The notes: generated by a model from the sequence alone, not told the origin. DNA of 64,000 nucleotides from Rhodoluna sp. KAS3 (GCF_026000575.1 NZ_AP026910.1:868001-932000); one strand, 5' to 3'; counted from the first letter of the stretch, positions 1 through 64,000 are shown. Translations and numbers: made by a program.

Positions 1-927
1 AGTTTGCTCAATCAGGGTAAGAACGTCACCCATGTCCAGAATTCGGCTGGCCATGCGGTCTGGGTAGAACGGCTCGAAGGCATCAATGCCCTCGCCATTC
101 GACGCAAAAATAATCGGTTTGCCGGTAACTGAGGCAACCGATAGCGCAGCACCACCGCGGGCATCACCGTCAAGCTTGGTCAAAACAACGCCGGTGATTC
201 CAACGCCCTCGTCAAAAGCCTTGGCAACGTTCACCGCATCCTGGCCCAACATTGAGTCCACGACAAACAGGACTTCATCTGGGTCAACGGCCGCACGGAT
301 GTCTGATGCCTGCTGCATCAGTTCTTCGTCAACACCCAGGCGACCGGCTGTGTCGACAATCACCACGCTGAACATCTTTTGCTTGGCGTGCTTGATTGAA
401 TCTTGGGCAACCTTTACCGGATTACCTACTCCGTTGCCTGGCTCGGGTGCAAATACCGGAACATCTACTCGTTCGCCAACAACTTGGAGCTGATTTACGG
501 CATTCGGGCGCTGAAGGTCGGCTGCAACCAAAATTGGGGTTTGCCCCTGGTCCTTCAACCACTTAGCCAGCTTTCCGGCAAGCGTGGTTTTACCGGCACC
601 CTGTAGACCAGCCAGCATTATGACAGTCGGTGGGTTCTTAGCAAAAGTGAGCTTCTTTTGCTCGCCACCAAGAATTTGCACCAACTCTTCGTTCACGATT
701 TGAACTACCTGCTGAGCCGGGTTTAGTGCTTTAGAAACCTCGTCGCCGAGCGCACGCTCGCGAACCGAACCGGTGAAGGCCTTGACTACGTCTAGAGCTA
801 CGTCAGCCTCGAGCAGTGCGCGGCGAATTTCACGCAGGGTGGCATCGATGTCAGCCGGGCTTAGTTTTCCCTTGCTGCGAAGGTTCTTGAAAGTATCGAT
901 CAAGCGATCTGAGAGATTTCCGAACAT
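1..927 (-). CDS. ffh: Signal recognition particle GTPase Ffh (partial, C-terminus outside window)
   Basis: Ffh binds SRP RNA and signal peptides and delivers ribosomes to FtsY at the membrane. The frame opens at the ATG complementary to 925-927 and stays open for 309 codons to the left edge, so the C-terminal methionine-rich M domain lies outside. The N-terminal helical bundle covers about residues 1-90. The GTPase domain shows G1 GLQGAGKTT (107-115), then DTAGR and TKLDG. It is followed at once by ftsY on the same strand (11 bases between the ftsY stop and the ffh start), which makes an SRP/SRP-receptor operon likely. Identity is certain; only completeness is limited. Confidence 0.96.
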   Translation of the reverse strand, partial: MFGNLSDRLIDTFKNLRSKGKLSPADIDATLREIRRALLEADVALDVVKAFTGSVRERALGDEVSKALNPAQQVVQIVNEELVQILGGEQKKLTFAKNPPTVIMLAGLQGAGKTTLAGKLAKWLKDQGQTPILVAADLQRPNAVNQLQVVGERVDVPVFAPEPGNGVGNPVKVAQDSIKHAKQKMFSVVIVDTAGRLGVDEELMQQASDIRAAVDPDEVLFVVDSMLGQDAVNVAKAFDEGVGITGVVLTKLDGDARGGAALSVASVTGKPIIFASNGEGIDAFEPFYPDRMASRILDMGDVLTLIEQT

Positions 928-938
928 ACGGGCTTTTC

Positions 939-2060
939 CTAACTAACTAGTCCGCGTGCAAATTCGCCGGCATCGAAGAAGGCAAAATCATTAATACCCT
1001 CGCCAACCCCGACCAGTTTCACTGGTATGCCAAGCTCGCGCTGGATTGAGAAGACAATGCCACCTTTGGCGGTGCCATCAAGTTTGGTGAGCACTACGCC
1101 GGTAACTTTGGCTACTTCGGCAAAGGCCTTGGCCTGGGCCAGCCCATTTTGACCGGTGGTTGCGTCGAGGACCAAAAGAACCTCAGAAATTTGAGCCTGC
1201 TTCTCAATCACCCGGCGAATTTTTTCAAGTTCGCCCATGAGGTCGATCTTGTTTTGAAGCCGCCCAGCGGTGTCAATTATGACGATGTCGGCATCGGCCT
1301 TAATCGCTGCCTCGACCGACTCAAATGCCACCGAAGCAGGGTCCTGACCCTCTTGCTTGGGTCTAATCAGCTGAGCGCCGGCTCTCTCAGCCCAAGTGGC
1401 AATCTGATCAACGGCAGCAGCCCTAAAGGTATCTGCCGCACCGATAAATACCGACCACTCGCCTTCGGTCAGCCAGTTTGCCAGCTTGCCGATAGTTGTG
1501 GTTTTACCAACGCCGTTAACACCAACGACTAGAAATACGTACGGAAGTTTTCCATCACTTAGGTTTAGGGCTGCGTCGTCACGCTGCAGCGCCCCCGCAA
1601 TTACACCAGCCAGGATGTCCTTGAGCTCCTGCTCAGACTCTGCCCCTGATGCCTTGGCCTGGCGCTTTACTTCGTCAACAATTTCAATCGCGGCGTCGAG
1701 GCCGAAATCGGCTTGAATCAGTATGTCTTCGAGTTCATCGAGGTTTGCTGGGTCAAATTTGACCCGACTAAAAAGCGATCTAATGCCCTTGCGAGAGCTC
1801 CGTTTTGGAAGCTCTACTGCAACCAGATCGGCTGCAGCCTGAGGCTGTTCGGTAATCTCCGGCTCTTGAACCGGAAAGGCATCGGCATCGGGTTCCGGAA
1901 CGGGAACGGGTTCAGCAACCGGCGCTGTATCAGGAAGGGTAACCGGAGCCGGTTCTGCAACAACTGGCGATTCGGAAGAGTCAGGTGCGTCCAGTGCCTC
2001 ACGGACTTCAACCGGCGCCTCTTCCCCGCGCTTCTTCTTCCAGAACATAAAACCGGCCAC
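939..2060 (-). CDS. ftsY: Signal recognition particle receptor FtsY
   Basis: FtsY is the membrane-associated SRP receptor GTPase that docks Ffh-ribosome complexes at the translocon. The 373-residue protein begins with a short basic stretch (WKKKRGEE) and an acidic, Pro/Glu/Val-rich A region to about residue 85, typical of actinobacterial FtsY, then carries the NG domain. GTPase motifs are GVNGVGKTT (180-188), DTAGR (263-267) and TKLDG (325-329). An internal Met at residue 5 is an alternative start. The gene begins 1 base after the smc stop, so the two are almost certainly co-transcribed. Confidence 0.96.
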   Translation of the reverse strand: MAGFMFWKKKRGEEAPVEVREALDAPDSSESPVVAEPAPVTLPDTAPVAEPVPVPEPDADAFPVQEPEITEQPQAAADLVAVELPKRSSRKGIRSLFSRVKFDPANLDELEDILIQADFGLDAAIEIVDEVKRQAKASGAESEQELKDILAGVIAGALQRDDAALNLSDGKLPYVFLVVGVNGVGKTTTIGKLANWLTEGEWSVFIGAADTFRAAAVDQIATWAERAGAQLIRPKQEGQDPASVAFESVEAAIKADADIVIIDTAGRLQNKIDLMGELEKIRRVIEKQAQISEVLLVLDATTGQNGLAQAKAFAEVAKVTGVVLTKLDGTAKGGIVFSIQRELGIPVKLVGVGEGINDFAFFDAGEFARGLVS

Positions 2061-2061
2061 T

Positions 2062-5000
2062 TTATTTGCTCTTCTCTAGCAGACGTTGACCGACCACGGC
2101 AGAAACGCCGTCTTGGCGCATCGAGACTCCATAAAGCGCATCGGCAATTTCCATGGTTCGCTTTTGGTGCGTAATGATGATCAACTGCGAGTTGGAGCGC
2201 AGGTCTTCGAAAATTTGAAGCAACCGGCCAAGGTTGGCATCGTCCAGCGCAGCTTCAACTTCGTCCATGACGTAGAACGGCGAAGGGCGCGCTTTGAAAA
2301 TTGCCACCATGAGAGCCACAGCAGCCAATGAACGCTCACCACCAGACAACAAAGACAGGCGCTCAATACGCTTTCCGGCTGGCTTGACTGTAACTTCCAA
2401 GCCAGTGGTGAGCATGTCATCTGGGTTGGTCAAGAAAATCGAGCCAGTTCCGCCTGGGAACAGCGTTGGGAACACCTGCTCGAAGGCCTTGCGGGTGTCT
2501 TCAAAAGCGTCAGCAAAAATCACCTGCATTTTTGCATCCAGGTCTTCGATGATCTGCATCAAGTCTTTACGAGTCTGGGTTAGGTCTGCCAACTGTTCGG
2601 TGAGGAACTTATGTCTTGCTTCAAGAGCTGCAAATTCTTCAAGAGCTAGCGGGTTTACTCGACCCAATTTTTCAAATAGTCGCTCGGCCTCGCGCAGACG
2701 CCTTGACTGCTCATCGCGGTTAAAGGCCTTGAACCCACCATCGGCTGTTTCGTCTGGAATCGGCAACTCTGGATTGTATTCAGCAAGCAGAATCGACTGC
2801 TCCATACCGAGTTCATCGTTGGCTCGCGAAACTAGGTTCGATAGGTTTAGACGCTTTTCATGGTTTGCCAATTCCATGTCGTGAACATTTTGGGTGAGCG
2901 CTGCGAGTTTCATCTGAATCTCGGCAGTCTCTCCGCGCAGCTTAACTAGTTCGGCGTTTTGATTGGCGCGGGCAGTTTCCAGCTCGTGCAGTCGTACTCT
3001 CGCCTGGGTTGCGCTCTCAGCCACTGCTTCCATGACAATCGGTAGAGCGTCCAAAACTCGCTGGGCTGAGTCAAGCTGTGCCTTTTGTGCAGCTGCAGCC
3101 GCCTTTGACTTTTCGATGGCAACTTGAGCTTCACGTACCTGCGATCGAAGGTTACGACCCCGCTCAGTCTCGACCCGAACTCGCTCAACGGCCGCGCCCA
3201 AATCCACCCGCAACTCGAGTTCGCGCTGGCGCTCCTGCTCCAAGTTTTCAGCCAGGGTCTGGCGGTTTGCCAAATCTAGAGTTGGTCGCTCGCGCGCTGC
3301 AAATTCATCATGATCGACGATTGCTTGGTTTAGCTGACGTTCAGCTTCGCCAATTCCGAGCGCTGCCTGTTCAGCAACCCGGCCAAGTCTGGCAACTTCG
3401 GCTTCTGAAGCCTCAACCTGAACTCGCAAACGGCCTAGGCGCTCAGCATTGGTGGCTAGGGCTGCATCGTGCTCATTCAGGGCTGCCAGTGCATCTTTGG
3501 AGCTTTGCTTGGCTGCCTCTTCAGTCGAACGCGCCTGAGCAAGTTCAGCACGGCCCTTTTCAACTAGATCGGTAACCTCAGCCAAACGCTTTTCAGCTGC
3601 ATCGCGTTGAGCAACAAGCTCAACTTTTGAAGGCTTATTAGAAGACCCACCACGGATGATGTTGTCCGAGAGGACGTCACCCTCGAGAGTGATAAGAGTG
3701 AACTTGTTGGCGTTGGCGTCCGAGGCATACAAGGCCCTGGCTGCATCGATGCTGTCAACTATGACCACACCGGCAAGCAGGTTTAGTATGCCTTGCGGGG
3801 CCTCGACAACTTCTGAGGCGGCGCGCGAGCCGGCAAGTTTTGGCACGTCAGGGCTGTTTTTGCCACCATCCACGTCAGCAATAATCAACTCAACGCGGCC
3901 ACCCTGAGATTTCTTGAGGTGCTCGATGGCCGAAAGACCTTCGTCGCGAGAATCAGCAACCAAGGCGTCAGCCAGTGAACCGAGTGCCGCAGCAACAGCG
4001 ACTTCAAACCCTTTTTGAATCTTCATGTGGCTTGCTACTAGCCCACGGATACCGCGCAATCCCGCAGCGGTCAGCTCGGTTGTACCGTCTTTTTGCTCCA
4101 GCGTTAAGTTCAGGGCGGAGCGTTTTGCCGCAAGCGAGTCACGCTCACGCTCGGCAACATGGATTTCATCCCGAAGTGCTTCAATGCGAGCCTGCGATTC
4201 CGAGACCGCCTTTTGGGCCGCTTCGTACCTAAGTTCGAGACCGTTGTCTGCCGGTGACTGCTGGTTTTGCAGCTGACTTTCGAGATTTTGGTACTCGGCT
4301 TTACGTGCTTCCAAGCGCTCATTGGCTTCGGCGAGCGCCTGTTGGTGACGAACAACCTCTCCCATGAGGCTGGCAAGCCGCGATTCTGCGATGTTTGCCT
4401 CATTGGCCAGCCTGGCCTTGTCTAGGTCAAACTTCGAGATCAGCGCGTTGGCCTCGGCAACTTCGTTGTCAAACTTTTCCAGAACATCGCGCGCTTCACT
4501 TCTAGACTTTTCAGCCTCGTGGAGTGCTTTTTGCAGGGCCTCGACCGATTGCGCTAATTCGACTGCTGTTGCTTCTGCGGCAAGTGCCTCGGCTTCAATA
4601 GATGCTGGGTCGACCTGCGCACCAGAGACCTCAGCCTGCGAGCCCAAAAGAGCAACCTTTTGAGTTGCGATAGAGAGCAGAGACCGGAGACGCTCCGCCA
4701 GCGAGTCGAACTGGTAAGCCAAATTGCGAGCCTGGTCGAGTTCGGTAGATACTTGGGCTGCCTCCAGCTGAGCCAAGCGAGCTGTATTTTCTGAGAGCAA
4801 TTCCTGCAGGATGTTGCGCTCACCACGTCGATCCGACTCACTCTTGGCGGTTTCCTCGAGTGCTCGGTGGAGCTCTGTGATGTCTGCAGCCAAAATACGG
4901 GCTTTTGCATCTCGGACAACGGCAGCGATGCCCTGCGCTTCGCGGGCAACTTCTGCCTGTTGGCCAAGCGGCTTTAGCTGCCTGCGCACCTCGCCAGCTA

Positions 5001-5580
5001 GGTCATTAAGTCTGGTTAGGTTGGCCTGCATCGCCTCAAGCTTGCGCTGAGTCTTTTCTTTGCGGCGGCGGTGCTTCAAAATTCCAGCAGCTTCTTCGAT
5101 GAATCCGCGGCGTTCTTCTGGCGTGGCACGAAGAACCGAATCCAGCTGACCTTGCCCGACGATAACGTGCATCTCGCGACCGAGACCTGAGTCGCTCAGG
5201 AGTTCTTGGACGTCCAACAACCTGACCGGCTCGCCGTTGATCGCGTACTCGCTACCGCCGTTGCGGAACAAGGTTCTCGAAATGGTTACTTCGGTGTAGT
5301 CAATTGGTAGAGCGCCATCGGAGTTATCGATGGTCAAAATTACTTCGGCTCGACCAAGGGGACCTTTGGTGCTGGTGCCAGCAAAGATTACGTCTTCCAT
5401 CTTGCCGCCGCGGAGGCTCTTGGCGCCCTGCTCACCCATCACCCAGGCAAGCGCGTCAACTACGTTGGATTTACCGGAACCATTTGGCCCAACTACGGCG
5501 GTTACGCCTGGCTCAAAAGCAAATGTGGTTGGCTGTGCGAATGATTTAAATCCCTTGAGGGTGAGGCTCTTTAAGTACAA
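2062..5580 (-). CDS. smc: Chromosome segregation ATPase SMC
   Basis: SMC forms the ring-shaped condensin core that compacts and segregates the chromosome. At 1172 residues it is full length. It has an N-terminal Walker A GPNGSGKSN (32-40), two long coiled-coil arms rich in Glu/Ala/Leu/Arg, a hinge at about 500-660, and a C-terminal head with the ABC signature LSGGERS (from 1078) and Walker B VMDE (1104-1107). The start is TTG (complement of 5578-5580), preceded by an AGGTGG ribosome site, and gives the canonical beginning MYLKSLTLKGFKSFA. mutM and rnc lie upstream and ftsY downstream, a common actinobacterial order. No scpA or scpB is present in the window. Confidence 0.97.
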   Translation of the reverse strand: MYLKSLTLKGFKSFAQPTTFAFEPGVTAVVGPNGSGKSNVVDALAWVMGEQGAKSLRGGKMEDVIFAGTSTKGPLGRAEVILTIDNSDGALPIDYTEVTISRTLFRNGGSEYAINGEPVRLLDVQELLSDSGLGREMHVIVGQGQLDSVLRATPEERRGFIEEAAGILKHRRRKEKTQRKLEAMQANLTRLNDLAGEVRRQLKPLGQQAEVAREAQGIAAVVRDAKARILAADITELHRALEETAKSESDRRGERNILQELLSENTARLAQLEAAQVSTELDQARNLAYQFDSLAERLRSLLSIATQKVALLGSQAEVSGAQVDPASIEAEALAAEATAVELAQSVEALQKALHEAEKSRSEARDVLEKFDNEVAEANALISKFDLDKARLANEANIAESRLASLMGEVVRHQQALAEANERLEARKAEYQNLESQLQNQQSPADNGLELRYEAAQKAVSESQARIEALRDEIHVAERERDSLAAKRSALNLTLEQKDGTTELTAAGLRGIRGLVASHMKIQKGFEVAVAAALGSLADALVADSRDEGLSAIEHLKKSQGGRVELIIADVDGGKNSPDVPKLAGSRAASEVVEAPQGILNLLAGVVIVDSIDAARALYASDANANKFTLITLEGDVLSDNIIRGGSSNKPSKVELVAQRDAAEKRLAEVTDLVEKGRAELAQARSTEEAAKQSSKDALAALNEHDAALATNAERLGRLRVQVEASEAEVARLGRVAEQAALGIGEAERQLNQAIVDHDEFAARERPTLDLANRQTLAENLEQERQRELELRVDLGAAVERVRVETERGRNLRSQVREAQVAIEKSKAAAAAQKAQLDSAQRVLDALPIVMEAVAESATQARVRLHELETARANQNAELVKLRGETAEIQMKLAALTQNVHDMELANHEKRLNLSNLVSRANDELGMEQSILLAEYNPELPIPDETADGGFKAFNRDEQSRRLREAERLFEKLGRVNPLALEEFAALEARHKFLTEQLADLTQTRKDLMQIIEDLDAKMQVIFADAFEDTRKAFEQVFPTLFPGGTGSIFLTNPDDMLTTGLEVTVKPAGKRIERLSLLSGGERSLAAVALMVAIFKARPSPFYVMDEVEAALDDANLGRLLQIFEDLRSNSQLIIITHQKRTMEIADALYGVSMRQDGVSAVVGQRLLEKSK

Positions 5581-5653
5581 GCTGCCACCTGCCCCTCATT
5601 GCTCGAAATCGACTTTCGACAAAATTGCCGTAAAGGTCAAAAATACCCCACTT

Positions 5654-6583
5654 TTAGCGCAGTTTTTGGCACTTTGGACAGAAGTGCGAACCTCGGTTCA
5701 TCCAGCTATCGCGCCGAATTGGTGTTCCACAACGCTTACACGGATTTCCGGTCATGCCGTAGGCGTTGAGCGAAACGGCAAAATAGCCGCTCTCCCCGTT
5801 TACATTTTTGTATTGCTCATCAAAACTTGTTCCGCCCTCAGCAACGGCGTCAGTCAGAATTTCGTGCACGTGCGCCAAAAGCTCACTGGACTTAGCCGGC
5901 GTCAAGGTAGCGGCAGGTTGGTCATAATGCAGTTTGGCCCGCCACAGGGCTTCATCGGCATAGATGTTGCCAATTCCGCTAAGTGTCTGCTGGTCTAGCA
6001 AGACTCGCTTAATTCCAGAGTTCTTTTTCTTGAATTTTGCTGTCACCTGCTGGGCATCAAAATTCTCGTCCAGAGGGTCTCTCCGAATGTGCGCCGCTTG
6101 TTCCGGAATCAGGTTTTGCCACCACTGCCCCGCACCAACTCCAGCACTGAAACCTCCAGGCTTACCATCGTCGGTCGGCACTAAGCGGTCGATAGCCAGC
6201 GAACCAAATAGGCGCTGATCTACAAATCTGAATTCATAGGGGCTACCGTCCACACCCCGGACGTGAATGACAACGCGCGTCAATTTGTCTTCGGTGAAAC
6301 CTGGGGGTCGCAGCAACATTTGACCACTCATACCCAGATGTCCGACTAGGGCAAGGTTGTGTTCAGAGTTTTTGGTTGTCTCGAGCGGGTACCAGAGAAA
6401 TTTTCCACGCCGGACAACACCCAGAATTTTTGAACCAATTAGCGTGGCTTTGAAGTCCTCTGGTCCACCCGGATGACGCTTGAGCGACCGCACATCCAGG
6501 ATGTCGATAGCGGTGATGGTTGCGTTGGTTAGCGCTGGCGCCAAACCAGCACGGACAGTTTCAACTTCTGGTAACTCAGGCAT
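5654..6583 (-). CDS. mutM: Formamidopyrimidine-DNA glycosylase (Fpg/MutM)
   Basis: MutM excises oxidised purines such as 8-oxoguanine and nicks the abasic site. The 309-residue protein starts with the invariant MPELPEVE, in which Pro2 is the catalytic imine-forming residue and Glu3 is essential. RRGKFLWYP near residue 58 supplies the conserved lysine, and a C-terminal CxxC-CxxC zinc finger sits at Cys282, 285, 302 and 305. Its ATG overlaps the rnc stop by one base (TAATG), which implies translational coupling. The family is usually about 270-290 residues, so this one is slightly long. Confidence 0.95.
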   Translation of the reverse strand: MPELPEVETVRAGLAPALTNATITAIDILDVRSLKRHPGGPEDFKATLIGSKILGVVRRGKFLWYPLETTKNSEHNLALVGHLGMSGQMLLRPPGFTEDKLTRVVIHVRGVDGSPYEFRFVDQRLFGSLAIDRLVPTDDGKPGGFSAGVGAGQWWQNLIPEQAAHIRRDPLDENFDAQQVTAKFKKKNSGIKRVLLDQQTLSGIGNIYADEALWRAKLHYDQPAATLTPAKSSELLAHVHEILTDAVAEGGTSFDEQYKNVNGESGYFAVSLNAYGMTGNPCKRCGTPIRRDSWMNRGSHFCPKCQKLR

Positions 6584-7260
6584 TATTTAGCAGCGAGTTT
6601 TGCTAGAGCATCGATGGCGGCCTCGGTTTCAGCGCTCTTTCGTGACCGCCCCTGACCTTCACCTAGCAGGCGATCCCCTGAAGAAACTTTCGCGAAAAAG
6701 ACTCGGTCGTGATCGGGCCCCTCATGAGTGGTGACATATGTAGGCACTGGTTTGCCTGAGGCTTGAAACCGCTCTTGCAGGGTTGTTTTTGGATCGCTGT
6801 TTTCACGCAGAGAATCAGTGTCTCTCAATAGCGGGAACACAAATCGGGCAACAAATTCTTGGGCAGCGTCTAGACCTTTAGAAACGTAAATTGCCCCGAG
6901 GATTGCCTCAAAGGCATCGGCAAGCAAATTTAGTTTGGTACGCCCACCGGTTTGCTCTTCACCCTTGCCTAGCCTCAAAAACTCGCCGACACCTAGCTCT
7001 GCGGCAATGCCGCTGAGTGCACGTGCTGAGACGACAGCGTTTTTGACTTTGGTGAGTTCGCCCTCAGATAGGTCGGTTAGTAGATCGTGAATGTGAGATG
7101 TAACAACAAAACCCAACACTGAGTCGCCTAGAAACTCTAGGCGCTCGTTGTTGGGTAGGTTGCCGTTCTCGTACGCATACGAGCGGTGAGTCAGTGCGAG
7201 CTCGAGCAGCTGAGGCTCGAGGTCAACGCCTAAGCGATTGCATAGAACGTTGAGGTTCAT
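6583..7260 (-). CDS. rnc: Ribonuclease III
   Basis: RNase III cleaves double-stranded RNA and processes rRNA precursors. The 225-residue protein has the signature NERLEFLGDSVLG at 38-50 with the metal-binding Glu/Asp residues. A second acidic cluster (ADAFEAILGAIY) lies near residue 115, and a C-terminal double-stranded RNA-binding domain runs from about residue 155 to the end. It sits between rpmF and mutM in a same-strand run; the stop overlaps the mutM start by one base. Confidence 0.96.
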   Translation of the reverse strand: MNLNVLCNRLGVDLEPQLLELALTHRSYAYENGNLPNNERLEFLGDSVLGFVVTSHIHDLLTDLSEGELTKVKNAVVSARALSGIAAELGVGEFLRLGKGEEQTGGRTKLNLLADAFEAILGAIYVSKGLDAAQEFVARFVFPLLRDTDSLRENSDPKTTLQERFQASGKPVPTYVTTHEGPDHDRVFFAKVSSGDRLLGEGQGRSRKSAETEAAIDALAKLAAK

Positions 7261-7279
7261 CGCGTGACCTTAAAAAGTT

Positions 7280-7483
7280 TTACGCGTCAGCGACCTTGCG
7301 GCCCTTGTACTCCATGAACAGCGCGTTGCCGGCTGAGTCGGTTACAAGCTTTGCGCGGTGAGGCAGGCTGTAGACGGTCTTGCCGTTTTCAATGGTCTTG
7401 ACGAGAGTAACCTCGGCAGCCTTCCACTGTGAACGACGTGCGTGAGTGCGTGCTCGTGAGAGGCGTCTCTTTGGTACTGGCAT
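7280..7483 (-). CDS. rpmF: 50S ribosomal protein L32
   Basis: This is a basic 67-residue ribosomal protein of the large subunit. The reading frame extends further upstream, but the start is placed at the ATG giving [16 protein letters not shown] because this is the universal L32 beginning and because an AGGAAG ribosome site lies upstream. The C-terminal half lacks the four zinc-binding cysteines found in some L32 proteins, so it looks like the zinc-independent form. It follows a DUF177 gene by five bases, the normal bacterial arrangement of these two genes. Confidence 0.95.
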
Positions 7484-7488
7484 GGTAC

Positions 7489-8004
7489 TTACTCTTCCTT
7501 TTTTATGAAGCTTTCCAGGGCACTCCAACGCGTATCTACAGCGGCTTCGTGCACGTGATGAGGATTCTCAGCCAACTTCACACCACATTCTGGGCACAGG
7601 CCAAGACAGTTTTTTCTACAAACTGGGTGGAACGGGAGGCTTAGAACAACCGCATCACGGATAACTTGTTCAAGATCGATTTCTTCGTCTTCGACAACAT
7701 AGTCATCCTCGTTAGTTAAAGAATAGGCGAAAAGCTCTTGAAAATCTACCTCAATCGGCAGTGTCAGCGGTTCTAGACATCTACTGCACTCGGCATCGGC
7801 ATCGACAAACACCTCGCCGGTGGCCAAAATACCCTCGTGAACTGACTCGACACGGATGTCTAGATCGAGTTCAACGCCCTCAACGACCTTGGCGATACCC
7901 TCGCCAAACTCAGAGTTTGTGATGATGTCCAACTTGTATTCGCGCATGGCGCCGGGTTTGTGCATGATGTCACGCACTGAAATTAGGTACGGAGAAGCAG
8001 CCAT
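7489..8004 (-). CDS. DUF177/YceD family protein
   Basis: This 171-residue protein is of the DUF177 family, which is nearly always encoded next to rpmF and is linked to 23S rRNA accumulation or ribosome assembly in other bacteria. A CSRC motif occurs in the middle and a C-rich segment [13 protein letters not shown] near residue 130, probably a metal site. A strongly acidic stretch (residues about 98-110) separates them. The start codon overlaps the coaD stop by one base (TAATG). The family assignment is firm; the molecular role is not settled. Confidence 0.88.
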
Positions 8005-8513
8005 TAGCCCTTTGCCTTTCTATTCGCCGAAGAAGAGGCTAACGCACGGGCAACTACCTCGGGAACATATTTCTGAACTGAGCCTTCAAGGTCAGCAACT
8101 TGCTTGACCAAGGTGCTCGAAATGTGACCGTGGATTGGATCGGCCGGAATGAAGCAGGTTTCGACATCAGCCAAATCGCGGTTTACCTGAGCCATCGGCA
8201 ATTCGTAATCGAGGTCAACACTGGTTCTAAAGCCTTTTACCAAAGCTGTGGCGCCCACCATGCGGCAATAATTGACCAACAATCCTGAGTCCAGAGTATC
8301 GACCGTGATTTTCTTGGATTCAATACCAACCTCAGCCAGGCTTGCTCGAACAAGTTCCACACGCTCTTCACTGCTGAATCTTGGTGACTTTGCCGGGTTG
8401 TGAACCACCAGGATGTGCAGTTCATCAAATAGCTTGGCCGCGCGCTCAGCGATATCAAGGTGCCCGAACGTTATTGGATCAAAAGACCCCGGATACACGG
8501 CAATTGTTGGCAT
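8004..8513 (-). CDS. coaD: Phosphopantetheine adenylyltransferase
   Basis: CoaD transfers AMP from ATP to 4'-phosphopantetheine, the penultimate step of coenzyme A synthesis. The 169-residue protein has the nucleotidyltransferase motif YPGSFDPITFGH (7-18) containing TxGH, and the ISSTLVK motif in the C-terminal half. Length and motifs match the family exactly. It lies 13 bases downstream of recG and overlaps the next gene by one base, placing it in the recG-coaD-DUF177-rpmF-rnc run. Confidence 0.95.
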   Translation of the reverse strand: MPTIAVYPGSFDPITFGHLDIAERAAKLFDELHILVVHNPAKSPRFSSEERVELVRASLAEVGIESKKITVDTLDSGLLVNYCRMVGATALVKGFRTSVDLDYELPMAQVNRDLADVETCFIPADPIHGHISSTLVKQVADLEGSVQKYVPEVVARALASSSANRKAKG

Positions 8514-8526
8514 AGGACAAGGTTAC

Positions 8527-10728
8527 CTAAGACTTGGCTAGGTTGGCCTGTCGCACAGAATCTTGATCAGCCAGAACTTGCGCTATGGCCGGTGACTTTT
8601 CGAGAGTTGGATCAGCCTCAAGCAGTTGTTCGGCGTCAACCCGTGCTGCCTGAATTAGCTTGGCGTCTTGAATCACTCGAAGTAGCCGAAGACTTGAGCG
8701 CCCGCCCGACTGGTTCTGACCAAGCACATCACCCTCGCGCCTTAACTCGAGGTCAATTTCACTGAGTTCAAAACCGTCGAGAGTAGACGCCACTGCCTTT
8801 ACTCGTTCAAGCGCAAGTGATCCCTCTTCTGCGGAGGTGAGCAGAAGACACAAACCCGGATTTCCGCCTCGGCCGACGCGACCGCGCAATTGATGTAATT
8901 GACTCACACCGAATCGGTCGGCATCCAAGACAACCATGACCGTGGCGTTCGGAACGTCAACTCCAACTTCGATAACAGTAGTCGACACCAGAACATCGAT
9001 CTCGCGAGCCGCAAATTTGGCCATGACATCGGCCTTTTCTTCCGATGACATTCGACCATGCAGGGTCTCAATTCGCAGCCCCTTGAGAGCGGGATTTAAC
9101 CGAAGCGAGTCTGTCATGCCAATGGCTGACGAAAGCATCTGACGTGGTTTCTTGGCCAGCTCCAGTGCAGCCTGGTCAGTGCCATCCGAGAAGGTAAGTT
9201 CATCCTCAGCGGCACCGCCCGATTCTAGGAGCTCCTCTTCCGGATCATCCTCGTCAATTCTTGGGCACACCACAAAGGCCTGACGCCCATTTGAGACCTC
9301 TTCAGCAATCCGTTGCCAAGTCCGGGCCACGAGCGGCGCCTGGGCTAGCTGAACCACGTGCGAGGTTATGCCCTGTCTTCCGGCAGGGAGCTCCGTGAGA
9401 GTAGACACATCGAGGTCACCGAATACCGTGACGGCCAGGGTGCGCGGAATCGGGGTGGCTGTCATGGTGAGAACATGTGGCGGTAATTTGCCCTTTAGTC
9501 TCAGGGCTTCGCGCTGATCAACCCCGAATCGATGTTGTTCGTCGACAACAATGAGGCCGAGGTCTAAGAATTCAACTTTGTCAGCAATCAGCGCGTGGGT
9601 GCCGACCACGATTTGAGCCTTGCCACTGACCAACTGCAAGAGCGCCTTCTTGCGGTCAGCTACCGGCATTTGGCCGGTGAGCAGAGTAAGCCCCAACTCC
9701 TTACTTAGGTCGTCACCGAGAGTTTTCTGAATCGAGCGAAAATGCTGCGCAGCAAGTACCTCGGTAGGAGCTAGGAGCGCAGACTGACCCCCGGCATCAG
9801 CAACAACCAACATTGCCCTGAGCGCCACCAACGTTTTTCCTGAACCAACCTCACCCTGCAGCAAACGATTCATCGGATGAGCTCGAGCAAGGTCATCGGC
9901 AATTTGATTGCCCACGGATACCTGACCATTTGTGAGGGTAAAGGGCAAGGTCGCATCAAATTTGGCAAGCACGCCATTGGCTCTAGCGACTCTAGGAGTG
10001 GCCCGCACATGTTTTTTTTGAATTCTGCGGGTTAGCAGCGTGATCTGAAGCATAAAAGCCTCGTGATACTTGAGAGTATCGCGGGCGGTGCGCCAATCCT
10101 CATGGACTTCTGGACGGTGAATCTTTTGAATGGCCTCATGAAGGGGCAACAGACCAAGTCGTTGCACCAGGGCATCCGGTAATTCATCAACGATTGGGGC
10201 GAGAGTGTCTAGAACGATAGCCAAACTGCGCTGAATGGCCCAGGTGGTTACGGCTGAGGCTGCCGGGTAAATCGGAATCGGTAAATCAGCCCAGCGCTTG
10301 GCCTCTGCATCTGAAATCTCTTCGGGGAAGAGTTCGTAATCCGGGTGAGCCAGCTGTAGACGCCCCTGATAACTTCCGATTTTTCCGGCAAACAGTCCCC
10401 GATGACCTGGCCTCAGTTCTTTTTGCCGCCAGGCCTGATTGAAGAACGTGAGGGTCATTTTGCCGTGACCGTCAGTAATTAGAACTTCCAGGATGCTGCC
10501 GTTGCGCCCTTTCATGCGGCGCTCTTTGACTTCCAAAATATCGGCAACAACGGTGGCCGGCTCCCCCAAAGGAATTTCGCTGATTGGCGTTAGTGTGCCG
10601 CGGGATGCATACCGCCGGGGAAAATGCATGAGGAGGTCACCGACAGTTTTCAAGCCGAGGTGTTTGGCAAACGACTTGGCCGTGCGGTCCCCGAGGACTC
10701 GGTCTAGTGGCTCAGTCGGCAGTAGCAT
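8527..10728 (-). CDS. recG: ATP-dependent DNA helicase RecG
   Basis: RecG remodels stalled replication forks and branch-migrates Holliday junctions. The 733-residue protein has an N-terminal wedge/OB domain (about 50-145, including ITDGHGKMTLTFFNQ), Walker A GEVGSGKT (292-299), the DEQH box (396-399) and TATPIPRT. The second RecA-like domain carries the Q/GRVGRG motif VI. It starts at ATG 10728, divergent from rsmD with about 50 bases between the two starts, and heads the long leftward run that includes coaD and rnc. Confidence 0.96.
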   Translation of the reverse strand: MLLPTEPLDRVLGDRTAKSFAKHLGLKTVGDLLMHFPRRYASRGTLTPISEIPLGEPATVVADILEVKERRMKGRNGSILEVLITDGHGKMTLTFFNQAWRQKELRPGHRGLFAGKIGSYQGRLQLAHPDYELFPEEISDAEAKRWADLPIPIYPAASAVTTWAIQRSLAIVLDTLAPIVDELPDALVQRLGLLPLHEAIQKIHRPEVHEDWRTARDTLKYHEAFMLQITLLTRRIQKKHVRATPRVARANGVLAKFDATLPFTLTNGQVSVGNQIADDLARAHPMNRLLQGEVGSGKTLVALRAMLVVADAGGQSALLAPTEVLAAQHFRSIQKTLGDDLSKELGLTLLTGQMPVADRKKALLQLVSGKAQIVVGTHALIADKVEFLDLGLIVVDEQHRFGVDQREALRLKGKLPPHVLTMTATPIPRTLAVTVFGDLDVSTLTELPAGRQGITSHVVQLAQAPLVARTWQRIAEEVSNGRQAFVVCPRIDEDDPEEELLESGGAAEDELTFSDGTDQAALELAKKPRQMLSSAIGMTDSLRLNPALKGLRIETLHGRMSSEEKADVMAKFAAREIDVLVSTTVIEVGVDVPNATVMVVLDADRFGVSQLHQLRGRVGRGGNPGLCLLLTSAEEGSLALERVKAVASTLDGFELSEIDLELRREGDVLGQNQSGGRSSLRLLRVIQDAKLIQAARVDAEQLLEADPTLEKSPAIAQVLADQDSVRQANLAKS

Positions 10729-10778
10729 GCTTCTATCTTCGCCGACCCGAGCGCTATAGAAGGTAGGCTTGGCAAGTT

Positions 10779-11354
10779 ATGACAAGAATCATCGGCGGAA
10801 TAGCTGGCTCGAGACAACTCGCCAGCCCAGCAAAATCAACCCGGCCAACCAGCGACCGCATCCGTGAGGCAATTTTCAACCGCCTGGAAGCTCGCGACAT
10901 GGTCGACAATAAACGAGTTTTGGATCTTTACGCCGGAACCGGCGCACTTGCTCTGGAGGCCATCAGTCGCGGAGCTATTTTTGCCATGATGGTCGAGCGC
11001 GATGGCAAAGCCGCTGCGGTCTGTGTAAAAAACACTCAGATGATCCAGAAGGCTATGGAAAAAGAGGGTTTCTACGACCAGGTAACCAAGGTTGCCAACA
11101 AAGCCGTTTCTTCATTTTTGAGCACCGATGTCCTCGAATACGATGTGGTTTTCATCGACCCACCTTATGAAATAAGCAACGAAGAGGTTTCCGAAAACCT
11201 CACCGCCCTGGTTCCGCGACTTGCTGCAGACGCCATCATCATGCTGGAGCGATCAAGCCGCAGTGGTCCTGTTGAACTACCGGCGGGTCTTGAGTTGGAC
11301 GAAGAAAAAAACTACGGCGACACCACGGTTTTTTGGTTGAACAAGTCTGAATAA
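10779..11354 (+). CDS. rsmD: 16S rRNA (guanine966-N2)-methyltransferase RsmD
   Basis: RsmD methylates G966 of 16S rRNA using S-adenosylmethionine. The 191-residue protein begins MTRIIGGIAGSRQL, has the family segment RPTSDRIREAIFN, the SAM-binding LDLYAGTGALALEA, and the catalytic DPPY motif (FIDPPYE). It is divergent from recG; rsmD, recG and coaD commonly cluster in bacteria. A bidirectional terminator follows the stop. Confidence 0.94.
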   Translation: MTRIIGGIAGSRQLASPAKSTRPTSDRIREAIFNRLEARDMVDNKRVLDLYAGTGALALEAISRGAIFAMMVERDGKAAAVCVKNTQMIQKAMEKEGFYDQVTKVANKAVSSFLSTDVLEYDVVFIDPPYEISNEEVSENLTALVPRLAADAIIMLERSSRSGPVELPAGLELDEEKNYGDTTVFWLNKSE

Positions 11355-11360
11355 GTTCAT

Positions 11361-11392
11361 AAAAAAAGACCTCCCGATGGGAGGTCTTTTTT
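11361..11392. terminator. Bidirectional rho-independent terminator between rsmD and gltA
   Basis: A perfect 8-base stem (gacctccc, 11368-11375, with gggaggtc, 11379-11386) has a three-base loop and is flanked by a run of A on the left and T on the right. The symmetry gives a T-tract on either strand, so it can end rsmD (plus) and gltA (minus). Confidence 0.92.
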
Positions 11393-11397
11393 ATTGT

Positions 11398-12687
11398 CTA
11401 GTGGAAAAACCCTTTCAGGTTTCGTTCCTCTTGGCCGATGTAAATCTGCTGTGGGCGGCCGATTTTGGTCGCTGGATCCACATTCATTTCGCGCCAGTGA
11501 GCAATCCATCCCGGTAGTCGACCCATCGCGAACAATGCGGTGAACATGTGCGGAGGGAAACCAAGCGCCTTGTAGATTACACCGGTGTAGAAATCCACAT
11601 TCGGGTAAAGCTTGCGCTCCTGGAAATAAGGGTCAGCCAGCGCAACGCCCTCAAGTTCTTTAGCGATGTCTAGCAGAGGGTCCTGCACACCAAGCTCAGC
11701 GAGGACCTTATCTGCGGTTGCCTTAACAATGCGAGCACGCGGGTCTAGGTTCTTGTAAACGCGGTGACCAAAGCCCATCAGACGGATTCCGTCTTCTTTG
11801 TTCTTGACTCGGTTAACGAATGACTGAACACCCTCTCCCGATTCACGAATTTGGGTGAGCATCTCGAGAACAGCCTCATTGGCACCGCCGTGGAGCGGAC
11901 CAAACAGGGCATTGATGCCAGAGGAGATAGATGCAAACAGGTTTGCCTGGCTTGAACCAACAAGGCGCACCGTTGAAGTAGAGCAGTTCTGTTCGTGGTC
12001 TGCGTGCAGCACCAGGAGTGTGTCGAGAGCCTTGGTTACCACTGGGTTCTGCACGTATTCCTCGGCCATGTTGCCAAAGTTCAGGCGCAAGAAGTTCTCA
12101 ACGTAAGAAAGTGAGTTATCTGGGTAAAGCAAAGCCTGACCCATGCTGTTCTTGTGCGCGTAGGCAGCCAAAACTGGCAACTTTGCCAGCAGGCGAATCG
12201 TTGACAGCTCAACCTGCTCTGGGTCGTGGGGATCCAAAGAATCCTGGTAGAAAGTTGATAGCGCAGAAACACCAGCAGCAAGCACAGCCATTGGGTGAGC
12301 GTTCTGAGGCATTGCCTGGAAAAGGTTTTTAAGGTCCTCGTGAACCAGCGTGTGGCGGCGGATACGCTCTTCGAAGCCACCTAGTTCTTCAGCGGTAGGT
12401 AGTTCACCGTAGATGAGCAACCATGCAGTTTCTAGAAAGCTCTTGTTGCCCGCCAATTGCTCGATTGGGTAGCCGCGGTGACGCAAAATGCCATTGGCAC
12501 CGTCGATAAAGGTGATGGCTGACTTGGTTGATGCGGTGTTAACGAAACCCTGGTCATAAGCGGTAAGACCGGTTGTGGCTGTCAACTTTGAAATGTCGAC
12601 AGCATCAGGTCCGTCTACGGCTGAAATAACTGGAAACTCGGCGGTGGTATTGCCGTAAGTAATCGTTACTTTGTCGCTCGAGGTCAT
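11398..12687 (-). CDS. gltA: Citrate synthase
   Basis: Citrate synthase condenses acetyl-CoA and oxaloacetate at the entry of the TCA cycle. The 429-residue protein is of the hexameric, NADH-sensitive type by length. The catalytic triad is visible as His266 (GPLHGGAN), His308 (GFGHRVYKNLDPRA) and Asp365 (NVDFYTG). An AGGAG ribosome site precedes the ATG at 12687. It sits downstream of dapC on the same strand and ends at the shared terminator. Confidence 0.96.
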   Translation of the reverse strand: MTSSDKVTITYGNTTAEFPVISAVDGPDAVDISKLTATTGLTAYDQGFVNTASTKSAITFIDGANGILRHRGYPIEQLAGNKSFLETAWLLIYGELPTAEELGGFEERIRRHTLVHEDLKNLFQAMPQNAHPMAVLAAGVSALSTFYQDSLDPHDPEQVELSTIRLLAKLPVLAAYAHKNSMGQALLYPDNSLSYVENFLRLNFGNMAEEYVQNPVVTKALDTLLVLHADHEQNCSTSTVRLVGSSQANLFASISSGINALFGPLHGGANEAVLEMLTQIRESGEGVQSFVNRVKNKEDGIRLMGFGHRVYKNLDPRARIVKATADKVLAELGVQDPLLDIAKELEGVALADPYFQERKLYPNVDFYTGVIYKALGFPPHMFTALFAMGRLPGWIAHWREMNVDPATKIGRPQQIYIGQEERNLKGFFH

Positions 12688-12717
12688 CGAAGCTCCTACT
12701 GCTGGTGTTATGCCTTT

Positions 12718-13836
12718 TTAGGCGTTCTTCAAGCCTATGGCATCGCGCAACCTGCGCGCTCCCTCAGCGATTTTGTCGTCGGTTGCCGTGATAGAAAAAC
12801 GAACGTGCTCGGTGCTGTGTTCGCCATAGAAGGTACCTGGAACCACGACGATTCCTAGCTCAGCCATTCGGTCCACGGTTTGCCAGCAATCCTCGTGAAG
12901 GGTTGCCCATAGGTACAGGCCAGCATCGCTGTCTGAAAGCTCAAAACCGTAATCGCGAACCGCTGCCAAAAGGATATCGCGGCGCTCTCGATAGATTTCT
13001 TTCTCAGCTGCTACGTGGTCTTCATCTCCGAGGGCTACAACCATGGCTCGCTGAACCGGGCCTGGGGTGTTGAGGCCAGAATGCATACGAAGGTTTACTA
13101 GGCCTTTGATAAGTGAGGCCTCGCCAACAGCAAATGCTGCGCGGTAGCCCGCCATGTTGGACTGCTTGCTCAGCGAATAAACAGCCAAAACACCTTCGTG
13201 TGAGCCGCCGCAAACGCGAGGATCAAGAACGGATGGGATCAACTTTTCTGACCATTCATTCCAACCCAGCTCGGCATAACATTCGTCGCTGGCGATCAGG
13301 GCGCCCAATTCGCGAGCTCGGTCAACGGCGGCCTTCATCTCGGCAACGTCAAGAACTCGACCATCCGGGTTGCCAGGAGAGTTGATCCAAATTAACTTTG
13401 CGTTGCTTGGCCACTTGGCAGGATCATCTTCAGAAATAATCTCGGCCCCACAAAGTGCAGCACCAACCACATAGGCCGTGTAGGCCACCTTTGGCTGGAC
13501 CACGACATCGCCCGGACCGAGACCCATCAGCAGCGGCAACCAAGAAATCAGCTCTTTAGAACCGATGGTCGGCATGACCTGTTCAGGCTTTAGACCTGGA
13601 ACTCCTCGGCGGCGCTCAAACCACTCAACCACGGCGGCCTTGAACTCTGGCGAGCCACCGGTTGAAGGGTACCCGGGTGCGTTTGACGAAGCGTTAAGCG
13701 CATCTTGAATAATCGATGGAGTTGGATCAACCGGGGATCCCACAGATAGGTCGACTGCGCCACCTGGGTGAAGAGCTGCTTTGGCCGCGAATGGCTTTAG
13801 CTGCTCCCACGGATACTCGGGCAGTCGATCGAACAC
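12718..13836 (-). CDS. dapC: Succinyldiaminopimelate transaminase (DapC type)
   Basis: This is a fold-type I PLP aminotransferase acting in lysine and diaminopimelate synthesis. The start is GTG, two bases after the fdxA stop. Among 372 residues are Asn155 in SPGNPDGR, Asp184 in SDECY, the PLP lysine Lys224 in SLSKQSNMAGYR, and Arg232. The fdxA-dapC pairing is the same as in many actinobacteria, including mycobacteria, and is the main reason to call DapC rather than a general aspartate-family transaminase. Confidence 0.88.
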   Translation of the reverse strand: MFDRLPEYPWEQLKPFAAKAALHPGGAVDLSVGSPVDPTPSIIQDALNASSNAPGYPSTGGSPEFKAAVVEWFERRRGVPGLKPEQVMPTIGSKELISWLPLLMGLGPGDVVVQPKVAYTAYVVGAALCGAEIISEDDPAKWPSNAKLIWINSPGNPDGRVLDVAEMKAAVDRARELGALIASDECYAELGWNEWSEKLIPSVLDPRVCGGSHEGVLAVYSLSKQSNMAGYRAAFAVGEASLIKGLVNLRMHSGLNTPGPVQRAMVVALGDEDHVAAEKEIYRERRDILLAAVRDYGFELSDSDAGLYLWATLHEDCWQTVDRMAELGIVVVPGTFYGEHSTEHVRFSITATDDKIAEGARRLRDAIGLKNA

Positions 13837-13838
13837 TA

Positions 13839-14159
13839 TTACTCGCCCTGTGGCGGAAGTGCGGTGATTACCGAGTGGTCTAGGTCAAGCTTGCCGACTT
13901 TGGCAGCTCCGCCTGGTGAACCAATCTCGCTGAAAAACTCTACGTTGGCCTTGTAGTAGTCAGACCACTGTGATGGCAGGTCATCCTCGTAGTAGATTGC
14001 CTCGACCGGGCAAACAGGCTCACAGGCACCACAGTCAACACACTCATCCGGGTGGATGTAAAGCATGCGGTCACCCTCGTAAATGCAGTCGACTGGGCAC
14101 TCTTCAATACATGCCTTGTCCTTGACGTCAACGCAAGGTAGTGCGATTACATAAGTCAT
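13839..14159 (-). CDS. fdxA: Ferredoxin, FdxA/FdxC type
   Basis: This small acidic electron carrier has 106 residues. Two cluster-binding sets are visible: Cys9, 17, 21, 25 and Cys40, 43, 46, 50. The beginning MTYVIALPCVDVKDKACIEE is that of the actinobacterial 7Fe (3Fe-4S plus 4Fe-4S) ferredoxins. An AAAGGA ribosome site lies before the ATG. It is co-directional with dapC two bases downstream. The electron partner cannot be told from this sequence. Confidence 0.94.
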   Translation of the reverse strand: MTYVIALPCVDVKDKACIEECPVDCIYEGDRMLYIHPDECVDCGACEPVCPVEAIYYEDDLPSQWSDYYKANVEFFSEIGSPGGAAKVGKLDLDHSVITALPPQGE

Positions 14160-14188
14160 GGGTGATCCTTTCGTTTCTAAGTTCTAGT

Positions 14189-15319
14189 TTAACGATGCCC
14201 GCGCGAACTTCTGCGCCAAGCACCCGGTTGAACACGGGGAAAAAGAATAATAAAGGCACAAATTCCGATCGAACCGAAGGCCCAAAAGGTTCCAATGTCA
14301 TTGCCCGGAATGAAGAGCTCCCCGCCGGGTTGCCGCTGCGATAGCCAAAAAATAGTCGCGCTCAGGCCCGCGGTGAGCAAATACAGGGCTCCCCTGGATC
14401 GACGCATAAGACGCAGACCTAGCGCTATCGATGCTGTCATGATCAAAGCAACGATGAGCCCCAGCTGCGTTTGAGCTGGGTCATTGGCCCGCACCTGGTG
14501 AAGCATGGTGCCGGCAAAGGCAAAAAGCACGCCCAGCGGCAGGGCCCAGAACGACGATAGGAACGGCTTCCAGTGAGCAAAACGACTAATTGACTGTCTA
14601 CGGAGTCGCTCAGGGCGGTCATAACGGATTTCTTTGCCCGGCACGACCGAATAGGTCTCGGCGTGAACTGCGACCTGGCTAGCGTGCGCCTCTAGAGCCG
14701 CCTTCTTGACCAACGCGGTCTTGGCATCACCGATTTCAACGTCAAAGCGCTCACGCGGTTCTGCAATTACCCAAAACTCAGGCGCACGACCACTTTTCTG
14801 CTTGATGATTCGACGAATAGCCATCGAAGTTGCTTCAAAAGCCATTTTGTGGTCCGGGTGACCAAAACCGCCTCGACTGTTGTAGGTCAAGACCACATCG
14901 GGGTTGAAATCTGATATTGCCTTGGCGATGTCGTCAGCAATCACCGATGTTGCTGCGGCAGACAACGCCATTTCATCTAGGTCGCGAGGTTTTGCAGGCT
15001 TACCCATCGAGTTGATCCGAAGGCCGGAATCAAGATAGGCGCGAGTTCCGGCGAACGCATGACGCACATTTCCAAAAGCAGCCAAGGCTTCGCGTAATTC
15101 GGTGGCCCGGAAAGAGCCCATGGCCTGTAGGTTACCTTCGAGGGCGCGCAGCTCATCGAGCTTCACCTTGCCTCGCTCACCGCGAGTGAGCGTGAAAACC
15201 ATGACCTCAGCCTTCTTGGCCACAGTGTCTGCAATTACATGGCCGGTGAAGAGGCTTTCGTCATCTGGGTGCGCATGCACGATGAAGAGACGTTTTGGAT
15301 TGAACTTTGCCTTTGCCAT
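14189..15319 (-). CDS. mshB: PIG-L/LmbE family deacetylase, probably MshB-like, with C-terminal membrane domain
   Basis: This is a zinc-dependent N-acetylglucosaminyl deacetylase-family protein. Metal-site motifs are HAHPDDE (15-21) and GHPDH (153-157). MshB deacetylates GlcNAc-inositol in mycothiol synthesis. That role is inferred from the typA-mshB-fdxA-dapC order, which resembles the mycobacterial one. Odd feature: after about residue 255 come four predicted membrane helices, making it 376 residues against about 300 for typical MshB. The deacetylase would therefore be membrane-attached. The start is ATG at 15319 with only a weak ribosome site. A different deacetylase substrate cannot be excluded. 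Confidence 0.7.
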   Translation of the reverse strand: MAKAKFNPKRLFIVHAHPDDESLFTGHVIADTVAKKAEVMVFTLTRGERGKVKLDELRALEGNLQAMGSFRATELREALAAFGNVRHAFAGTRAYLDSGLRINSMGKPAKPRDLDEMALSAAATSVIADDIAKAISDFNPDVVLTYNSRGGFGHPDHKMAFEATSMAIRRIIKQKSGRAPEFWVIAEPRERFDVEIGDAKTALVKKAALEAHASQVAVHAETYSVVPGKEIRYDRPERLRRQSISRFAHWKPFLSSFWALPLGVLFAFAGTMLHQVRANDPAQTQLGLIVALIMTASIALGLRLMRRSRGALYLLTAGLSATIFWLSQRQPGGELFIPGNDIGTFWAFGSIGICAFIILFPRVQPGAWRRSSRGHR

Positions 15320-15340
15320 ACAAACACTTTAGGCGATTAC

Positions 15341-15374
15341 AAAAAAATCCCCGACCACCTAAGCGGCCGGGGAC
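15341..15374 (-). terminator. Rho-independent terminator of typA
   Basis: Read on the minus strand, an 8-bp stem (ccccggcc with ggtcgggg, one G-T pair) with an eight-base loop is followed by a run of seven T. It lies just beyond the typA stop and before the mshB-like start. Confidence 0.88.
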
Positions 15375-15387
15375 TTTTCGAGATTTA

Positions 15388-17301
15388 CTACTTGCCTTCG
15401 CTGGCGTTCTTGCGCTGTGATGCTAGACGAGCACGAAGGTTTGAGTCCAGCTCAACCTTGCGAATGCGGGTAGCCTCAGGGGTTACCTCAACACACTCAT
15501 CTTCGCGAGCAAACTCTAGACACTCTTCAAGTGAAAGGGTGCGTGGCGGGGTCAGTGACTGGAACTCATCAGAAGAAGAAGCACGCATGTTGGTGAGCTT
15601 CTTTTCTTTGGTGATGTTGACTTCCATGTCGTCGGCTCGTGAGTTCTCGCCGATAACCATACCTGCGTAAACCTCGCTGGTTGGCTGAACGAAGAACGAA
15701 CCGCGCTCCTGCAGACCGATCATTGCAAACGGAGTTACCACACCGGCACGGTCAGCTACAAGAGAGCCGTTGTTACGGGTAGTGATGTCGCCAGCCCATA
15801 CGTCGTATCCAGCTGAGATCGCGTTGGCGATACCGGTTCCCTTGGTTTGAGTTAGGAACTCGGTGCGGAAACCGATTAGACCGCGGCTAGGCACACGGAA
15901 CTCCATGCGGGTCCAGCCGGTTGCGTTTGCAACCATGTTGGTCATCTGACCCTTGCGGGCAGCAAGCAACTGGGTCATTGCACCCAAGAACTCTTCTGGC
16001 ACGTCGATGGTTAGGTCTTCGTATGGCTCGTGCAATTTGCCATCGATACGCTTGGTAACCACCTGTGGCTTACCAACGGTTAGTTCGTAGCCTTCGCGAC
16101 GCATCTGCTCAACAAGAATTGCAAGTGCAAGCTCTCCACGACCCTGGACTTCCCATGCGTCTGGACGCTCGGTAGGCAGAACTTTCAGCGAAACGTTACC
16201 GATTAGCTCCTTGTCAAGGCGGTCCTTTACAAGTCGAGCGGTAACCTTTGCACCCTTAACACGACCGGCCATCGGTGAGGTGTTGATACCGATAGTCATC
16301 GAGATGGCTGGGTCGTCAACGGTAATCATCGGAAGCGGACGAACGTCGTTCGGGTCGGCCAAAGTTTCACCAATGGTGATCTCTTCGATACCTGCAACAG
16401 CAACGATGTCACCTGGGTTGGCTTCCTCGGTCGGGAAGCGCTCAAGCGCCTTGGTCTTTAGAAGCTCGGTGATCTTCACGTTCTGAGTAGTGCCATCCTG
16501 GCGAACCCACGCAACCTGCTGGCCCTTACGAAGGGTGCCGTTGAAAATGCGTAGCAGCGCCAAACGTCCCAAGAACGGCGAAGCATCTAGGTTGGTGACG
16601 TGCGCCTGTAGCGGAGCCTCGTCGTCGTACTGAGGTGCAGGAATGTACTGCATGATTGCGCCGAATAGTGGCTCTAGGTTTTCACCCTCAGGTAGGGTGC
16701 CATCAGCAGGCTTGGTTAGCGATGCGATTCCGGCTCGTCCTGATGCGTAAATGATTGGCAACTCGAGGATGCCATCGATGTCTAGGTCTGGAACTGTGTC
16801 GTGTAGGTCAGAAGCTAGACCCAAAAGCAGGTCGTGGGTTTCTTCAACGACCTCGTCGATGCGAGCATCGGCACGGTCGGTCTTGTTCACCAAAAGGATT
16901 ACCGGGAGCTTGGCTTCTAGAGCCTTGCGAAGAACAAATCGGGTCTGTGGCAATGGGCCTTCAGACGCGTCAACCAAAAGAACAACGCCGTCAACCATTG
17001 ATAGACCGCGCTCAACCTCGCCACCGAAGTCGGCGTGACCCGGGGTGTCAATTACGTTGATGGTGATTTCTTTACCGTTTGAGTGGTCGCCCTTGTAGGC
17101 AATCGCGGTGTTCTTGGCGAGGATGGTAATACCCTTCTCGCGCTCAAGGTCACCCGAGTCCATAACGCGCTCGCCAACGGCGGCGTGGTCACTGAACGAA
17201 CCGGTCTGGCGAAGCATGGCATCAACCAAAGTGGTCTTACCGTGGTCTACGTGGGCAACAATCGCAACGTTGCGCAAATCATCTCTGGTGGCCTGAGCCA
17301 T
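15388..17301 (-). CDS. typA: Translational GTPase TypA/BipA
   Basis: TypA/BipA is a ribosome-binding GTPase of the EF-G family, needed in stress and for late ribosome assembly. The start is set at the ATG giving MAQATRDDLRNVAIVAHVDHGKTT, with an AGAGGA ribosome site, although the frame extends 45 bases further. Of 637 residues, AHVDHGKTT occupies 16-24, followed by DTPGH and NKTD, EF-G domains II, III and V, and the BipA-specific C-terminal region with SRGLIGFRTEFLT. A terminator follows. Confidence 0.96.
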   Translation of the reverse strand: MAQATRDDLRNVAIVAHVDHGKTTLVDAMLRQTGSFSDHAAVGERVMDSGDLEREKGITILAKNTAIAYKGDHSNGKEITINVIDTPGHADFGGEVERGLSMVDGVVLLVDASEGPLPQTRFVLRKALEAKLPVILLVNKTDRADARIDEVVEETHDLLLGLASDLHDTVPDLDIDGILELPIIYASGRAGIASLTKPADGTLPEGENLEPLFGAIMQYIPAPQYDDEAPLQAHVTNLDASPFLGRLALLRIFNGTLRKGQQVAWVRQDGTTQNVKITELLKTKALERFPTEEANPGDIVAVAGIEEITIGETLADPNDVRPLPMITVDDPAISMTIGINTSPMAGRVKGAKVTARLVKDRLDKELIGNVSLKVLPTERPDAWEVQGRGELALAILVEQMRREGYELTVGKPQVVTKRIDGKLHEPYEDLTIDVPEEFLGAMTQLLAARKGQMTNMVANATGWTRMEFRVPSRGLIGFRTEFLTQTKGTGIANAISAGYDVWAGDITTRNNGSLVADRAGVVTPFAMIGLQERGSFFVQPTSEVYAGMVIGENSRADDMEVNITKEKKLTNMRASSSDEFQSLTPPRTLSLEECLEFAREDECVEVTPEATRIRKVELDSNLRARLASQRKNASEGK

Positions 17302-17452
17302 AGGAACATCCTCTTTTGAGCGCGCCAAGCAAATCAAAGCTGGCACAGAAATTAATTAGGGGGTGCAGAATTGCATCTTTGAGCCCCTGCCCTCTTATTC
17401 TATCGGGACAAAGGCAGTTAGCCTAGGGATGTGACGGACGACGCGGTGAACC

Positions 17453-18199
17453 ATGAGTAAATCTTCAAACTTCAAAGTTGAGATCTGGATCGTGCTAGCC
17501 CTGAGTTTAGGAGCCTCGGCTGTTTACTCAACTGTCTCGCTGATCAACAAACTGACTGCTCCATCAGGCCTAGCTGGTCAGACCACCAGCATCAACCCAT
17601 CTCTGGCGCGGGCCGAGTGGCTTGATTTCACCTATCAAATTCTGGGAATCACGTTTGGTTTGGCGCCGGTTGCGCTGGCCTTGTATTTGGTTTGGCAATC
17701 TGATGGAAACCCGCTCAAACGCCTTTCGCTAACTTTCGAAAAACCATCCTTTTGGATTACTCGAGGCTTGGGCCTAGCTGCACTTATTGGGATACCTGGA
17801 ATCGGCCTTTACGTAGCTGCTCGACTATTGGGGCTTTCCAGCAAAATCCTGCCCGCCGAGCTGCCGGATTACTGGTGGGTTGTCCCGGTGCTTCTCTTGG
17901 CCGCAGTCAAAGCTGCCGTGCTTGAAGAAGTCATAGTGGTTGGATTCTTATTCGACCGTCTCGAAAAAATTGGTTTTAGTTGGGCTAAACAGCTATGGAT
18001 TAGTTCGATCCTTCGAGCCAGCTACCACCTTTACCAAGGTTTTGGCGGTTTTGTCGGCAACTTGGTTATGGGGTTAGTTTTCGGACTCGCCTACAAAAAA
18101 TGGGGTCGCCTAACACCCTTGGTCGTGGCGCACTTTTTGCTAGATGCGATTTCTTTTGTTGGCTTTGCACTAATCGGTAACAATCTGCCGCTGCCGTAG
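17453..18199 (+). CDS. CPBP-family intramembrane protein (Abi/CAAX protease-like)
   Basis: This 248-residue membrane protein has about seven hydrophobic helices. CPBP motifs are present in order: motif 1 with paired glutamates LEEVIVVGFL, motif 2 with SYHLYQG, and motif 3 HFLLDA. The arginine that normally follows the glutamate pair (EExxxR) is not seen; Gly takes its place. Family members act as membrane proteases or have unknown roles such as bacteriocin self-immunity. The gene is divergent from typA. Nothing links it functionally to the riboswitch operon that begins three bases after its stop. Confidence 0.75.
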   Translation: MSKSSNFKVEIWIVLALSLGASAVYSTVSLINKLTAPSGLAGQTTSINPSLARAEWLDFTYQILGITFGLAPVALALYLVWQSDGNPLKRLSLTFEKPSFWITRGLGLAALIGIPGIGLYVAARLLGLSSKILPAELPDYWWVVPVLLLAAVKAAVLEEVIVVGFLFDRLEKIGFSWAKQLWISSILRASYHLYQGFGGFVGNLVMGLVFGLAYKKWGRLTPLVVAHFLLDAISFVGFALIGNNLPLP

Positions 18200-18201
18200 A
18201 G

Positions 18202-18344
18202 CTGTCGCAGGCAAGACTGCTACATTTGACGCAGTTGCCCTAAACCAGCAACCCTTTTGCCTAGAGCAGGGAAAGTCCGGTGAGAATCCGGCGCTGACCC
18301 GCAACCGTAAGCCTTTTTGGTAAGTCGGAATGCCTGCCTGACAG
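18202..18344 (+). promoter_or_regulatory. Cobalamin (B12) riboswitch aptamer
   Basis: The conserved adenosylcobalamin-aptamer core is present: the GGGAAnnnnGGTGAGAATCC-like segment (18269-18290), then GCGCTGACCCGCAACCGTAAGC, then AAGTCGGAATGCCTGCC. A closing P1 stem pairs 18202-18213 (ctgtcgcaggca) with 18331-18344 (tgcctgcctgacag), with a two-base bulge. It begins directly after the upstream stop codon and controls the five-gene operon from 18445. Ligand choice (adenosyl versus other cobalamins) cannot be read by eye. Confidence 0.93.
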
Positions 18345-18398
18345 CAATTGACTCCTTATTCACCGTCGAGGTCTACGGTCGGAGTCGAATGGTTCCAT

Positions 18399-18438
18399 AC
18401 CTTTCGTCTTCGCATTCAGATCGCATAAAGCGAAAGGT
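18399..18438 (+). promoter_or_regulatory. Riboswitch expression platform: Shine-Dalgarno-sequestering hairpin
   Basis: The eight bases acctttcg (18399-18406) are a perfect complement of cgaaaggt (18431-18438), which contains the AAAGG ribosome site of the ATG at 18445. No T-tract follows, so control is predicted to be translational. A second hairpin (gactcc 18350-18355 with ggagtc 18381-18386) lies between the aptamer and this stem and may take part in switching. Confidence 0.75.
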
Positions 18439-18444
18439 TTCAAA

Positions 18445-19431
18445 ATGTTTGGAACTAAATCTGGATTGCGCAAACTTGTTGCAATCACATCAATAACCGC
18501 CACACTTTCACTCGTTGCGCCAACAGCGGCAGTTGCGGCTCCCCCATACCAAACCACCGTTTCATACCTGAGCGGCAAGTTTGTGAGCGGAAAATATCTG
18601 GCCGGCTTCAGCGCAGGTTCGAAAGATTTTGGCATGTCGATCGAGGCCTTGCTTCAGCTGAATGCTGGCGGGCATGATCTGGCCAAACTGGGCTCCAAGG
18701 CACAGTACCTGCTCAACACAAAATCTGTGGTCGGTGACGTTGTTGCCCGAACGGGATATGTCTTCAACACCGATGCCAACAAGACCCTAAATGTTGGCTT
18801 GGCTGGCAAGTACCTGTTTGTATCACGAGCACTTGAAGTGCCAGCTGAGTATTTGCAGTATCAGATCTTCAAGGAGCTGAAGACCCGAATTGCTGCCGAC
18901 GGCACCGTCTACGGTGCAACCAACGACTTTGACTATGCCTGGGTTGCTTTGGGTTTGAACGCCTACCTCGAGCACACACTGGCGAACAAAGTAATTCAAA
19001 AGCTGATCACTCGCCAAAACACAGATGGCGGCTTTAGCTCGTACGGAACCGCCAGCTCGGCTGACGCCACCGGCCTTGCACTGCAGGCACTGTCACTCCG
19101 CCGCTGGTTCGGCAACGCCACAGAAGACAAAGCTCGTTCGACAGCAATTGGCAAGGCGCTTAGCTATGTCCGTAAAACCGACTCTGGCGACAGCCACATT
19201 GAGTCCGATTACGGATACGACGTCAACGGCACGGCATACGTGGCAATGGGACTGAAGGCTGCCGGCAAACTAGAGGAGGCTAAGCCTTACCGAATCTGGC
19301 TGAAATCTAAGCTGGCCTCGACCGGCGGATTCACCGTGCCATGGAGCTCTGGCAGCGCTGACGTGATGGCCACTTCTCAGGCATACGTACCGCTGATTGC
19401 CAAGAGCTACCTAGATCTACTTACCGACTGA
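18445..19431 (+). CDS. Secreted alpha/alpha-toroid protein, predicted cobalamin-binding (intrinsic-factor-like alpha domain)
   Basis: This 328-residue protein has a Sec signal peptide (basic start, hydrophobic core, cleavage predicted after AVAA at residue 32) and no later membrane helix. The mature part is a series of helical repeats of the prenyltransferase/squalene-cyclase kind, with turn motifs such as DGGFSSYGTASSADATGLAL and SADVMATSQAY. The same alpha6/alpha6 toroid forms the alpha domain of transcobalamin and intrinsic factor. It is the first gene behind a cobalamin riboswitch and is three bases from the next gene, so extracellular B12/corrinoid binding is inferred. A carbohydrate or polymer-binding toroid is the alternative. 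Confidence 0.72.
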   Translation: MFGTKSGLRKLVAITSITATLSLVAPTAAVAAPPYQTTVSYLSGKFVSGKYLAGFSAGSKDFGMSIEALLQLNAGGHDLAKLGSKAQYLLNTKSVVGDVVARTGYVFNTDANKTLNVGLAGKYLFVSRALEVPAEYLQYQIFKELKTRIAADGTVYGATNDFDYAWVALGLNAYLEHTLANKVIQKLITRQNTDGGFSSYGTASSADATGLALQALSLRRWFGNATEDKARSTAIGKALSYVRKTDSGDSHIESDYGYDVNGTAYVAMGLKAAGKLEEAKPYRIWLKSKLASTGGFTVPWSSGSADVMATSQAYVPLIAKSYLDLLTD

Positions 19432-19433
19432 GC

Positions 19434-19970
19434 ATGCCAAAAGGCTTAGTGCTGACCCTAGGCCTACTGCTAGCCGCAGTAGGCCTATTCGGGGTCCTCT
19501 CGAAAAACCCAGCATCCACGCCAGCACCTGAATCGAGCGCTGTCAGCAGTGGGCCGTGCCTGGATTCTGGGGTGACTCTAGTGATTGATTTTGGGTCTGA
19601 ATCAGCTCTGGAAAGCAAAGTTTCATGCCTACAAGATTTTGCGGGCAATGGCTGGCAATTGCTAGAAGAAGCTGATTTGGCACCAACCGGAACAAGTCAA
19701 TACCCAGCAGCGTTTGTTTGCCGCATCGGCGGATGGCCTACCGAAACTGCACAGGATTGCCTTGACACCCCCAGCTATCAAGAAGGCACCTGGGTTTACT
19801 TCAAATCTCTAGCCGGTGAGTGGGTCAGAAGCGGACAGGGTGCAGCCGACCCGAACAATCGAGTTGCCTGCGGAGCGGCGGAGGGCTGGGTGTTCATCAC
19901 GCCGAACACACCTAAATCCGAGCAATCACCATCGGCGTCCGTTCCAGAACTTACCTGTGCCACCAAATAG
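19434..19970 (+). CDS. Membrane-tethered six-cysteine protein, transcobalamin C-terminal (DUF4430)-like
   Basis: This 178-residue protein has one N-terminal hydrophobic segment (residues 4-22), then a Ser/Pro/Ala linker and an extracytoplasmic domain. Six cysteines (42, 65, 96, 109, 146, 175) suggest three disulfides. The order GTWVYFKSLAGEWVRSGQGA followed by GWVFI resembles the DUF4430/transcobalamin beta-domain pattern. With the preceding toroid protein it would make up both domains of a transcobalamin-type binder, split over two genes. Family assignment is by pattern only and needs a profile search. Spacing is 2 bases after the upstream stop and 3 before ecfT. Confidence 0.6.
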   Translation: MPKGLVLTLGLLLAAVGLFGVLSKNPASTPAPESSAVSSGPCLDSGVTLVIDFGSESALESKVSCLQDFAGNGWQLLEEADLAPTGTSQYPAAFVCRIGGWPTETAQDCLDTPSYQEGTWVYFKSLAGEWVRSGQGAADPNNRVACGAAEGWVFITPNTPKSEQSPSASVPELTCATK

Positions 19971-19973
19971 GCC

Positions 19974-20927
19974 ATGTTCAAGACTTTGACCGCACAGGTA
20001 CACCCCGGAGTTTGGTGGCTACTTGGCCTGTCCTTTGCCGTCGCAGCAAGCTTGCAGGACTTTTGGCTCCCGCTTGCAATTATTTGCCTGACAGCCGTTG
20101 CCCTCGCATCTGCTGGAGCCGCCGAAAACGCAGTGCGGCAAACCCTTCGGCTCTACCTAATCCTGGCAATCCTGGTGGTTTTAGTCAGAGTTTCTTTTCG
20201 AGTTATTTTCAATTTTCCAGACCCCACTAAACCGGTCTTTTTGAACCTTCCTCTAATCAACCTAGATCTAGGATTTGGCACGGTTACCTCGCTCTTCGGG
20301 CCGGTATCGCTGGCGTCAATTACTTCAGGCCTCACCGATGGCTTGCGACTGGCAGCGATAATCCTGGCCGTGGCCATGGCAAACAGCTTGGCCAACCCAA
20401 AACGACTTTTGAAGAGCACGCCGGCAGCACTCTACGAGCTGGCCACAGCAGCCGTAGTGGCGATTAATCTTGCGCCGCAGCTTATTTCAAGCCTCCAGCG
20501 AGTCAGAAAAGCTCGCGAGCTGAGAGGGCGAAGTCGAAAAGTTACCGCACTGACTGGCACGATTATTCCGGCGCTGGAAGACACGATTGACAGCTCTCTA
20601 GATTTGGCAGCAAGCATGGCATCCCGAGGTTTCGGAAGGCGTGGGCCAGTGCCAGCTGTTCAGCTACGGCAGACCCGTCTCCTAACATTGACAGCGCTGG
20701 TTGCGATGATTTTTGCCATTTTCTCGATGCTGAGTGTTGGGCTGAGCGACCTGGTAACCCCAATTAGCTTTTTTATCGCCTTGATAGCCAGTCTTACCTC
20801 AGTGAAACTTGCTTCGCGACACGGAGTTAGAACTCGATTTCGAGTCCACGCCTGGGCAGCAGCTGATTTTGCAATCATGGGCCTGAGCGCCTCCATAGTC
20901 TTCGTTGGCTTCTGGTTTGGAGGCTAA
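19974..20927 (+). CDS. ecfT: ECF transporter transmembrane component EcfT (CbiQ family)
   Basis: EcfT couples the two ATPases to the substrate-binding S subunit in energy-coupling-factor importers. The 317-residue protein has hydrophobic helices at the start and end and a cytoplasmic coupling region with the Arg-containing signatures RKARELRGR and SMASRGFGRRG (about 185-225), the hallmark of CbiQ/EcfT. It sits between the predicted binder genes and the ATPase gene, with a few bases or overlap on each side, and belongs to the B12-regulated operon. Confidence 0.85.
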   Translation: MFKTLTAQVHPGVWWLLGLSFAVAASLQDFWLPLAIICLTAVALASAGAAENAVRQTLRLYLILAILVVLVRVSFRVIFNFPDPTKPVFLNLPLINLDLGFGTVTSLFGPVSLASITSGLTDGLRLAAIILAVAMANSLANPKRLLKSTPAALYELATAAVVAINLAPQLISSLQRVRKARELRGRSRKVTALTGTIIPALEDTIDSSLDLAASMASRGFGRRGPVPAVQLRQTRLLTLTALVAMIFAIFSMLSVGLSDLVTPISFFIALIASLTSVKLASRHGVRTRFRVHAWAAADFAIMGLSASIVFVGFWFGG

Positions 20928-20928
20928 T

Positions 20929-22512
20929 GTGATCAAGACTTCAAACCTGACCCTTGGGTATAAATCGAGCGAGACTCCGATCCTAAGAAATGTCAACCTA
21001 TCCGTTGCTGCTGGCGAGATGGTTTTGGTTTGCGGCCCCACCGGGAGCGGAAAATCAACACTCCTGAAGTGCCTTAACTCACTAGCCCCTGCATTCACCG
21101 GAGGGACTCTCACCGGGTCGGTCTCAATCGACGGACAAATCACCTCTGGAGCCGCTCCCCACGAAATTGCTCACCTGGTTGGCTATGTGAACCAGCAGCC
21201 AGAAGGTGGGTTTGTGTCTGAAACAGTTGAGGATGAGCTGGTTTTCGGCATGGAGCAACTAGGTGTTACGCCAGCTGAAATGGCCAGCAACCTTGCTCGG
21301 GTGGCCGAGATTTTTGATCTTGCTGCGGTTCTGGATCGACGACTCAGTGAGCTTTCGGGTGGGCAACAGCAAAAAGTCGCTATCGCCGCCGCTGTTGCAG
21401 CAGGCCAAAAGGTTCTGTTGCTAGATGAACCGACCTCAGCGCTTTCACCGTCGACAGCAGCCGAGTTGCTGTCCCTTCTAAAAAAACTGAGCACCGATGA
21501 GGGCATCACGGTGATTCTCGTTGAACATCGAATCGAACGGGTGCTTGAGTTAGTTGATTCCGTGGTCATGGTGCACGGTGACGGTTCAGTGACCCAGGGC
21601 GACAAAACAACCCAATTCAGCGACTCCAGATGCGCCCCGCCGCTCATCGAACTAAGTCAAAAACTGGGATGGGCCCCGGTGGCCACCGACGTCTCAGAGG
21701 CACGAAATCACTGGCGTGAATCCAATCCGAAATTCCGCCCTCGTGTTGCTCTGAAACCTCATCCAGAAATTGCCCTGAGCGTCCGCGAGCTCGATGTCAA
21801 TTACGGTAGTGAAGCCGCCGTATCAGGAGTCACTTTTGACCTGCCGTTCGGCTCCATCTCGGCTCTGATGGGGCAAAACGGAGCGGGAAAAACCAGCCTG
21901 GTTAGCGCTATCAGGGATCCGAAATTAATCTCTTCCGGAACAGTGATTTTGGGTGAGCGCAGCACCACCGACCTGTCGTTGCAAGAGCTGCTTCGAGCAG
22001 TGACCATGGTTCCGCAGAAGGCCTCTGACCTGCTTTTTCTGAATTCGATCGGTAAGGAGTTGCAGGAGTCCGACAATTTCGGCGGGCTTTCGGCAGGATC
22101 AACAGCCCGTTTGCTGACTAGATTGAACGGCAGACTGGACCCTAATCAGCACCCTCGAGACCTCTCAGCTGGACAAAAACTTTCGTTAGTTCTGGCCATG
22201 CAGTTGGCCAATGGGGCGCGTGTCCTACTGCTAGACGAGCCGACTCGTGGTCTCGACTATTTTGCCAAGCGCCAACTGGCCGAACAGTTAAAGTCACTGC
22301 AAGTCTCGGGTGCATGCATCTTGGTGGCTTCGCATGACGTGGAGTTTATTGCTCAAATCGCCGACCGCGTGCTCCTCTTAGATCAGGGCAAACTTATCCA
22401 GGACTGCGCTCCCGAAGACCTGCTTGGATTTCAAAAACCATTCGAAACTCAAATTGCGCAGGTCTCAGAATCGCCCGACCTCATTTCAATTAGTCAGGTG
22501 GTCGAACTCTGA
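20929..22512 (+). CDS. ecfA: ECF transporter fused ATPase (EcfA-EcfA')
   Basis: Two ABC ATPase domains lie in one 527-residue chain. Domain 1 has GPTGSGKST, LSGGQQQKVAIA and VLLLDEPTS. Domain 2 has GQNGAGKTS, the altered signature LSAGQKLS and VLLLDEPTRGLD. It energises import with EcfT and the S subunit. The start chosen is GTG at 20929 because a GGAGG lies 5 bases before it and the protein then begins at the usual ABC beta-strand. An upstream ATG (20905) would overlap ecfT. The stop overlaps the next ATG (TGATG). Confidence 0.9.
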   Translation: MIKTSNLTLGYKSSETPILRNVNLSVAAGEMVLVCGPTGSGKSTLLKCLNSLAPAFTGGTLTGSVSIDGQITSGAAPHEIAHLVGYVNQQPEGGFVSETVEDELVFGMEQLGVTPAEMASNLARVAEIFDLAAVLDRRLSELSGGQQQKVAIAAAVAAGQKVLLLDEPTSALSPSTAAELLSLLKKLSTDEGITVILVEHRIERVLELVDSVVMVHGDGSVTQGDKTTQFSDSRCAPPLIELSQKLGWAPVATDVSEARNHWRESNPKFRPRVALKPHPEIALSVRELDVNYGSEAAVSGVTFDLPFGSISALMGQNGAGKTSLVSAIRDPKLISSGTVILGERSTTDLSLQELLRAVTMVPQKASDLLFLNSIGKELQESDNFGGLSAGSTARLLTRLNGRLDPNQHPRDLSAGQKLSLVLAMQLANGARVLLLDEPTRGLDYFAKRQLAEQLKSLQVSGACILVASHDVEFIAQIADRVLLLDQGKLIQDCAPEDLLGFQKPFETQIAQVSESPDLISISQVVEL

Positions 22513-23288
22513 TGAAATTCAAACACCAAGCCATGAGAGCCCTGACTCTGTCACTCGCTGCCGTGGCGGCGCTGATGATGTTTACCTGGCCACTGGTTAT
22601 CGGGGTAACTGCCCAGAGTGAAGCTGAAATTGCCCAGACAGCATTTTTGGTACTGATGCCACTGGTTCTTGTTTTGCTACTGATCGAATTTTCAACCGGC
22701 GGAATCGATGCCCGACAAATTGCCCTCTTAGGCGTTCTAACTGCGCTCAATGCTGTGATTCGCATGCTGGGCGCCGGAACCGCCGGCGTGGAGACAGCAT
22801 TTTTTCTCATCATTATCGCTGCCTACGTTTTTGGGCCAAGTTTTGGATTTCTCTTCGGAGCGCTGTCGCTGCTGGTTTCAGGACTGCTCACGGGCGGTAT
22901 TGGCCCGTGGTTACCGTTTCAAATGATGGCCGCTGCCTTGGTTGGACTAGCAGCTGGTGCATTGCCAAAAGTAAGCCGAACTTGGCTCCAATTCCTGATG
23001 CTTTGCGGGTACGCATTCGTCGCCAGTTTTTTCTATGGCGGATTGATGACCCTTTGGAATTGGCCATTTCTTGCCGGAACTGGGACTTCAATCTCGTATG
23101 TAGCCGGTGCGAGCCTCATCGAGAACCTAACCAGATTCGTTCAGTATGAACTCTTCACCGGTGGTCTGATATGGGACTTTGGTCGAGCGATAACTACATC
23201 AGTTTTGATCTTGTTAACGGCACCAGCCCTGCTGGCCACTCTGAATCGAGCAGCAAACAGGGCTGGTTTTGTGAAGCTACCGGATTAG
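22512..23288 (+). CDS. ECF transporter S component, predicted cobalamin/corrinoid specificity
   Basis: This hydrophobic 258-residue protein has about six to seven helices and an ECF S-component-like core (LLGVLTALNAVIRML, FGPSFGFLFGALSLLVSGLL). The S unit binds the substrate in the membrane. Cobalamin as substrate is inferred from the riboswitch at the head of the operon and from the upstream binder-like proteins; the sequence itself does not tell the ligand. The last four bases overlap the convergent doxX-like gene. Confidence 0.78.
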   Translation: MKFKHQAMRALTLSLAAVAALMMFTWPLVIGVTAQSEAEIAQTAFLVLMPLVLVLLLIEFSTGGIDARQIALLGVLTALNAVIRMLGAGTAGVETAFFLIIIAAYVFGPSFGFLFGALSLLVSGLLTGGIGPWLPFQMMAAALVGLAAGALPKVSRTWLQFLMLCGYAFVASFFYGGLMTLWNWPFLAGTGTSISYVAGASLIENLTRFVQYELFTGGLIWDFGRAITTSVLILLTAPALLATLNRAANRAGFVKLPD

Positions 23289-23701
23289 AAAACCGGAAGA
23301 ATTACCACTGCCTGAAGAACCGCAGCTGCAGCGCTGAACAGGAACAGCTTTGAAGTCATCTTCCAGGTGTATTTGTTCTCACCACGAACTGTGTGCATGA
23401 TGTGCGCTACTGCCATGGTCAGAGCCAAACCAGCTGCTGCCAATACACCCCAAATTTGTGCCCAGGCAAAACCTGGAACAAAGTAGGCAGCAAGAGGCGC
23501 CAGGATGATGCCAACCGCACCAAGAAGCTCAACCCAAGCAATTAGACGAACCAAGCCAAACGGAATGTTGGCAACCCAGCCAAAACCTGCGCCAAGCAGG
23601 GTCTCTTTAGTTGCAGTGGCCTTGAACTTGCCGGCCTTGTAGAAGCTGAACGCGACCAAAGCTGAAAGCGCCAGACCCGCGATTGCATAAACGATGTTCA
23701 T
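23285..23701 (-). CDS. DoxX-like membrane protein
   Basis: This 138-residue protein has four hydrophobic helices and the DoxX-like family pattern (GLVRLIAWVELLGAVGIIL, AHIMHTVRGENKY). Relatives are small membrane proteins, some tied to redox or thiol stress; no function can be read here. An AAGGAAC ribosome site precedes the ATG. It is divergent from the HicB-like gene across a 119-base region that holds two inverted repeats, so a dedicated regulator is likely. Confidence 0.78.
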   Translation of the reverse strand: MNIVYAIAGLALSALVAFSFYKAGKFKATATKETLLGAGFGWVANIPFGLVRLIAWVELLGAVGIILAPLAAYFVPGFAWAQIWGVLAAAGLALTMAVAHIMHTVRGENKYTWKMTSKLFLFSAAAAVLQAVVILPVF

Positions 23702-23741
23702 TGAAGTTCCTTTTATAGTCTTGAATTTCGGATCATTCCGA

Positions 23742-23759
23742 TTTACAGTAGTTAGTAAA
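23742..23759. promoter_or_regulatory. Inverted repeat TTTAC-N8-GTAAA upstream of doxX-like gene
   Basis: The five-base arms tttac (23742-23746) and gtaaa (23755-23759) are separated by eight bases. It lies 41 bases upstream of the doxX-like start, close to where its promoter should be. A repeat this short can occur by chance in AT-rich DNA. Confidence 0.35.
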
Positions 23760-23766
23760 GCATGGG

Positions 23767-23783
23767 TTGACTAAATTAGTCAA
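23767..23783. promoter_or_regulatory. Perfect 17-base palindrome, candidate operator
   Basis: TTGACTAAATTAGTCAA has perfect eight-base arms around one central base and lies midway between two divergent genes (doxX-like and hicB-like). The TTGACT arms on both strands also match a -35 hexamer, so a bound protein would block both promoters. The regulator is unknown. Confidence 0.6.
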
Positions 23784-23820
23784 GTAGCCCTTTACAAAAA
23801 GTTACGAGTTAGGAGTCGCG

Positions 23821-24213
23821 ATGGAAATCAAGGCACTTTGCGAACGCCAGGATGACGGCTGGTTGATTGCCGTGCCGGAACTCGGCAACTTTAAGACCAC
23901 TGCCAAGCGCCTGGATAAGGCAACCGAGCAAATCAAACTGCTTGCCGAGCAAACCACCGGCGAGTCCAAGTGCGACATCGTGGTCAAGGTTGAAGCGGTT
24001 ATGCCTGGAATCATCTGCGACATCGAATCAGCTCAAGCAAAAATGCGCGAGGCAACCCGCCTTCAAGAAGAAGCTTCTAACGAGATTCGCGATGTGGTCG
24101 GACGCATGCGTGATCGCGGCTTGACGATGCGAGACATCGCAGTGTTGCTTGGAGTTACACCTCAGCGCGTGGCTCAATTGGCGCCTTGCACCGAAGAATC
24201 AGTAGTCGCCTAG
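23821..24213 (+). CDS. HicB-like domain protein with C-terminal helix-turn-helix (orphan)
   Basis: The N-terminal half of this 130-residue protein has the HicB-type pattern (CERQDDGWLIAVPELGNFKT, then TTAKRLDKATEQI). The C-terminal half has a helix-turn-helix-like segment (GLTMRDIAVLLGVTPQRVAQL). HicB proteins are antitoxins or repressors of HicA toxins. No HicA-like small basic protein is encoded on either side, so it is an orphan and may act simply as a DNA-binding regulator. An AGGAG lies before the ATG. It converges with the next gene without a gap. Confidence 0.65.
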   Translation: MEIKALCERQDDGWLIAVPELGNFKTTAKRLDKATEQIKLLAEQTTGESKCDIVVKVEAVMPGIICDIESAQAKMREATRLQEEASNEIRDVVGRMRDRGLTMRDIAVLLGVTPQRVAQLAPCTEESVVA

Positions 24214-24864
24214 CTAGACACGCCAGGTTGGTAGTCGCCAACCGAGCCCAACCGCGATCATTCGGAGTGCAACGATGGCTGCGGCCGAAATACTGACCGA
24301 CCAAAACGCACCCCAGTTGAGAGCGTTAAGCAAAACCACTAGCCAGGCCCCGGCAAACGCCACCACTGCGTAAGGCTGGTGGTCATTGAAAGCGCGTGGA
24401 ATTTCATTTACCACCACGTCTCGCAAAACGCCACCAAAGACCGGTGTGATCACACCCATAATTACCGCGATGATCGCCGGCATTCCAGCCTCAATAGCAA
24501 TCTGAGTACCCGTTGCGGCAAAAATGCCTAACCCAAGCGCATCTGGCCATTGCATCGAGCGTTCAGTTAGTTCAATGTGACGGGCGCGCATAAAGAGCAG
24601 CGCTAGCGCGCAGAGACCAAGAATCACCCAAATCCAGCCCCAGTTTTCAACCCAAAAAAATGGCCGGCGGTCCAAGAGAATGTCACGAAGTGTTCCGCCG
24701 CCGAAGGCAGCCAGCGCGGTGACAATTGCCATGCCGACAAGATCAAGCCGCTTACGGGCAGCCTCGATCAAACCGGAAAGGGCAAACGCCAATGTACCAA
24801 TTACCTCGAAGGCTAGGGCGCCATAGGAGACTAACCATTCGGCAACGGAAGAGGCTGAGGACAT
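24214..24864 (-). CDS. UPF0126/TRIC-type membrane channel or glycine transporter-like protein
   Basis: This 216-residue membrane protein has two repeats of the UPF0126 domain, each with the GGxxRD turn (GGGTLRDILLDRRPFFWV and FGGVLRDVVVNEIPRAF). Bacterial members are trimeric cation channels of the TRIC type; some are annotated as glycine transporters. Which role applies here cannot be decided. The stop codon abuts the stop of the HicB-like gene. Confidence 0.82.
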   Translation of the reverse strand: MSSASSVAEWLVSYGALAFEVIGTLAFALSGLIEAARKRLDLVGMAIVTALAAFGGGTLRDILLDRRPFFWVENWGWIWVILGLCALALLFMRARHIELTERSMQWPDALGLGIFAATGTQIAIEAGMPAIIAVIMGVITPVFGGVLRDVVVNEIPRAFNDHQPYAVVAFAGAWLVVLLNALNWGAFWSVSISAAAIVALRMIAVGLGWRLPTWRV

Positions 24865-24930
24865 AGGTTAATCGTAGAGCAAGGCCAAGGACGAGTTCCC
24901 AAGGGCTGAAACTGGATTCGGTTAAACACT

Positions 24931-24956
24931 AAAACCCCCTATTTCTAGGGGGTTTT
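24931..24956. terminator. Rho-independent terminator downstream of tmRNA
   Basis: The ten bases aaaaccccct and the ten bases agggggtttt pair across a six-base loop. On the minus strand the stem ends in a T-tract, fitting the 3' end of tmRNA about 47 bases upstream. It separates tmRNA from the TRIC-type gene. Confidence 0.85.
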
Positions 24957-25002
24957 GCGCTATGGGATGACTCGTAGCTTCTTGCCGAAACAAAAGCCTG
25001 AG

Positions 25003-25372
25003 TGGAGATGGGGGGAATTGAACCCCCGTCCAATACAGAGTTTCTGACTCTTCTACGGGTGTAGCTTCAATAAGGTTCTACTCGGCCCCGGCACTAGCTT
25101 GAAGCGACATATCCGACGGGCCCAGCCAAAGTGAAAGTCCCGAGCAGCCCTTAGGCACAACTACTCAGCAAGATCTCTAAATGACGCTAGGGTTCAGAAC
25201 GAAATCAAATCTGATCTAACGGACTTCGGGGCTAGCGCTATTAAGCAGCTAGGGCGAAGTCGGTGCGTGATGATTTAGCACCTATAGTTTGCAGCGGACA
25301 TTAACGAGTTGACGCTACATTCTCGACCCGCTTCTTCCAGTTACACATGCACTGTCGAAACCGATCATCCCC
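25003..25372 (-). ncRNA. ssrA: Transfer-messenger RNA (tmRNA)
   Basis: On the minus strand the 5' end is GGGGATGATCGGTTTCGACAG and the 3' end is a T-arm with CATCTCCA. The two ends pair as a tRNA-like acceptor (GGGGATG with CATCTCC). The tag frame is complement(25241-25279), starting at a GCT resume codon after TATAGGT and reading AKSSRTDFALAA then TAA. CCA is not encoded. tmRNA and SmpB (gene immediately upstream) rescue stalled ribosomes and tag the product for proteolysis. Confidence 0.96.
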
Positions 25373-25501
25373 ATATTTAGTTATCATCACCCCGAAAGAC
25401 CTAACCTAAACGTCTGGGCCTTGATCTTTTGGGGTTATCTCAAGAATAAGCCCTACCGCCGACAATAGGCTGTGGTTTCCCTGAGAGGACTGGATTGACT
25501 G

Positions 25502-25975
25502 TTACCAGTCCTTGCCCTTAGTCGACATCGCGCGGGCTGCCTCACGTTTGTCCGTCTGCTCCTTGAGCGTCTGGCGCTTGTCATACTCGCGCTTTCCCTT
25601 TGCTAGAGCAAGCTCGACTTTGGCACGGCCATCTTTGAAGTAAATCGATAGCGGCACCAAAGTAAAACCAGATTCCTTGATTTTGCCCATCAATTTATAA
25701 ATCTCATGACCGTTCAAAAGCAACTTGCGCTTGCGACGGGCCGGATGGTTGTTCCAAGTGGCCTGGGTGTACTCAGGAATATGCACGTTCTCTAGCCAAA
25801 CCTCGCCACCCTCGATGGTGGCATATCCGTCTACAAGAGAGGCTCGGCCAGCCCTCAGGGACTTAACCTCTGGACCGGTTAGCACCATGCCAGCCTCGTA
25901 CACGTCAATAATTAGGTAGTCGTGACGGGCCTTGCGGTTGCTGGCAACAACCTTTTGTCCACGTTCTCTTGGCAT
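25502..25975 (-). CDS. smpB: SsrA-binding protein SmpB
   Basis: SmpB binds tmRNA and fits it into the ribosomal A site. The start is placed at the ATG giving [20 protein letters not shown], although the frame runs further upstream into ftsX. The 157-residue length fits the family. Recognisable segments are [10 protein letters not shown], the [19 protein letters not shown] region, and the basic C-terminal tail [21 protein letters not shown]. It lies seven bases after ftsX and directly upstream of ssrA. Confidence 0.95.
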
Positions 25976-25982
25976 AAGGGTT

Positions 25983-26891
25983 CTATATTCGCAGGTATCT
26001 GCGGATAGCCAAACCAGAGGCCCCGGCAGCCAGGACAATTCCAGCAGCAATCAGCAGCGGAACCACGAGCAATCCATCAGCCAGCGTTACAAAGCTGGTG
26101 AACGGTAGACGTTCGGCCAGGTAACCCTGCACAAAGAATTGAACGATTCCAAGAACCGCACCGCCAGCCAATACCGATCCAATCGTGGCCGCGACAACAC
26201 CCTCAAGGATGAATGGCAGTTGGATGTAGAAGTTGCTGGCACCGACAAGACGCATGATTCCCAGCTCACGCCGGCGACTAAACGCACTCAGTCTGATTGT
26301 GGTTGAAATCAGCAGGGCAGCTGAGAAAAGCATGAGAACCGCAACACCGATGGACGCGATCGACGCAGCGTTGAGAATGCTAAAGATTTGATCTAGGTAG
26401 GTTCGCTGATCGCGCACTTCTTCAACTCCGGCCACGCCACCAAAACTCTCGGCAATGATTTGGCTCTGAGTTGAATCTTCAAGCTTTACCCAGAAGGTCT
26501 CGTTGAGCTGATTCTTCGAAACGTACTTTGCAACGGCGTTGTCCTTGAACTGCTCCTGGAAAGTCGCGTAGGCCTGATCGTGATCCTCGAAGTAGTACTT
26601 TTCAACGTAGGCAGCCAAAGTCGGCGAGTTGAGCTTCTCTTCGACAGCAGCCTTCAGGTCATCCGAAGCCTCCCCCTGAGGGCAAACATCCGCCGGCGAA
26701 ACTTCGCTGCAGAGGTAGATTGCCACCTGGGCTCGGTCGTACCAGTAGTTTTTCATCTGGCCAATTTGAAGCTGTAGCAGCGACGCGGTTCCTACGAAAG
26801 TCAACGAAATAAAGGTGACCAAAATCACCGATACCACCATCGATAAGTTGCGGAATAGGCCCTGACGGATCTCGCTCAAAAGAAATTTCAT
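25983..26891 (-). CDS. ftsX: Cell division ABC transporter permease FtsX
   Basis: FtsX is the membrane partner of FtsE and controls peptidoglycan hydrolases at the division site. In 302 residues there is one N-terminal helix (residues 15-40), an extracytoplasmic domain to about 175, then three helices. Two cysteines in the extracytoplasmic part ([14 protein letters not shown]) may form a disulfide. The start overlaps the ftsE stop (ATGA), showing coupled translation. Confidence 0.94.
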
Positions 26892-27568
26892 CGGTAAGAG
26901 CCACCCACTTCATCACGAATAATCACACCGTGCTGAAGCTCAACCACGCGCTTCTTGAGGCGGTCGACTATGCCCCGGTCGTGGGTTGCCATAACCACCG
27001 TCGTGCCATTTAGGTTGATGCGCTCGATCAGAGCCATAATCTCTTCTGAAGTTGACGGATCAAGGTTTCCGGTCGGTTCGTCAGCTAGCAAAATCGCAGG
27101 TTTGTTGACAATCGCGCGGGCCAGGGCAACTCTCTGCTGCTCTCCACCCGATAGCTCACTTGGCAGGCGGTCTGCTTTACCTTCAAGTCCGACAAGCCTC
27201 AAAACATCTGGCACTGCCTCTTGAATGAAACCCTGAGACTTGCCAATAACCTCGAGGCTAAAAGCAACGTTTTGCGCAATGGTCTTGTTAGGCAACAACC
27301 TGAAATCCTGAAAAACAACTCCAAGGCGCCTGCGGAAGAATGGGATTCGGCGGCTCGGAATACCGACTAGGTTTTCACCGAGCACATGGACTGAGCCTGA
27401 TGTCGGAACGTCCTCGCGCAACATTAGGCGCATAAGCGAGGATTTGCCAGAGCCAGAGGCTCCAACCAGAAAGACAAAATCACCCTTCTCAATTTCGAGA
27501 GAAACAGCATTCAAAGCCGGCCGAGGCGAGCCTTTGTACTGTTTGGTGACGTTCGAGATGCTAATCAT
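26888..27568 (-). CDS. ftsE: Cell division ATP-binding protein FtsE
   Basis: FtsE is the ABC ATPase of the FtsEX divisome complex. The 226-residue protein has Walker [10 protein letters not shown] (near 36-44), [14 protein letters not shown] and Walker [13 protein letters not shown]. It sits between prfB and ftsX on the minus strand, the usual prfB-ftsE-ftsX-smpB order in actinobacteria. Confidence 0.95.
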
Positions 27569-27606
27569 GATGCCTCCAGCCTAAGTTGAGGCTATGGAAT
27601 CAGGGC

Positions 27607-28719
27607 CTAAGCGCCGAGTTGTGTCTGCTTGCGCCAGCGAATGCCCGCAGCGATAAACCCGTCAAGATCTCCGTCGAAAACCGCGGAAGGGTTGTTGACT
27701 TCGTAGTCAGTGCGCAGATCTTTGACCATTTGGTAGGGGGCCAAAACGTATGAACGCATCTGCTCACCCCAACTTGCCTTGACGTCACCGGCAATTTGTT
27801 TCTTTTTAGCTTCTTCTTCGCGTCGACGAATCTCTAGCAATCGAGACTGCAAAACGCGCATCGCAGCAGCTTTGTTTTGGATTTGGCTTTTTTCATTCTG
27901 GCAACTCACGACAGTTCCGGTTGGCAGGTGGGTAATTCGCACAGCTGAATCAGTCGTGTTAACCGATTGCCCGCCTGGCCCCGATGAACGGAAAACATCG
28001 ATGCGAATTTCATTCTCGGGAATCTCGATAGCTTCAGTTTGCTCAACCAAAGGAACAACTTCGACTGCAGCGAATGAGGTCTGGCGCTTACCAGCGGCGT
28101 TGAATGGACTCATTCGAACCAGTCGATGCGTGCCGGCCTCGACAGACAGTGTTCCAAAAGCGAATGGCGCATCGATCTCAAAAGTTGCCGACTTGATACC
28201 GGCGCCCTCCGCGTATGACGTGTCCAGCACTTGAACCGGCATTTTCTGTTTCTCTGCGTAGCGCAGGTACATGCGCATGAGCATCTCGGCAAAATCAGTT
28301 GCGTCGTCACCGCCGGCACCTGACCGAATGGTCACCACGGCGGCTCTGGAATCGTATTCACCATTCAGCAGGGTTTGAACCTCGAGCTCTGAAACCAGCT
28401 TTTGCAACGACTCGAGCTCAGATTTGGCCTCTGATTGAACACTGGCATCAGCGGCATCATTTGCCAACTCAACTAAAACTTCAAGGTCATCAAGACGCGA
28501 TTGAACCGATTCGAGTTTGTTAATCATGTTTTGCTTGTGGGAAAGCGCACTGGTAACCCGCTGAGCATTGGCGGCATCGTCCCAAATGTTCGGGTCAGAG
28601 GCTTGCTCCTTCAGCTCCAGCACCTCGCGGGCCAGCTTCTCGACATCTACAACATGGCCGATGTCGGCAAAAGTTGCGCGTAAGTCGCGTATTTCTTGAG
28701 TGAGGTCCAGGTCTGCCAT
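27607..28719 (-). CDS. prfB: Peptide chain release factor 2
   Basis: RF2 reads UGA and UAA stop codons. The 370-residue protein has the stop-recognition tripeptide SPF (204-206) and the catalytic GGQ (249-251). The frame is uninterrupted from [13 protein letters not shown], so the programmed +1 frameshift with internal UGA that many bacteria use to control RF2 is absent. It heads the prfB-ftsE-ftsX-smpB-ssrA run. Confidence 0.96.
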
Positions 28720-28755
28720 TTCTCCCCTAGTTTAGGCGAGGGGCATAATTGAAAG

Positions 28756-29931
28756 GTGCCGGCCAAGAAGAACTTTCAGATTAGAGAGCTTGTTCTGCCG
28801 GTTTACCTCCCGGCGATGCTGTTTTCAATCGGTGAAGCTGGTCTGATTCCGATTATTCCGGCGAGCGCGGAACGTCTGGGCGCCGACATTCCTACAGCTG
28901 GCCTCATCGCAGGCTTGGTCATGATGGGCACCCTTGCCGCCGACCTACCCGCCGCCAAATTTGTGAATCGAGTCGGCGAACGCAAATCCATGATTTGGGC
29001 TTCAGCGGCCGCCGCGCTGGGAATCCTGTTTGCAGTTTTTGCTGCGAACATCTTCATGATCGGCCTCGGAGTTTTCATCCTGGGCGGTTCTGCTGCGATT
29101 TTTGGCTTGGCTCGGCACGCCTACATCGCTGAAACTGTGCCGGCAAATCAACGAGCTAGAGCCCTATCCGTTTTGGGTGGAATGTTTCGAATTGGAACAT
29201 TCATTGGCCCGCTCCTTGGCGCTTCAGTTATCGCCACCCTGGGTATCGAATTTGTTTACTGGAATGCCGTTATTTTTTGCGGCGCAGCCGGAGTAGTTCT
29301 GCTTTTCACCCGTCCAGAGAAAATGCTCAACACTCCCCCAGACAATGGTGGAAGCGTTTGGAAGATTGCGAAGCTGCATCGACGCACCCTATTGACGCTG
29401 GGAACAGCATCGATGATTGTGGCCATGTCGCGCACCGCAAGGTTTATCGGCCTCCCACTATGGGCTCTATTTATTGGACTTGATGCCGCTGAGACCTCGC
29501 TTTACATAGGCATCGCTGGGGCAATTGACTTCACCCTCTTCTATCTGGGTGGCCAAATTATGGATAAGTACGGCCGAAAAGCTGCAGCAATTCCAACCCT
29601 CTTAGGCATGAGCCTTTGCCTTGCGCTGGTCCCTTTCACCAGCGATGGCAGTACTTTTCTAACCGTGGCAATCATGATGGCCCTGGCCAATGGAGTTGGC
29701 AGCGGCCTTGTGATGGTTATCGGGGCAGACGCATCGCCGGCCGTTGGACGCAATGAATTTTTAGCCGGCTACCGCTTTTTGATGGATGCGGGAGTGGCGG
29801 CGACCGCCCCAATAATGTCGCTAATTACCGTGATTGCCTCGCTGTCTGGCGCCATGTTTTTCATGAGCGGACTCGCGGTAATCGGTGCGGTATTTATGTA
29901 TCGCTACCTGCCTACACACAAGCGCACCTAG
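28756..29931 (+). CDS. MFS-family transporter
   Basis: This 391-residue membrane protein has about twelve helices. The loop between helices 2 and 3 reads VNRVGERKS, and the corresponding loop in the second half reads MDKYGRKAA, both of the major-facilitator type. The start is GTG 36 bases from the divergent prfB start. The preceding bases carry a TA-rich element but no clear ribosome site, so the transcript may be nearly leaderless. Substrate unknown; drug or metabolite efflux is typical for this size. Confidence 0.82.
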   Translation: MPAKKNFQIRELVLPVYLPAMLFSIGEAGLIPIIPASAERLGADIPTAGLIAGLVMMGTLAADLPAAKFVNRVGERKSMIWASAAAALGILFAVFAANIFMIGLGVFILGGSAAIFGLARHAYIAETVPANQRARALSVLGGMFRIGTFIGPLLGASVIATLGIEFVYWNAVIFCGAAGVVLLFTRPEKMLNTPPDNGGSVWKIAKLHRRTLLTLGTASMIVAMSRTARFIGLPLWALFIGLDAAETSLYIGIAGAIDFTLFYLGGQIMDKYGRKAAAIPTLLGMSLCLALVPFTSDGSTFLTVAIMMALANGVGSGLVMVIGADASPAVGRNEFLAGYRFLMDAGVAATAPIMSLITVIASLSGAMFFMSGLAVIGAVFMYRYLPTHKRT

Positions 29932-29939
29932 CCCCTCGG

Positions 29940-30329
29940 CTAGCCAGCCCGCGCTGATGCCTGACTGCAAACCATCAGATTCGATGGGGTTATTGAAATC
30001 GATATCGGCGCCTGCCACCGACCACAGACCTGAACCGTGACGGTTTTCCCGTCGGGGGCTTCTATGTCGCTCAGCACCAAGCCCAAACCGGCATCCTCTG
30101 GCAGTTTACCGAAGTAATTGTCTGCCGGAAGACCCTGCTGAGCCGACCAAAGAGCCGCACCCTCGGCCAAGCTAGTAAGCCTCTTTTGAAAAATGACCAG
30201 CGATGTTGCCGCGACAATCACCAACAGCGTGGCCGTTGAAAACATCAGCAACCCAATAAACATAGGCGCCATCGACCCCCGCTCAGATCGAACACCTTCA
30301 GGACGCAAGCTGAATCGAGGCCGCATCAT
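29940..30329 (-). CDS. TadE/TadG-like secreted pilus-assembly protein
   Basis: This 129-residue protein ends the tad operon. After a basic start it has the pseudopilin-like junction SERGSMAPMFIGLLMFS with one long membrane helix, then a small extracytoplasmic domain. Residue +5 after the glycine is Met instead of the Glu used by TadE/F prepilins, so processing is doubtful. It starts with two Met codons and overlaps the preceding stop. The role is inferred from position. Confidence 0.62.
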   Translation of the reverse strand: MMRPRFSLRPEGVRSERGSMAPMFIGLLMFSTATLLVIVAATSLVIFQKRLTSLAEGAALWSAQQGLPADNYFGKLPEDAGLGLVLSDIEAPDGKTVTVQVCGRWQAPISISITPSNLMVCSQASARAG

Positions 30330-30673
30330 GGCACCGGCAGGAATGAAGTAGCCGAGACGGCACCGATTTGCACCCTCAGTGCTGCGATGCTGCCAGAGTC
30401 AGCGCAACTTCCAGCGCAATCCAATACCCAACTCACCTTTGATCCAACCTGAAACTGGGCAGTCAGGTCGTCAACGGTTTCTTGGATTGGCAATCCATGC
30501 AGCAGGTGTGACCTGAGAGCGTGCCTAGATATCGATTCAGATGCAATCTGGTCATGCTGCCAAGCAAGCAGAGCGGTGCCAGAGGCCAGCAGGGTCAGCT
30601 GAAGCAGTAGACCCAGGACAACAAACTCAATCAGGCTCGATCCTCGCTCATCATTCAGCTTCACGCTGGGCAT
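30326..30673 (-). CDS. TadE-like pseudopilin
   Basis: This 115-residue protein has the junction DERG/SSLIEFVVLGLLLQL, matching the class III prepilin pattern with Glu at +5 after the glycine, followed by a membrane helix and a small domain with Cys pair DCAGSC. TadE/F proteins are processed minor pilins in Flp pilus assembly. It overlaps both neighbours in the tad operon. Confidence 0.72.
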   Translation of the reverse strand: MPSVKLNDERGSSLIEFVVLGLLLQLTLLASGTALLAWQHDQIASESISRHALRSHLLHGLPIQETVDDLTAQFQVGSKVSWVLDCAGSCADSGSIAALRVQIGAVSATSFLPVP

Positions 30674-31040
30674 GTGACACCTCGTTCAGCTCCAGACTGG
30701 GTGCTAAGAACCCCAACGTTGGAATCTTGATAGAGGCTTGGACTCTTTCAGTGCTAATTCCGTCAGAATCCAATCGACTGCAAAGCACTGTGGTCGACCA
30801 TTCCGGACCAAATGTGTGGGCAAGCAGCTCCCGGCTGCGAGCGCACCCGGTGGCGGAGGTCTGATCAGCTAGTGCTGCGAATCGAGCCCCTTCAACAGCG
30901 GCATCCAGTAAAAGCGAACGACTAAAGCCAGCGAGGAGCACGCTGATTACAGTTAGGCTGAGCAAAATCGCTGGTGCGGCGAGAAGAACGAATTCCACCA
31001 CCGATGAGCCACGCTCTGGATCTGCTTTAGAATGCGACAA
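30651..31040 (-). CDS. TadE-like pseudopilin (TTG start)
   Basis: This 129-residue protein carries PERG/SSVVEFVLLAAPAIL, again with Glu at +5, then a membrane helix and a domain with two cysteines. The start appears to be TTG at 31040 and overlaps the last 14 bases of the small pilin gene, so it is probably translated by coupling. An equivalent minor pilin follows downstream. Confidence 0.72.
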   Translation of the reverse strand: MSHSKADPERGSSVVEFVLLAAPAILLSLTVISVLLAGFSRSLLLDAAVEGARFAALADQTSATGCARSRELLAHTFGPEWSTTVLCSRLDSDGISTERVQASIKIPTLGFLAPSLELNEVSHAQREAE

Positions 31041-31179
31041 CTTTATTCATGGCCTGCTGAAACACACCCTGCAGAGCTGGTCCGGCAACAGTCCACATCA
31101 GCACAACCAAACCTGCGGTCATCAGCGTGATTAGGACCCAACCTGGAACATCTCCGCGGTCATCGATTAGTTTCTTCAT
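31027..31179 (-). CDS. Small Flp-type pilin candidate (50 residues)
   Basis: This is a short gene easily missed by length cut-offs. It has a perfect AGGAGG ribosome site (complement of about 31185-31190) and an ATG at 31179, encoding MKKLIDDRGDVPGWVLITLM followed by a hydrophobic helix and an amphipathic tail ending NKVVAF. Size and position (after the two TadB/C-like genes, before the TadE-like genes) fit the major pilin of actinobacterial tad loci. The residues after the glycine lack the Glu/Tyr or Glu/Phe pair of classic Flp pilins. Confidence 0.75.
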   Translation of the reverse strand: MKKLIDDRGDVPGWVLITLMTAGLVVLMWTVAGPALQGVFQQAMNKVVAF

Positions 31180-31188
31180 TTTTTCCTC

Positions 31189-31842
31189 CTAGATGTAATT
31201 CAGATTGAGCAGTTGCAAACTTGGGTAAATCGCAAAGAGGACGGTAACCGGCAGGATCAAGAACACCAGGGGAATAAGCATCCGTGTTTCGTTTCGGCCA
31301 GCAATTCGTGACAGCTGGTTGCGCATGTCACCGCGACTGGCAGAGGCCTGCTCAGCCAAAACTGAGACCAGCGGTGTGCCCCGCTCAAAAGACCACAGCA
31401 ATTTGTGGCAAAACTCCTGAACCTGTCTCGAAGGTAGCCGCTGTGAAAGCGCGGTGATTTCGCGCTCGAGACTTGAGCCCTGATCCAGGCTCACCACAAT
31501 CCGGTCCAGCTCCGCAGCCAAGCTTCCGTTCATTCGACCGCGCAAATGAGATATCGCCGCGTAAAGCCCCGACCCGGAGAACACGGCTACCCACAGCAAA
31601 TCGATAAAGTCCGGCAATTCAAGATTGACCCGATCGAGCCGCCGCTTGGCAGTAACCTTCTGCCTCAGCCACATCGATAACTGGTCAAATTTGGTTGCAA
31701 AACTGCCCTCTTTGGCCGAATCCAGCTGAGTACTAGATGCATTGATGCGTGCCATCAACCTGTTTCCACTCGCAGGCTTGAGCGCCAGGGCACCCAAGTA
31801 AAAGGCTGCGCCCAGCAACCCTGCAGCAAACCAAATCACCAT
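31189..31842 (-). CDS. tadC: Type II secretion system F family protein (TadC-like)
   Basis: This 217-residue inner-membrane platform protein of the Flp pilus has one helix at the start, a cytoplasmic T2SSF domain (ELPDFIDLLWVAVFSGSGLYAAI to LSRIAGRNETRM), and a C-terminal helix with PLVFLILPVTVLFAIYP. Its start overlaps the upstream stop by one base (TAATG). Confidence 0.82.
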   Translation of the reverse strand: MVIWFAAGLLGAAFYLGALALKPASGNRLMARINASSTQLDSAKEGSFATKFDQLSMWLRQKVTAKRRLDRVNLELPDFIDLLWVAVFSGSGLYAAISHLRGRMNGSLAAELDRIVVSLDQGSSLEREITALSQRLPSRQVQEFCHKLLWSFERGTPLVSVLAEQASASRGDMRNQLSRIAGRNETRMLIPLVFLILPVTVLFAIYPSLQLLNLNYI

Positions 31843-32600
31843 TAGCCAAACACCCTCGGTTGCTGCGGGAGTACTGCCATTACGTGAATGAGCCGATAGG
31901 CACCGAGTGAGACTATGAAGCCAACGAGCAATACCGCCGAGCCGTTCGCAGTATTGTAAATCGCGGCGTTCTCGGGCCTACTCGACAACAGAGCAACAAT
32001 TATCCACGGAGCAGCGACAGCTAACTTGGCCGTGCCGGCAACCCAACTCTGCTTGGATTCAAGCTGCCCTATCAGCAGCAAATCTTCTCTCAATTGCTTG
32101 GACTGGGCTTTGAGAGCCGGCGCCAACCCCTCGCCGCCGTTCAAACTAGATAGGCGAAGTAATTCGATGAGTCGGTCGGAGTGGGCCTCGCCGAATTGAG
32201 ACTTCAGCCAATCGAGAGAATCTAAATTTGACCAACCTGAATCGAGCCTCCGATTGAAACCGGCAAAAGCCTGTCGAAACCTCATGGGGCCACGTTGGGC
32301 GAGGGCATCAAATGCTTCTGGGATGGAGATTCCTGCCGAGACCGCCGAGGACATCGAGTCAACTACCTCAGGCCACGCCTTGATGAGCTCCGACCTTCGG
32401 TTTTGGGCAATAAGCGCAAGCGCCTCAAACCCCAAACCAACTAAACCCAAGGTTGCAAAAACCGCAAGAGCTGCCACTTTCGATGCCAAGAACAGCGCGT
32501 AGCCCACGAAACCTGACAGCAAAATCAAGCCCGATAAGAAGCCTGAAACACCAACGCGATGCAAGCCTGCGCCCTCGAGAGTCGATCTAAGCCAACGCAT
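31842..32600 (-). CDS. tadB: Type II secretion system F family protein (TadB-like)
   Basis: This 252-residue platform protein has two helices at the start, the T2SSF-type cytoplasmic segment (ELIKAWPEVVDSMSSAVSAGISIPEAF) and C-terminal helices. TadB and TadC form a pair on which the TadA ATPase acts. The start overlaps the tadA-like stop by 14 bases. Confidence 0.82.
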   Translation of the reverse strand: MRWLRSTLEGAGLHRVGVSGFLSGLILLSGFVGYALFLASKVAALAVFATLGLVGLGFEALALIAQNRRSELIKAWPEVVDSMSSAVSAGISIPEAFDALAQRGPMRFRQAFAGFNRRLDSGWSNLDSLDWLKSQFGEAHSDRLIELLRLSSLNGGEGLAPALKAQSKQLREDLLLIGQLESKQSWVAGTAKLAVAAPWIIVALLSSRPENAAIYNTANGSAVLLVGFIVSLGAYRLIHVMAVLPQQPRVFG

Positions 32601-33690
32601 CTGTTGCCTCTATCTTTGAAACTTTAATGTCTCCAGAAAGCCATTCCACGCGAGAGATCTCCCGCACGCTTCTAGCACCACTGGAAGCCAGCTCACAGTG
32701 CACCACCAACTGAATGCAGTTGGCTACTGTCGGATCGACAAAGCTACTGGTGATGTTCTGGCCGGCCAGGAGAGGCAGCGTACACAGCTTGGAAATCGCC
32801 TCAGCGGCTGAATTGGCATGAATGGTACAAAGGCCCGGTAGCCCAGAATTTAGCGCAATCAGAAGGTCAAGACTCTCGGCCTCGCGGACCTCTCCGACCA
32901 CCAAACGGGTTGGCCGCATTCTGAGTGACTCTTTGACCAACCGCCTTAGAGATACCTCTCCAACGCCTTCAAGGTTTGACTGACGAGTCTGCATTGCCAC
33001 CCAGTCGGCACCCTGAATTCGAATTTCAAAAGTCTCCTCGACCGAGATGATGCGTTCGGTAACCGGCAGTTCGGCTAGCAAGGCGCAGAGCATGGTGGTC
33101 TTCCCAGATTGAGTGGCCCCAGACACCAAAATGTTTTGACCTGCTCGAACCGCCTGGGAAAGAAAGTGCGCCTGGTTCTCGCTTATGGCACCTCGGACGA
33201 CCAGGTCGGCGAGCGAGATAATCCGCTTGGGAAACTTACGAATATTTAGCGACCAATGCTGCCTGGTGATGTCTGGGATAACTACGTGCAGGCGTGATCC
33301 ATCCGGGAGCGACGCGTCAACGAATGGTGATGACCGGTCCAGCCTTCGGCCAGTTGAGCGCAGCATTCTCTCAATGACGTTCCTGAGTTGGTCATCGGTG
33401 AATTCAACCGAGTGCGTCTCAGGCCTGCCACCCCTTGCGCAATGGATCTCTCCCGGTCGGTTAATCCAAACCTCTTCAATCCCATCGTCTGACAGGAAAT
33501 CCTGCAGAAAACCGAACCCAAAGAGTTCATGGCTAGCTCGGGTGGCTAACCATGATTCTTGACTAACCAAAGCTGGCTCTGCCTCAATTAGTTCATCCAG
33601 CGCTAATTCGAGCGCTTGATCTGCGGGAAGACTGTTTTCGTGCGCAAGCAATCGGGCTTTTGACCCGATTTTCTCAACGATTGAGCTCAC
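32587..33690 (-). CDS. tadA: Tad/CpaF-type pilus assembly ATPase (TadA-like)
   Basis: This secretion ATPase drives Flp pilus assembly. The 367-residue protein starts at GTG with CGGAG before it. Walker A GATQSGKTT is at 191-199, followed by ISVEETFEIRI (Asp-box equivalent), RMRPTRLVVGEVRE (Walker B) and a HANSAAEAI His-box. It heads a seven-gene operon. No tadZ, rcpA or prepilin peptidase gene is in the window. Confidence 0.88.
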   Translation of the reverse strand: MSSIVEKIGSKARLLAHENSLPADQALELALDELIEAEPALVSQESWLATRASHELFGFGFLQDFLSDDGIEEVWINRPGEIHCARGGRPETHSVEFTDDQLRNVIERMLRSTGRRLDRSSPFVDASLPDGSRLHVVIPDITRQHWSLNIRKFPKRIISLADLVVRGAISENQAHFLSQAVRAGQNILVSGATQSGKTTMLCALLAELPVTERIISVEETFEIRIQGADWVAMQTRQSNLEGVGEVSLRRLVKESLRMRPTRLVVGEVREAESLDLLIALNSGLPGLCTIHANSAAEAISKLCTLPLLAGQNITSSFVDPTVANCIQLVVHCELASSGARSVREISRVEWLSGDIKVSKIEATDALA

Positions 33691-33750
33691 TTTTACTCCG
33701 ATTTTGGATGGCTGCTCAATATTTATTGACTTTTTTTGCGATTACCGAAG

Positions 33751-33759
33751 TTATCCACA
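33751..33759 (+). promoter_or_regulatory. DnaA-box match TTATCCACA
   Basis: This is an exact match to the strong DnaA-box consensus in the gap between the tadA-like gene and tRNA-Leu. One nine-base match in 64 kb can arise by chance (about 0.5 expected on two strands), so function is unproven. Confidence 0.3.
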
Positions 33760-33787
33760 GAGACTATCCCTTATGCTTATAAGGCAT

Positions 33788-33872
33788 GCGGGAGTGGCGA
33801 AATTGGCAGACGCACTGGATTTAGGTTCCAGCGCCGCGAGGCGTGTGGGTTCAAGTCCCACCTTCCGCACCA
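33788..33872 (+). tRNA. tRNA-Leu (anticodon UAG), CCA encoded
   Basis: Acceptor GCGGGAG pairs with CTTCCGC. The anticodon loop TTTAGGT gives anticodon TAG, reading CUN leucine codons. A long variable arm (gcgccgcgaggcgt) and a GGTTCAAGTCC T-arm are present. The 3' CCA is encoded. A terminator follows within ten bases. Confidence 0.96.
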
Positions 33873-33880
33873 GCTAGAAC

Positions 33881-33917
33881 AGCCGGACAAGTTTTTACTT
33901 GGTCCGGCTTTTTCTTT
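33881..33917 (+). terminator. Rho-independent terminator after tRNA-Leu
   Basis: An AGCCGGAC-AAG arm pairs with CTTGGTCCGGCT (one bulged base) and is followed by TTTTTCTTTT on the plus strand. Confidence 0.88.
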
Positions 33918-33939
33918 TAACTGCTCTGGCTTCTGCTTT

Positions 33940-35367
33940 TTAGCGGCTGTGGATTTTATTGGCGCGAACGTAATCGGCTATCAATACGGCAAATGCCACC
34001 GTGTGAACAATTACCACTAGCCAGACAACCCATTCGAGCCTCGCCCAATCGGCTGGCATCCGCACCCACTCAATTCCTAGTGAAGCCGGGTCGGCTGCCC
34101 TCGGACTGACCAATGCGGCCACTGGGGAAAACAAACCGTGACCGGCTGAAGCCGAAGCCTGGACCTGAGCGTTGTACACCTGGAGGTTTGCGGCCAGGAT
34201 GGCATGAAGGTTCACCGTATTAGCCGCAGCAAGAGCCACAAGAATAAGCCGACGCCCAAGTTTTAGTGCCCAAACCAGAGCCAGGACCGCAAATGCTTGT
34301 GCCAGATACCGCTCGTGCACACGCGTCGGCAGCATAAAAAAGCCAAAAAGAAGAAGAGCAAATGCCGTCAAAACTTGTTCGGGATTATGTCGCTTGATAA
34401 GCATCCAAAAAATTCCAGCCGCCAGGAGAAGAAACAGCACAGTCCCCCAGATACCCGCTGGAATACCGAGGATTGGCAGGTTATCCATGCGCCAATAAAC
34501 CGTACCGGTTTCAATTTGCTGCGCCAACGAAGGTGAACCAATCAGTGCCCATGGGTTGTACGCGTTTGCGGTGAGGACCGGGAACAGTCCGGCGGTTGCA
34601 AAATACTGATAAAGCAGTCCAAGCAGGTCACCCAGGATAGGAACGTCCCTAAGCCCACTGTTGACGTAGGACTCCATCGACCAAGGAACAGCAATCAGGG
34701 TGAACGTTAGCAAACCGGTACCGATTGTCGATGCGAATCTTCTAGCCCTTAGTTCACGATGAACAATCTGCCCAATCAGAACCGGCAGCAGGATCAGCAC
34801 TACCAGCGCACCCTGCGGTTTGGTCAGGACAGCGAGGACCAAAAACACGGATGAAAGCTCGGGTTTTTTATCGATAACAAATATGACGGCCAGCAGCATA
34901 GGCAAGGCGGCTAGCGAGTCAACTTGACCCCAAATCGCTGAGACGTACCAAGTGACCGGAACAAATAGATAAAGCCCGGCAGCGATCAGGCCAATTTTGG
35001 AGCCAAACCATTTACGTCCAGCAAATGCCAGTGCTCCGGCTACTCCGAGGTCGGCAAATATAGATGGCAACTTCAGGAGAGTCCAGGTATTGACCGAACC
35101 CAAGACCTCGCCATAGGGCCGGATTTCCCTACCGAGCCACAACAGCCCCTGCAAAATGTCGGCAAAAACCGGCGGGTAATTCATGGCCGGCAAGTAGGTA
35201 TAGGCGTCATAACCCCACTGGTCGATTTCAATCATCCAGTCGACGAACGTGGCAAGGTCCCACGCGAATCCTTGATTTAGAAATACGCCAAACGCCAGAT
35301 ACCAGCGCAAAATCAATCCGGCGGACATCAGCCCAGTAAGAATGAGCCAAAATCTGCGAATCGACAT
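33940..35367 (-). CDS. Membrane glycosyltransferase, GT-C fold (Gpi18/mannosyltransferase-like)
   Basis: This 475-residue protein has ten or more hydrophobic helices. After the first helix, an acidic loop (FAWDLATFVDWMIEIDQWG) fits a GT-C catalytic loop. Further motifs are WYVSAIWGQVDS, LTKPQGA and MLPTRVHERY, typical of Gpi18-related polyprenyl-phosphate-sugar-dependent transferases. The acceptor is unknown; envelope polysaccharide or lipoglycan is likely. It starts 18 bases after the GH42 gene and may be co-transcribed with the galactoside genes. Confidence 0.72.
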   Translation of the reverse strand: MSIRRFWLILTGLMSAGLILRWYLAFGVFLNQGFAWDLATFVDWMIEIDQWGYDAYTYLPAMNYPPVFADILQGLLWLGREIRPYGEVLGSVNTWTLLKLPSIFADLGVAGALAFAGRKWFGSKIGLIAAGLYLFVPVTWYVSAIWGQVDSLAALPMLLAVIFVIDKKPELSSVFLVLAVLTKPQGALVVLILLPVLIGQIVHRELRARRFASTIGTGLLTFTLIAVPWSMESYVNSGLRDVPILGDLLGLLYQYFATAGLFPVLTANAYNPWALIGSPSLAQQIETGTVYWRMDNLPILGIPAGIWGTVLFLLLAAGIFWMLIKRHNPEQVLTAFALLLFGFFMLPTRVHERYLAQAFAVLALVWALKLGRRLILVALAAANTVNLHAILAANLQVYNAQVQASASAGHGLFSPVAALVSPRAADPASLGIEWVRMPADWARLEWVVWLVVIVHTVAFAVLIADYVRANKIHSR

Positions 35368-35385
35368 TTTGACCCCTAAACCAAC

Positions 35386-37287
35386 CTAGATAACTGAAAC
35401 AGTGTCGGAATTGTGGTCAATTGTGAAGGTGCGACCGCCACGCTTAATCACTTCAACCCCACTGCCACCCTCGGTTGCAATTCCCAACTCACTGATAATC
35501 CCAGCGAACAGGCTCTCCAACGAATCTCCGTCTAGCGAAGTAGCCAGATACCAAGACGGATGCACTTCGCCGCATCGGGCAACTGCCACCGAGTCCTTAG
35601 CTGCACCGGAGGTAAAACTTGCCAGTACCTGTGCACCACGAGCCGAGGAAACTTCTGACCAAGTTTGGGATTTCATGCCATTGCTTAGCTGAGCCACTTC
35701 GCCGGCCCTGAGAGGTGCAAATTCTTCAACGAACACTCCGAGTACATCGCGAACAAGACGCCCGCCATAACCGCCCAGCTTCACTGCATCACGCTCATTG
35801 GAGATTCCGCTGAAGTAAGAAACCACTAGGCTTCCGTGGTTGCTTGCGTACTCAATAAGCTGCGCCTCGGTGTTTTCACTAATCAGATAAAGCATCGGAG
35901 CCAGGACCACCTTGTAGCGCGACAGCTCCTCGACCGATGAATTGGGCTTAACGAAATCGACCCGTGCGCCCAACTTCCACAGTGCCGCGTACCACTCGTG
36001 AGCAACATCGGTGTATGAAAGGTTTTCAGACGGAAGGTTCTTTTGTGACAGCGCCCACCACGACTCGTAATCGAACATGATTGCGATCTCAGCCGATTCT
36101 GTTTCAGTGCCAACCAGATCAGCCAGCTCGCCGAGCTTCGAACCAAGTTCAACAACATTTCGCCAGGTTCGGCTGTCGGTCCCGGTGTGAGGAACCATTG
36201 CCGAGTGGAACTTCTCTGAGCCGCTGATTGATGCACGCCACTGGAAGAACATGGCGCCATCAGAACCGCGTGCCACGTGCGAGAGTGAGTTTTTCAGCAT
36301 CTGCCCAGGCTCTTTGGCCAGGTTGTTTGGCTGCCAATTCACCGCGCTGGTTGAATGCTCCATGAGCAACCACGATTTTCCTTTGGCCCAACCACGGGTT
36401 AGGTCAGCTTCAAAGGCCAAATCGATGTGGTTCTCAGGATCTTCGGCAATCAGGTAGTGGTCGGTCGATACAAAATCAACCTCCTCTGCCCACTTCCAGT
36501 AGTTCATGAACTTGGTGTGTTTCATGGTCATAAAGTTCGTGGTGATTGGGTGAACTTCATCAATCGCACGGATAGCGTCTCGCTCCATGGTGAACAGCGC
36601 CAAAATCTCGTCATTCGAGAAACGGAAGTAGTCGAGCATCATCGATGGGTTTGGATAGGTGCCGTCCGGAGTCTGGCGCGGTGGCAAAATTTCATCCCAG
36701 TGGTGATAGCGCTGGGACCAAAAACTGGTTCCCCAGGCCTTATTCAGCTCATCTAGCGCACCGTACTTGTCACGCAGATAGCGACGCCAGGAGGCCGCGC
36801 TGACATCACAGAAACACATCGGATTGTGGCAACCGTATTCGTTATTTACGTGCCACATTTTTAGTGCCGGGTGTTGACCGTACCTTCGCGCCAACTGTTC
36901 AGCCAAAGCCTTAGCCCGTTCACGGTAAATCGGTGAGCTAGCGCAATAGGCCTGACGACCTCCGTGCGAGAGACGAGTGCCGGATTGGTTTACTGGCAAA
37001 ACCTCTGGGTACTTGACTGTCAACCATGCTGGCGGCGAAGCCGTGGCGGTGGCAAGGTCAATTCCGATTCCGTTTTCGTGCATAATTTCGAAAACTTCGT
37101 CAAGCCAATCAAAGCGGTAATCACCTTCGGCAAACTCCAAATTTGCCCAGGCAAATACGCCCAGAGTCACGAGATTTACGCCTGCTTCGCGCATCAACCG
37201 CGCGTCCTCCAGCCAAACCTCTCGGCTCCACTGGTCAGGGTTGTAGTCCCCGCCGTACTGCAGTTGGCTTGGTTTGAATTGAGGCAT
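35386..37287 (-). CDS. Beta-galactosidase, glycoside hydrolase family 42
   Basis: It hydrolyses terminal beta-galactosides, intracellularly as there is no signal peptide. The 633-residue protein has acid/base Glu150 (WHVNNEYG), nucleophile Glu310 (LLMEHSTSAVNW), and the Cys cluster CHNPMCFC (153-160) that binds zinc in GH42 enzymes. The C-terminal half carries the trimerisation domain with a glutamine-amidotransferase-like fold. It is two bases from the alpha-galactosidase gene and in the same operon. Confidence 0.93.
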   Translation of the reverse strand: MPQFKPSQLQYGGDYNPDQWSREVWLEDARLMREAGVNLVTLGVFAWANLEFAEGDYRFDWLDEVFEIMHENGIGIDLATATASPPAWLTVKYPEVLPVNQSGTRLSHGGRQAYCASSPIYRERAKALAEQLARRYGQHPALKMWHVNNEYGCHNPMCFCDVSAASWRRYLRDKYGALDELNKAWGTSFWSQRYHHWDEILPPRQTPDGTYPNPSMMLDYFRFSNDEILALFTMERDAIRAIDEVHPITTNFMTMKHTKFMNYWKWAEEVDFVSTDHYLIAEDPENHIDLAFEADLTRGWAKGKSWLLMEHSTSAVNWQPNNLAKEPGQMLKNSLSHVARGSDGAMFFQWRASISGSEKFHSAMVPHTGTDSRTWRNVVELGSKLGELADLVGTETESAEIAIMFDYESWWALSQKNLPSENLSYTDVAHEWYAALWKLGARVDFVKPNSSVEELSRYKVVLAPMLYLISENTEAQLIEYASNHGSLVVSYFSGISNERDAVKLGGYGGRLVRDVLGVFVEEFAPLRAGEVAQLSNGMKSQTWSEVSSARGAQVLASFTSGAAKDSVAVARCGEVHPSWYLATSLDGDSLESLFAGIISELGIATEGGSGVEVIKRGGRTFTIDHNSDTVSVI

Positions 37288-37289
37288 TT

Positions 37290-39407
37290 TTAGACTCGCT
37301 GTACCTCTACCAAGAAGCCATTTTCTGGAGCAAGGATTGGTGGACGAACACCGATCTTTGAAAGTGCGGCACCCGACAATTCGACGCCGTCAATCCAGGT
37401 AGGCATTCCTCGCTGAACGTACTCAGGTGAACCGGCAGGCTGGACCATCTTGATTCGATAGTTGGCCTTCGGGTCAAGACCCTCTAGGCGCAGTGCGGTA
37501 GGTGTCATACCTGGAATCGCACGAAGAGTCACGTAGGCAAAAATTGCCTTGGACTTATCCTGCGAGACCACGCCGTGAACAAATGAGCTGTCGTCAGGTT
37601 GCTCAACACGAATCATTTTTCCGGTGTGTAGCAGCGATCGGTTGGCCTTGTAGTAGCTTGCCCAACTCTTTAGTGCAGCGCGCTCTTCAGGAGTGGTTTC
37701 AGTGACATCCCACTCGATTCCAGCGTGGCCAAATAGAGCCGAAATAGCGCGGAACGACAGCGAGTGGGTGCGATGAGTGGTGTGCGAGTGGGTCGGCCCG
37801 ATGTGAGATCCGAGCATCTCAGGTGGAATCGCAAACTGGGTGTATCGCTGAATGTATTGACGCTCCAGTGCATCATTGCAGTCACTGGTCCAGAAACGGT
37901 CAGCGTGTTCGACCATACCGAGGTCAATACGGCCACCGCCAGACGAACAAGATTCAATTTCTAGGCCAGGGTGGTTGGCTTTCAATTGGTCAAACAGGCG
38001 GTAAATTGCCTTGGTCTGCTCGCGAACAGCAGCCTGACCAAGGTGAGCGGCCTCGATCAAGGGGCGGTTGTGATCCCACTTGATGTAGGCAATGTCATAC
38101 TCGCTGAGAATTGCATCAACCTGCCCGAATACGTGGTCGTAAGCACCCTGGTGAGTAAGGTCAAGTACCTGCTGAAATCTACCCTCAGGCGGCACTCGGT
38201 CGCCAACGTGCAAAATCCACTCTGGGTGCGCGCGGTAAAGGTCTGAATCTGGGTTGACCATTTCTCCTTCAAACCAGAGCCCAAATTCCATTCCGCGTGA
38301 CTTCACAACGTCGATGAGCGGCTTCAAACCATTCGGCCAAACATCCTTAGAAACCACCCAGTCCCCCAAGCCTGAGTGGTCGTCGCGTCGAGATCCAAAC
38401 CAGCCGTCGTCCAGAACAAATCGTTCAACACCGATTTCCTGCGCAACGTCAGCAAGTTGCTCCAGCTTCTCAAGATTGTGGTTGAAGTAAACCGCCTCCC
38501 ACACATTCAGAGTCAATGGACGTGGGCGAACATTACTTGGGTGGGTCGGGCGCGAGCGCAACCAGCGGTAGTGGCGATCGGTGATGCCATCAACACCCTC
38601 GCCTGAGTAGCTGGCCACAACAGTCGGAGCCTCATAGATCTCTCCTGCAGCCAGGATGACTTCACCCGGCAGCAAAAGCTCGCCGGCACCCATGGTGGTG
38701 CGGCCAGTTGGCTGGCGCTCCACTAGGTGACGGGTGTTTCCGCTCCACTGCAGACCAAGAGAGAAAACCTCGCCGCGCTGGTAGTCAGCGTCTTTGGTCA
38801 TGGCCAACTGGACGATTGTGTAGTCATGGCCAGTGCGACCTTCGCGAATTTCGCGGGCCCAGGTTCCGACCTGAATCTCGCGTCGCTGAGGCTGACGCTC
38901 CTTGACCCATCGGCCGGTAAAGTCAACGGTCTCCGAAACGTAATCCGGGATTGGCAACCAGGTGGTTAGCTCGCCTAGCGAGAAGGAAGTGGTGCCAAGG
39001 TTTTTGATGGTCTGAGAAATTTTTAGGATGCCCGAGGCGCCCAATTCGAAGTTGGCTGTTACCTCAAGGCCCGCGGCAAGATCTGCGCTTCGAACAAATA
39101 GAGTGTTTTCGCCCGCCGAAACTTCGGTGATGTCAAACATTTGTGACCAGTCCTGGCCATCGCGGTGCCCCTGCACTGCTGGGCGGCCTAGGTAGCCACG
39201 AGAATTCTCACGCCAGATGCCTGGGTTCTGAAATGCATCCAAATCTGAGTGAGGTAAACCCTCCTGCATCGCGCTCAAAAGACTCTTGGCATCGATGGCG
39301 CTGCCGAGGTCAGCACCCCAGTGCAACACCACAGGCCTGCCGGTAGACAAATCAATAATTACTGAGACGCCGTCGGCTGAAAGAGTGTAAAAAGTTTGAG
39401 CGGTCAT
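37290..39407 (-). CDS. Alpha-galactosidase, glycoside hydrolase family 36
   Basis: It releases alpha-linked galactose from oligosaccharides such as melibiose or raffinose. The 705-residue protein has an N-terminal beta-supersandwich, then a TIM barrel with WEAVYFNHN, FVLDDGWFG, nucleophile Asp445 (YIKWDHN), CSSGGGR and acid/base Asp509 (WTSDCND). There is no signal peptide, so the substrate is taken up first. A GAGGAT ribosome site precedes ATG 39407. It follows the sugar-binding protein gene after a 112-base gap containing a hairpin. Confidence 0.93.
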   Translation of the reverse strand: MTAQTFYTLSADGVSVIIDLSTGRPVVLHWGADLGSAIDAKSLLSAMQEGLPHSDLDAFQNPGIWRENSRGYLGRPAVQGHRDGQDWSQMFDITEVSAGENTLFVRSADLAAGLEVTANFELGASGILKISQTIKNLGTTSFSLGELTTWLPIPDYVSETVDFTGRWVKERQPQRREIQVGTWAREIREGRTGHDYTIVQLAMTKDADYQRGEVFSLGLQWSGNTRHLVERQPTGRTTMGAGELLLPGEVILAAGEIYEAPTVVASYSGEGVDGITDRHYRWLRSRPTHPSNVRPRPLTLNVWEAVYFNHNLEKLEQLADVAQEIGVERFVLDDGWFGSRRDDHSGLGDWVVSKDVWPNGLKPLIDVVKSRGMEFGLWFEGEMVNPDSDLYRAHPEWILHVGDRVPPEGRFQQVLDLTHQGAYDHVFGQVDAILSEYDIAYIKWDHNRPLIEAAHLGQAAVREQTKAIYRLFDQLKANHPGLEIESCSSGGGRIDLGMVEHADRFWTSDCNDALERQYIQRYTQFAIPPEMLGSHIGPTHSHTTHRTHSLSFRAISALFGHAGIEWDVTETTPEERAALKSWASYYKANRSLLHTGKMIRVEQPDDSSFVHGVVSQDKSKAIFAYVTLRAIPGMTPTALRLEGLDPKANYRIKMVQPAGSPEYVQRGMPTWIDGVELSGAALSKIGVRPPILAPENGFLVEVQRV

Positions 39408-39466
39408 TTTGAAAAATCCTCAGGATGTTTGGGTGTTGCTTTGATTTTGAAACGGGGATTAAAGAA

Positions 39467-39501
39467 GGTCCGGTGTCGCCGATGTTGCACGCCACCGGAC
39501 C
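39467..39501 (-). promoter_or_regulatory. Stable hairpin between binding-protein gene and GH36 gene
   Basis: Nine-base perfect arms (ggtccggtg 39467-39475 and caccggacc 39493-39501) have a 17-base loop. On the minus strand it is followed by TTCTTTAATC, only a weak T-tract. Such hairpins after binding-protein genes often stabilise the 5' message or reduce read-through, giving more binding protein than enzyme. Confidence 0.6.
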
Positions 39502-39519
39502 TCCCTTGTAATCAACTCA

Positions 39520-40860
39520 CTACTGGAATAGTGCCTTTACCTGGTCGTTCGCTGCAGTTAGCGAGTCGGCCTTTGCCTTGCCAGACATGATGGCTTCCAT
39601 TGCTGGGGTCATGATGTCGTTGATCTTTGACTTCTTGTCTGCAATTGGGAACAAGAAGGTGGTGCCGTTCTCGATGTGTGTGGAGAACGCTGATACGTCA
39701 ACGCCCTTTGCCTGCATCGCTGCTACAGCCTTGTCGGTTGCAGATGGGATAGCTGGGAACACAACTGCAGCCTCAGCTACAACGTCCTGACATGCAGCTG
39801 AACCTAGGTATTTAACCCACTGCCATGCAGCTTCTGGGTTCTCGGTGGTTGCAGAGATGTTGTCTGCTAGACCGTTGTACATAGATGCACGTGAACCGGT
39901 TGGGCCAACTGGGGTCGCAGCAAGAGCTGGCTCAAAAGTGTCGCTCTTCGCGCCAAAGATTGAACCGGTCATCCATGAACCGTTTGAAGCCATTGCAACA
40001 GTTCCGGCAGCTAGCTGGTCTGACCAGCCCACACCCTGCTGCTGGTCGAATGAAGGCATGTAGCCCTTCTCAACTAGGCTGTACCACCAGTCGATGGTCT
40101 CCTGTAGCTTGATGTCGTCGTAGTGGTAGTTGGTGTCCCAAGGACCGTCGTTTACCTTCCAGCCGTTAGCAGCTGCGAGGAATGACCACTGAGTCTGACC
40201 ATCGCCACCGCCTGAGCCTTCCATCCAGATACCGTAGGTCTTGACCTTGCTCTTGTCGAAGCCAGCCTCGTCACCGCGAACGCCGTTTTCGTCAACGGTT
40301 AGGTGAGCAATTGCCTTCTCGTAGGTTCCACCGTCGGCTGGGTTCCAGTCAAGGTTGCTCATGTCCACGCCAGCTGCATCGGTTAGCTGCTTGTTGTAGA
40401 ACAAAGCGATGGTGTCAAAGTCCTTTGGAAGACCGTACTGAACACCATCAGGTGAGGTCCAAAGTGATGCAAGACCTGGCTGGTAGGTGTTGTCTACGTC
40501 TACGCCGTCACGAGCAATGTACTCGTCAAGGGCAAGAATGGTGCCGTTGGCAACGAACTCTGGGTAGAACGCAAGGTGTGAGGTGAAAACGTCATAGCCA
40601 TCGCCTGATACGAAGCCAGCGTTAACCTTCTTCCAGTAGTCATCCCAACCGATCTGCTCGATCTCGATGGTGATGTCTGGGTTAGCTGCGGTGAAGTCAT
40701 CAGCACACTGCTGGTAAGCAGGCAACTGGTTTGAGTCCCATAGACCGTAGCTGATGGTGCCCTTTGCCTCAGGCGCTGCTTCTGGAGCACAACCAGCTAG
40801 CACTAGAGGAAGAGATGCTACTGCAGCAACTGCTACAGCCTTCTTCATAATCTTCTTCAT
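39520..40860 (-). CDS. Sugar ABC transporter substrate-binding lipoprotein
   Basis: This 446-residue solute-binding protein has a lipoprotein signal (lipobox LAGC with Cys24). It is of the family 1 extracellular solute-binding type, with YGLWDSNQLPAYQQCADDF and KDFDTIALFYNKQ. AAGGA lies seven bases before the ATG. It captures the galactoside substrate outside the cell for the two permeases encoded upstream. The ligand is inferred from the downstream galactosidases. Confidence 0.9.
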   Translation of the reverse strand: MKKIMKKAVAVAAVASLPLVLAGCAPEAAPEAKGTISYGLWDSNQLPAYQQCADDFTAANPDITIEIEQIGWDDYWKKVNAGFVSGDGYDVFTSHLAFYPEFVANGTILALDEYIARDGVDVDNTYQPGLASLWTSPDGVQYGLPKDFDTIALFYNKQLTDAAGVDMSNLDWNPADGGTYEKAIAHLTVDENGVRGDEAGFDKSKVKTYGIWMEGSGGGDGQTQWSFLAAANGWKVNDGPWDTNYHYDDIKLQETIDWWYSLVEKGYMPSFDQQQGVGWSDQLAAGTVAMASNGSWMTGSIFGAKSDTFEPALAATPVGPTGSRASMYNGLADNISATTENPEAAWQWVKYLGSAACQDVVAEAAVVFPAIPSATDKAVAAMQAKGVDVSAFSTHIENGTTFLFPIADKKSKINDIMTPAMEAIMSGKAKADSLTAANDQVKALFQ

Positions 40861-40947
40861 TGAATTTCCTTTTTTATATAGTTGTCGGCAGCTAGTAGGC
40901 AGCCTGTAGCTCGTCCGGCGAACGAGCCCCCTGTTGTCAAATACTGG

Positions 40948-41883
40948 TTACTTGACTCCAGAAGCTTGGATGGACCCGACGATCTTCTTACCGAAGAAGA
41001 TCATGAGTAGAACCATTGGAATGGCAGCCACCAGGGCACCTGCCATCAGGCCACCCCAGTCGGGGCTTCCCTGAGGTGTCTGCGATTTGAAGACACCCAA
41101 TCCAACGGTCAAAACTGTGGAGCTTGGTTTTCCTGATCCCACATAGAACGGCCATAGATAGTCGTTCCAGTAGTTGATGAACTGCAGGATTGCCAAGGTG
41201 ATGATTTGTGGCCAAGCTAGTGGCGCAACAATCTTGAAGAAAATACGGATGTGCGATGCGCCATCGATGATGGCCGCCTCAATAATGCTTAGGTTTGTTC
41301 CCAAGAAGAACTGACGCAGGAAGAAAATCGCGAATGGCGACATCAGAAGGTTTGGAAGCATCACACCTAGAAGTGTGTTGAGCAAACCTAGCTCGCGAAT
41401 CAATAGGTAGTTTGGCAGCACCAAGAAGATGCCGGGCACGGTCATCGAGATCAAGAAGACAAAGAATAGAGCGTCTCGACCGCGGAACTTCAAGATAGAG
41501 AAGGCATACGCTGCTGCGGCGCTGAAGAGAACCTGAGAGACGGTAACCACGGTACAAACGATGACCGAGTTGATCGCGTACTGACCAAAGTTGATGTCAG
41601 CACCTGAACCACCTTCGGCCAAGGCATCGGCGTTTGAAGCCAAACCAAGGACTCGCTCAAATCCACCCCAGGTGAAGTTGACCGGCAAGAGACTAAACGG
41701 GTCACTGAACAGGGTCTTGGTGGTGCTAAGTGCGGTGCGCAGCATCCAGTAGATCGGAAATAGCGTGGCTAGAACAGTGATACCGAGTAGGACGTATCCA
41801 ACAACTCGAGCTGGGACGCTCTGAGACTGAACCTCGTCTGGCTGCTCGCGCATGCTCTTGGCTTTTAGTTTTAGAAGACTCAT
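40948..41883 (-). CDS. Carbohydrate ABC transporter permease (MalG/LacG-type)
   Basis: This 311-residue inner-membrane permease has about six helices and the EAA loop IEAAIIDGASHIRIFFKIVAPLAWP, which contacts the ATPase. It is three bases after the partner permease gene. No ATP-binding subunit is encoded in this operon, so a shared MsiK-type ATPase elsewhere is expected. Confidence 0.92.
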   Translation of the reverse strand: MSLLKLKAKSMREQPDEVQSQSVPARVVGYVLLGITVLATLFPIYWMLRTALSTTKTLFSDPFSLLPVNFTWGGFERVLGLASNADALAEGGSGADINFGQYAINSVIVCTVVTVSQVLFSAAAAYAFSILKFRGRDALFFVFLISMTVPGIFLVLPNYLLIRELGLLNTLLGVMLPNLLMSPFAIFFLRQFFLGTNLSIIEAAIIDGASHIRIFFKIVAPLAWPQIITLAILQFINYWNDYLWPFYVGSGKPSSTVLTVGLGVFKSQTPQGSPDWGGLMAGALVAAIPMVLLMIFFGKKIVGSIQASGVK

Positions 41884-41886
41884 GGC

Positions 41887-42783
41887 TTATCGGTCCATAT
41901 CTGACTGGTTGGCACCAAGAAGCTTGGTTTGAGCAAAGGCAATCAACGACAGCATGACCATGAGTGCAACTGAAATTGCTGCAGCGTAACCGAACTCGTT
42001 GTTGCCCCAGGCGGTGTCGGCAATCAGGATGCTGAAGGTTCGCGTGGCGTGGATTGGTCCACCGCCGGTTGTTACTGCGATGGTGTCGAAAATCTGGAAG
42101 GCTCCAGTAACTGTGATGACCATAACGAAGGCCATAACTGGACGAAGCAGAGGCAAGGTGATGCTGCGGAAGGTTCTCCACTCGCCAGCTCCATCGATGG
42201 CCGATGCCTCGTAGATGTCTTTTGGAATTGCCTGTAGGCCGGCAAAAATCAGAAGTGCGGTGTAGCCGAGGTGGCGCCAAACGTTGATCATGGCGATGGT
42301 CGGCATCGCTAGCTCACCCGAGAAAAATGTGACGCGGTCAATGCTAAAGAAATCGAGGGCAGAATTGATGAAACCTAGGTTGTAGTCGAGCAGCCAGAAC
42401 CAAACCATTGCGACGATTACGTTCGAAATCAAGTAAGGAAGCAGAACAATTCCACGGATCACTACTGATTTGGTGAATCGGTGCAATAGGACTGCCAGGC
42501 CTAGAGCTAGCACTGTCTGGAAACCGATGTTGATAACCACGTACTGCAGAGTCACCCAAAGTGCGTTCCAGAAACGCTCATCGGCAAACATGCGCTCGTA
42601 GTTCTCAAGGCCGGTGAATACCGGTGGACGGAAGATGTTGTACTCGGTGAAGCTGAGGTAGACACCGCGAGCGCCAGGGATCAGAACGAAGATCAGAAGC
42701 CCCAGAAAAGCCGGCGCGATGAACGGAATAGCAGTAAGAAACTCGCTCTTACGCTTTCTGCGGGTTGCAACCGTCTTTGCCAA
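41887..42783 (-). CDS. Carbohydrate ABC transporter permease (MalF/LacF-type)
   Basis: This 298-residue permease has the EAA loop YEASAIDGAGEWRTFRSITLPLLRP. It is the first gene of the galactoside operon, which has an unusual order with both permeases before the binding protein. The start is TTG with AGGAG six bases upstream (MAKTVATRRKRKSEF). The divergent DeoR gene lies 167 bases away. Confidence 0.9.
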   Translation of the reverse strand: MAKTVATRRKRKSEFLTAIPFIAPAFLGLLIFVLIPGARGVYLSFTEYNIFRPPVFTGLENYERMFADERFWNALWVTLQYVVINIGFQTVLALGLAVLLHRFTKSVVIRGIVLLPYLISNVIVAMVWFWLLDYNLGFINSALDFFSIDRVTFFSGELAMPTIAMINVWRHLGYTALLIFAGLQAIPKDIYEASAIDGAGEWRTFRSITLPLLRPVMAFVMVITVTGAFQIFDTIAVTTGGGPIHATRTFSILIADTAWGNNEFGYAAAISVALMVMLSLIAFAQTKLLGANQSDMDR

Positions 42784-42868
42784 AATAACTCCTAGTTCGT
42801 GTTGTTGGGTTCACACTATCCGAAGAATTTTGCAATAGTTCACAAAAACTAACAAAAGTAATCAAGTC

Positions 42869-42885
42869 GTTACAAAATTCGTAAC
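42869..42885. promoter_or_regulatory. Inverted repeat GTTAC-N7-GTAAC, candidate DeoR operator
   Basis: The arms gttac (42869-42873) and gtaac (42881-42885) lie in the AT-rich 167-base gap between the permease operon and the deoR-like gene. Several AAC/GTTA-like elements surround it. Position makes it a candidate site for the adjacent regulator; sequence alone is weak. Confidence 0.4.
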
Positions 42886-42950
42886 ATTCGTTATTTTTTG
42901 CTTTTAGAGTTAGTTACAGAACCACCCGTACCGAAGAGAGAGAAACCGAA

Positions 42951-43730
42951 TTGCTAGCTGCACAACGCCAGGGGCTAATCCTCAAAGAGGTTGCCGGCCG
43001 CGGAGCTGCGCGAATCTCAGAACTGGCCGAAGAACTCAACGTTTCTGAGATGACAGTTCGACGCGACATCGACCTTCTTGCCGAACAAGGATTGGTCGAC
43101 AAAGTCCATGGAGGCGCTACCGCCATCGGTTCTAGCTCAGTTTCTGAGCCTCCATTTACTGCCAAGTCATTGCTTGAGTCAGCCAACAAGGATGCAATTG
43201 CGGCCCAAGCTGCCAAGCTGGTGCAGCCGGGCGCGGCTATTGCCCTCATGGGAGGCAGCACGGTCTATTCTCTTGCCCGAAAACTTGCGGACATCCCACT
43301 ACTGACTGTGGTGACCAACTCTTTGCCTGTCTCTGATTTCTTGCACAGCGAGGGCCGAAGCGACCAAACGGTGATTCTGACCGGCGGTATCCGCACCCCT
43401 ACTGACTCTTTTGTTGGTCAGGTTGCCGTAAACGCCTTTGCTGGCTTCAACCTTGACTTGGTGTTTATGGGAACCCACGGCATGCACCCACACGCGGGTT
43501 TTAGCTCACCAAATTTGATCGAGGCAGAAACTAACCGCGCTGTCCTAGCTCAGGCTAGAAAACTCGTAGTTCTTGCCGACCACACTAAATGGGGCGAGAT
43601 GGGTTTCAGTACCTTTGCTCGCATTGAAGATGCCGATATTCTGGTGACTGATGACGGCATGCCAGAAGACGCCATGGGTATTTTGCGCTCCCGCATTTCG
43701 CAGATTGAGCTGGTCAAGCGCCCGCTCTAA
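42951..43730 (+). CDS. DeoR-family transcriptional regulator
   Basis: This 259-residue regulator has an N-terminal winged helix (RISELAEELNVSEMTVRRDIDLL, residues about 19-41) and a C-terminal sugar-phosphate-sensing domain (ALMGGSTVYSLARKL, VVLADHTKWG). The start is TTG, giving MLAAQRQGLILKEV, the normal DeoR beginning; no ATG lies nearby. It is divergent from the galactoside operon and very probably represses it until a galactose-derived sugar phosphate appears. Confidence 0.9.
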   Translation: MLAAQRQGLILKEVAGRGAARISELAEELNVSEMTVRRDIDLLAEQGLVDKVHGGATAIGSSSVSEPPFTAKSLLESANKDAIAAQAAKLVQPGAAIALMGGSTVYSLARKLADIPLLTVVTNSLPVSDFLHSEGRSDQTVILTGGIRTPTDSFVGQVAVNAFAGFNLDLVFMGTHGMHPHAGFSSPNLIEAETNRAVLAQARKLVVLADHTKWGEMGFSTFARIEDADILVTDDGMPEDAMGILRSRISQIELVKRPL

Positions 43731-43751
43731 AACCGATCGGTAAGCGCTGAG

Positions 43752-45584
43752 CTAGCCGATATCGAAAATTAGGTACCTGAGTGCCTCGGCAGCGTTGGCA
43801 ATCCCTGTTCCACAGTTTCCCGAGGTAGCGCAAAGCGTGCCCGATTCAAAAGGCCTGGCCGAACTCATCAGAGCATCGGTGACTTGGTCATAATTTGCAT
43901 TGGGGCGCACCGATAGCATCAGCGCAACAATGCCTGCAACCACAGGTGCTGCCATGCTGGTACCCGAAATACCCAGGTAGGTGCCGGCTGCTTGCGACGA
44001 GGTGCCGGTGTTCCAGGTTGACAGTATCGTGCCGTTGAACGATCCAAATTGACTCAAGTTTGGTGCCCCGTTCGGGTTTTCATAGGTGCCACCCGGCGCC
44101 GAGATTTTAACATCGAAGTTTGTGTAGCTGGTTTTGTCACCGCTAAAGCCAGTGGCGCCCACTGAAATTGGACCCAAACAGTTGGTTGGGGACACCGTGG
44201 AGTTCGAGACACCTGAGTTTCCGGCAGCGGTCACCAAAATTGAGCCTCTTGCCTGCGCCGCATTGATGGCGCTCTGAACCACAGCAGGGCAGTTTCCAGA
44301 AGCCTCTAGCGAGATGTTGATCACTCGAGCTGGGGTTTTGTTTACCGGTACACCTGAGAAGCTCTCACATCCAGGAATGGGTTCATAGTCAACGCCGGCA
44401 GCCCAGCGAATGGCATAGGCCAGGTCGCAAGTGGTACCACCCTTTGGGCCCACAACCCTAACCGGTTGAATTTTTACCTTGGGTGCAACACCGATAACAC
44501 CAGAAGTGTCTTGCTTGGCAGCAATAATGCCTGCCACATGTGTTCCATGCCATTCAGCATCGTCATCGGGATTGTTCGGGTCGTCGTATGGATTGCCCGG
44601 GTCTGTGGGGTTCGAATCCCAGCCGTCGCCGTCACCAGATGGGTACCACCCCTCGGTGCCTTCGGGTGCACTCACGCGGTTTCCAACAAAGTCGTAACCG
44701 GCCACAGTTTGCCCGTCTAGGTCTGGGTGCCTGGTGATTCCGCTGTCCAGGACAGCAACCACAAGACTAGTTGAGCCCTTGCTTGCGGTCCAGGCGCGGG
44801 TTGCTGAAATTCCGTTCGACGCACCCAAATACCACTGGAGGCTGAATAGCGAGTCAGCCGGCAGTGCAACATCGGTGTTGCTTCCCACTCCCCGATAGTT
44901 GCTCACCTTGAGTGAGATTTGATAAACCGACTGGCTGCTCAAGCCTGTTAAGTCACAGGAATTAACCGGTGTCTCATTTGAATAGAGTCTGGCTACCGAG
45001 CAGGTAGCTACCTGATTGCCGTTCAGCGAGGCAGTGGCAGTGTAGGTTACGTTGAGCCCACCGCGTTGCGAGTAATTCTGAGGCAGCCAAACTGCCACGT
45101 AGGTGCCTGATGTTCCAGGCGCAATGGACGAGTCACCAAGGAGAATTGGGTTGGTTGGCTTGGCCGTAGGTTTGCGAATAACCTCTGTCGAATAGGCGCC
45201 CCACATGGTTTTGGAATACCTCTTGGTTATTGCCCTAACCCTGAAGTAGTTGTTTACACCAACTGCCAAACCAGCAGAAACTGTCGCCACGGTCGCAGTG
45301 GACTTGGTATTCGAAACAATCGTCTTCCAGTCGCCGTACTTAGTTTTTGCCTGGATTGCATATCCGATTGTGGCAGCGCCGTAGGTATAGGCCGGTTTGG
45401 TCCACGAAAGCTTGATCTTTGGAGTCCGCGGGGCATCGCTGGTCCAGGCATCAACGCTTCTAACCGATAGAACAGCGCTGGCAGCCTTGTAGGTCACTGC
45501 CTGAGCACCCTGAGCGGGCACCAATGTCGCAATGGCAATAAGTGCCGCGATTACTGCAGCAATGCCAGTGCGCGAAGTCTTCAT
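43752..45584 (-). CDS. Secreted subtilisin-like serine protease (S8) with N-terminal FnIII-like domains
   Basis: This 610-residue protein has a signal peptide (cleavage near AQGAQA, residue 29). Two beta-rich regions follow, the first clearly fibronectin-III-like (KIKLSWTKP...NNYFRVRAIT, about 50-137), the second about 140-245. The S8 catalytic domain shows Asp280 (VVAVLDSGI), His346 (WHGTHVAG), Asn456 (AAGNSG) and Ser543 (GTSMAAP). An Asp/Pro/Asn/Gly-rich insertion (about 315-343) lies between Asp and His and may bind calcium. There is no C-terminal anchor. It converges with deoR. Confidence 0.88.
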   Translation of the reverse strand: MKTSRTGIAAVIAALIAIATLVPAQGAQAVTYKAASAVLSVRSVDAWTSDAPRTPKIKLSWTKPAYTYGAATIGYAIQAKTKYGDWKTIVSNTKSTATVATVSAGLAVGVNNYFRVRAITKRYSKTMWGAYSTEVIRKPTAKPTNPILLGDSSIAPGTSGTYVAVWLPQNYSQRGGLNVTYTATASLNGNQVATCSVARLYSNETPVNSCDLTGLSSQSVYQISLKVSNYRGVGSNTDVALPADSLFSLQWYLGASNGISATRAWTASKGSTSLVVAVLDSGITRHPDLDGQTVAGYDFVGNRVSAPEGTEGWYPSGDGDGWDSNPTDPGNPYDDPNNPDDDAEWHGTHVAGIIAAKQDTSGVIGVAPKVKIQPVRVVGPKGGTTCDLAYAIRWAAGVDYEPIPGCESFSGVPVNKTPARVINISLEASGNCPAVVQSAINAAQARGSILVTAAGNSGVSNSTVSPTNCLGPISVGATGFSGDKTSYTNFDVKISAPGGTYENPNGAPNLSQFGSFNGTILSTWNTGTSSQAAGTYLGISGTSMAAPVVAGIVALMLSVRPNANYDQVTDALMSSARPFESGTLCATSGNCGTGIANAAEALRYLIFDIG

Positions 45585-45625
45585 CAGTCCAGACTATGGC
45601 TCAAAACTGAAAATGGGCTGAATAA

Positions 45626-46198
45626 CTAAAGGCTCTTTTGCATCAGGATAGTGCCGAGCCAGCGGCCAAACTTGAAACCGACCTTGCCTAGATGACCCTG
45701 GTGCTTAAAGCCAAATCGCTCGTGAAGGGCGATCGACGACTCGGCGCCTTTATCTGAGATCACCGCAACAATTTCTTTAACGCCGGCTGCTCGGGACTGC
45801 TCAATCAGCTCACCCAGCAATTTCGTACCAACTCGCTTGCCAATGGCCGCGGGGCGCAAATAAATGGAGTCTTCAACGGTCTTTCGGTAGGCGGCCTTTT
45901 GACGCCACGGCCCAACGTAGGCAAATCCAAGGGTCTGACCACCGGCCGACTTTGCGACCAAAAAAGGCATACCCAAGCTGGTCAGCCAAGTGAATTTTTC
46001 TCGCCACTGCTCGAGAGTCATCGAGTCTTCATCGAAGGTGACAACACTGTTGCGAATGTAATAGTTGTAAATCTCAGCGCATTGCGGAATGTCTTGGAGG
46101 GTCGCAGCCTGAATCGTGATTTCGTTGGACTCCGGGACGTCACCCTTAGCTTTTTTTAGTCGAACTAGACGCCAGCGTGATTCTGAATCAAGTGCCAA
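45626..46198 (-). CDS. GNAT acetyltransferase of the phosphinothricin/methionine-sulfone N-acetyltransferase family
   Basis: This 190-residue protein has a GNAT domain: ITIQAATLQDIPQCAEIYNYYI, a TFDED-like segment, the acetyl-CoA loop RPAAIGKRVGTKLLGELIEQ and a C-terminal GFKFGRWLGTILMQK. Relatives acetylate phosphinothricin or methionine sulfone/sulfoximine. The start is TTG with TAGGAA six bases before it; it begins nine bases after the ung stop. Natural substrate unknown. Confidence 0.82.
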   Translation of the reverse strand: MALDSESRWRLVRLKKAKGDVPESNEITIQAATLQDIPQCAEIYNYYIRNSVVTFDEDSMTLEQWREKFTWLTSLGMPFLVAKSAGGQTLGFAYVGPWRQKAAYRKTVEDSIYLRPAAIGKRVGTKLLGELIEQSRAAGVKEIVAVISDKGAESSIALHERFGFKHQGHLGKVGFKFGRWLGTILMQKSL

Positions 46199-46207
46199 TT
46201 TAAATTC

Positions 46208-46864
46208 CTAACAGGACCAATCGACCGGCGAAAGCCCAGCCGAAACGAGTGCAGCATTTGCATTTGAATATGGTTTTGAACCAAAGAATCCGCGGCGAGC
46301 CGACAGCGGGCTCGGGTGGGCCGATGTGATTACGGTGCAGTCGCAAAGCGCACCTTTTAGTTCCTGTGCCTGATTGCCCCACAAAATGGCAACCAGATTT
46401 CTACCAACCTGCCGATTCAGCACTGCAACCACCCTGTCGGTGAACTGCGCCCAACCTAGGTTCGAGTGAGCACCAGGTTCAGACAGGTCCGTAGTCAGGT
46501 GACGGTTCAGAAGAAATACACCCTGCTGAACCCAGCGAGTAAGGTCGCCTTCGCTAGATACGCCTTTACCTAGATCATCCTTGAGCTCGATCATCATGTT
46601 TTTGAGACTGCGCGGAAGAGGCTTTACGTCCTTGGCAACCGCAAACGACAATCCGATGGCGTGACCGGCAGTCGGGTACGGGTCTTGGCCAACAATCAAC
46701 ACTCGCACCTGATCAAGCGGCATCTCAAATGCCTTCATGACCTGCGCCATGGCCGGCACCATTTCAGTTTCTCTAGCCGCCACCTTGAGCTCAAGTTCGT
46801 CGAGCAACGGTTTGCTTGTGGCCAGTGCCTGCTGCCAGGTTGGGTGCATTTGCTCGAAAAACAT
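46208..46864 (-). CDS. ung: Uracil-DNA glycosylase (family 1)
   Basis: Ung removes uracil from DNA. The 218-residue protein has the catalytic water-activating motif GQDPYPTAGHA (Asp61), the uracil-recognition region and the DNA-intercalation loop HPSPLSARRGFFG. Length and motifs are complete. It is transcribed with the downstream acetyltransferase and diverges from metX. Confidence 0.95.
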   Translation of the reverse strand: MFFEQMHPTWQQALATSKPLLDELELKVAARETEMVPAMAQVMKAFEMPLDQVRVLIVGQDPYPTAGHAIGLSFAVAKDVKPLPRSLKNMMIELKDDLGKGVSSEGDLTRWVQQGVFLLNRHLTTDLSEPGAHSNLGWAQFTDRVVAVLNRQVGRNLVAILWGNQAQELKGALCDCTVITSAHPSPLSARRGFFGSKPYSNANAALVSAGLSPVDWSC

Positions 46865-46918
46865 AGTTCAAGCATATGCTCCGCAACCGGGTTAGCGAGC
46901 CGATAGGCTTAAACCTCT

Positions 46919-48124
46919 ATGGAATTTCAAACCCCTGAGGACACCGTCCCATCGTCTTTCATCACGGATGAGCTGAGCCGACAACTAATCGGCCGCCCAC
47001 CCGCAACTGGCGCATGGCGAGATGGCGACCCAGCGGGAGACCGACAGTTTGCGCCGCTATCAAATCTGAAACTTGAAAGCGGTCGAGTACTACCATCTGT
47101 ACGAATCGCATTCGAGACTTGGGGTGAGCTCAATCACGAGCACACCAACGCCATCCTGGTGCTTCACGCACTCACCGGCGATTCACACGCAGCTGGCCCA
47201 GCAAGTAAGCAGCACCCGACCGAGGGCTGGTGGAGCGACCTAATCGGCCCTGGCCTAGCCATCGACACCGACAAGTACTACGTCGTCGTGCCAAATATTC
47301 TTGGCGGCTGCCAGGGCACCACCGGACCTTCGTCACTAGACACCAATGGCCGTGAGTTCGGCGCGCTGTTTCCGTACCTAACCATTCGCGACCAGGTTCA
47401 CGCTCAGCACGAATTTGCCCACACCATTGGCATCAAGAAATGGGCAGCCATCATCGGCGGCTCGATGGGTGGCATGCACGTTCTTGAGTGGGCGATTACC
47501 TACCCCGATGAAGTGCGCAAGATTGCCGTAATCGCGGCACCTGCTGTCTCTTCAGCCGACCAGATTGCGCTGAACTCGGTGCAGGTTGAGGCAATTAAAA
47601 CTGACCCAGCCTTCAATGACGGCAACTACTATGACGCCAAGGCAGGCTTTGGTCCGCACCGTGGCCTTGCACTGGCCAGACGCATGGCTCTCATCAACTA
47701 CCGCTCACCGGGCGAACTCAATGAGCGCTTTGCAAGAAGCTGGCAATCTGGCGTGAGCCCACTGGGCGGCGGTGGCCGTTTTGCAGTCGAGAGTTACCTT
47801 GACTTCCACGGAAATAAGTTCACTCGACGCTTCGACGCAAACAGCTACATCACCTTGGTTGAGGCCATGAACTCTCACGATGTTGGCCGCGGGCGCGGTG
47901 GAGTTGAAGCAGCGTTGGCAACTATCAAGGCCATTAGCCTCGTGGTGGGAATCTCGACCGATCGACTGTTTCCGATTCAGGACCAAGCCCTGATTGCCGA
48001 GCACATCGGTGGCCCATTGATTGGTGGCGGACTCAGAACTATTGAATCGGCCTACGGTCACGACGGCTTCTTGATCGAGCGCGACGTGGTGGGACCGATG
48101 ATCACCGAACTGCTTGAGGCTTAG
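46919..48124 (+). CDS. metX: Homoserine O-acetyltransferase
   Basis: MetX acetylates homoserine with acetyl-CoA, the first committed step of methionine synthesis in this group. The 401-residue alpha/beta-hydrolase has the family region LEWAITYPDEV, nucleophile Ser182 (GGSMGG), an Asp in STDRLFP and His in AYGHDGF. No metY is next to it. The last 23 bases overlap the convergent glycosyltransferase gene. Confidence 0.94.
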   Translation: MEFQTPEDTVPSSFITDELSRQLIGRPPATGAWRDGDPAGDRQFAPLSNLKLESGRVLPSVRIAFETWGELNHEHTNAILVLHALTGDSHAAGPASKQHPTEGWWSDLIGPGLAIDTDKYYVVVPNILGGCQGTTGPSSLDTNGREFGALFPYLTIRDQVHAQHEFAHTIGIKKWAAIIGGSMGGMHVLEWAITYPDEVRKIAVIAAPAVSSADQIALNSVQVEAIKTDPAFNDGNYYDAKAGFGPHRGLALARRMALINYRSPGELNERFARSWQSGVSPLGGGGRFAVESYLDFHGNKFTRRFDANSYITLVEAMNSHDVGRGRGGVEAALATIKAISLVVGISTDRLFPIQDQALIAEHIGGPLIGGGLRTIESAYGHDGFLIERDVVGPMITELLEA

Positions 48125-49307
48125 CCAACGAACCTAGTTTTAGGTTGGCCCAAACCAAAAGCAGAATCAGGCCCAGGTTACGGACGGTAAGCAAACCTAT
48201 GCTCAGCCACCCCAGACCCATCAGGTCTAGGTAATAAAGCGGGTAAATCAAGTAGGTAAGGGCCGCCAAACCAAGACCGCCAACCATTGCCACACGCCAG
48301 CCCTGCAGTTGAAAAATAATCACCGCGATGATCGGCACAGCTAGCCAGCCGATGAATTGTGGCGAGCCAACCTTGTTGAAAACGATCAGGTCCAGGACGG
48401 CCGTCAGTGAAACGATTGCAAACACCTGACTTGAATCTGCCCCGGCACGAGCAGCACGCCAGCCGAGCAAAGCGGTTATTGCAATTGCAACCGCCATGGC
48501 CGGAGTCATGAGCGCTGCTACCTCAGCAACACCCGGACCCGACACCTGATTGGTCAGCAGAACGTCATCGAAGTAGATGCCGGCGCCGACTGTGCCGAGT
48601 TTTGCGGCCCAGAGCCAGATAGTTGCGATTGGCGACTCAATTTGAATACCGCGATTGCCCTGCGTTGACACGAATGAAAACAACGATAAATCGCCGCCCA
48701 AAAGCAAGCCCAATGCTAAGACCGCTGACACAGCAATAGAAGCCGTGAGTAGCAAATTTTTCTTGAGATTTGATGACAAAAACAGACCCAGCGCCGTTGC
48801 TATCGGCCAAATCTTGACCCAGGCGCCCAGGGTGAAGAAAGTCACAGCCTGGCGAATTTTTCCGTTCGAGAAGGCCACTAATCCGAATCCGGCAATGGCG
48901 GTAGCTACGGCATCGATTCGCCCAATCGCCACCGGCCCGAGCAGAAATAAGAAACCCAGCCAAAACCAGGCGGCTACAAAGGCTTTCGATTGCCCGCGAC
49001 CCCAGTCAGTAATTTGACCAATCAGCAGAGTGTTGAGGATGGCCATCATGGTGACCCATCCCAACAGAATGTTTACGCCACCACCCAGAGCCGTTGCCAC
49101 AAAAATTGGTATCAGCGCCGGATACGGATACACCCAGTCGGCCGACACTCCTAAAATCGGGCCGCCCTGCATTTCAAAGAGCCACCAGCCGTAAAGCAGA
49201 ACATCATTGAACGGAGCAACCCGGCCGTACATACCTGAGGTAGCAAACAAAAAGGCGTGAACCAAAACTGATGAGCCGGCCAGTGCCAGGAATTTGCGAT
49301 TAAGCAA
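48102..49307 (-). CDS. Membrane glycosyltransferase, GT87/PIG-M-like
   Basis: This roughly 400-residue protein has about ten helices. The first outer loop carries FNDVLLYGWW, a GT-C-type acidic motif, and DWVYPYPA follows. The product is likely a polyprenyl-linked mannosyl- or related transferase for the envelope. The start is set at TTG 49307 because CGGAGA lies just before it and it fits the nnrD stop (8-base overlap). An upstream in-frame start at 49367 would overlap nnrD by 68 bases. Confidence 0.68.
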   Translation of the reverse strand: MLNRKFLALAGSSVLVHAFLFATSGMYGRVAPFNDVLLYGWWLFEMQGGPILGVSADWVYPYPALIPIFVATALGGGVNILLGWVTMMAILNTLLIGQITDWGRGQSKAFVAAWFWLGFLFLLGPVAIGRIDAVATAIAGFGLVAFSNGKIRQAVTFFTLGAWVKIWPIATALGLFLSSNLKKNLLLTASIAVSAVLALGLLLGGDLSLFSFVSTQGNRGIQIESPIATIWLWAAKLGTVGAGIYFDDVLLTNQVSGPGVAEVAALMTPAMAVAIAITALLGWRAARAGADSSQVFAIVSLTAVLDLIVFNKVGSPQFIGWLAVPIIAVIIFQLQGWRVAMVGGLGLAALTYLIYPLYYLDLMGLGWLSIGLLTVRNLGLILLLVWANLKLGSLAKPQAVR

Positions 49308-50112
49308 GGTGTCTCCGCACAATCTCTCGAACACTCTCGGCAACATCCAGAGCGCCAATCGGCCCACCTTCTGCAGCCAATCGGGCGGCAGCGGAGTGAA
49401 GCTCTACTGCGGCAGATAAAACATCAACCACTGAAAGATCCCCGGCAACAATTTCAAATGCGTTGCTGGCCAAAAGCGCACCGATAATTCCAGCGAGAAC
49501 ATCACCCGTGCCGGCAGTAGCTAGATCAGCCGGTCCGGGCTCGCACTCCAAGCAGCGGTCCGGGGTTGCGATTACCGTAACGGGGCCTTTCAGAAGCACG
49601 GTTTGGCCGGTAAGTTTTGCCGCAAGTAAAGCAGCCGCGGAGGGGTTAGTTTCAACAGCTGCTCGGTCTCTAAGCTGGCCGTATCGAGCTAGGAGTTTGA
49701 CCATTTCTCCGGCGTGCGGGGTCAGGACGCAATCTGCCACGGCGGTAGCAAAATCAATCACTTCTAGAGCACCTGCGTCTACGACCAGGAGCCCCGGCTG
49801 AGAAGCAAGGACCTTGATTCGCCGCAGCTGATCAGAGCTTAATTGAGGGTCTACACCCGATCCAACCACCCATGCCTGTGCTCGACCCGGTTGAAAAACA
49901 ACCTCAGGCCTAGCCTCGATGAGCAGGGTGGTAATTTTTTCGGGACCCAGATACCGAACCATTCCGATGCCGGTTCGAATCGCTGCAGTGACGCCCAAAA
50001 TGGCAGCGCCTGGGTACTCATTCGACCCAGTTACAAAACCAACGACGCCCCGCGAATACTTGTCATCACTGACTTTTGGGGCGTGCAGGACACGGTTTAG
50101 GGTTGACTCCAT
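49300..50112 (-). CDS. nnrD: ADP-dependent NAD(P)H-hydrate dehydratase
   Basis: NnrD repairs hydrated, inactive NAD(P)H using ADP. The 270-residue protein has the ribokinase-like dehydratase domain with GSNEYPGAAILGVTAAIRTGIGMV, VLTPHAGEM, the ATP/ADP-site motif GTGDVLAG, and LHSAAA. The N-terminal epimerase domain found in E. coli NnrD is absent. The start is only 17 bases from the divergent oxidoreductase start. Confidence 0.9.
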   Translation of the reverse strand: MESTLNRVLHAPKVSDDKYSRGVVGFVTGSNEYPGAAILGVTAAIRTGIGMVRYLGPEKITTLLIEARPEVVFQPGRAQAWVVGSGVDPQLSSDQLRRIKVLASQPGLLVVDAGALEVIDFATAVADCVLTPHAGEMVKLLARYGQLRDRAAVETNPSAAALLAAKLTGQTVLLKGPVTVIATPDRCLECEPGPADLATAGTGDVLAGIIGALLASNAFEIVAGDLSVVDVLSAAVELHSAAARLAAEGGPIGALDVAESVREIVRRHLA

Positions 50113-50129
50113 TTGAATAGACTAACCAC

Positions 50130-51200
50130 ATGAGCAAACTCTTCTCTGAACTCACTCTTCGCAAATTAACAATTAGAAATCGCATTTTTATTGCACCGAT
50201 GTGCCAGTATTCATGCGAGCAAAAAGACGGAGTGGTTTCAGAGTGGCACCTAGTTCACCTGGGTGCGCGTGCTGCCGGCGGCGCTGGGCTCATAATTGCT
50301 GAAGCCACCGCGGTTGCACCCGAGGGAAGAATTTCACCTTGGTGCCCTGGCATCTGGAATCAACAGCAGGTTGAAGCTTGGGCTCGGGTGAACAAGTTCA
50401 TTCATGAGAACGGAGCCAAGTCAGCTCTCCAGCTTGCGCACGCCGGCCGAAAAGGCTCTAGCTACCGCGAATGGTCTGGCTCAGGTAGCGTCCCGCAAGC
50501 AGACGGTGGCTGGCAAACTGTGGCCCCAAGTGCGATTGCTTTTGATGGGTATGAGCCCCCTCGAGAGCTCAGCCTCAATGAAATCGAAGAGGTTATTCAG
50601 GCATTTGCCGCCGGTGCAAAAAACGCAATTGCCGCCGGGTTTGATGCCGTAGAAATTCACGCCGCTCATGGCTATCTCCTTCACCAATTCCTCTCCCCTC
50701 TGACCAATCAGCGCACCGATGATTTTGGCGGTTCTCTTGAAAATCGTGCCCGCCTGCTGCTCGGGGTAGTCAAGGCTGTTCGTTCAGCCATCGGTGAAGA
50801 GGCACCGATACTGGTTAGGTTTTCGGCAACCGACTATAAAGGCGGCGGTTGGAACGAGGCCGAAACATCTCGCGTTGCTACTTGGTGCTCAGAGTTGGGC
50901 GCAGACCTATTCGATATTTCTACCGGTGGCTTAATCACCGGAGTCCAAATTCCTACCGGGCCGGGTTACCAAGTTCCGATGGCCGAGTACGTGGCCGACA
51001 GGGTTTCATCGCCGGTGGGTGCTGTTGGGCAAATCACAACCGGTGCGCAGGCAGAAGAAATTCTCTCGGGCGGCAAAGTAGAAGTTGTCTTGATCGGACG
51101 AGCCAGCCTTCGTGATCCATCGTGGCCACTTCGAGCAGCCCACGAACTGGGTGTTGAGTTGGACTATTGGCCAAAACAGTATCGTCGCGGCGGTTTCTAA
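50130..51200 (+). CDS. Old yellow enzyme family NADPH dehydrogenase (YqjM/NamA type)
   Basis: This FMN-dependent ene-reductase or dehydrogenase has 356 residues. Family motifs are MCQYSCE (with the redox-tuning Cys of the YqjM class), HLGARAAGGAGL, LAHAGRKGS, EIHAAHGYLLHQFLSP and LENRAR. The C-terminal FMN-phosphate region is GGKVEVVLIGRASLRDPSWP. Physiological substrate unknown; electrophile or enone detoxification is typical. A -10-like TAGACT (50118-50123) lies six bases before the ATG, suggesting a leaderless transcript. Confidence 0.9.
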   Translation: MSKLFSELTLRKLTIRNRIFIAPMCQYSCEQKDGVVSEWHLVHLGARAAGGAGLIIAEATAVAPEGRISPWCPGIWNQQQVEAWARVNKFIHENGAKSALQLAHAGRKGSSYREWSGSGSVPQADGGWQTVAPSAIAFDGYEPPRELSLNEIEEVIQAFAAGAKNAIAAGFDAVEIHAAHGYLLHQFLSPLTNQRTDDFGGSLENRARLLLGVVKAVRSAIGEEAPILVRFSATDYKGGGWNEAETSRVATWCSELGADLFDISTGGLITGVQIPTGPGYQVPMAEYVADRVSSPVGAVGQITTGAQAEEILSGGKVEVVLIGRASLRDPSWPLRAAHELGVELDYWPKQYRRGGF

Positions 51201-52238
51201 CTACTTCGTGGTTGCGTCTTGAACTTCGCCAACGAGTTCTTCAAGGATGTCTTCCAAGAACAACACCCCTAGGACATTGCCTGATTTATCGAAAGCTTTA
51301 GCCATGTGAGCGTGAACTCTGCGCATGCTGGCCAAAGCATCTTCAAGCTCCATTGAAGCCGGAAGCGAAATCAGCGAGCGAATGCGCTTGGTCGGGAAGG
51401 CATCATCGATTTCATCTTGCTCAAGGTCAATGACGTCCTTTAGGTGAAGGTATCCCATCAGCTCACCCGAGGAATCAGTTAGTGGGTAGCGCGAGAATCC
51501 ATACTTGGCCACCGCCTGCTCGACCTCACGCGGCGTGACACTGGTAGCAAACGCAACAAGTTTCTCAACCGGAATAGCTACGTCAATAACCTTTTTTTCG
51601 GTGAATTCGAAGGTGTTTGACAGGGTGCCGCTCACATCTGACAGCGCGCCTTCTCGAGTGGAATGTTCCACGATATCTTCGACCTGGTCGAGAGTGTAAG
51701 AACTTGTCGCCTCGTCTTTTGGTTCAAATTTAAACAATCGTAAGATCGCATTAGACACAGCATTAAGGCTGCCGACCAAAGGCTTAACCAGCATTGCCAA
51801 TCCGTACAGCACCGGAGTCAAAATCAAAGCAGAACGTTCAGGCAGCGCAATTGCTAAGTTCTTCGGAACCATCTCGCCAACCACAACATGCAAGTAGGTA
51901 ACCAGAAGCAGGGTGATAGCGAATGAAATCGTTGAAACCAACTCGTCACTGAGCCCCAGAAAGTGCAGCGGGTATTCGAGGAGGTGGTGAATACTCGGCT
52001 CGGCAATCAACAAAATAAGCAATGAAGAAATTGTGATGCCAAGCTGAGCGGTGGCCAACATCAACGAGACTCGCTCCATGGCGCGCAGCGTGATTTTGGC
52101 TGGGCGGCTACCTGCCTCGGCCCTTGGCTCAATCTGGGCTCGACGCGCACTGATCAGTGCGAACTCGGCCCCTACGAAAAATGCGTTGGTTAGCAATAGA
52201 ACTACGAACCAAACCAAACCCTGAAGGTCAGAATTCAC
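51201..52238 (-). CDS. CNNM/CBS-domain membrane protein (short type, no CorC domain)
   Basis: This 345-residue protein has an N-terminal DUF21/CNNM membrane domain (VGAEFALISARRAQIE, about 1-190) and two CBS domains after it; it ends soon after the second (VLFLEDILEELVGEVQDA). Relatives are linked to Mg/Co transport or haemolysin-like phenotypes. The start is GTG overlapping the upstream stop (TAGTG). It lacks the C-terminal CorC_HlyC domain that its neighbour has, so the two probably work as a pair. Confidence 0.85.
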   Translation of the reverse strand: MNSDLQGLVWFVVLLLTNAFFVGAEFALISARRAQIEPRAEAGSRPAKITLRAMERVSLMLATAQLGITISSLLILLIAEPSIHHLLEYPLHFLGLSDELVSTISFAITLLLVTYLHVVVGEMVPKNLAIALPERSALILTPVLYGLAMLVKPLVGSLNAVSNAILRLFKFEPKDEATSSYTLDQVEDIVEHSTREGALSDVSGTLSNTFEFTEKKVIDVAIPVEKLVAFATSVTPREVEQAVAKYGFSRYPLTDSSGELMGYLHLKDVIDLEQDEIDDAFPTKRIRSLISLPASMELEDALASMRRVHAHMAKAFDKSGNVLGVLFLEDILEELVGEVQDATTK

Positions 52239-53548
52239 TATTCGCTCCCCTCCGCATCGGTGGTAGGTGTAAACCTGACTCGGTCAACTCGACGACCTTC
52301 CATACGCTCGACACGCAAGACGCCATCTTCAATCTGGACTTCATCGCCGTTGGCAGGAATACGGCCGAGCTCACTCATCATGAAACCTGCGACGGTCTCG
52401 TAGGCGCCGTCGGCCGGAACCTTGATTGCCATCTCGCGCAGTTCATCTGGGCGAATCAGGCCCGGAAACAGGATTGAGGAGTTTGCACCGCGAGTGACAC
52501 CCGCCTTTGCTCGGTCGTGCTCGTCGGCAAGTTCGCCCACCAATTCCTCGATGAGGTCCTCAAGAGTCGCAAGACCGGCTGTGCCGCCGTATTCATCGAC
52601 CACGATGGCCAGCTGAAGTCCCTTGGCTCGCAGTTCCACCATCAGAGTCTCTAACCGCATGGTCTCAGGTACGCGAAGCGCCGGCGCCATGATGGCCGAG
52701 ACCGGCACGTCGGCACGTTTTTCGCGTGGCACTGCAGCCGCCTGCTTGACGTGAGCAACACCGATGATGTCGTCAGCCGAACCATCTGAGATCGGGAACC
52801 TAGAGTGCCCGGTTTTGATCGATGCCTCGATGAGAGCCTGAAGGTTTGAATCCTTGTCAAGCACGTGCATTCGCGGCCGAGGAGTCATTACGTCGGCTGC
52901 TACCAGCTGACTCAACGCAAGGGTCTTGGTGAGTAGCGTGGCGGTTTGCGCATCAAGCGCACCCATGCTTGCCGAGCGCCTTACCAGCGATGAAAGCTCT
53001 TCGGCGGTTCGAGTCGAGCTCAGTTCCTCTTTGGGTTCAATTCCAAACATGCGAACAATCCGGTCACCGGTAACACTCAAAAACCGAATCATGAATTTAA
53101 AGACCCATGTAAAAGCAACCTGAAAACGAACTACAAAGTTCAGGACCTTAAGCGGGCTAGAGAGCGCCATGTTCTTTGGAACCAGCTCACCGATAAGGAA
53201 CGAGAAGATTGTTGCGATGGTCATTCCGGCAACCACCGAGAGTGCTTTTTGCGCGCCAGACTCAAGTGAAAGGCCGGCGAAGGCAGGCGTGAGTAGTTTG
53301 GTTAACGACGGCTCAGCAACAAATCCGGTTAAGAGGGTGGTAAGCGTGATTCCCAGCTGGGCGCTTGAAAGGTGTGTGCTGGTCACTTTTAGGGCAGCAA
53401 TTGAAACCGAAAGGCCTTTTTCACCTCGACTACGACGTGCTTCGAGTTCATTTCGCTCGACATTCAGCAGCGAGAACTCGCTCGCCACAAACAGCCCGGT
53501 TCCGATAGTGAGTAGGACACCTACTCCGAGCATGAGCCAATCGTTCAT
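52238..53548 (-). CDS. CNNM/CBS/CorC-domain membrane protein (HlyC/CorC family)
   Basis: This 436-residue protein has a DUF21/CNNM membrane domain ([20 protein letters not shown], residues 18-~195), paired CBS domains ([45 protein letters not shown]) and a C-terminal CorC_HlyC domain ([24 protein letters not shown]). The likely role is divalent-cation efflux or homeostasis. It is the first gene of a two-gene operon with its shorter paralogue. Confidence 0.88.
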
Positions 53549-53717
53549 CGGGGTAAATCACCCCAAGAACTATGGTCAGAACCTGCTTTATCCATTGCTT
53601 TAAGCATAGTCAGACTAAAAGCCACAATTCATTAGGCAAATCACCGCTAATCGCAATTTGCTGCAGACTCAAGCCGGTAGGCTTAACCCTGCACATCGAA
53701 CGGATAATCATAAAGAG

Positions 53718-56700
53718 GTGGTTTCTCTGTCAGGCAACGCTGAGAACACAAATGGCGAAAACAATTTCGGAGCCAATGACTGGCTAGTGGACGAAATGTA
53801 CGCCCAGTATCAGTCGAACCCCGATTCGGTCGATAAGGCTTGGTGGCCAATTCTCGAGAACTACCACCCAACCCAAACACCTCATGCCACCGCGTCGAGC
53901 GCAAGTCCAGCCGCTCCGCAGGGTAGTGCGCCGGCCCCGGCCGCCCAGCAGGTTATTCCAGCTGAACCGCAGACCATTCCTGCCGCTCCCCTAGTGGCAA
54001 AAACCACCCGCGTTGAGGCCCGCCCTCAGCCAATTCCAGCTCAGGCACCGGTCACCGAAGTTATTACTCAGGTCGCTGAAGCTGAAGAGGCGCAGGACAA
54101 GGTAAACGTACTAAAGGGCATGTCAAAGGCCCTAGCAACCAACATGGATGCTTCGCTACAGGTTCCGACCGCGACCTCGGTTCGAACCATTCCGGCCAAA
54201 CTTTTGATTGACAACCGCATTGTGATCAACAGCCACTTGGCTCGAACCCGTGGCGGCAAGGTTTCCTTCACCCACATCATCGGTTACGCGATCATCCGCG
54301 CTCTAAAAGAGTTTCCAAGCCAAAACGTCTACTACGACATCATCGATGACAAGCCAGCTGCGGTAACGCCTGCGAACATCAATTTTGGACTCGCGATCGA
54401 CATTCCAAAAGAAGACGGCACCCGTGCACTTTTGGTTCCAAACATCAAGCGCGCTCAGCGACTCAACTTTGCCGAGTACCTAAGCGCCTATGAAGACCTG
54501 GTCAAGAAGGCACGTGACAACAAGTTGACCGCCGGTGATTTTGCCGGCTCAACAGTTTCACTGACCAACCCAGGTGGAATCGGAACCGTTCACTCGGTAC
54601 CTCGCCTAATGAAGGGCCAGGGCTGCATTATCGGCGCCGGCGCATTGGACTACCCGGCTGAGTTCCAGGGAATGTCAGACGCTCAGCTGTCAAAGTTGGG
54701 TGTCAGCAAGACCATCACACTAACCTCAACCTACGACCACCGTGTTATCCAAGGCGCTGGTTCAGGTGAATTCCTCAAGAAGATCCACGAACTCCTGCTG
54801 GGCGCTCGTGGCTTCTACGACGAAATCTTTGCCGACCTTCGCATTCCTTACGAGCCGGTCAAATGGGTCACCGACTTCGAGCGAAACGAAAACGACGACC
54901 GCACCAAAGAGACCCGCATCCAGGAACTAATCAACGCCTACCGCGTTCGAGGCCACTTGATGGCCGATGTTGACCCGCTTGAGTACAAGCAGCGCTCGCA
55001 CGAGGATCTTGACATTTTGAACCACGGTTTGAGCCTCTGGGACCTAGACCGAACCTTCAAGACCGGTGGTTTTGGTGGCAAGGCCAAGGCTGAGTTCCGT
55101 GAGATTTACAAGATTCTTCGTGACAGCTACTGCCGCACCGTTGGTGTTGAGTACATGCACATTCAAGACCCAGCCCAGCGCAAGTGGTTCCAGTCCAAGC
55201 TTGAGCGCCCATACGCTAAGCCGACTCGCGACGAGCAGCTGCGCATTCTTGAAAAGCTGAATGAAGCCGAGGCTTTTGAAACTTTCTTGCAGACCAAGTT
55301 TGTTGGGCAAAAGCGCTTCAGCCTTGAGGGTGGCGAATCCACCATCGCAGCCCTTGATGAAATCTTGCAAGAGGCCGCCGACGCACAGCTTGAAGAAGTT
55401 GTAATTGGTATGGCTCACCGTGGCCGCCTAAACGTTCTAACCAACGTTGCCGGCAAGACCTACGGTCAGGTCTTCAAAGAATTTGAAGGCAACACCGACA
55501 CCAAGACAGTTCAGGGCTCAGGTGACGTTAAGTACCATCTAGGCACCGAGGGTGTTTTCACCAACATGGACGGCAAGCAGGTTAAAGTTTCACTTGCCGC
55601 TAACCCATCTCACCTCGAGGCTGTAAACCCGGTGGTCGAGGGTATCGTGCGCGCCAAGCTTGACCGCACCGACTCTGTGATCAACAACAGCTTCCCGGTT
55701 CTTCCGGTTGTTATCCACGGCGATGCTGCTTTTGCAGGCCAGGGCGTAGTGCCTGAGGTACTGAACATGTCTCAGTTGCGTGGATACAAAACTGGCGGAA
55801 CCATCAACATCGTCATCAACAACCAGGTTGGTTTCACCACTCCTCCAGGTGAGTCTCGCTCTACCGTTTATGCAACCGACGTTGCGAAGGGTATCCAGGC
55901 GCCAATTTTCCATGTAAACGGCGATGACCCTGAAGCAGTAGTCCGCGTGGCACGTCTAGCTTTTGAGTTCCGCCAGGAATTCAAAAAAGATGTCGTTCTT
56001 GACATCATTTGCTACCGTCGCCGTGGTCACAACGAGGGCGATGACCCATCGATGACCCAGCCTTTGATGTACAACCTGATCGAGGCCAAGCGTTCAGTAC
56101 GCACCCTTTACCTAGAGTCACTCGTTGGCCGCGGTGACATCACTCACGAAGAGTTTGAAGCTGCAAACGCTGGCTTCCAGACCCGCCTTGAGAATGCATT
56201 CGTCGAGGTTCACGAGGCCATGATCGCTGCACCGGCTCTGCCGTCGCGCCCAGTTGGCATCGGTACCACCGCAAGCGACCAGACCGGAGTTGCGCAGGCC
56301 ACTGCGATTTCACGCGCGGTTGTTGAGCAAATCGGTGATGCCCACAACAACCAGCCACCGGGCTTCCACGTGCACCCTAAGCTTCAGCAGCTGCTGACCA
56401 AGCGTGTTGAGATGAGCCGCGAAGGCGGCATCGACTGGGGCTTCGGCGAGCTACTAGCTCTAGGCTCGTTGCTTATCGAAGGCAAAACCGTTCGCATGGC
56501 CGGCCAGGACAGCCGACGCGGCACCTTTGTTCAGCGTCACGCTGTGTTCCACGATCGCGAAAACGGTCAAGAGTGGATGCCACTGCGCAACCTGTCTGCT
56601 GACCAAGCCAAGTTCTACATCTATGACTCACTGCTTAGCGAATACGCGGCCATGGGTTACGAATACGGCTATGCAGTTGAAAACAAGGATGCACTTGTTC

Positions 56701-57452
56701 TATGGGAAGCACAGTTTGGTGACTTTGCCAACGGCGCGCAGACCATCATCGATGAATTCATTTCATCAGCCGAGCAGAAATGGAACCAGCACTCCGGTGT
56801 AGTTCTGTTGCTGCCTCACGGCTACGAAGGCCAGGGGCCAGACCACTCATCAGCCCGAATCGAGCGCTACCTACAGTTGTGTGCTGAAAACAACATGACT
56901 GTTGCTCAGCCTTCGACTCCGGCATCTCACTTCCACCTACTTCGTCGCCAGGCTTACTCGACTCCGAAGCGCCCACTGATTGTGTTCACTCCGAAGTCAA
57001 TGTTGCGTTTGAAATCAGCAGCATCGTCTGTTGAGGACTTCACCAATGGAACCTTCCAGCCGGTAATTGATGACCAGCAGGGTCTGGACAGAAACGCAGT
57101 CAAGCGAGTGCTGTTCTGTTCAGGCAAGATCTACTGGGACCTTTTGGCAGAGGCTCAAAAGCGCAACGATGGCACCACCGCAATCGTTCGTGTTGAGCAG
57201 CTCTACCCAACCCCGGTTGATGAAATCAAGGCGACCTACGCACAGTATCCAAACGCAGAATTGGTTTGGGTACAGGATGAGCCGGCTAACCAGGGACCAT
57301 GGACCTACATCGGTCTATTCTTGCCTCGTTACATGGATGGCAAGGTGGCCAAGTTGGTTTCACGCCCAGCTAGCGCATCACCAGCAACAGGTTCTGCAAA
57401 GCGCCACGCTGTTGAGCAAGCTGACCTTATTGCCAGAGCGTTCTCGATCTAA
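53718..57452 (+). CDS. kgd: Multifunctional 2-oxoglutarate metabolism enzyme Kgd (SucA-like E1 with E2 catalytic domain)
   Basis: This TCA-cycle enzyme of actinobacteria decarboxylates 2-oxoglutarate and supplies E1 plus an E2 succinyltransferase domain in one chain of about 1240 residues. In order: a short N-terminal helix (NFGANDWLVDEMYAQYQ), an Ala/Pro linker, the E2-type catalytic domain with STYDHRVIQG, and the thiamine-diphosphate E1 domain (GMAHRGRLNVLTN, GDAAFAGQGVV). No lipoyl domain is present. The start is uncertain: GTG 53718 is used, but CTG 53727 has the better-spaced GAGGTG ribosome site, and TTG 53658 has none. Confidence 0.93.
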   Translation: MVSLSGNAENTNGENNFGANDWLVDEMYAQYQSNPDSVDKAWWPILENYHPTQTPHATASSASPAAPQGSAPAPAAQQVIPAEPQTIPAAPLVAKTTRVEARPQPIPAQAPVTEVITQVAEAEEAQDKVNVLKGMSKALATNMDASLQVPTATSVRTIPAKLLIDNRIVINSHLARTRGGKVSFTHIIGYAIIRALKEFPSQNVYYDIIDDKPAAVTPANINFGLAIDIPKEDGTRALLVPNIKRAQRLNFAEYLSAYEDLVKKARDNKLTAGDFAGSTVSLTNPGGIGTVHSVPRLMKGQGCIIGAGALDYPAEFQGMSDAQLSKLGVSKTITLTSTYDHRVIQGAGSGEFLKKIHELLLGARGFYDEIFADLRIPYEPVKWVTDFERNENDDRTKETRIQELINAYRVRGHLMADVDPLEYKQRSHEDLDILNHGLSLWDLDRTFKTGGFGGKAKAEFREIYKILRDSYCRTVGVEYMHIQDPAQRKWFQSKLERPYAKPTRDEQLRILEKLNEAEAFETFLQTKFVGQKRFSLEGGESTIAALDEILQEAADAQLEEVVIGMAHRGRLNVLTNVAGKTYGQVFKEFEGNTDTKTVQGSGDVKYHLGTEGVFTNMDGKQVKVSLAANPSHLEAVNPVVEGIVRAKLDRTDSVINNSFPVLPVVIHGDAAFAGQGVVPEVLNMSQLRGYKTGGTINIVINNQVGFTTPPGESRSTVYATDVAKGIQAPIFHVNGDDPEAVVRVARLAFEFRQEFKKDVVLDIICYRRRGHNEGDDPSMTQPLMYNLIEAKRSVRTLYLESLVGRGDITHEEFEAANAGFQTRLENAFVEVHEAMIAAPALPSRPVGIGTTASDQTGVAQATAISRAVVEQIGDAHNNQPPGFHVHPKLQQLLTKRVEMSREGGIDWGFGELLALGSLLIEGKTVRMAGQDSRRGTFVQRHAVFHDRENGQEWMPLRNLSADQAKFYIYDSLLSEYAAMGYEYGYAVENKDALVLWEAQFGDFANGAQTIIDEFISSAEQKWNQHSGVVLLLPHGYEGQGPDHSSARIERYLQLCAENNMTVAQPSTPASHFHLLRRQAYSTPKRPLIVFTPKSMLRLKSAASSVEDFTNGTFQPVIDDQQGLDRNAVKRVLFCSGKIYWDLLAEAQKRNDGTTAIVRVEQLYPTPVDEIKATYAQYPNAELVWVQDEPANQGPWTYIGLFLPRYMDGKVAKLVSRPASASPATGSAKRHAVEQADLIARAFSI

Positions 57453-57454
57453 GC

Positions 57455-58066
57455 ATGCTGCAGGAGCCGCGTAAAGACATCAGAATCGTCATTCTTGGCG
57501 ACTCGATAATTTCCGCTGCCGGCGACCCTAAAGGAATGGGGTGGGTTGGTCGCGTAACGTCCAAAACTCCAGCCAATTCGCCAAGGGTCGACATCTTTGC
57601 TTTGCCAGCGCCAGACGAAACAACCAGCAAGCTATCTGAGCGTTGGGCTCAGGAGGTTCAACGCCGGTTTAGCGACCAGACCGAAAACCGCCTGGTAATT
57701 GCGCTCAACAATTTGGATCCAGCCGCAGGTATATCAATCTCACGCAGCCGACTCAACATCGCAACTATCGTTGACGAAGCCAAGCGCGCAGGCATTGAGT
57801 CATTCCTGGTTGGCCCAACCCCTCACCGCAACCCTGAGTTGAATTCCGAGATTGAGCACCTAGCCTCTGGCTTTGAGGACGTTGCGTCAAGACGCGGCAT
57901 ACCGTTTGTTGATTGCTTTAGACCGCTCGTTGAGCACGAGGGTTGGAATCAAGAAATTGCCAACACCGAACACGGATTACCGGGGCAAATTGGTCACGGA
58001 TTAATCGCATGGCTGGTGCTAAACCGTGGCTGGTACGAGTGGCTTGGGCTTCCAGAGCCAGAATAA
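57455..58066 (+). CDS. SGNH/GDSL-type hydrolase
   Basis: This 203-residue protein has the GDS nucleophile motif (ILGDSII, Ser17), an Asn-containing block (ALNNLDPA) and a C-terminal GHGLIAWLVLN with the expected histidine. There is no signal peptide, so it is cytoplasmic. It begins three bases after kgd and is presumably co-transcribed. Lipase, esterase or acyl-thioesterase activity cannot be told apart. A bidirectional terminator follows. Confidence 0.8.
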   Translation: MLQEPRKDIRIVILGDSIISAAGDPKGMGWVGRVTSKTPANSPRVDIFALPAPDETTSKLSERWAQEVQRRFSDQTENRLVIALNNLDPAAGISISRSRLNIATIVDEAKRAGIESFLVGPTPHRNPELNSEIEHLASGFEDVASRRGIPFVDCFRPLVEHEGWNQEIANTEHGLPGQIGHGLIAWLVLNRGWYEWLGLPEPE

Positions 58067-58094
58067 AAAAATCCGCACCCAGGTGCGGATTTTT
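58065..58094. terminator. Bidirectional terminator between SGNH hydrolase gene and rsrA
   Basis: The arms atccgcacc and ggtgcggat have a two-base loop, with A-run and T-run on the two sides, so it works on either strand for the two convergent genes. Confidence 0.9.
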
Positions 58095-58120
58095 CGTTTA
58101 GCAAATCTTTTTATGCGTGC

Positions 58121-58369
58121 TTAGTGAGCCGCACCATTCTGAATATCGCGGATGCGCGACATCACGCGCTGGGCAAGTTCGGCAGGCGGGGCTTCATCGC
58201 AGGCGCCCTTAATGACACCGTTGATCAGGTTCTCAAGGTCGTAGTCAGTCTCACAACTATCGCAGTTTGCGAGGTGAGCAGTAATGTCATCGATGTCCTG
58301 GCCACTGAGTTCGTTGTGCAGGTACTCGTGCACGTGGCGCTTGGTTTCTTGGCAATCGAAGTTAGACAT
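58121..58369 (-). CDS. rsrA: Anti-sigma factor RsrA-like (zinc-associated)
   Basis: RsrA holds SigR inactive until thiol oxidation releases it. The 82-residue protein starts at the ATG giving [17 protein letters not shown], with GGAGG upstream; the frame continues beyond it inside sigR. The ZAS motif is visible as His32, Cys36 and Cys39 (HLANCDSC) with Cys6. The start overlaps the sigR stop (ATGTCTAA), which ties production of the two proteins. Confidence 0.9.
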
Positions 58370-58976
58370 TCGAGGCCTCCCCTTTGTTGGATTCAGATAC
58401 GTCGTAGCCCTCTTGAGCCGCATACTCAGCAAGTAGCTTTCGGAGAAGCTTCTTACCTCGGTGAAGGCGGCTCATGACTGTTCCGACTGGAGTGTGCATG
58501 ATGTCTGCAATCTCTGCATAAGGCAGGCCATCGACTACGGCGTAGTAGACCACCATTCTGAATTCATCTGGGATAGCGTGAAGGGCTTTCTTGATGGTTT
58601 CTGAAGGCATGTTGTCAATGGCTTCGAGCTCGGCAGACCGAGTCGAGTGAGCTGTGACCGACTCGGCTGAACCGAGCTGCCAGTCCTCTAGCTCGTCTAA
58701 CCCACCCTTGGCCTGATCTTTGGCCCGCTTGTTGTACAAGTTGATGTGGGTGTTGGTCATGATGCGGTACAGCCAGGCCTTTAGGTTGGTGCCTTGCTGG
58801 TACTGGGCCCATGCTACGAACGCCTTGGCAAAGGTCTCTTGAACCAAATCCTCGGCGTCAGATGGATTACGAGTCCAGCGCAAAGCTGCACCATAAAGTT
58901 GCGGCATGAGTGGTAGCGCCTGCTGCTCAAATTCGTGAATTTGGAGGCGCTTTTGTTCTGCATCAGATTGCTTCAT
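58362..58976 (-). CDS. sigR: ECF sigma factor SigR/SigH (thiol-oxidative stress)
   Basis: This 204-residue group IV sigma factor has region 2 with [17 protein letters not shown] and [14 protein letters not shown], and region 4 with [24 protein letters not shown]. The start is set at ATG 58976 ([11 protein letters not shown]) by comparison with the family. The frame also opens at ATG 59036, just 14 bases from the divergent aroA start. In actinobacteria this factor controls thioredoxin, mycothiol and proteolysis genes. Confidence 0.92.
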
Positions 58977-59050
58977 CACGTTTGAGTTTAGCCGCGAGTG
59001 CGACAACCCCATTCCAGAGACAGCAAAAGTAGACATGGTACTTTTAACTC

Positions 59051-60373
59051 ATGACTTCTAACCAAAATTCCCAGCCTTGGCACGCTCCTGTGGCCTCGGC
59101 GCCACTCGATGCAGCGGTGGCCCTCCCTGGTTCAAAGTCACTAAATAATCGAGAGCTTGTGCTTTCTGCGCTGGCCTCCGAACCAACTCTTCTAACCGGC
59201 ACCTTGGCTTCTCGCGACAGCACACTGATGATCGAGGCGCTTCGGCAGCTGGGTACTGACATCGAAGTCCGCGATGTCGGGTCTATTTTGGTTACCCCAA
59301 AACCGTTCGACAACCCAGCGGTCATTGACTGCGGCTTGGCCGGCACCGTGATGCGGTTTGTTCCGCCAGCTGCGCTGCTAAGCAACCAAAAGGTAGTTTT
59401 CGACGGCGATGAAGCTGCACGCCGCCGTCCTATGAGCACAACCATCGATAGCCTGCGTGCGCTGGGTGTATCGGTGTCAGATGAGGGTAAGGGCTCATTA
59501 CCCTTCACGGTTCACGGCACCGGCACGGTAGCGGGCGGCGAGGTCACCATCGATGCCTCCGCTTCAAGTCAGTTTGTATCCGGGCTGCTACTAGCTGCTG
59601 CCAGATTTGAGAATGGCCTAGTGCTGCGTCACGTTGGCGAGCACCTGCCATCGATGCCTCACATCGAAATGACCCTAGATTGCCTAACCAAGCGCGGCGT
59701 TAAGGTTTCAACCCCAGAACCAGCTGTCTGGAAGGTCGAACCAGGTTTGATTAGCGGCGGTTCAGTAGCAATTGAGCCAGATCTCTCAAATGCTGGTCCT
59801 TTCCTGGCCGCAGCGATGGTTGCCGGTGGCTCGGTATTCATTCAGGGCTGGCCTGATTCCACAACTCAGGTCGGCGACGAATTTGATGGAATTCTTCAGC
59901 AGATGGGCGCAGAGATTGTCCGTGAAAATGGTGGCCTAACCATCACCGGCACTGGCGCGATTCACGGAATCGACATTGATCTTTCTATCGGCGGCGAACT
60001 CACCCCGGTAATTGCTGCGCTGGCGGCTCTTGCTGACAGCCCAACTGTGATTCGCGGTGTAGCACACCTTCGCGGTCACGAGACCGACCGTCTGGCGGCG
60101 CTGGCAGCCGAAATTAACCGCATCGGTGGAATTGCACGCGAGACCCCTGACGGTCTAGAAATTGACCCGAGCGATAACCTTCACGGCGCCATTTGGCAGA
60201 CCTACGAGGACCACCGAATGGCGACTGCCGGTGCAATCATTGGACTTCGGGTTCCTGGAATCCAGATTGAAGACATCACGACTACTTCAAAGACAATGCC
60301 AAACTTTGCCTCAATGTGGCAAGGCATGCTTGGCCAGAACAACTGGCAGATTCAGCTTGGTGAAGACGCTTGA
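59051..60373 (+). CDS. aroA: 3-phosphoshikimate 1-carboxyvinyltransferase (EPSP synthase)
   Basis: EPSP synthase joins PEP to shikimate 3-phosphate in aromatic amino acid synthesis. The 440-residue protein has LPGSKSLNNRELVLSALA (substrate lysine), LAGTVMRFVPP, DEAARRRPM, QFVSGLLLAA and the C-terminal RGHETDRLAA. The stop overlaps the rsgA start (TTGA). The usual class I motifs are only partly matched, as in many actinobacterial enzymes. Confidence 0.94.
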   Translation: MTSNQNSQPWHAPVASAPLDAAVALPGSKSLNNRELVLSALASEPTLLTGTLASRDSTLMIEALRQLGTDIEVRDVGSILVTPKPFDNPAVIDCGLAGTVMRFVPPAALLSNQKVVFDGDEAARRRPMSTTIDSLRALGVSVSDEGKGSLPFTVHGTGTVAGGEVTIDASASSQFVSGLLLAAARFENGLVLRHVGEHLPSMPHIEMTLDCLTKRGVKVSTPEPAVWKVEPGLISGGSVAIEPDLSNAGPFLAAAMVAGGSVFIQGWPDSTTQVGDEFDGILQQMGAEIVRENGGLTITGTGAIHGIDIDLSIGGELTPVIAALAALADSPTVIRGVAHLRGHETDRLAALAAEINRIGGIARETPDGLEIDPSDNLHGAIWQTYEDHRMATAGAIIGLRVPGIQIEDITTTSKTMPNFASMWQGMLGQNNWQIQLGEDA

Positions 60374-61419
60374 GTTGGCTTTATGAGCCAGATCCGGGTC
60401 AAAACGACCTAGACGAAACCGATGTGCGTGTGCGCCCAAACCCAAAGGGCAACAAGCCAAGAACTAAGAAACGCCCAGAACACAAAGAGGCACCAATCGG
60501 CTTGGTATTGGGCGTTGACGTCGGGCGCTATCGGGTACTCCTCGAGTCTGAGGACCGAATCATAAATGCCACCTTGGGTAAAGAATTACGCAAACAAGGT
60601 GCCGCTGTAGGCGACCGTGTAGCGCTTGCCGGCGACATCTCCACTACCGAGGGCGCGTTGGCGCGAATCGTGCGAATCGAACCTCGCACTTCGCTGCTGC
60701 GTCGCAGCGCCGACGATTCTGATGTGGTCGAGCGGGTAATCGTTGCTAATGCTACCCAAATGGCCATTGTGGTTGCTATTGCTAACCCAGAGCCAAGAAC
60801 CCGATTGATTGATCGCTACCTTGCGGCTGCCTACGACGCGGGTCTTAGACCAATCTTGGTAATCACCAAAACCGACTTGGCCAACCCAGATGAGTTCCTG
60901 GCTAACTTTGCTGGACTGAGTATTCCGGTAGTGCTCAACCGCTCTGATGCACCCGCTCTGCCGGCATTGCGCGAGTTGCTGACTGGCCAAACCACCGTGT
61001 TTGTTGGGCATTCCGGAGTTGGTAAATCGACTTTGGTAAACGCCCTGGCACCGCATGCGCAGCGTGCAACCGGCGGAGTAAACATTGTGACCGGTCGCGG
61101 CCGCCACACATCTTCTTCGGTGCGGGCCATCCGCTTGGATGAAAACTTCGGCGAAGGTTGGATCATCGACACCCCGGGTGTTCGATCATTTGGTTTGGGG
61201 CATGTGAAGCCTGAAAACCTTTTGCGTTCATTTGAAGACCTTTGGGCAGTGATTGAGACCTGTCCGCGCGACTGCAACCACACATCCGACGCCCCAGATT
61301 GCGCCCTCGACGATGCCATCGCGGCAGGGTCACTTGGTCCTAGCGGTGAGGGGCGAGTCGATTCACTCCGCCGCCTGATTACATCACTGGCAAACCACAG
61401 CGAAAAGCCCGGCGAATAG
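60370..61419 (+). CDS. rsgA: Ribosome small-subunit biogenesis GTPase RsgA
   Basis: RsgA is a 30S maturation GTPase with a circularly permuted G domain. The 349-residue protein shows an OB-like domain, ITKTDL (G4), then GHSGVGKST (G1), DTPG (G3) and a C-terminal zinc site with Cys/His (CPRDCNHTSDAPDC). The start is TTG overlapping the aroA stop, with GGTGAAG before it. aroA-rsgA-hisN is a conserved actinobacterial set. Confidence 0.93.
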   Translation: MSWLYEPDPGQNDLDETDVRVRPNPKGNKPRTKKRPEHKEAPIGLVLGVDVGRYRVLLESEDRIINATLGKELRKQGAAVGDRVALAGDISTTEGALARIVRIEPRTSLLRRSADDSDVVERVIVANATQMAIVVAIANPEPRTRLIDRYLAAAYDAGLRPILVITKTDLANPDEFLANFAGLSIPVVLNRSDAPALPALRELLTGQTTVFVGHSGVGKSTLVNALAPHAQRATGGVNIVTGRGRHTSSSVRAIRLDENFGEGWIIDTPGVRSFGLGHVKPENLLRSFEDLWAVIETCPRDCNHTSDAPDCALDDAIAAGSLGPSGEGRVDSLRRLITSLANHSEKPGE

Positions 61420-61429
61420 AATTTCAATC

Positions 61430-62212
61430 ATGACCTTTTCTTCTGACCTCGACCTAGCTCTGGCAATTGCTGACCTTGCAGATTCAATTGCGCTCGAGCG
61501 CTTTCGGGCATTGGACCTAAAGGTTGAAACCAAACCTGATCGCAGCCCGGTCACCGATGCAGATCAAGCGGTAGAGCGCGCCATCAAGGCGCTGCTGGCT
61601 GAAAAAGCGCCTTCTGACGCACTCATTGGCGAGGAGTATGGAAGCGCCGACGGCACCACTAACCGCACCTGGATCATTGACCCGATTGATGGAACCGCAA
61701 ACTACCTGCGCGGTGTTCCAGTTTGGGCAACTCTGATTGCCCTGGCTATCGATGGCAAACCAACTGTAAGTGTGGTTTCAGCCCCTGCAATGGGAAGACG
61801 CTGGTGGGCTGCCCCAGAAATCGGTGCTTGGACGCGAGACATCGATGGATCAACTCGACAGTTGGCCGTGTCTGGAATTTCTGATTTCGAAAACGCCTCA
61901 ATCAGCTACAACAACTTGCAGCTGTGGGACCAATCAGGGCGATTGCCGCAACTTTTAGAACTAAGCCGCAAACTATGGAGAACCCGTGCTTACGGTGACT
62001 TCTGGAGCTACATGCTGCTAGCTGAAGGCGCCCTTGAAATCGTTGCCGAGCACGACCTGAAGATTTACGACATTGCCGCCTTAGTGCCAATCGTGGAGCT
62101 AGCTGGCGGCCAATTCAGCGACTTGGATGGTTCGCTGAACGCAGCATCATCCAGCGTGCTGGCAACCAATGGAAAACTCCACTTTGCAACCGCCGAGGCG
62201 CTCCGAGCCTAA
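61430..62212 (+). CDS. hisN: Inositol-monophosphatase-family phosphatase, probably histidinol-phosphatase HisN
   Basis: This 260-residue Mg-dependent phosphatase has metal ligands in GEEYG (Glu68/69) and DPIDGT (Asp84, Asp87), and a C-terminal YDIAALVPIVELAGG. HisN removes phosphate from histidinol phosphate. That specificity is inferred from the rsgA neighbourhood; inositol-1-phosphatase is the alternative. Confidence 0.82.
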   Translation: MTFSSDLDLALAIADLADSIALERFRALDLKVETKPDRSPVTDADQAVERAIKALLAEKAPSDALIGEEYGSADGTTNRTWIIDPIDGTANYLRGVPVWATLIALAIDGKPTVSVVSAPAMGRRWWAAPEIGAWTRDIDGSTRQLAVSGISDFENASISYNNLQLWDQSGRLPQLLELSRKLWRTRAYGDFWSYMLLAEGALEIVAEHDLKIYDIAALVPIVELAGGQFSDLDGSLNAASSSVLATNGKLHFATAEALRA

Positions 62213-62239
62213 CCAACTTAGGCTGATAATGTATTAACA

Positions 62240-62260
62240 ACTTGTCAAAGTTTGACGAGT
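62240..62260. promoter_or_regulatory. Near-perfect 21-base palindrome upstream of gntR-like gene, candidate operator
   Basis: Ten-base arms ACTTGTCAAA and TTTGACGAGT are mirror complements around one base, with one mismatch, and end 25 bases before the GntR start codon. TTTGAC/TTGACG on one arm resembles a -35 element. Autoregulation by the adjacent regulator is inferred. Confidence 0.6.
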
Positions 62261-62285
62261 GTAAACATCGGCGTTGAGGATGGCA

Positions 62286-63047
62286 ATGAACCAGCAGGAG
62301 AATATTCTTCCCCTATCCGTATTCATGGATCTTGACCGTTCGGGACCGATTCCTCTCTACTTCCAGGTAGCTCAAAAAATCGAAGATGCCATCATGAGTG
62401 GCCAGCTAGCGGCTGGTTCACGTCTTGAAAACGAGGTATCCCTTGGTGAGCGACTGGGGCTTAGCCGCCCTACTGTTCGCCGCGCGATTCAGGACCTAGT
62501 CGATAAGGGACTTTTGGTTCGCCGTCGTGGAATCGGAACCCAGGTGGTTCACGGTCAGGTAACACGTGGCGTTGAGCTTACTTCCCTCTACGAGGACTTG
62601 AGCCGAAGTGGGCAGAAGCCTTCGACCAAAATTCTTGACTACAAACTCACCAAGGCCGATGCCAAAATTGCCGAGAAACTAAACGTTGCCGTAGGCTCAC
62701 CGGTGCTTTACGTCAAGCGTCTACGCTCAGCAGATAAAGTTGCGGTGTCAATTCTCGAAAACTGGCTGCCAGCCGAATTCACCGACATAACCGAGGCGGA
62801 TTTGAACGAACACGGCCTTTACCAAATCCTTCGACTACGCGGCGTAACCATCCGGGTTGCTAAACAGCGAATTGGTGCGCGCAAGGCAAACCAGGCTGAG
62901 GCAACCGCACTCGACATTGAAAAGAACGCTGCGTTGCTAACCATGGACCGCACCGCCTATGACAACTCTGGCCACGCGGTTGAATTTGGCCACCACTGCT
63001 ACCGCCCAGATCTTTACTCATTCGAAGTAACCCTGGTTGAAAAATAG
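62286..63047 (+). CDS. GntR-family regulator with UTRA domain (HutC subfamily)
   Basis: This 253-residue regulator has a winged helix (PIPLYFQVAQKIEDAIMSGQL to LSRPTVRRAIQDLVDKGLL, about 20-90) and a UTRA ligand domain (about 100-245, e.g. VLYVKRLRSADKVAVSILENWLP). The start is set at ATG 62286 with GAGG six bases before it; two upstream in-frame starts exist at 62274 and 62280. Ligand unknown: amino sugars, histidine-pathway compounds and others are sensed by this family. A terminator follows. Confidence 0.9.
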   Translation: MNQQENILPLSVFMDLDRSGPIPLYFQVAQKIEDAIMSGQLAAGSRLENEVSLGERLGLSRPTVRRAIQDLVDKGLLVRRRGIGTQVVHGQVTRGVELTSLYEDLSRSGQKPSTKILDYKLTKADAKIAEKLNVAVGSPVLYVKRLRSADKVAVSILENWLPAEFTDITEADLNEHGLYQILRLRGVTIRVAKQRIGARKANQAEATALDIEKNAALLTMDRTAYDNSGHAVEFGHHCYRPDLYSFEVTLVEK

Positions 63048-63071
63048 AATCCAGGCACATACCTGTTAAAT

Positions 63072-63115
63072 GAGAAATCGGGCCAATCCCCTTCGGCCCG
63101 ATTTCTTCTTTTTGG
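63072..63115. terminator. Rho-independent terminator between gntR-like and tautomerase genes
   Basis: The eleven-base arms gaaatcgggcc (63074-63084) and ggcccgatttc (63095-63105) pair across ten bases, followed by TTCTTTTT on the plus strand. The convergent gene may use it too. Confidence 0.88.
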
Positions 63116-63128
63116 CGTAACTCACCGA

Positions 63129-63527
63129 CTATGCAGACGGAACAGCCAACTCCCCAGTTTGATACTGTGCGACGCCAAACCCAAACGACCAATCCTGTGG
63201 GCCGTTTTCGACATATCCGATGAAAACATCTTCGCCAGCGATCTCAACCTCGGCTAGCTTCTCGGAAATGCGTGCATACAAAGCCTGCTTTGTTTCATCG
63301 CTTCGCCCACGTTGGGTGAAGATCTGGATCATCACAACACCGTCGGTCCGATCGAAGCCCAGCCCGGCGTCCTCAGCAATAATCAGCGTTGGCTGATTGA
63401 TTATCTGAAAACGATCACGGATAGGAATGCCGTAAACCTCGACAATCGCGGTGTGAATTCCATCGGCAATTGCCCTTACCTGCTCGGCACTGTATCGCGG
63501 ATTCAGGTCAATACGGACCAGCGGCAT
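63129..63527 (-). CDS. Tautomerase-family protein
   Basis: This 132-residue protein starts MPLVRIDLNPRYSAEQVRAI, with Pro2 as the usual catalytic N-terminal proline after Met removal. RFQIINQ and FTQRGRSDETKQALY are further family segments (4-oxalocrotonate-tautomerase-like, Tautomerase_2 type). Substrate unknown. It is preceded on its strand by the isomerase-like gene at the window edge, with a 92-base gap. Confidence 0.8.
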   Translation of the reverse strand: MPLVRIDLNPRYSAEQVRAIADGIHTAIVEVYGIPIRDRFQIINQPTLIIAEDAGLGFDRTDGVVMIQIFTQRGRSDETKQALYARISEKLAEVEIAGEDVFIGYVENGPQDWSFGFGVAQYQTGELAVPSA

Positions 63528-63619
63528 GTGGCTTCCCTTCGATAGAAATTTACTTTGTTAGGACATTCTTACATATATCGAAGAGTAAGGCAATAGCCCC
63601 GAACTTAGGGATTGTTTTT

Positions 63620-64000
63620 CTACTGAGGAGTCAGTAATCGCCTAAATTCAGCCAAGGCGTGGCTTGAATCACCTTTCGCCCACCCCTCAAGTGCAACCAC
63701 TCCGCCGTATCCAATGCTCTCCAGCTCGGCTGCAATGCGCGGGTAATAGATTTCCCCAGTGCCTGGCTCACATCGGCCCGGGACATCAGCTACTTGAATT
63801 TCACCGATATACGGAAGCGCTTCTCTTACCAACTCAACGAGATTGCCCTCGCCAATTTGAGCATGGTAGAGATCTAGATTCATTTTTAGGTGTTCACTGT
63901 CAACCCGGCGGACGAGTTCCATAGTGTCGGCGGCACGAGCAAAAGGCGTTCCAGGGTGGTCCACTGCCAAGTTCAAATTCTCGAGAGTAAACACTCTCCC
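63620..64000 (-). CDS. Hydroxypyruvate isomerase-like sugar isomerase, TIM barrel (partial, N-terminus outside window)
   Basis: This is the C-terminal part of an AP-endonuclease-2-like TIM barrel. The frame is open to the right edge, and an apparent start at 63994 is internal. Motifs LENLNLAVDHPG, MNLDLYHAQIGEG, IGEIQVADVPGRCEPGTGEI and GGVVALEG carry the metal and substrate residues of hydroxypyruvate isomerase/Hyi-type enzymes. The product probably interconverts hydroxypyruvate and tartronate semialdehyde or a related sugar. Confidence 0.8.
   Translation of the reverse strand, partial: GRVFTLENLNLAVDHPGTPFARAADTMELVRRVDSEHLKMNLDLYHAQIGEGNLVELVREALPYIGEIQVADVPGRCEPGTGEIYYPRIAAELESIGYGGVVALEGWAKGDSSHALAEFRRLLTPQ

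Follow-up and report, generated by a model that had tools for sequence, protein, structure and literature searches.

A five-gene operon that follows the only cobalamin riboswitch match in the genome of Rhodoluna sp. KAS3 is probably the uptake system of this cell for corrinoid (vitamin B12 or a precursor), in which a secreted toroid protein (TOR) and a small membrane-anchored beta protein (BETA) would clamp the ligand and feed it to an ECF importer. Corrinoid import by the operon, which an earlier sequence-only reading had proposed, is very likely and is supported by the riboswitch, the pattern of auxotrophy and the neighbouring corrinoid genes; the two-protein TOR-BETA clamp, which we propose by analogy, is a reasonably likely part of it. 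To our knowledge, B12 uptake is poorly understood in most Gram-positive bacteria, and ECF systems are thought to depend on the membrane S subunit alone.

Results

An operon behind a cobalamin riboswitch

The window, which is the whole stretch of 64,000 nucleotides analysed here, corresponds to positions 868001-932000 of a genome assembled as one contig of 1,338,021 bases. The sequence-only reading had described a cobalamin riboswitch followed by five abutting genes, and both parts were recovered, the open reading frames where it had placed them and the riboswitch by covariance model (Table 1). All five frames are on the plus strand with gaps of at most 4 nt or overlaps, and TOR and BETA are two separate frames, the TOR stop preceding the BETA start. 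For the ATPase gene, a GTG at 20929 is a more likely start than 20905. Promoter and terminator scans performed near or below chance and yielded nothing of use.

Table 1. Features of the riboswitch-operon region (window coordinates)
Feature	Position	Strand	Size, evidence and remarks
Cobalamin riboswitch aptamer, AdoCbl-II class	18258..18343	+	RF01689; RF00174 model covers 18216-18355
Leader hairpin GACTCC...GGAGTC, 3' of aptamer	18350..18392 (ends approximate)	+	Nearly invariant in 5 congeners
Predicted hairpin over TOR Shine-Dalgarno AAAGG	18406..18438	+	Consensus fold of 5 congeners
TOR, secreted alpha/alpha toroid	18445..19431	+	328 aa; ORF, profile search, structure prediction, Foldseek; signal by eye
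BETA, membrane-anchored transcobalamin-beta/DUF4430-like beta-grasp protein	19434..19970	+	178 aa; ORF, alignment of relatives, hhalign, AlphaFold, Foldseek
EcfT, transmembrane coupling protein, CbiQ family	19974..20927	+	317 aa; ORF, CbiQ 33 bits
Fused EcfA-A' ATPase	20905..22512	+	535 aa; two ABC_tran domains
ECF S component, putatively corrinoid-specific	22512..23288	+	258 aa; ECF_trnsprt 36 bits

The cobalamin riboswitch of the host is real, if slightly atypical. RF01689 scores 34.0 bits (E 2e-6 over the 401 b searched), just below its gathering score of 36.5, RF00174 reaches 29.6 bits (E 5.6e-6 for the whole genome), and an Rfam scan of the full window at gathering thresholds did not pick the element up. 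When 40 genomes were scanned with RF00174, 18 of the 25 genus genomes had exactly one match each; in 17 of these 18 congeners it adjoins the operon, the other being G017, where it cannot be placed. Of 18 loci from the genus, 16 have a cobalamin riboswitch that exceeds the gathering score, always just upstream of the operon and on the same strand. The arrangement recurs in other families, where a riboswitch lies immediately 5' of the operon in four of five genomes (G036, G039, G045, G048).

Folded as a lone sequence the leader is weakly structured (z-score -1.75), and its structure was taken instead from a five-species alignment, in which the aptamer is followed by a nearly invariant second hairpin and then by a hairpin covering the Shine-Dalgarno sequence. 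Because this last hairpin overlies the Shine-Dalgarno sequence, control of translation is the likely mode, and the expression platform would act by sequestering the AAAGG of TOR.

Corrinoid context of the operon

The corrinoid context of the operon is strong, combining the single riboswitch with the gene content of the host and the genes that neighbour the operon in its relatives. The host is a small freshwater actinobacterium, probably of the Luna cluster, without vitamin B12 synthesis of its own: its genome encodes MetH and a PduO-type adenosyltransferase, and CbiC was found neither there nor in any of the 24 congeneric genomes searched. A BtuFCD importer was ruled out, the host genome having no BtuC-type (FecCD) permease; its sole FecCD match is weak and falls on a gene that, standing beside an ATPase, reads as a zinc-type ABC-3 permease. 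Cobalt import was likewise ruled out, both by the match of the S component to ECF_trnsprt and not to a CbiM family and by the missing corrin synthesis marker.

Among 13 genomes of other families, the S component occurs in five of the six that have a B12-binding domain and in none of the seven that do not (Fisher p = 0.005), and the lone B12 user without it (G043) has a DUF4430 match. In relatives, metH adjoins the operon (L207; G040), and cobU and cobT lie next to it (L079) and come after the S gene (G039).

A transcobalamin-like fold for BETA

BETA has no match in sequence searches of Pfam, NCBIfam or the PDB, and PF14478 (DUF4430) matches neither BETA, nor its homologs, nor any of 36 genus genomes. 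These searches come back empty because the family is too divergent, and structure prediction was therefore needed. An AlphaFold model built on an alignment of 47 relatives is confident (pLDDT 89.7), and in a Foldseek search of the PDB its ranks 1-3 are taken by 3u7z (probability 0.99) and human transcobalamin (7qbg_C, 0.98), with haptocorrin at rank 5 and the remaining matches, at probabilities of 0.15 or less, to unrelated or generic ubiquitin-like folds. 3u7z is a putative metal-binding protein of Ruminococcus gnavus, which we take to be a DUF4430 structure. As the Foldseek E-values are modest (0.02), the case for the fold rests on the specificity of this match list.

In an hhalign comparison, BETA and a set of 30 DUF4430 sequences align colinearly across 90 columns (P 0.0028, with P of at least 0.35 for reversed, shuffled and unrelated controls), but the stated probability is only 11%. 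At a locus from another class of the phylum (L210), a toroid, a true DUF4430 protein (68 bits), EcfAA and a related S component follow in order, which independently supports BETA as DUF4430-like. A transcobalamin-beta/DUF4430-type fold is supported for the modelled BETA; of the DUF4430/transcobalamin-like pattern claimed earlier, the fold stood up in AlphaFold and Foldseek, whereas the Pfam model itself stayed unmatched. Judged by eye, anchoring varies, with an N-terminal helix in the genus and a lipobox in L143 and L078, whereas L076, L077 and L079 have a transmembrane segment at the C terminus.

Breadth in other bacteria and an apparently permuted relative

A scan of GTDB r220 with an S-component profile recovered at least 576 loci, the closest named ones belonging to Rhodoluna and to other Microbacteriaceae and Micrococcales MAGs. 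We retained 54 loci fetched by the S component that lie outside the genus and have enough upstream sequence. EcfT is present in all 54, BETA in 52 and a toroid in at least 40, within about 9 kb, with operon membership not required for the toroid. A cobalamin riboswitch lies in the neighbourhood of six of seven loci scanned outside the genus and is operon-proximal in three. The toroid-BETA pair is present twice in Micromonospora loci. Conversely, G013 has BETA and the ECF genes with no toroid detected in its genome, and five operons of other families (among G036-G048) have BETA or its permuted form and no recognised toroid; G017 was left out of the toroid tally for its incomplete contig. Since these relatives have BETA or the permuted form without a toroid, a clamp is not universally needed.

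The same counts bear on an unlikely alternative, in which the operon does import corrinoid but BETA captures it alone, or docks on the S component, while the toroid has some other task, such as cell-wall attachment or holding BETA. The greater frequency of BETA, the case of G013 and the closer ranking of the toroid to cyclases than to transcobalamin would fit such an arrangement, but in congeners the toroid gene comes first after the riboswitch, Micromonospora duplicates toroid and BETA jointly as pairs, and the toroid is the sole known B12-binding partner of this beta fold (PMC1796856).

In three relatives (L077, L079 and L080) the operon slot of BETA is occupied by proteins of the SCO2322 family (NCBIfam NF040672), in which a model of the BETA C-half matches ahead of the N-half model (at 40-89 and 106-168, respectively, in L079), with scores of 34-41 bits for the C-half and 10-19 bits for the N-half. 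The beta-grasp fold tolerates permutation (PMC1949818), and SCO2322-family proteins appear from these sequence matches to be circularly permuted BETA, sharing its slot and its sequence halves and differing in that the halves are swapped. NF040672 itself does not match the window BETA and gives congeneric BETA 24-36 bits against a cut-off of 85. We found no mention of SCO2322 in the open-licence literature.

TOR and its cyclase-like matches

Pfam does not recognise the toroid in TOR, and its fold is known from structure prediction and Foldseek. The AlphaFold (AF2) model is a confident toroid (pLDDT 92), and by eye the protein has a Sec-type signal peptide, replaced by a lipobox in several congeners; the secreted alpha/alpha toroid of the sequence-only reading is thus upheld. 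Profile searches return squalene-hopene cyclase at 4e-30 and haptocorrin at 0.009 over most of the length of TOR, and Foldseek places cyclases first (6e-6), then transcobalamin (2e-4) and GH76 enzymes (near 1e-3). The transcobalamin match is significant, although terpene and squalene cyclases rank above it. The modelled fold would fit the transcobalamin alpha domain without singling that domain out.

Such a ranking raises the question of a surface enzyme, a terpene cyclase or a glycan-active protein with no role in B12. Class II terpene cyclases do head both the fold and the profile matches of TOR, and GH76 enzymes match too, yet we consider this reading highly improbable: the DxDD motif of class II terpene/squalene cyclases, which is catalytic, is missing from the window TOR, and the protein is secreted or lipid-anchored, encoded first after the riboswitch and fast-evolving. 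Within the genus, TOR has the lowest identity of the compared proteins (mostly 25-52%) and the S component the highest (55-69%).

An apparently dedicated ECF module

The remaining three genes form the complete ECF module described in the sequence-only reading, with the CbiQ, both ABC_tran and the ECF_trnsprt matches all above curated cut-offs. The one other CbiQ match in the genome falls in a separate three-gene locus that resembles BioYMN by eye, and the ECF module of the operon therefore appears dedicated. Among solved chains the S component is nearest to FolT (E 5e-6) and has no CbrT match; an S-component profile matched no chain in the PDB, and the FolT-family model is sub-threshold on the protein. 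Import of another substrate, folate-like or another cofactor, with the riboswitch only coupling the operon to methionine/B12 status, could draw on this nearness to FolT and is the most improbable reading of all, given that the sole cobalamin riboswitch of the genome sits here, that the S component co-occurs with B12 users, that metH, cobU and cobT neighbour it in relatives, that the BETA fold is transcobalamin-like and that S components for different substrates generally resemble one another weakly.

Discussion

From the computed gene order, riboswitch, folds, ECF module, pattern of B12 dependence and conservation, we infer that the ligand is a corrinoid, that TOR and BETA clamp it and that it is handed to the S component. 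When adenosylcobalamin is scarce, the riboswitch would release the ribosome-binding site of TOR, and TOR would be secreted or lipid-anchored, with BETA tethered to the membrane by its N-terminal helix. The mouth of TOR and the BETA domain would then clamp the corrinoid in the manner of the alpha and beta domains that transcobalamin holds in one chain, and the clamped corrinoid would pass to the S component. Import would presumably be powered through ATP hydrolysis by EcfT and EcfA-A'.

The sequence-only reading had presented such an operon as a module distinct from BtuBFCD and from plain ECF-type import, but the concept is not new. Burroughs et al. (2007; PMC1796856) described chains that join SLBB domains (DUF4430, PF14478) to toroids, whose genes usually accompany CbiO and CbiQ in organisms without B12 synthesis, and proposed B12 scavenging for these proteins; the central idea of the sequence-only reading thus rediscovers their prediction in divergent, split, actinobacterial form. 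The systems share both domains, the ECF-type ATPase/CbiQ context and predicted B12 scavenging without synthesis. Those described earlier come from low-GC Gram-positives, planctomycetes and euryarchaea and are commonly one fused chain, whereas the Rhodoluna operon is actinobacterial, encodes two proteins, has a BETA too divergent for Pfam DUF4430 and adds the riboswitch and the S component. What is new here is a beta branch in Actinobacteria that has diverged beyond DUF4430, the two-protein split, its breadth and the permuted SCO2322 version in the BETA slot. We found no experimental work on TOR/BETA-type proteins in the open-licence literature, and such work may exist elsewhere.

Animal transcobalamin, intrinsic factor and haptocorrin likewise combine a toroid with a small beta-grasp domain, and transcobalamin ranks among the top PDB folds for BETA and also matches TOR significantly. 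The animal carriers are single chains that deliver to an endocytic receptor, whereas in Rhodoluna two genes encode separately anchored proteins predicted to deliver to an ECF importer. We tentatively suggest that in Actinobacteria a two-protein surface clamp, made of a toroid and a tethered beta-grasp protein that is permuted in some lineages, might trap corrinoid and pass it to a hitherto unassigned ECF S component. The importer would then have a substrate-binding complex of its own outside the cell, one that either was ancestral to the animal B12 carriers or arose in parallel with them. Should the clamp prove real, a carrier-assisted ECF importer with the two domains of transcobalamin would be common to hundreds of actinobacterial species, among them freshwater Luna-type bacteria, Streptomyces, Amycolatopsis and Micromonospora, a large, unassigned S-component family would gain a substrate and the SCO2322 family an annotation, and the finding would bear on the origin of the animal carriers.

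Two other bacterial systems offer functional parallels. ECF-CbrT of Lactobacillus delbrueckii imports cobalamin through an ECF complex (PMC5997447), the role predicted for the Rhodoluna operon; the Rhodoluna S component differs in having no CbrT sequence match, and its ECF module looks dedicated and has extracellular partners. BtuG and BtuH of Bacteroides are surface B12-binding proteins (PMC6143338, PMC8941943) that capture corrinoid ahead of transport, as we predict for Rhodoluna, but BtuG is a beta-propeller, and both serve the outer-membrane BtuB of Gram-negatives, an importer different from the Rhodoluna ECF module.

Variation in gene content of the operon

Among relatives, the operon of genome G013 has no recognised toroid gene: BETA, the transcobalamin-beta/DUF4430-like protein, lies immediately 3' of the riboswitch and is accompanied by an ORF with matches to EcfA as well as EcfT, and by an S component missing its first ~64 residues. 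Genome G017, whose contig is incomplete, probably carries the same toroid-less variant (G013 and G017 loci, L075:2408-5021 and L074:1-1273). At three further loci the BETA slot is occupied by proteins of the SCO2322 family (Table), which from their sequences look like circular permutants of BETA. Two tandem toroid-BETA pairs stand 5' of EcfT in Micromonospora and relatives (L111, L138, L146, L147, L148, L152, L162 and L167).

Genes and RNA elements beside the operon

At L207:4412-8044, metH adjoins the BETA/Ecf/S operon, in which a single 1008-aa ORF is matched by EcfT, EcfA and S alike. At L079:8249-11394, the S gene is followed by an ORF with metallo-beta-lactamase and CobU domain matches and by a CobT gene, both of which are corrinoid salvage genes.

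The conserved 130-aa protein is encoded close to the downstream end of the operon in most congeners, and a CPBP-family protease gene occupies the riboswitch-upstream position in only some members of the genus. Several congeners have a glycine riboswitch next to the operon, on the other strand (L065:5934-6021, L069:6581-6668, L063:1688-1775 and L060:1462-1548).

Table. Features flanking the operon in the window, and SCO2322-family proteins of related loci
Feature	Location	Strand	Remark
CPBP-family intramembrane protease gene	window 17453-18199		immediately 5' of riboswitch
Conserved 130-aa protein	window 23821-24213		no family assigned
tmRNA gene	window 25000-25372	minus	
SCO2322-family (NCBIfam) protein	L077:4691-5563		operon slot of BETA
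SCO2322-family (NCBIfam) protein	L079:4274-4999		operon slot of BETA
SCO2322-family (NCBIfam) protein	L080:4316-5344		operon slot of BETA
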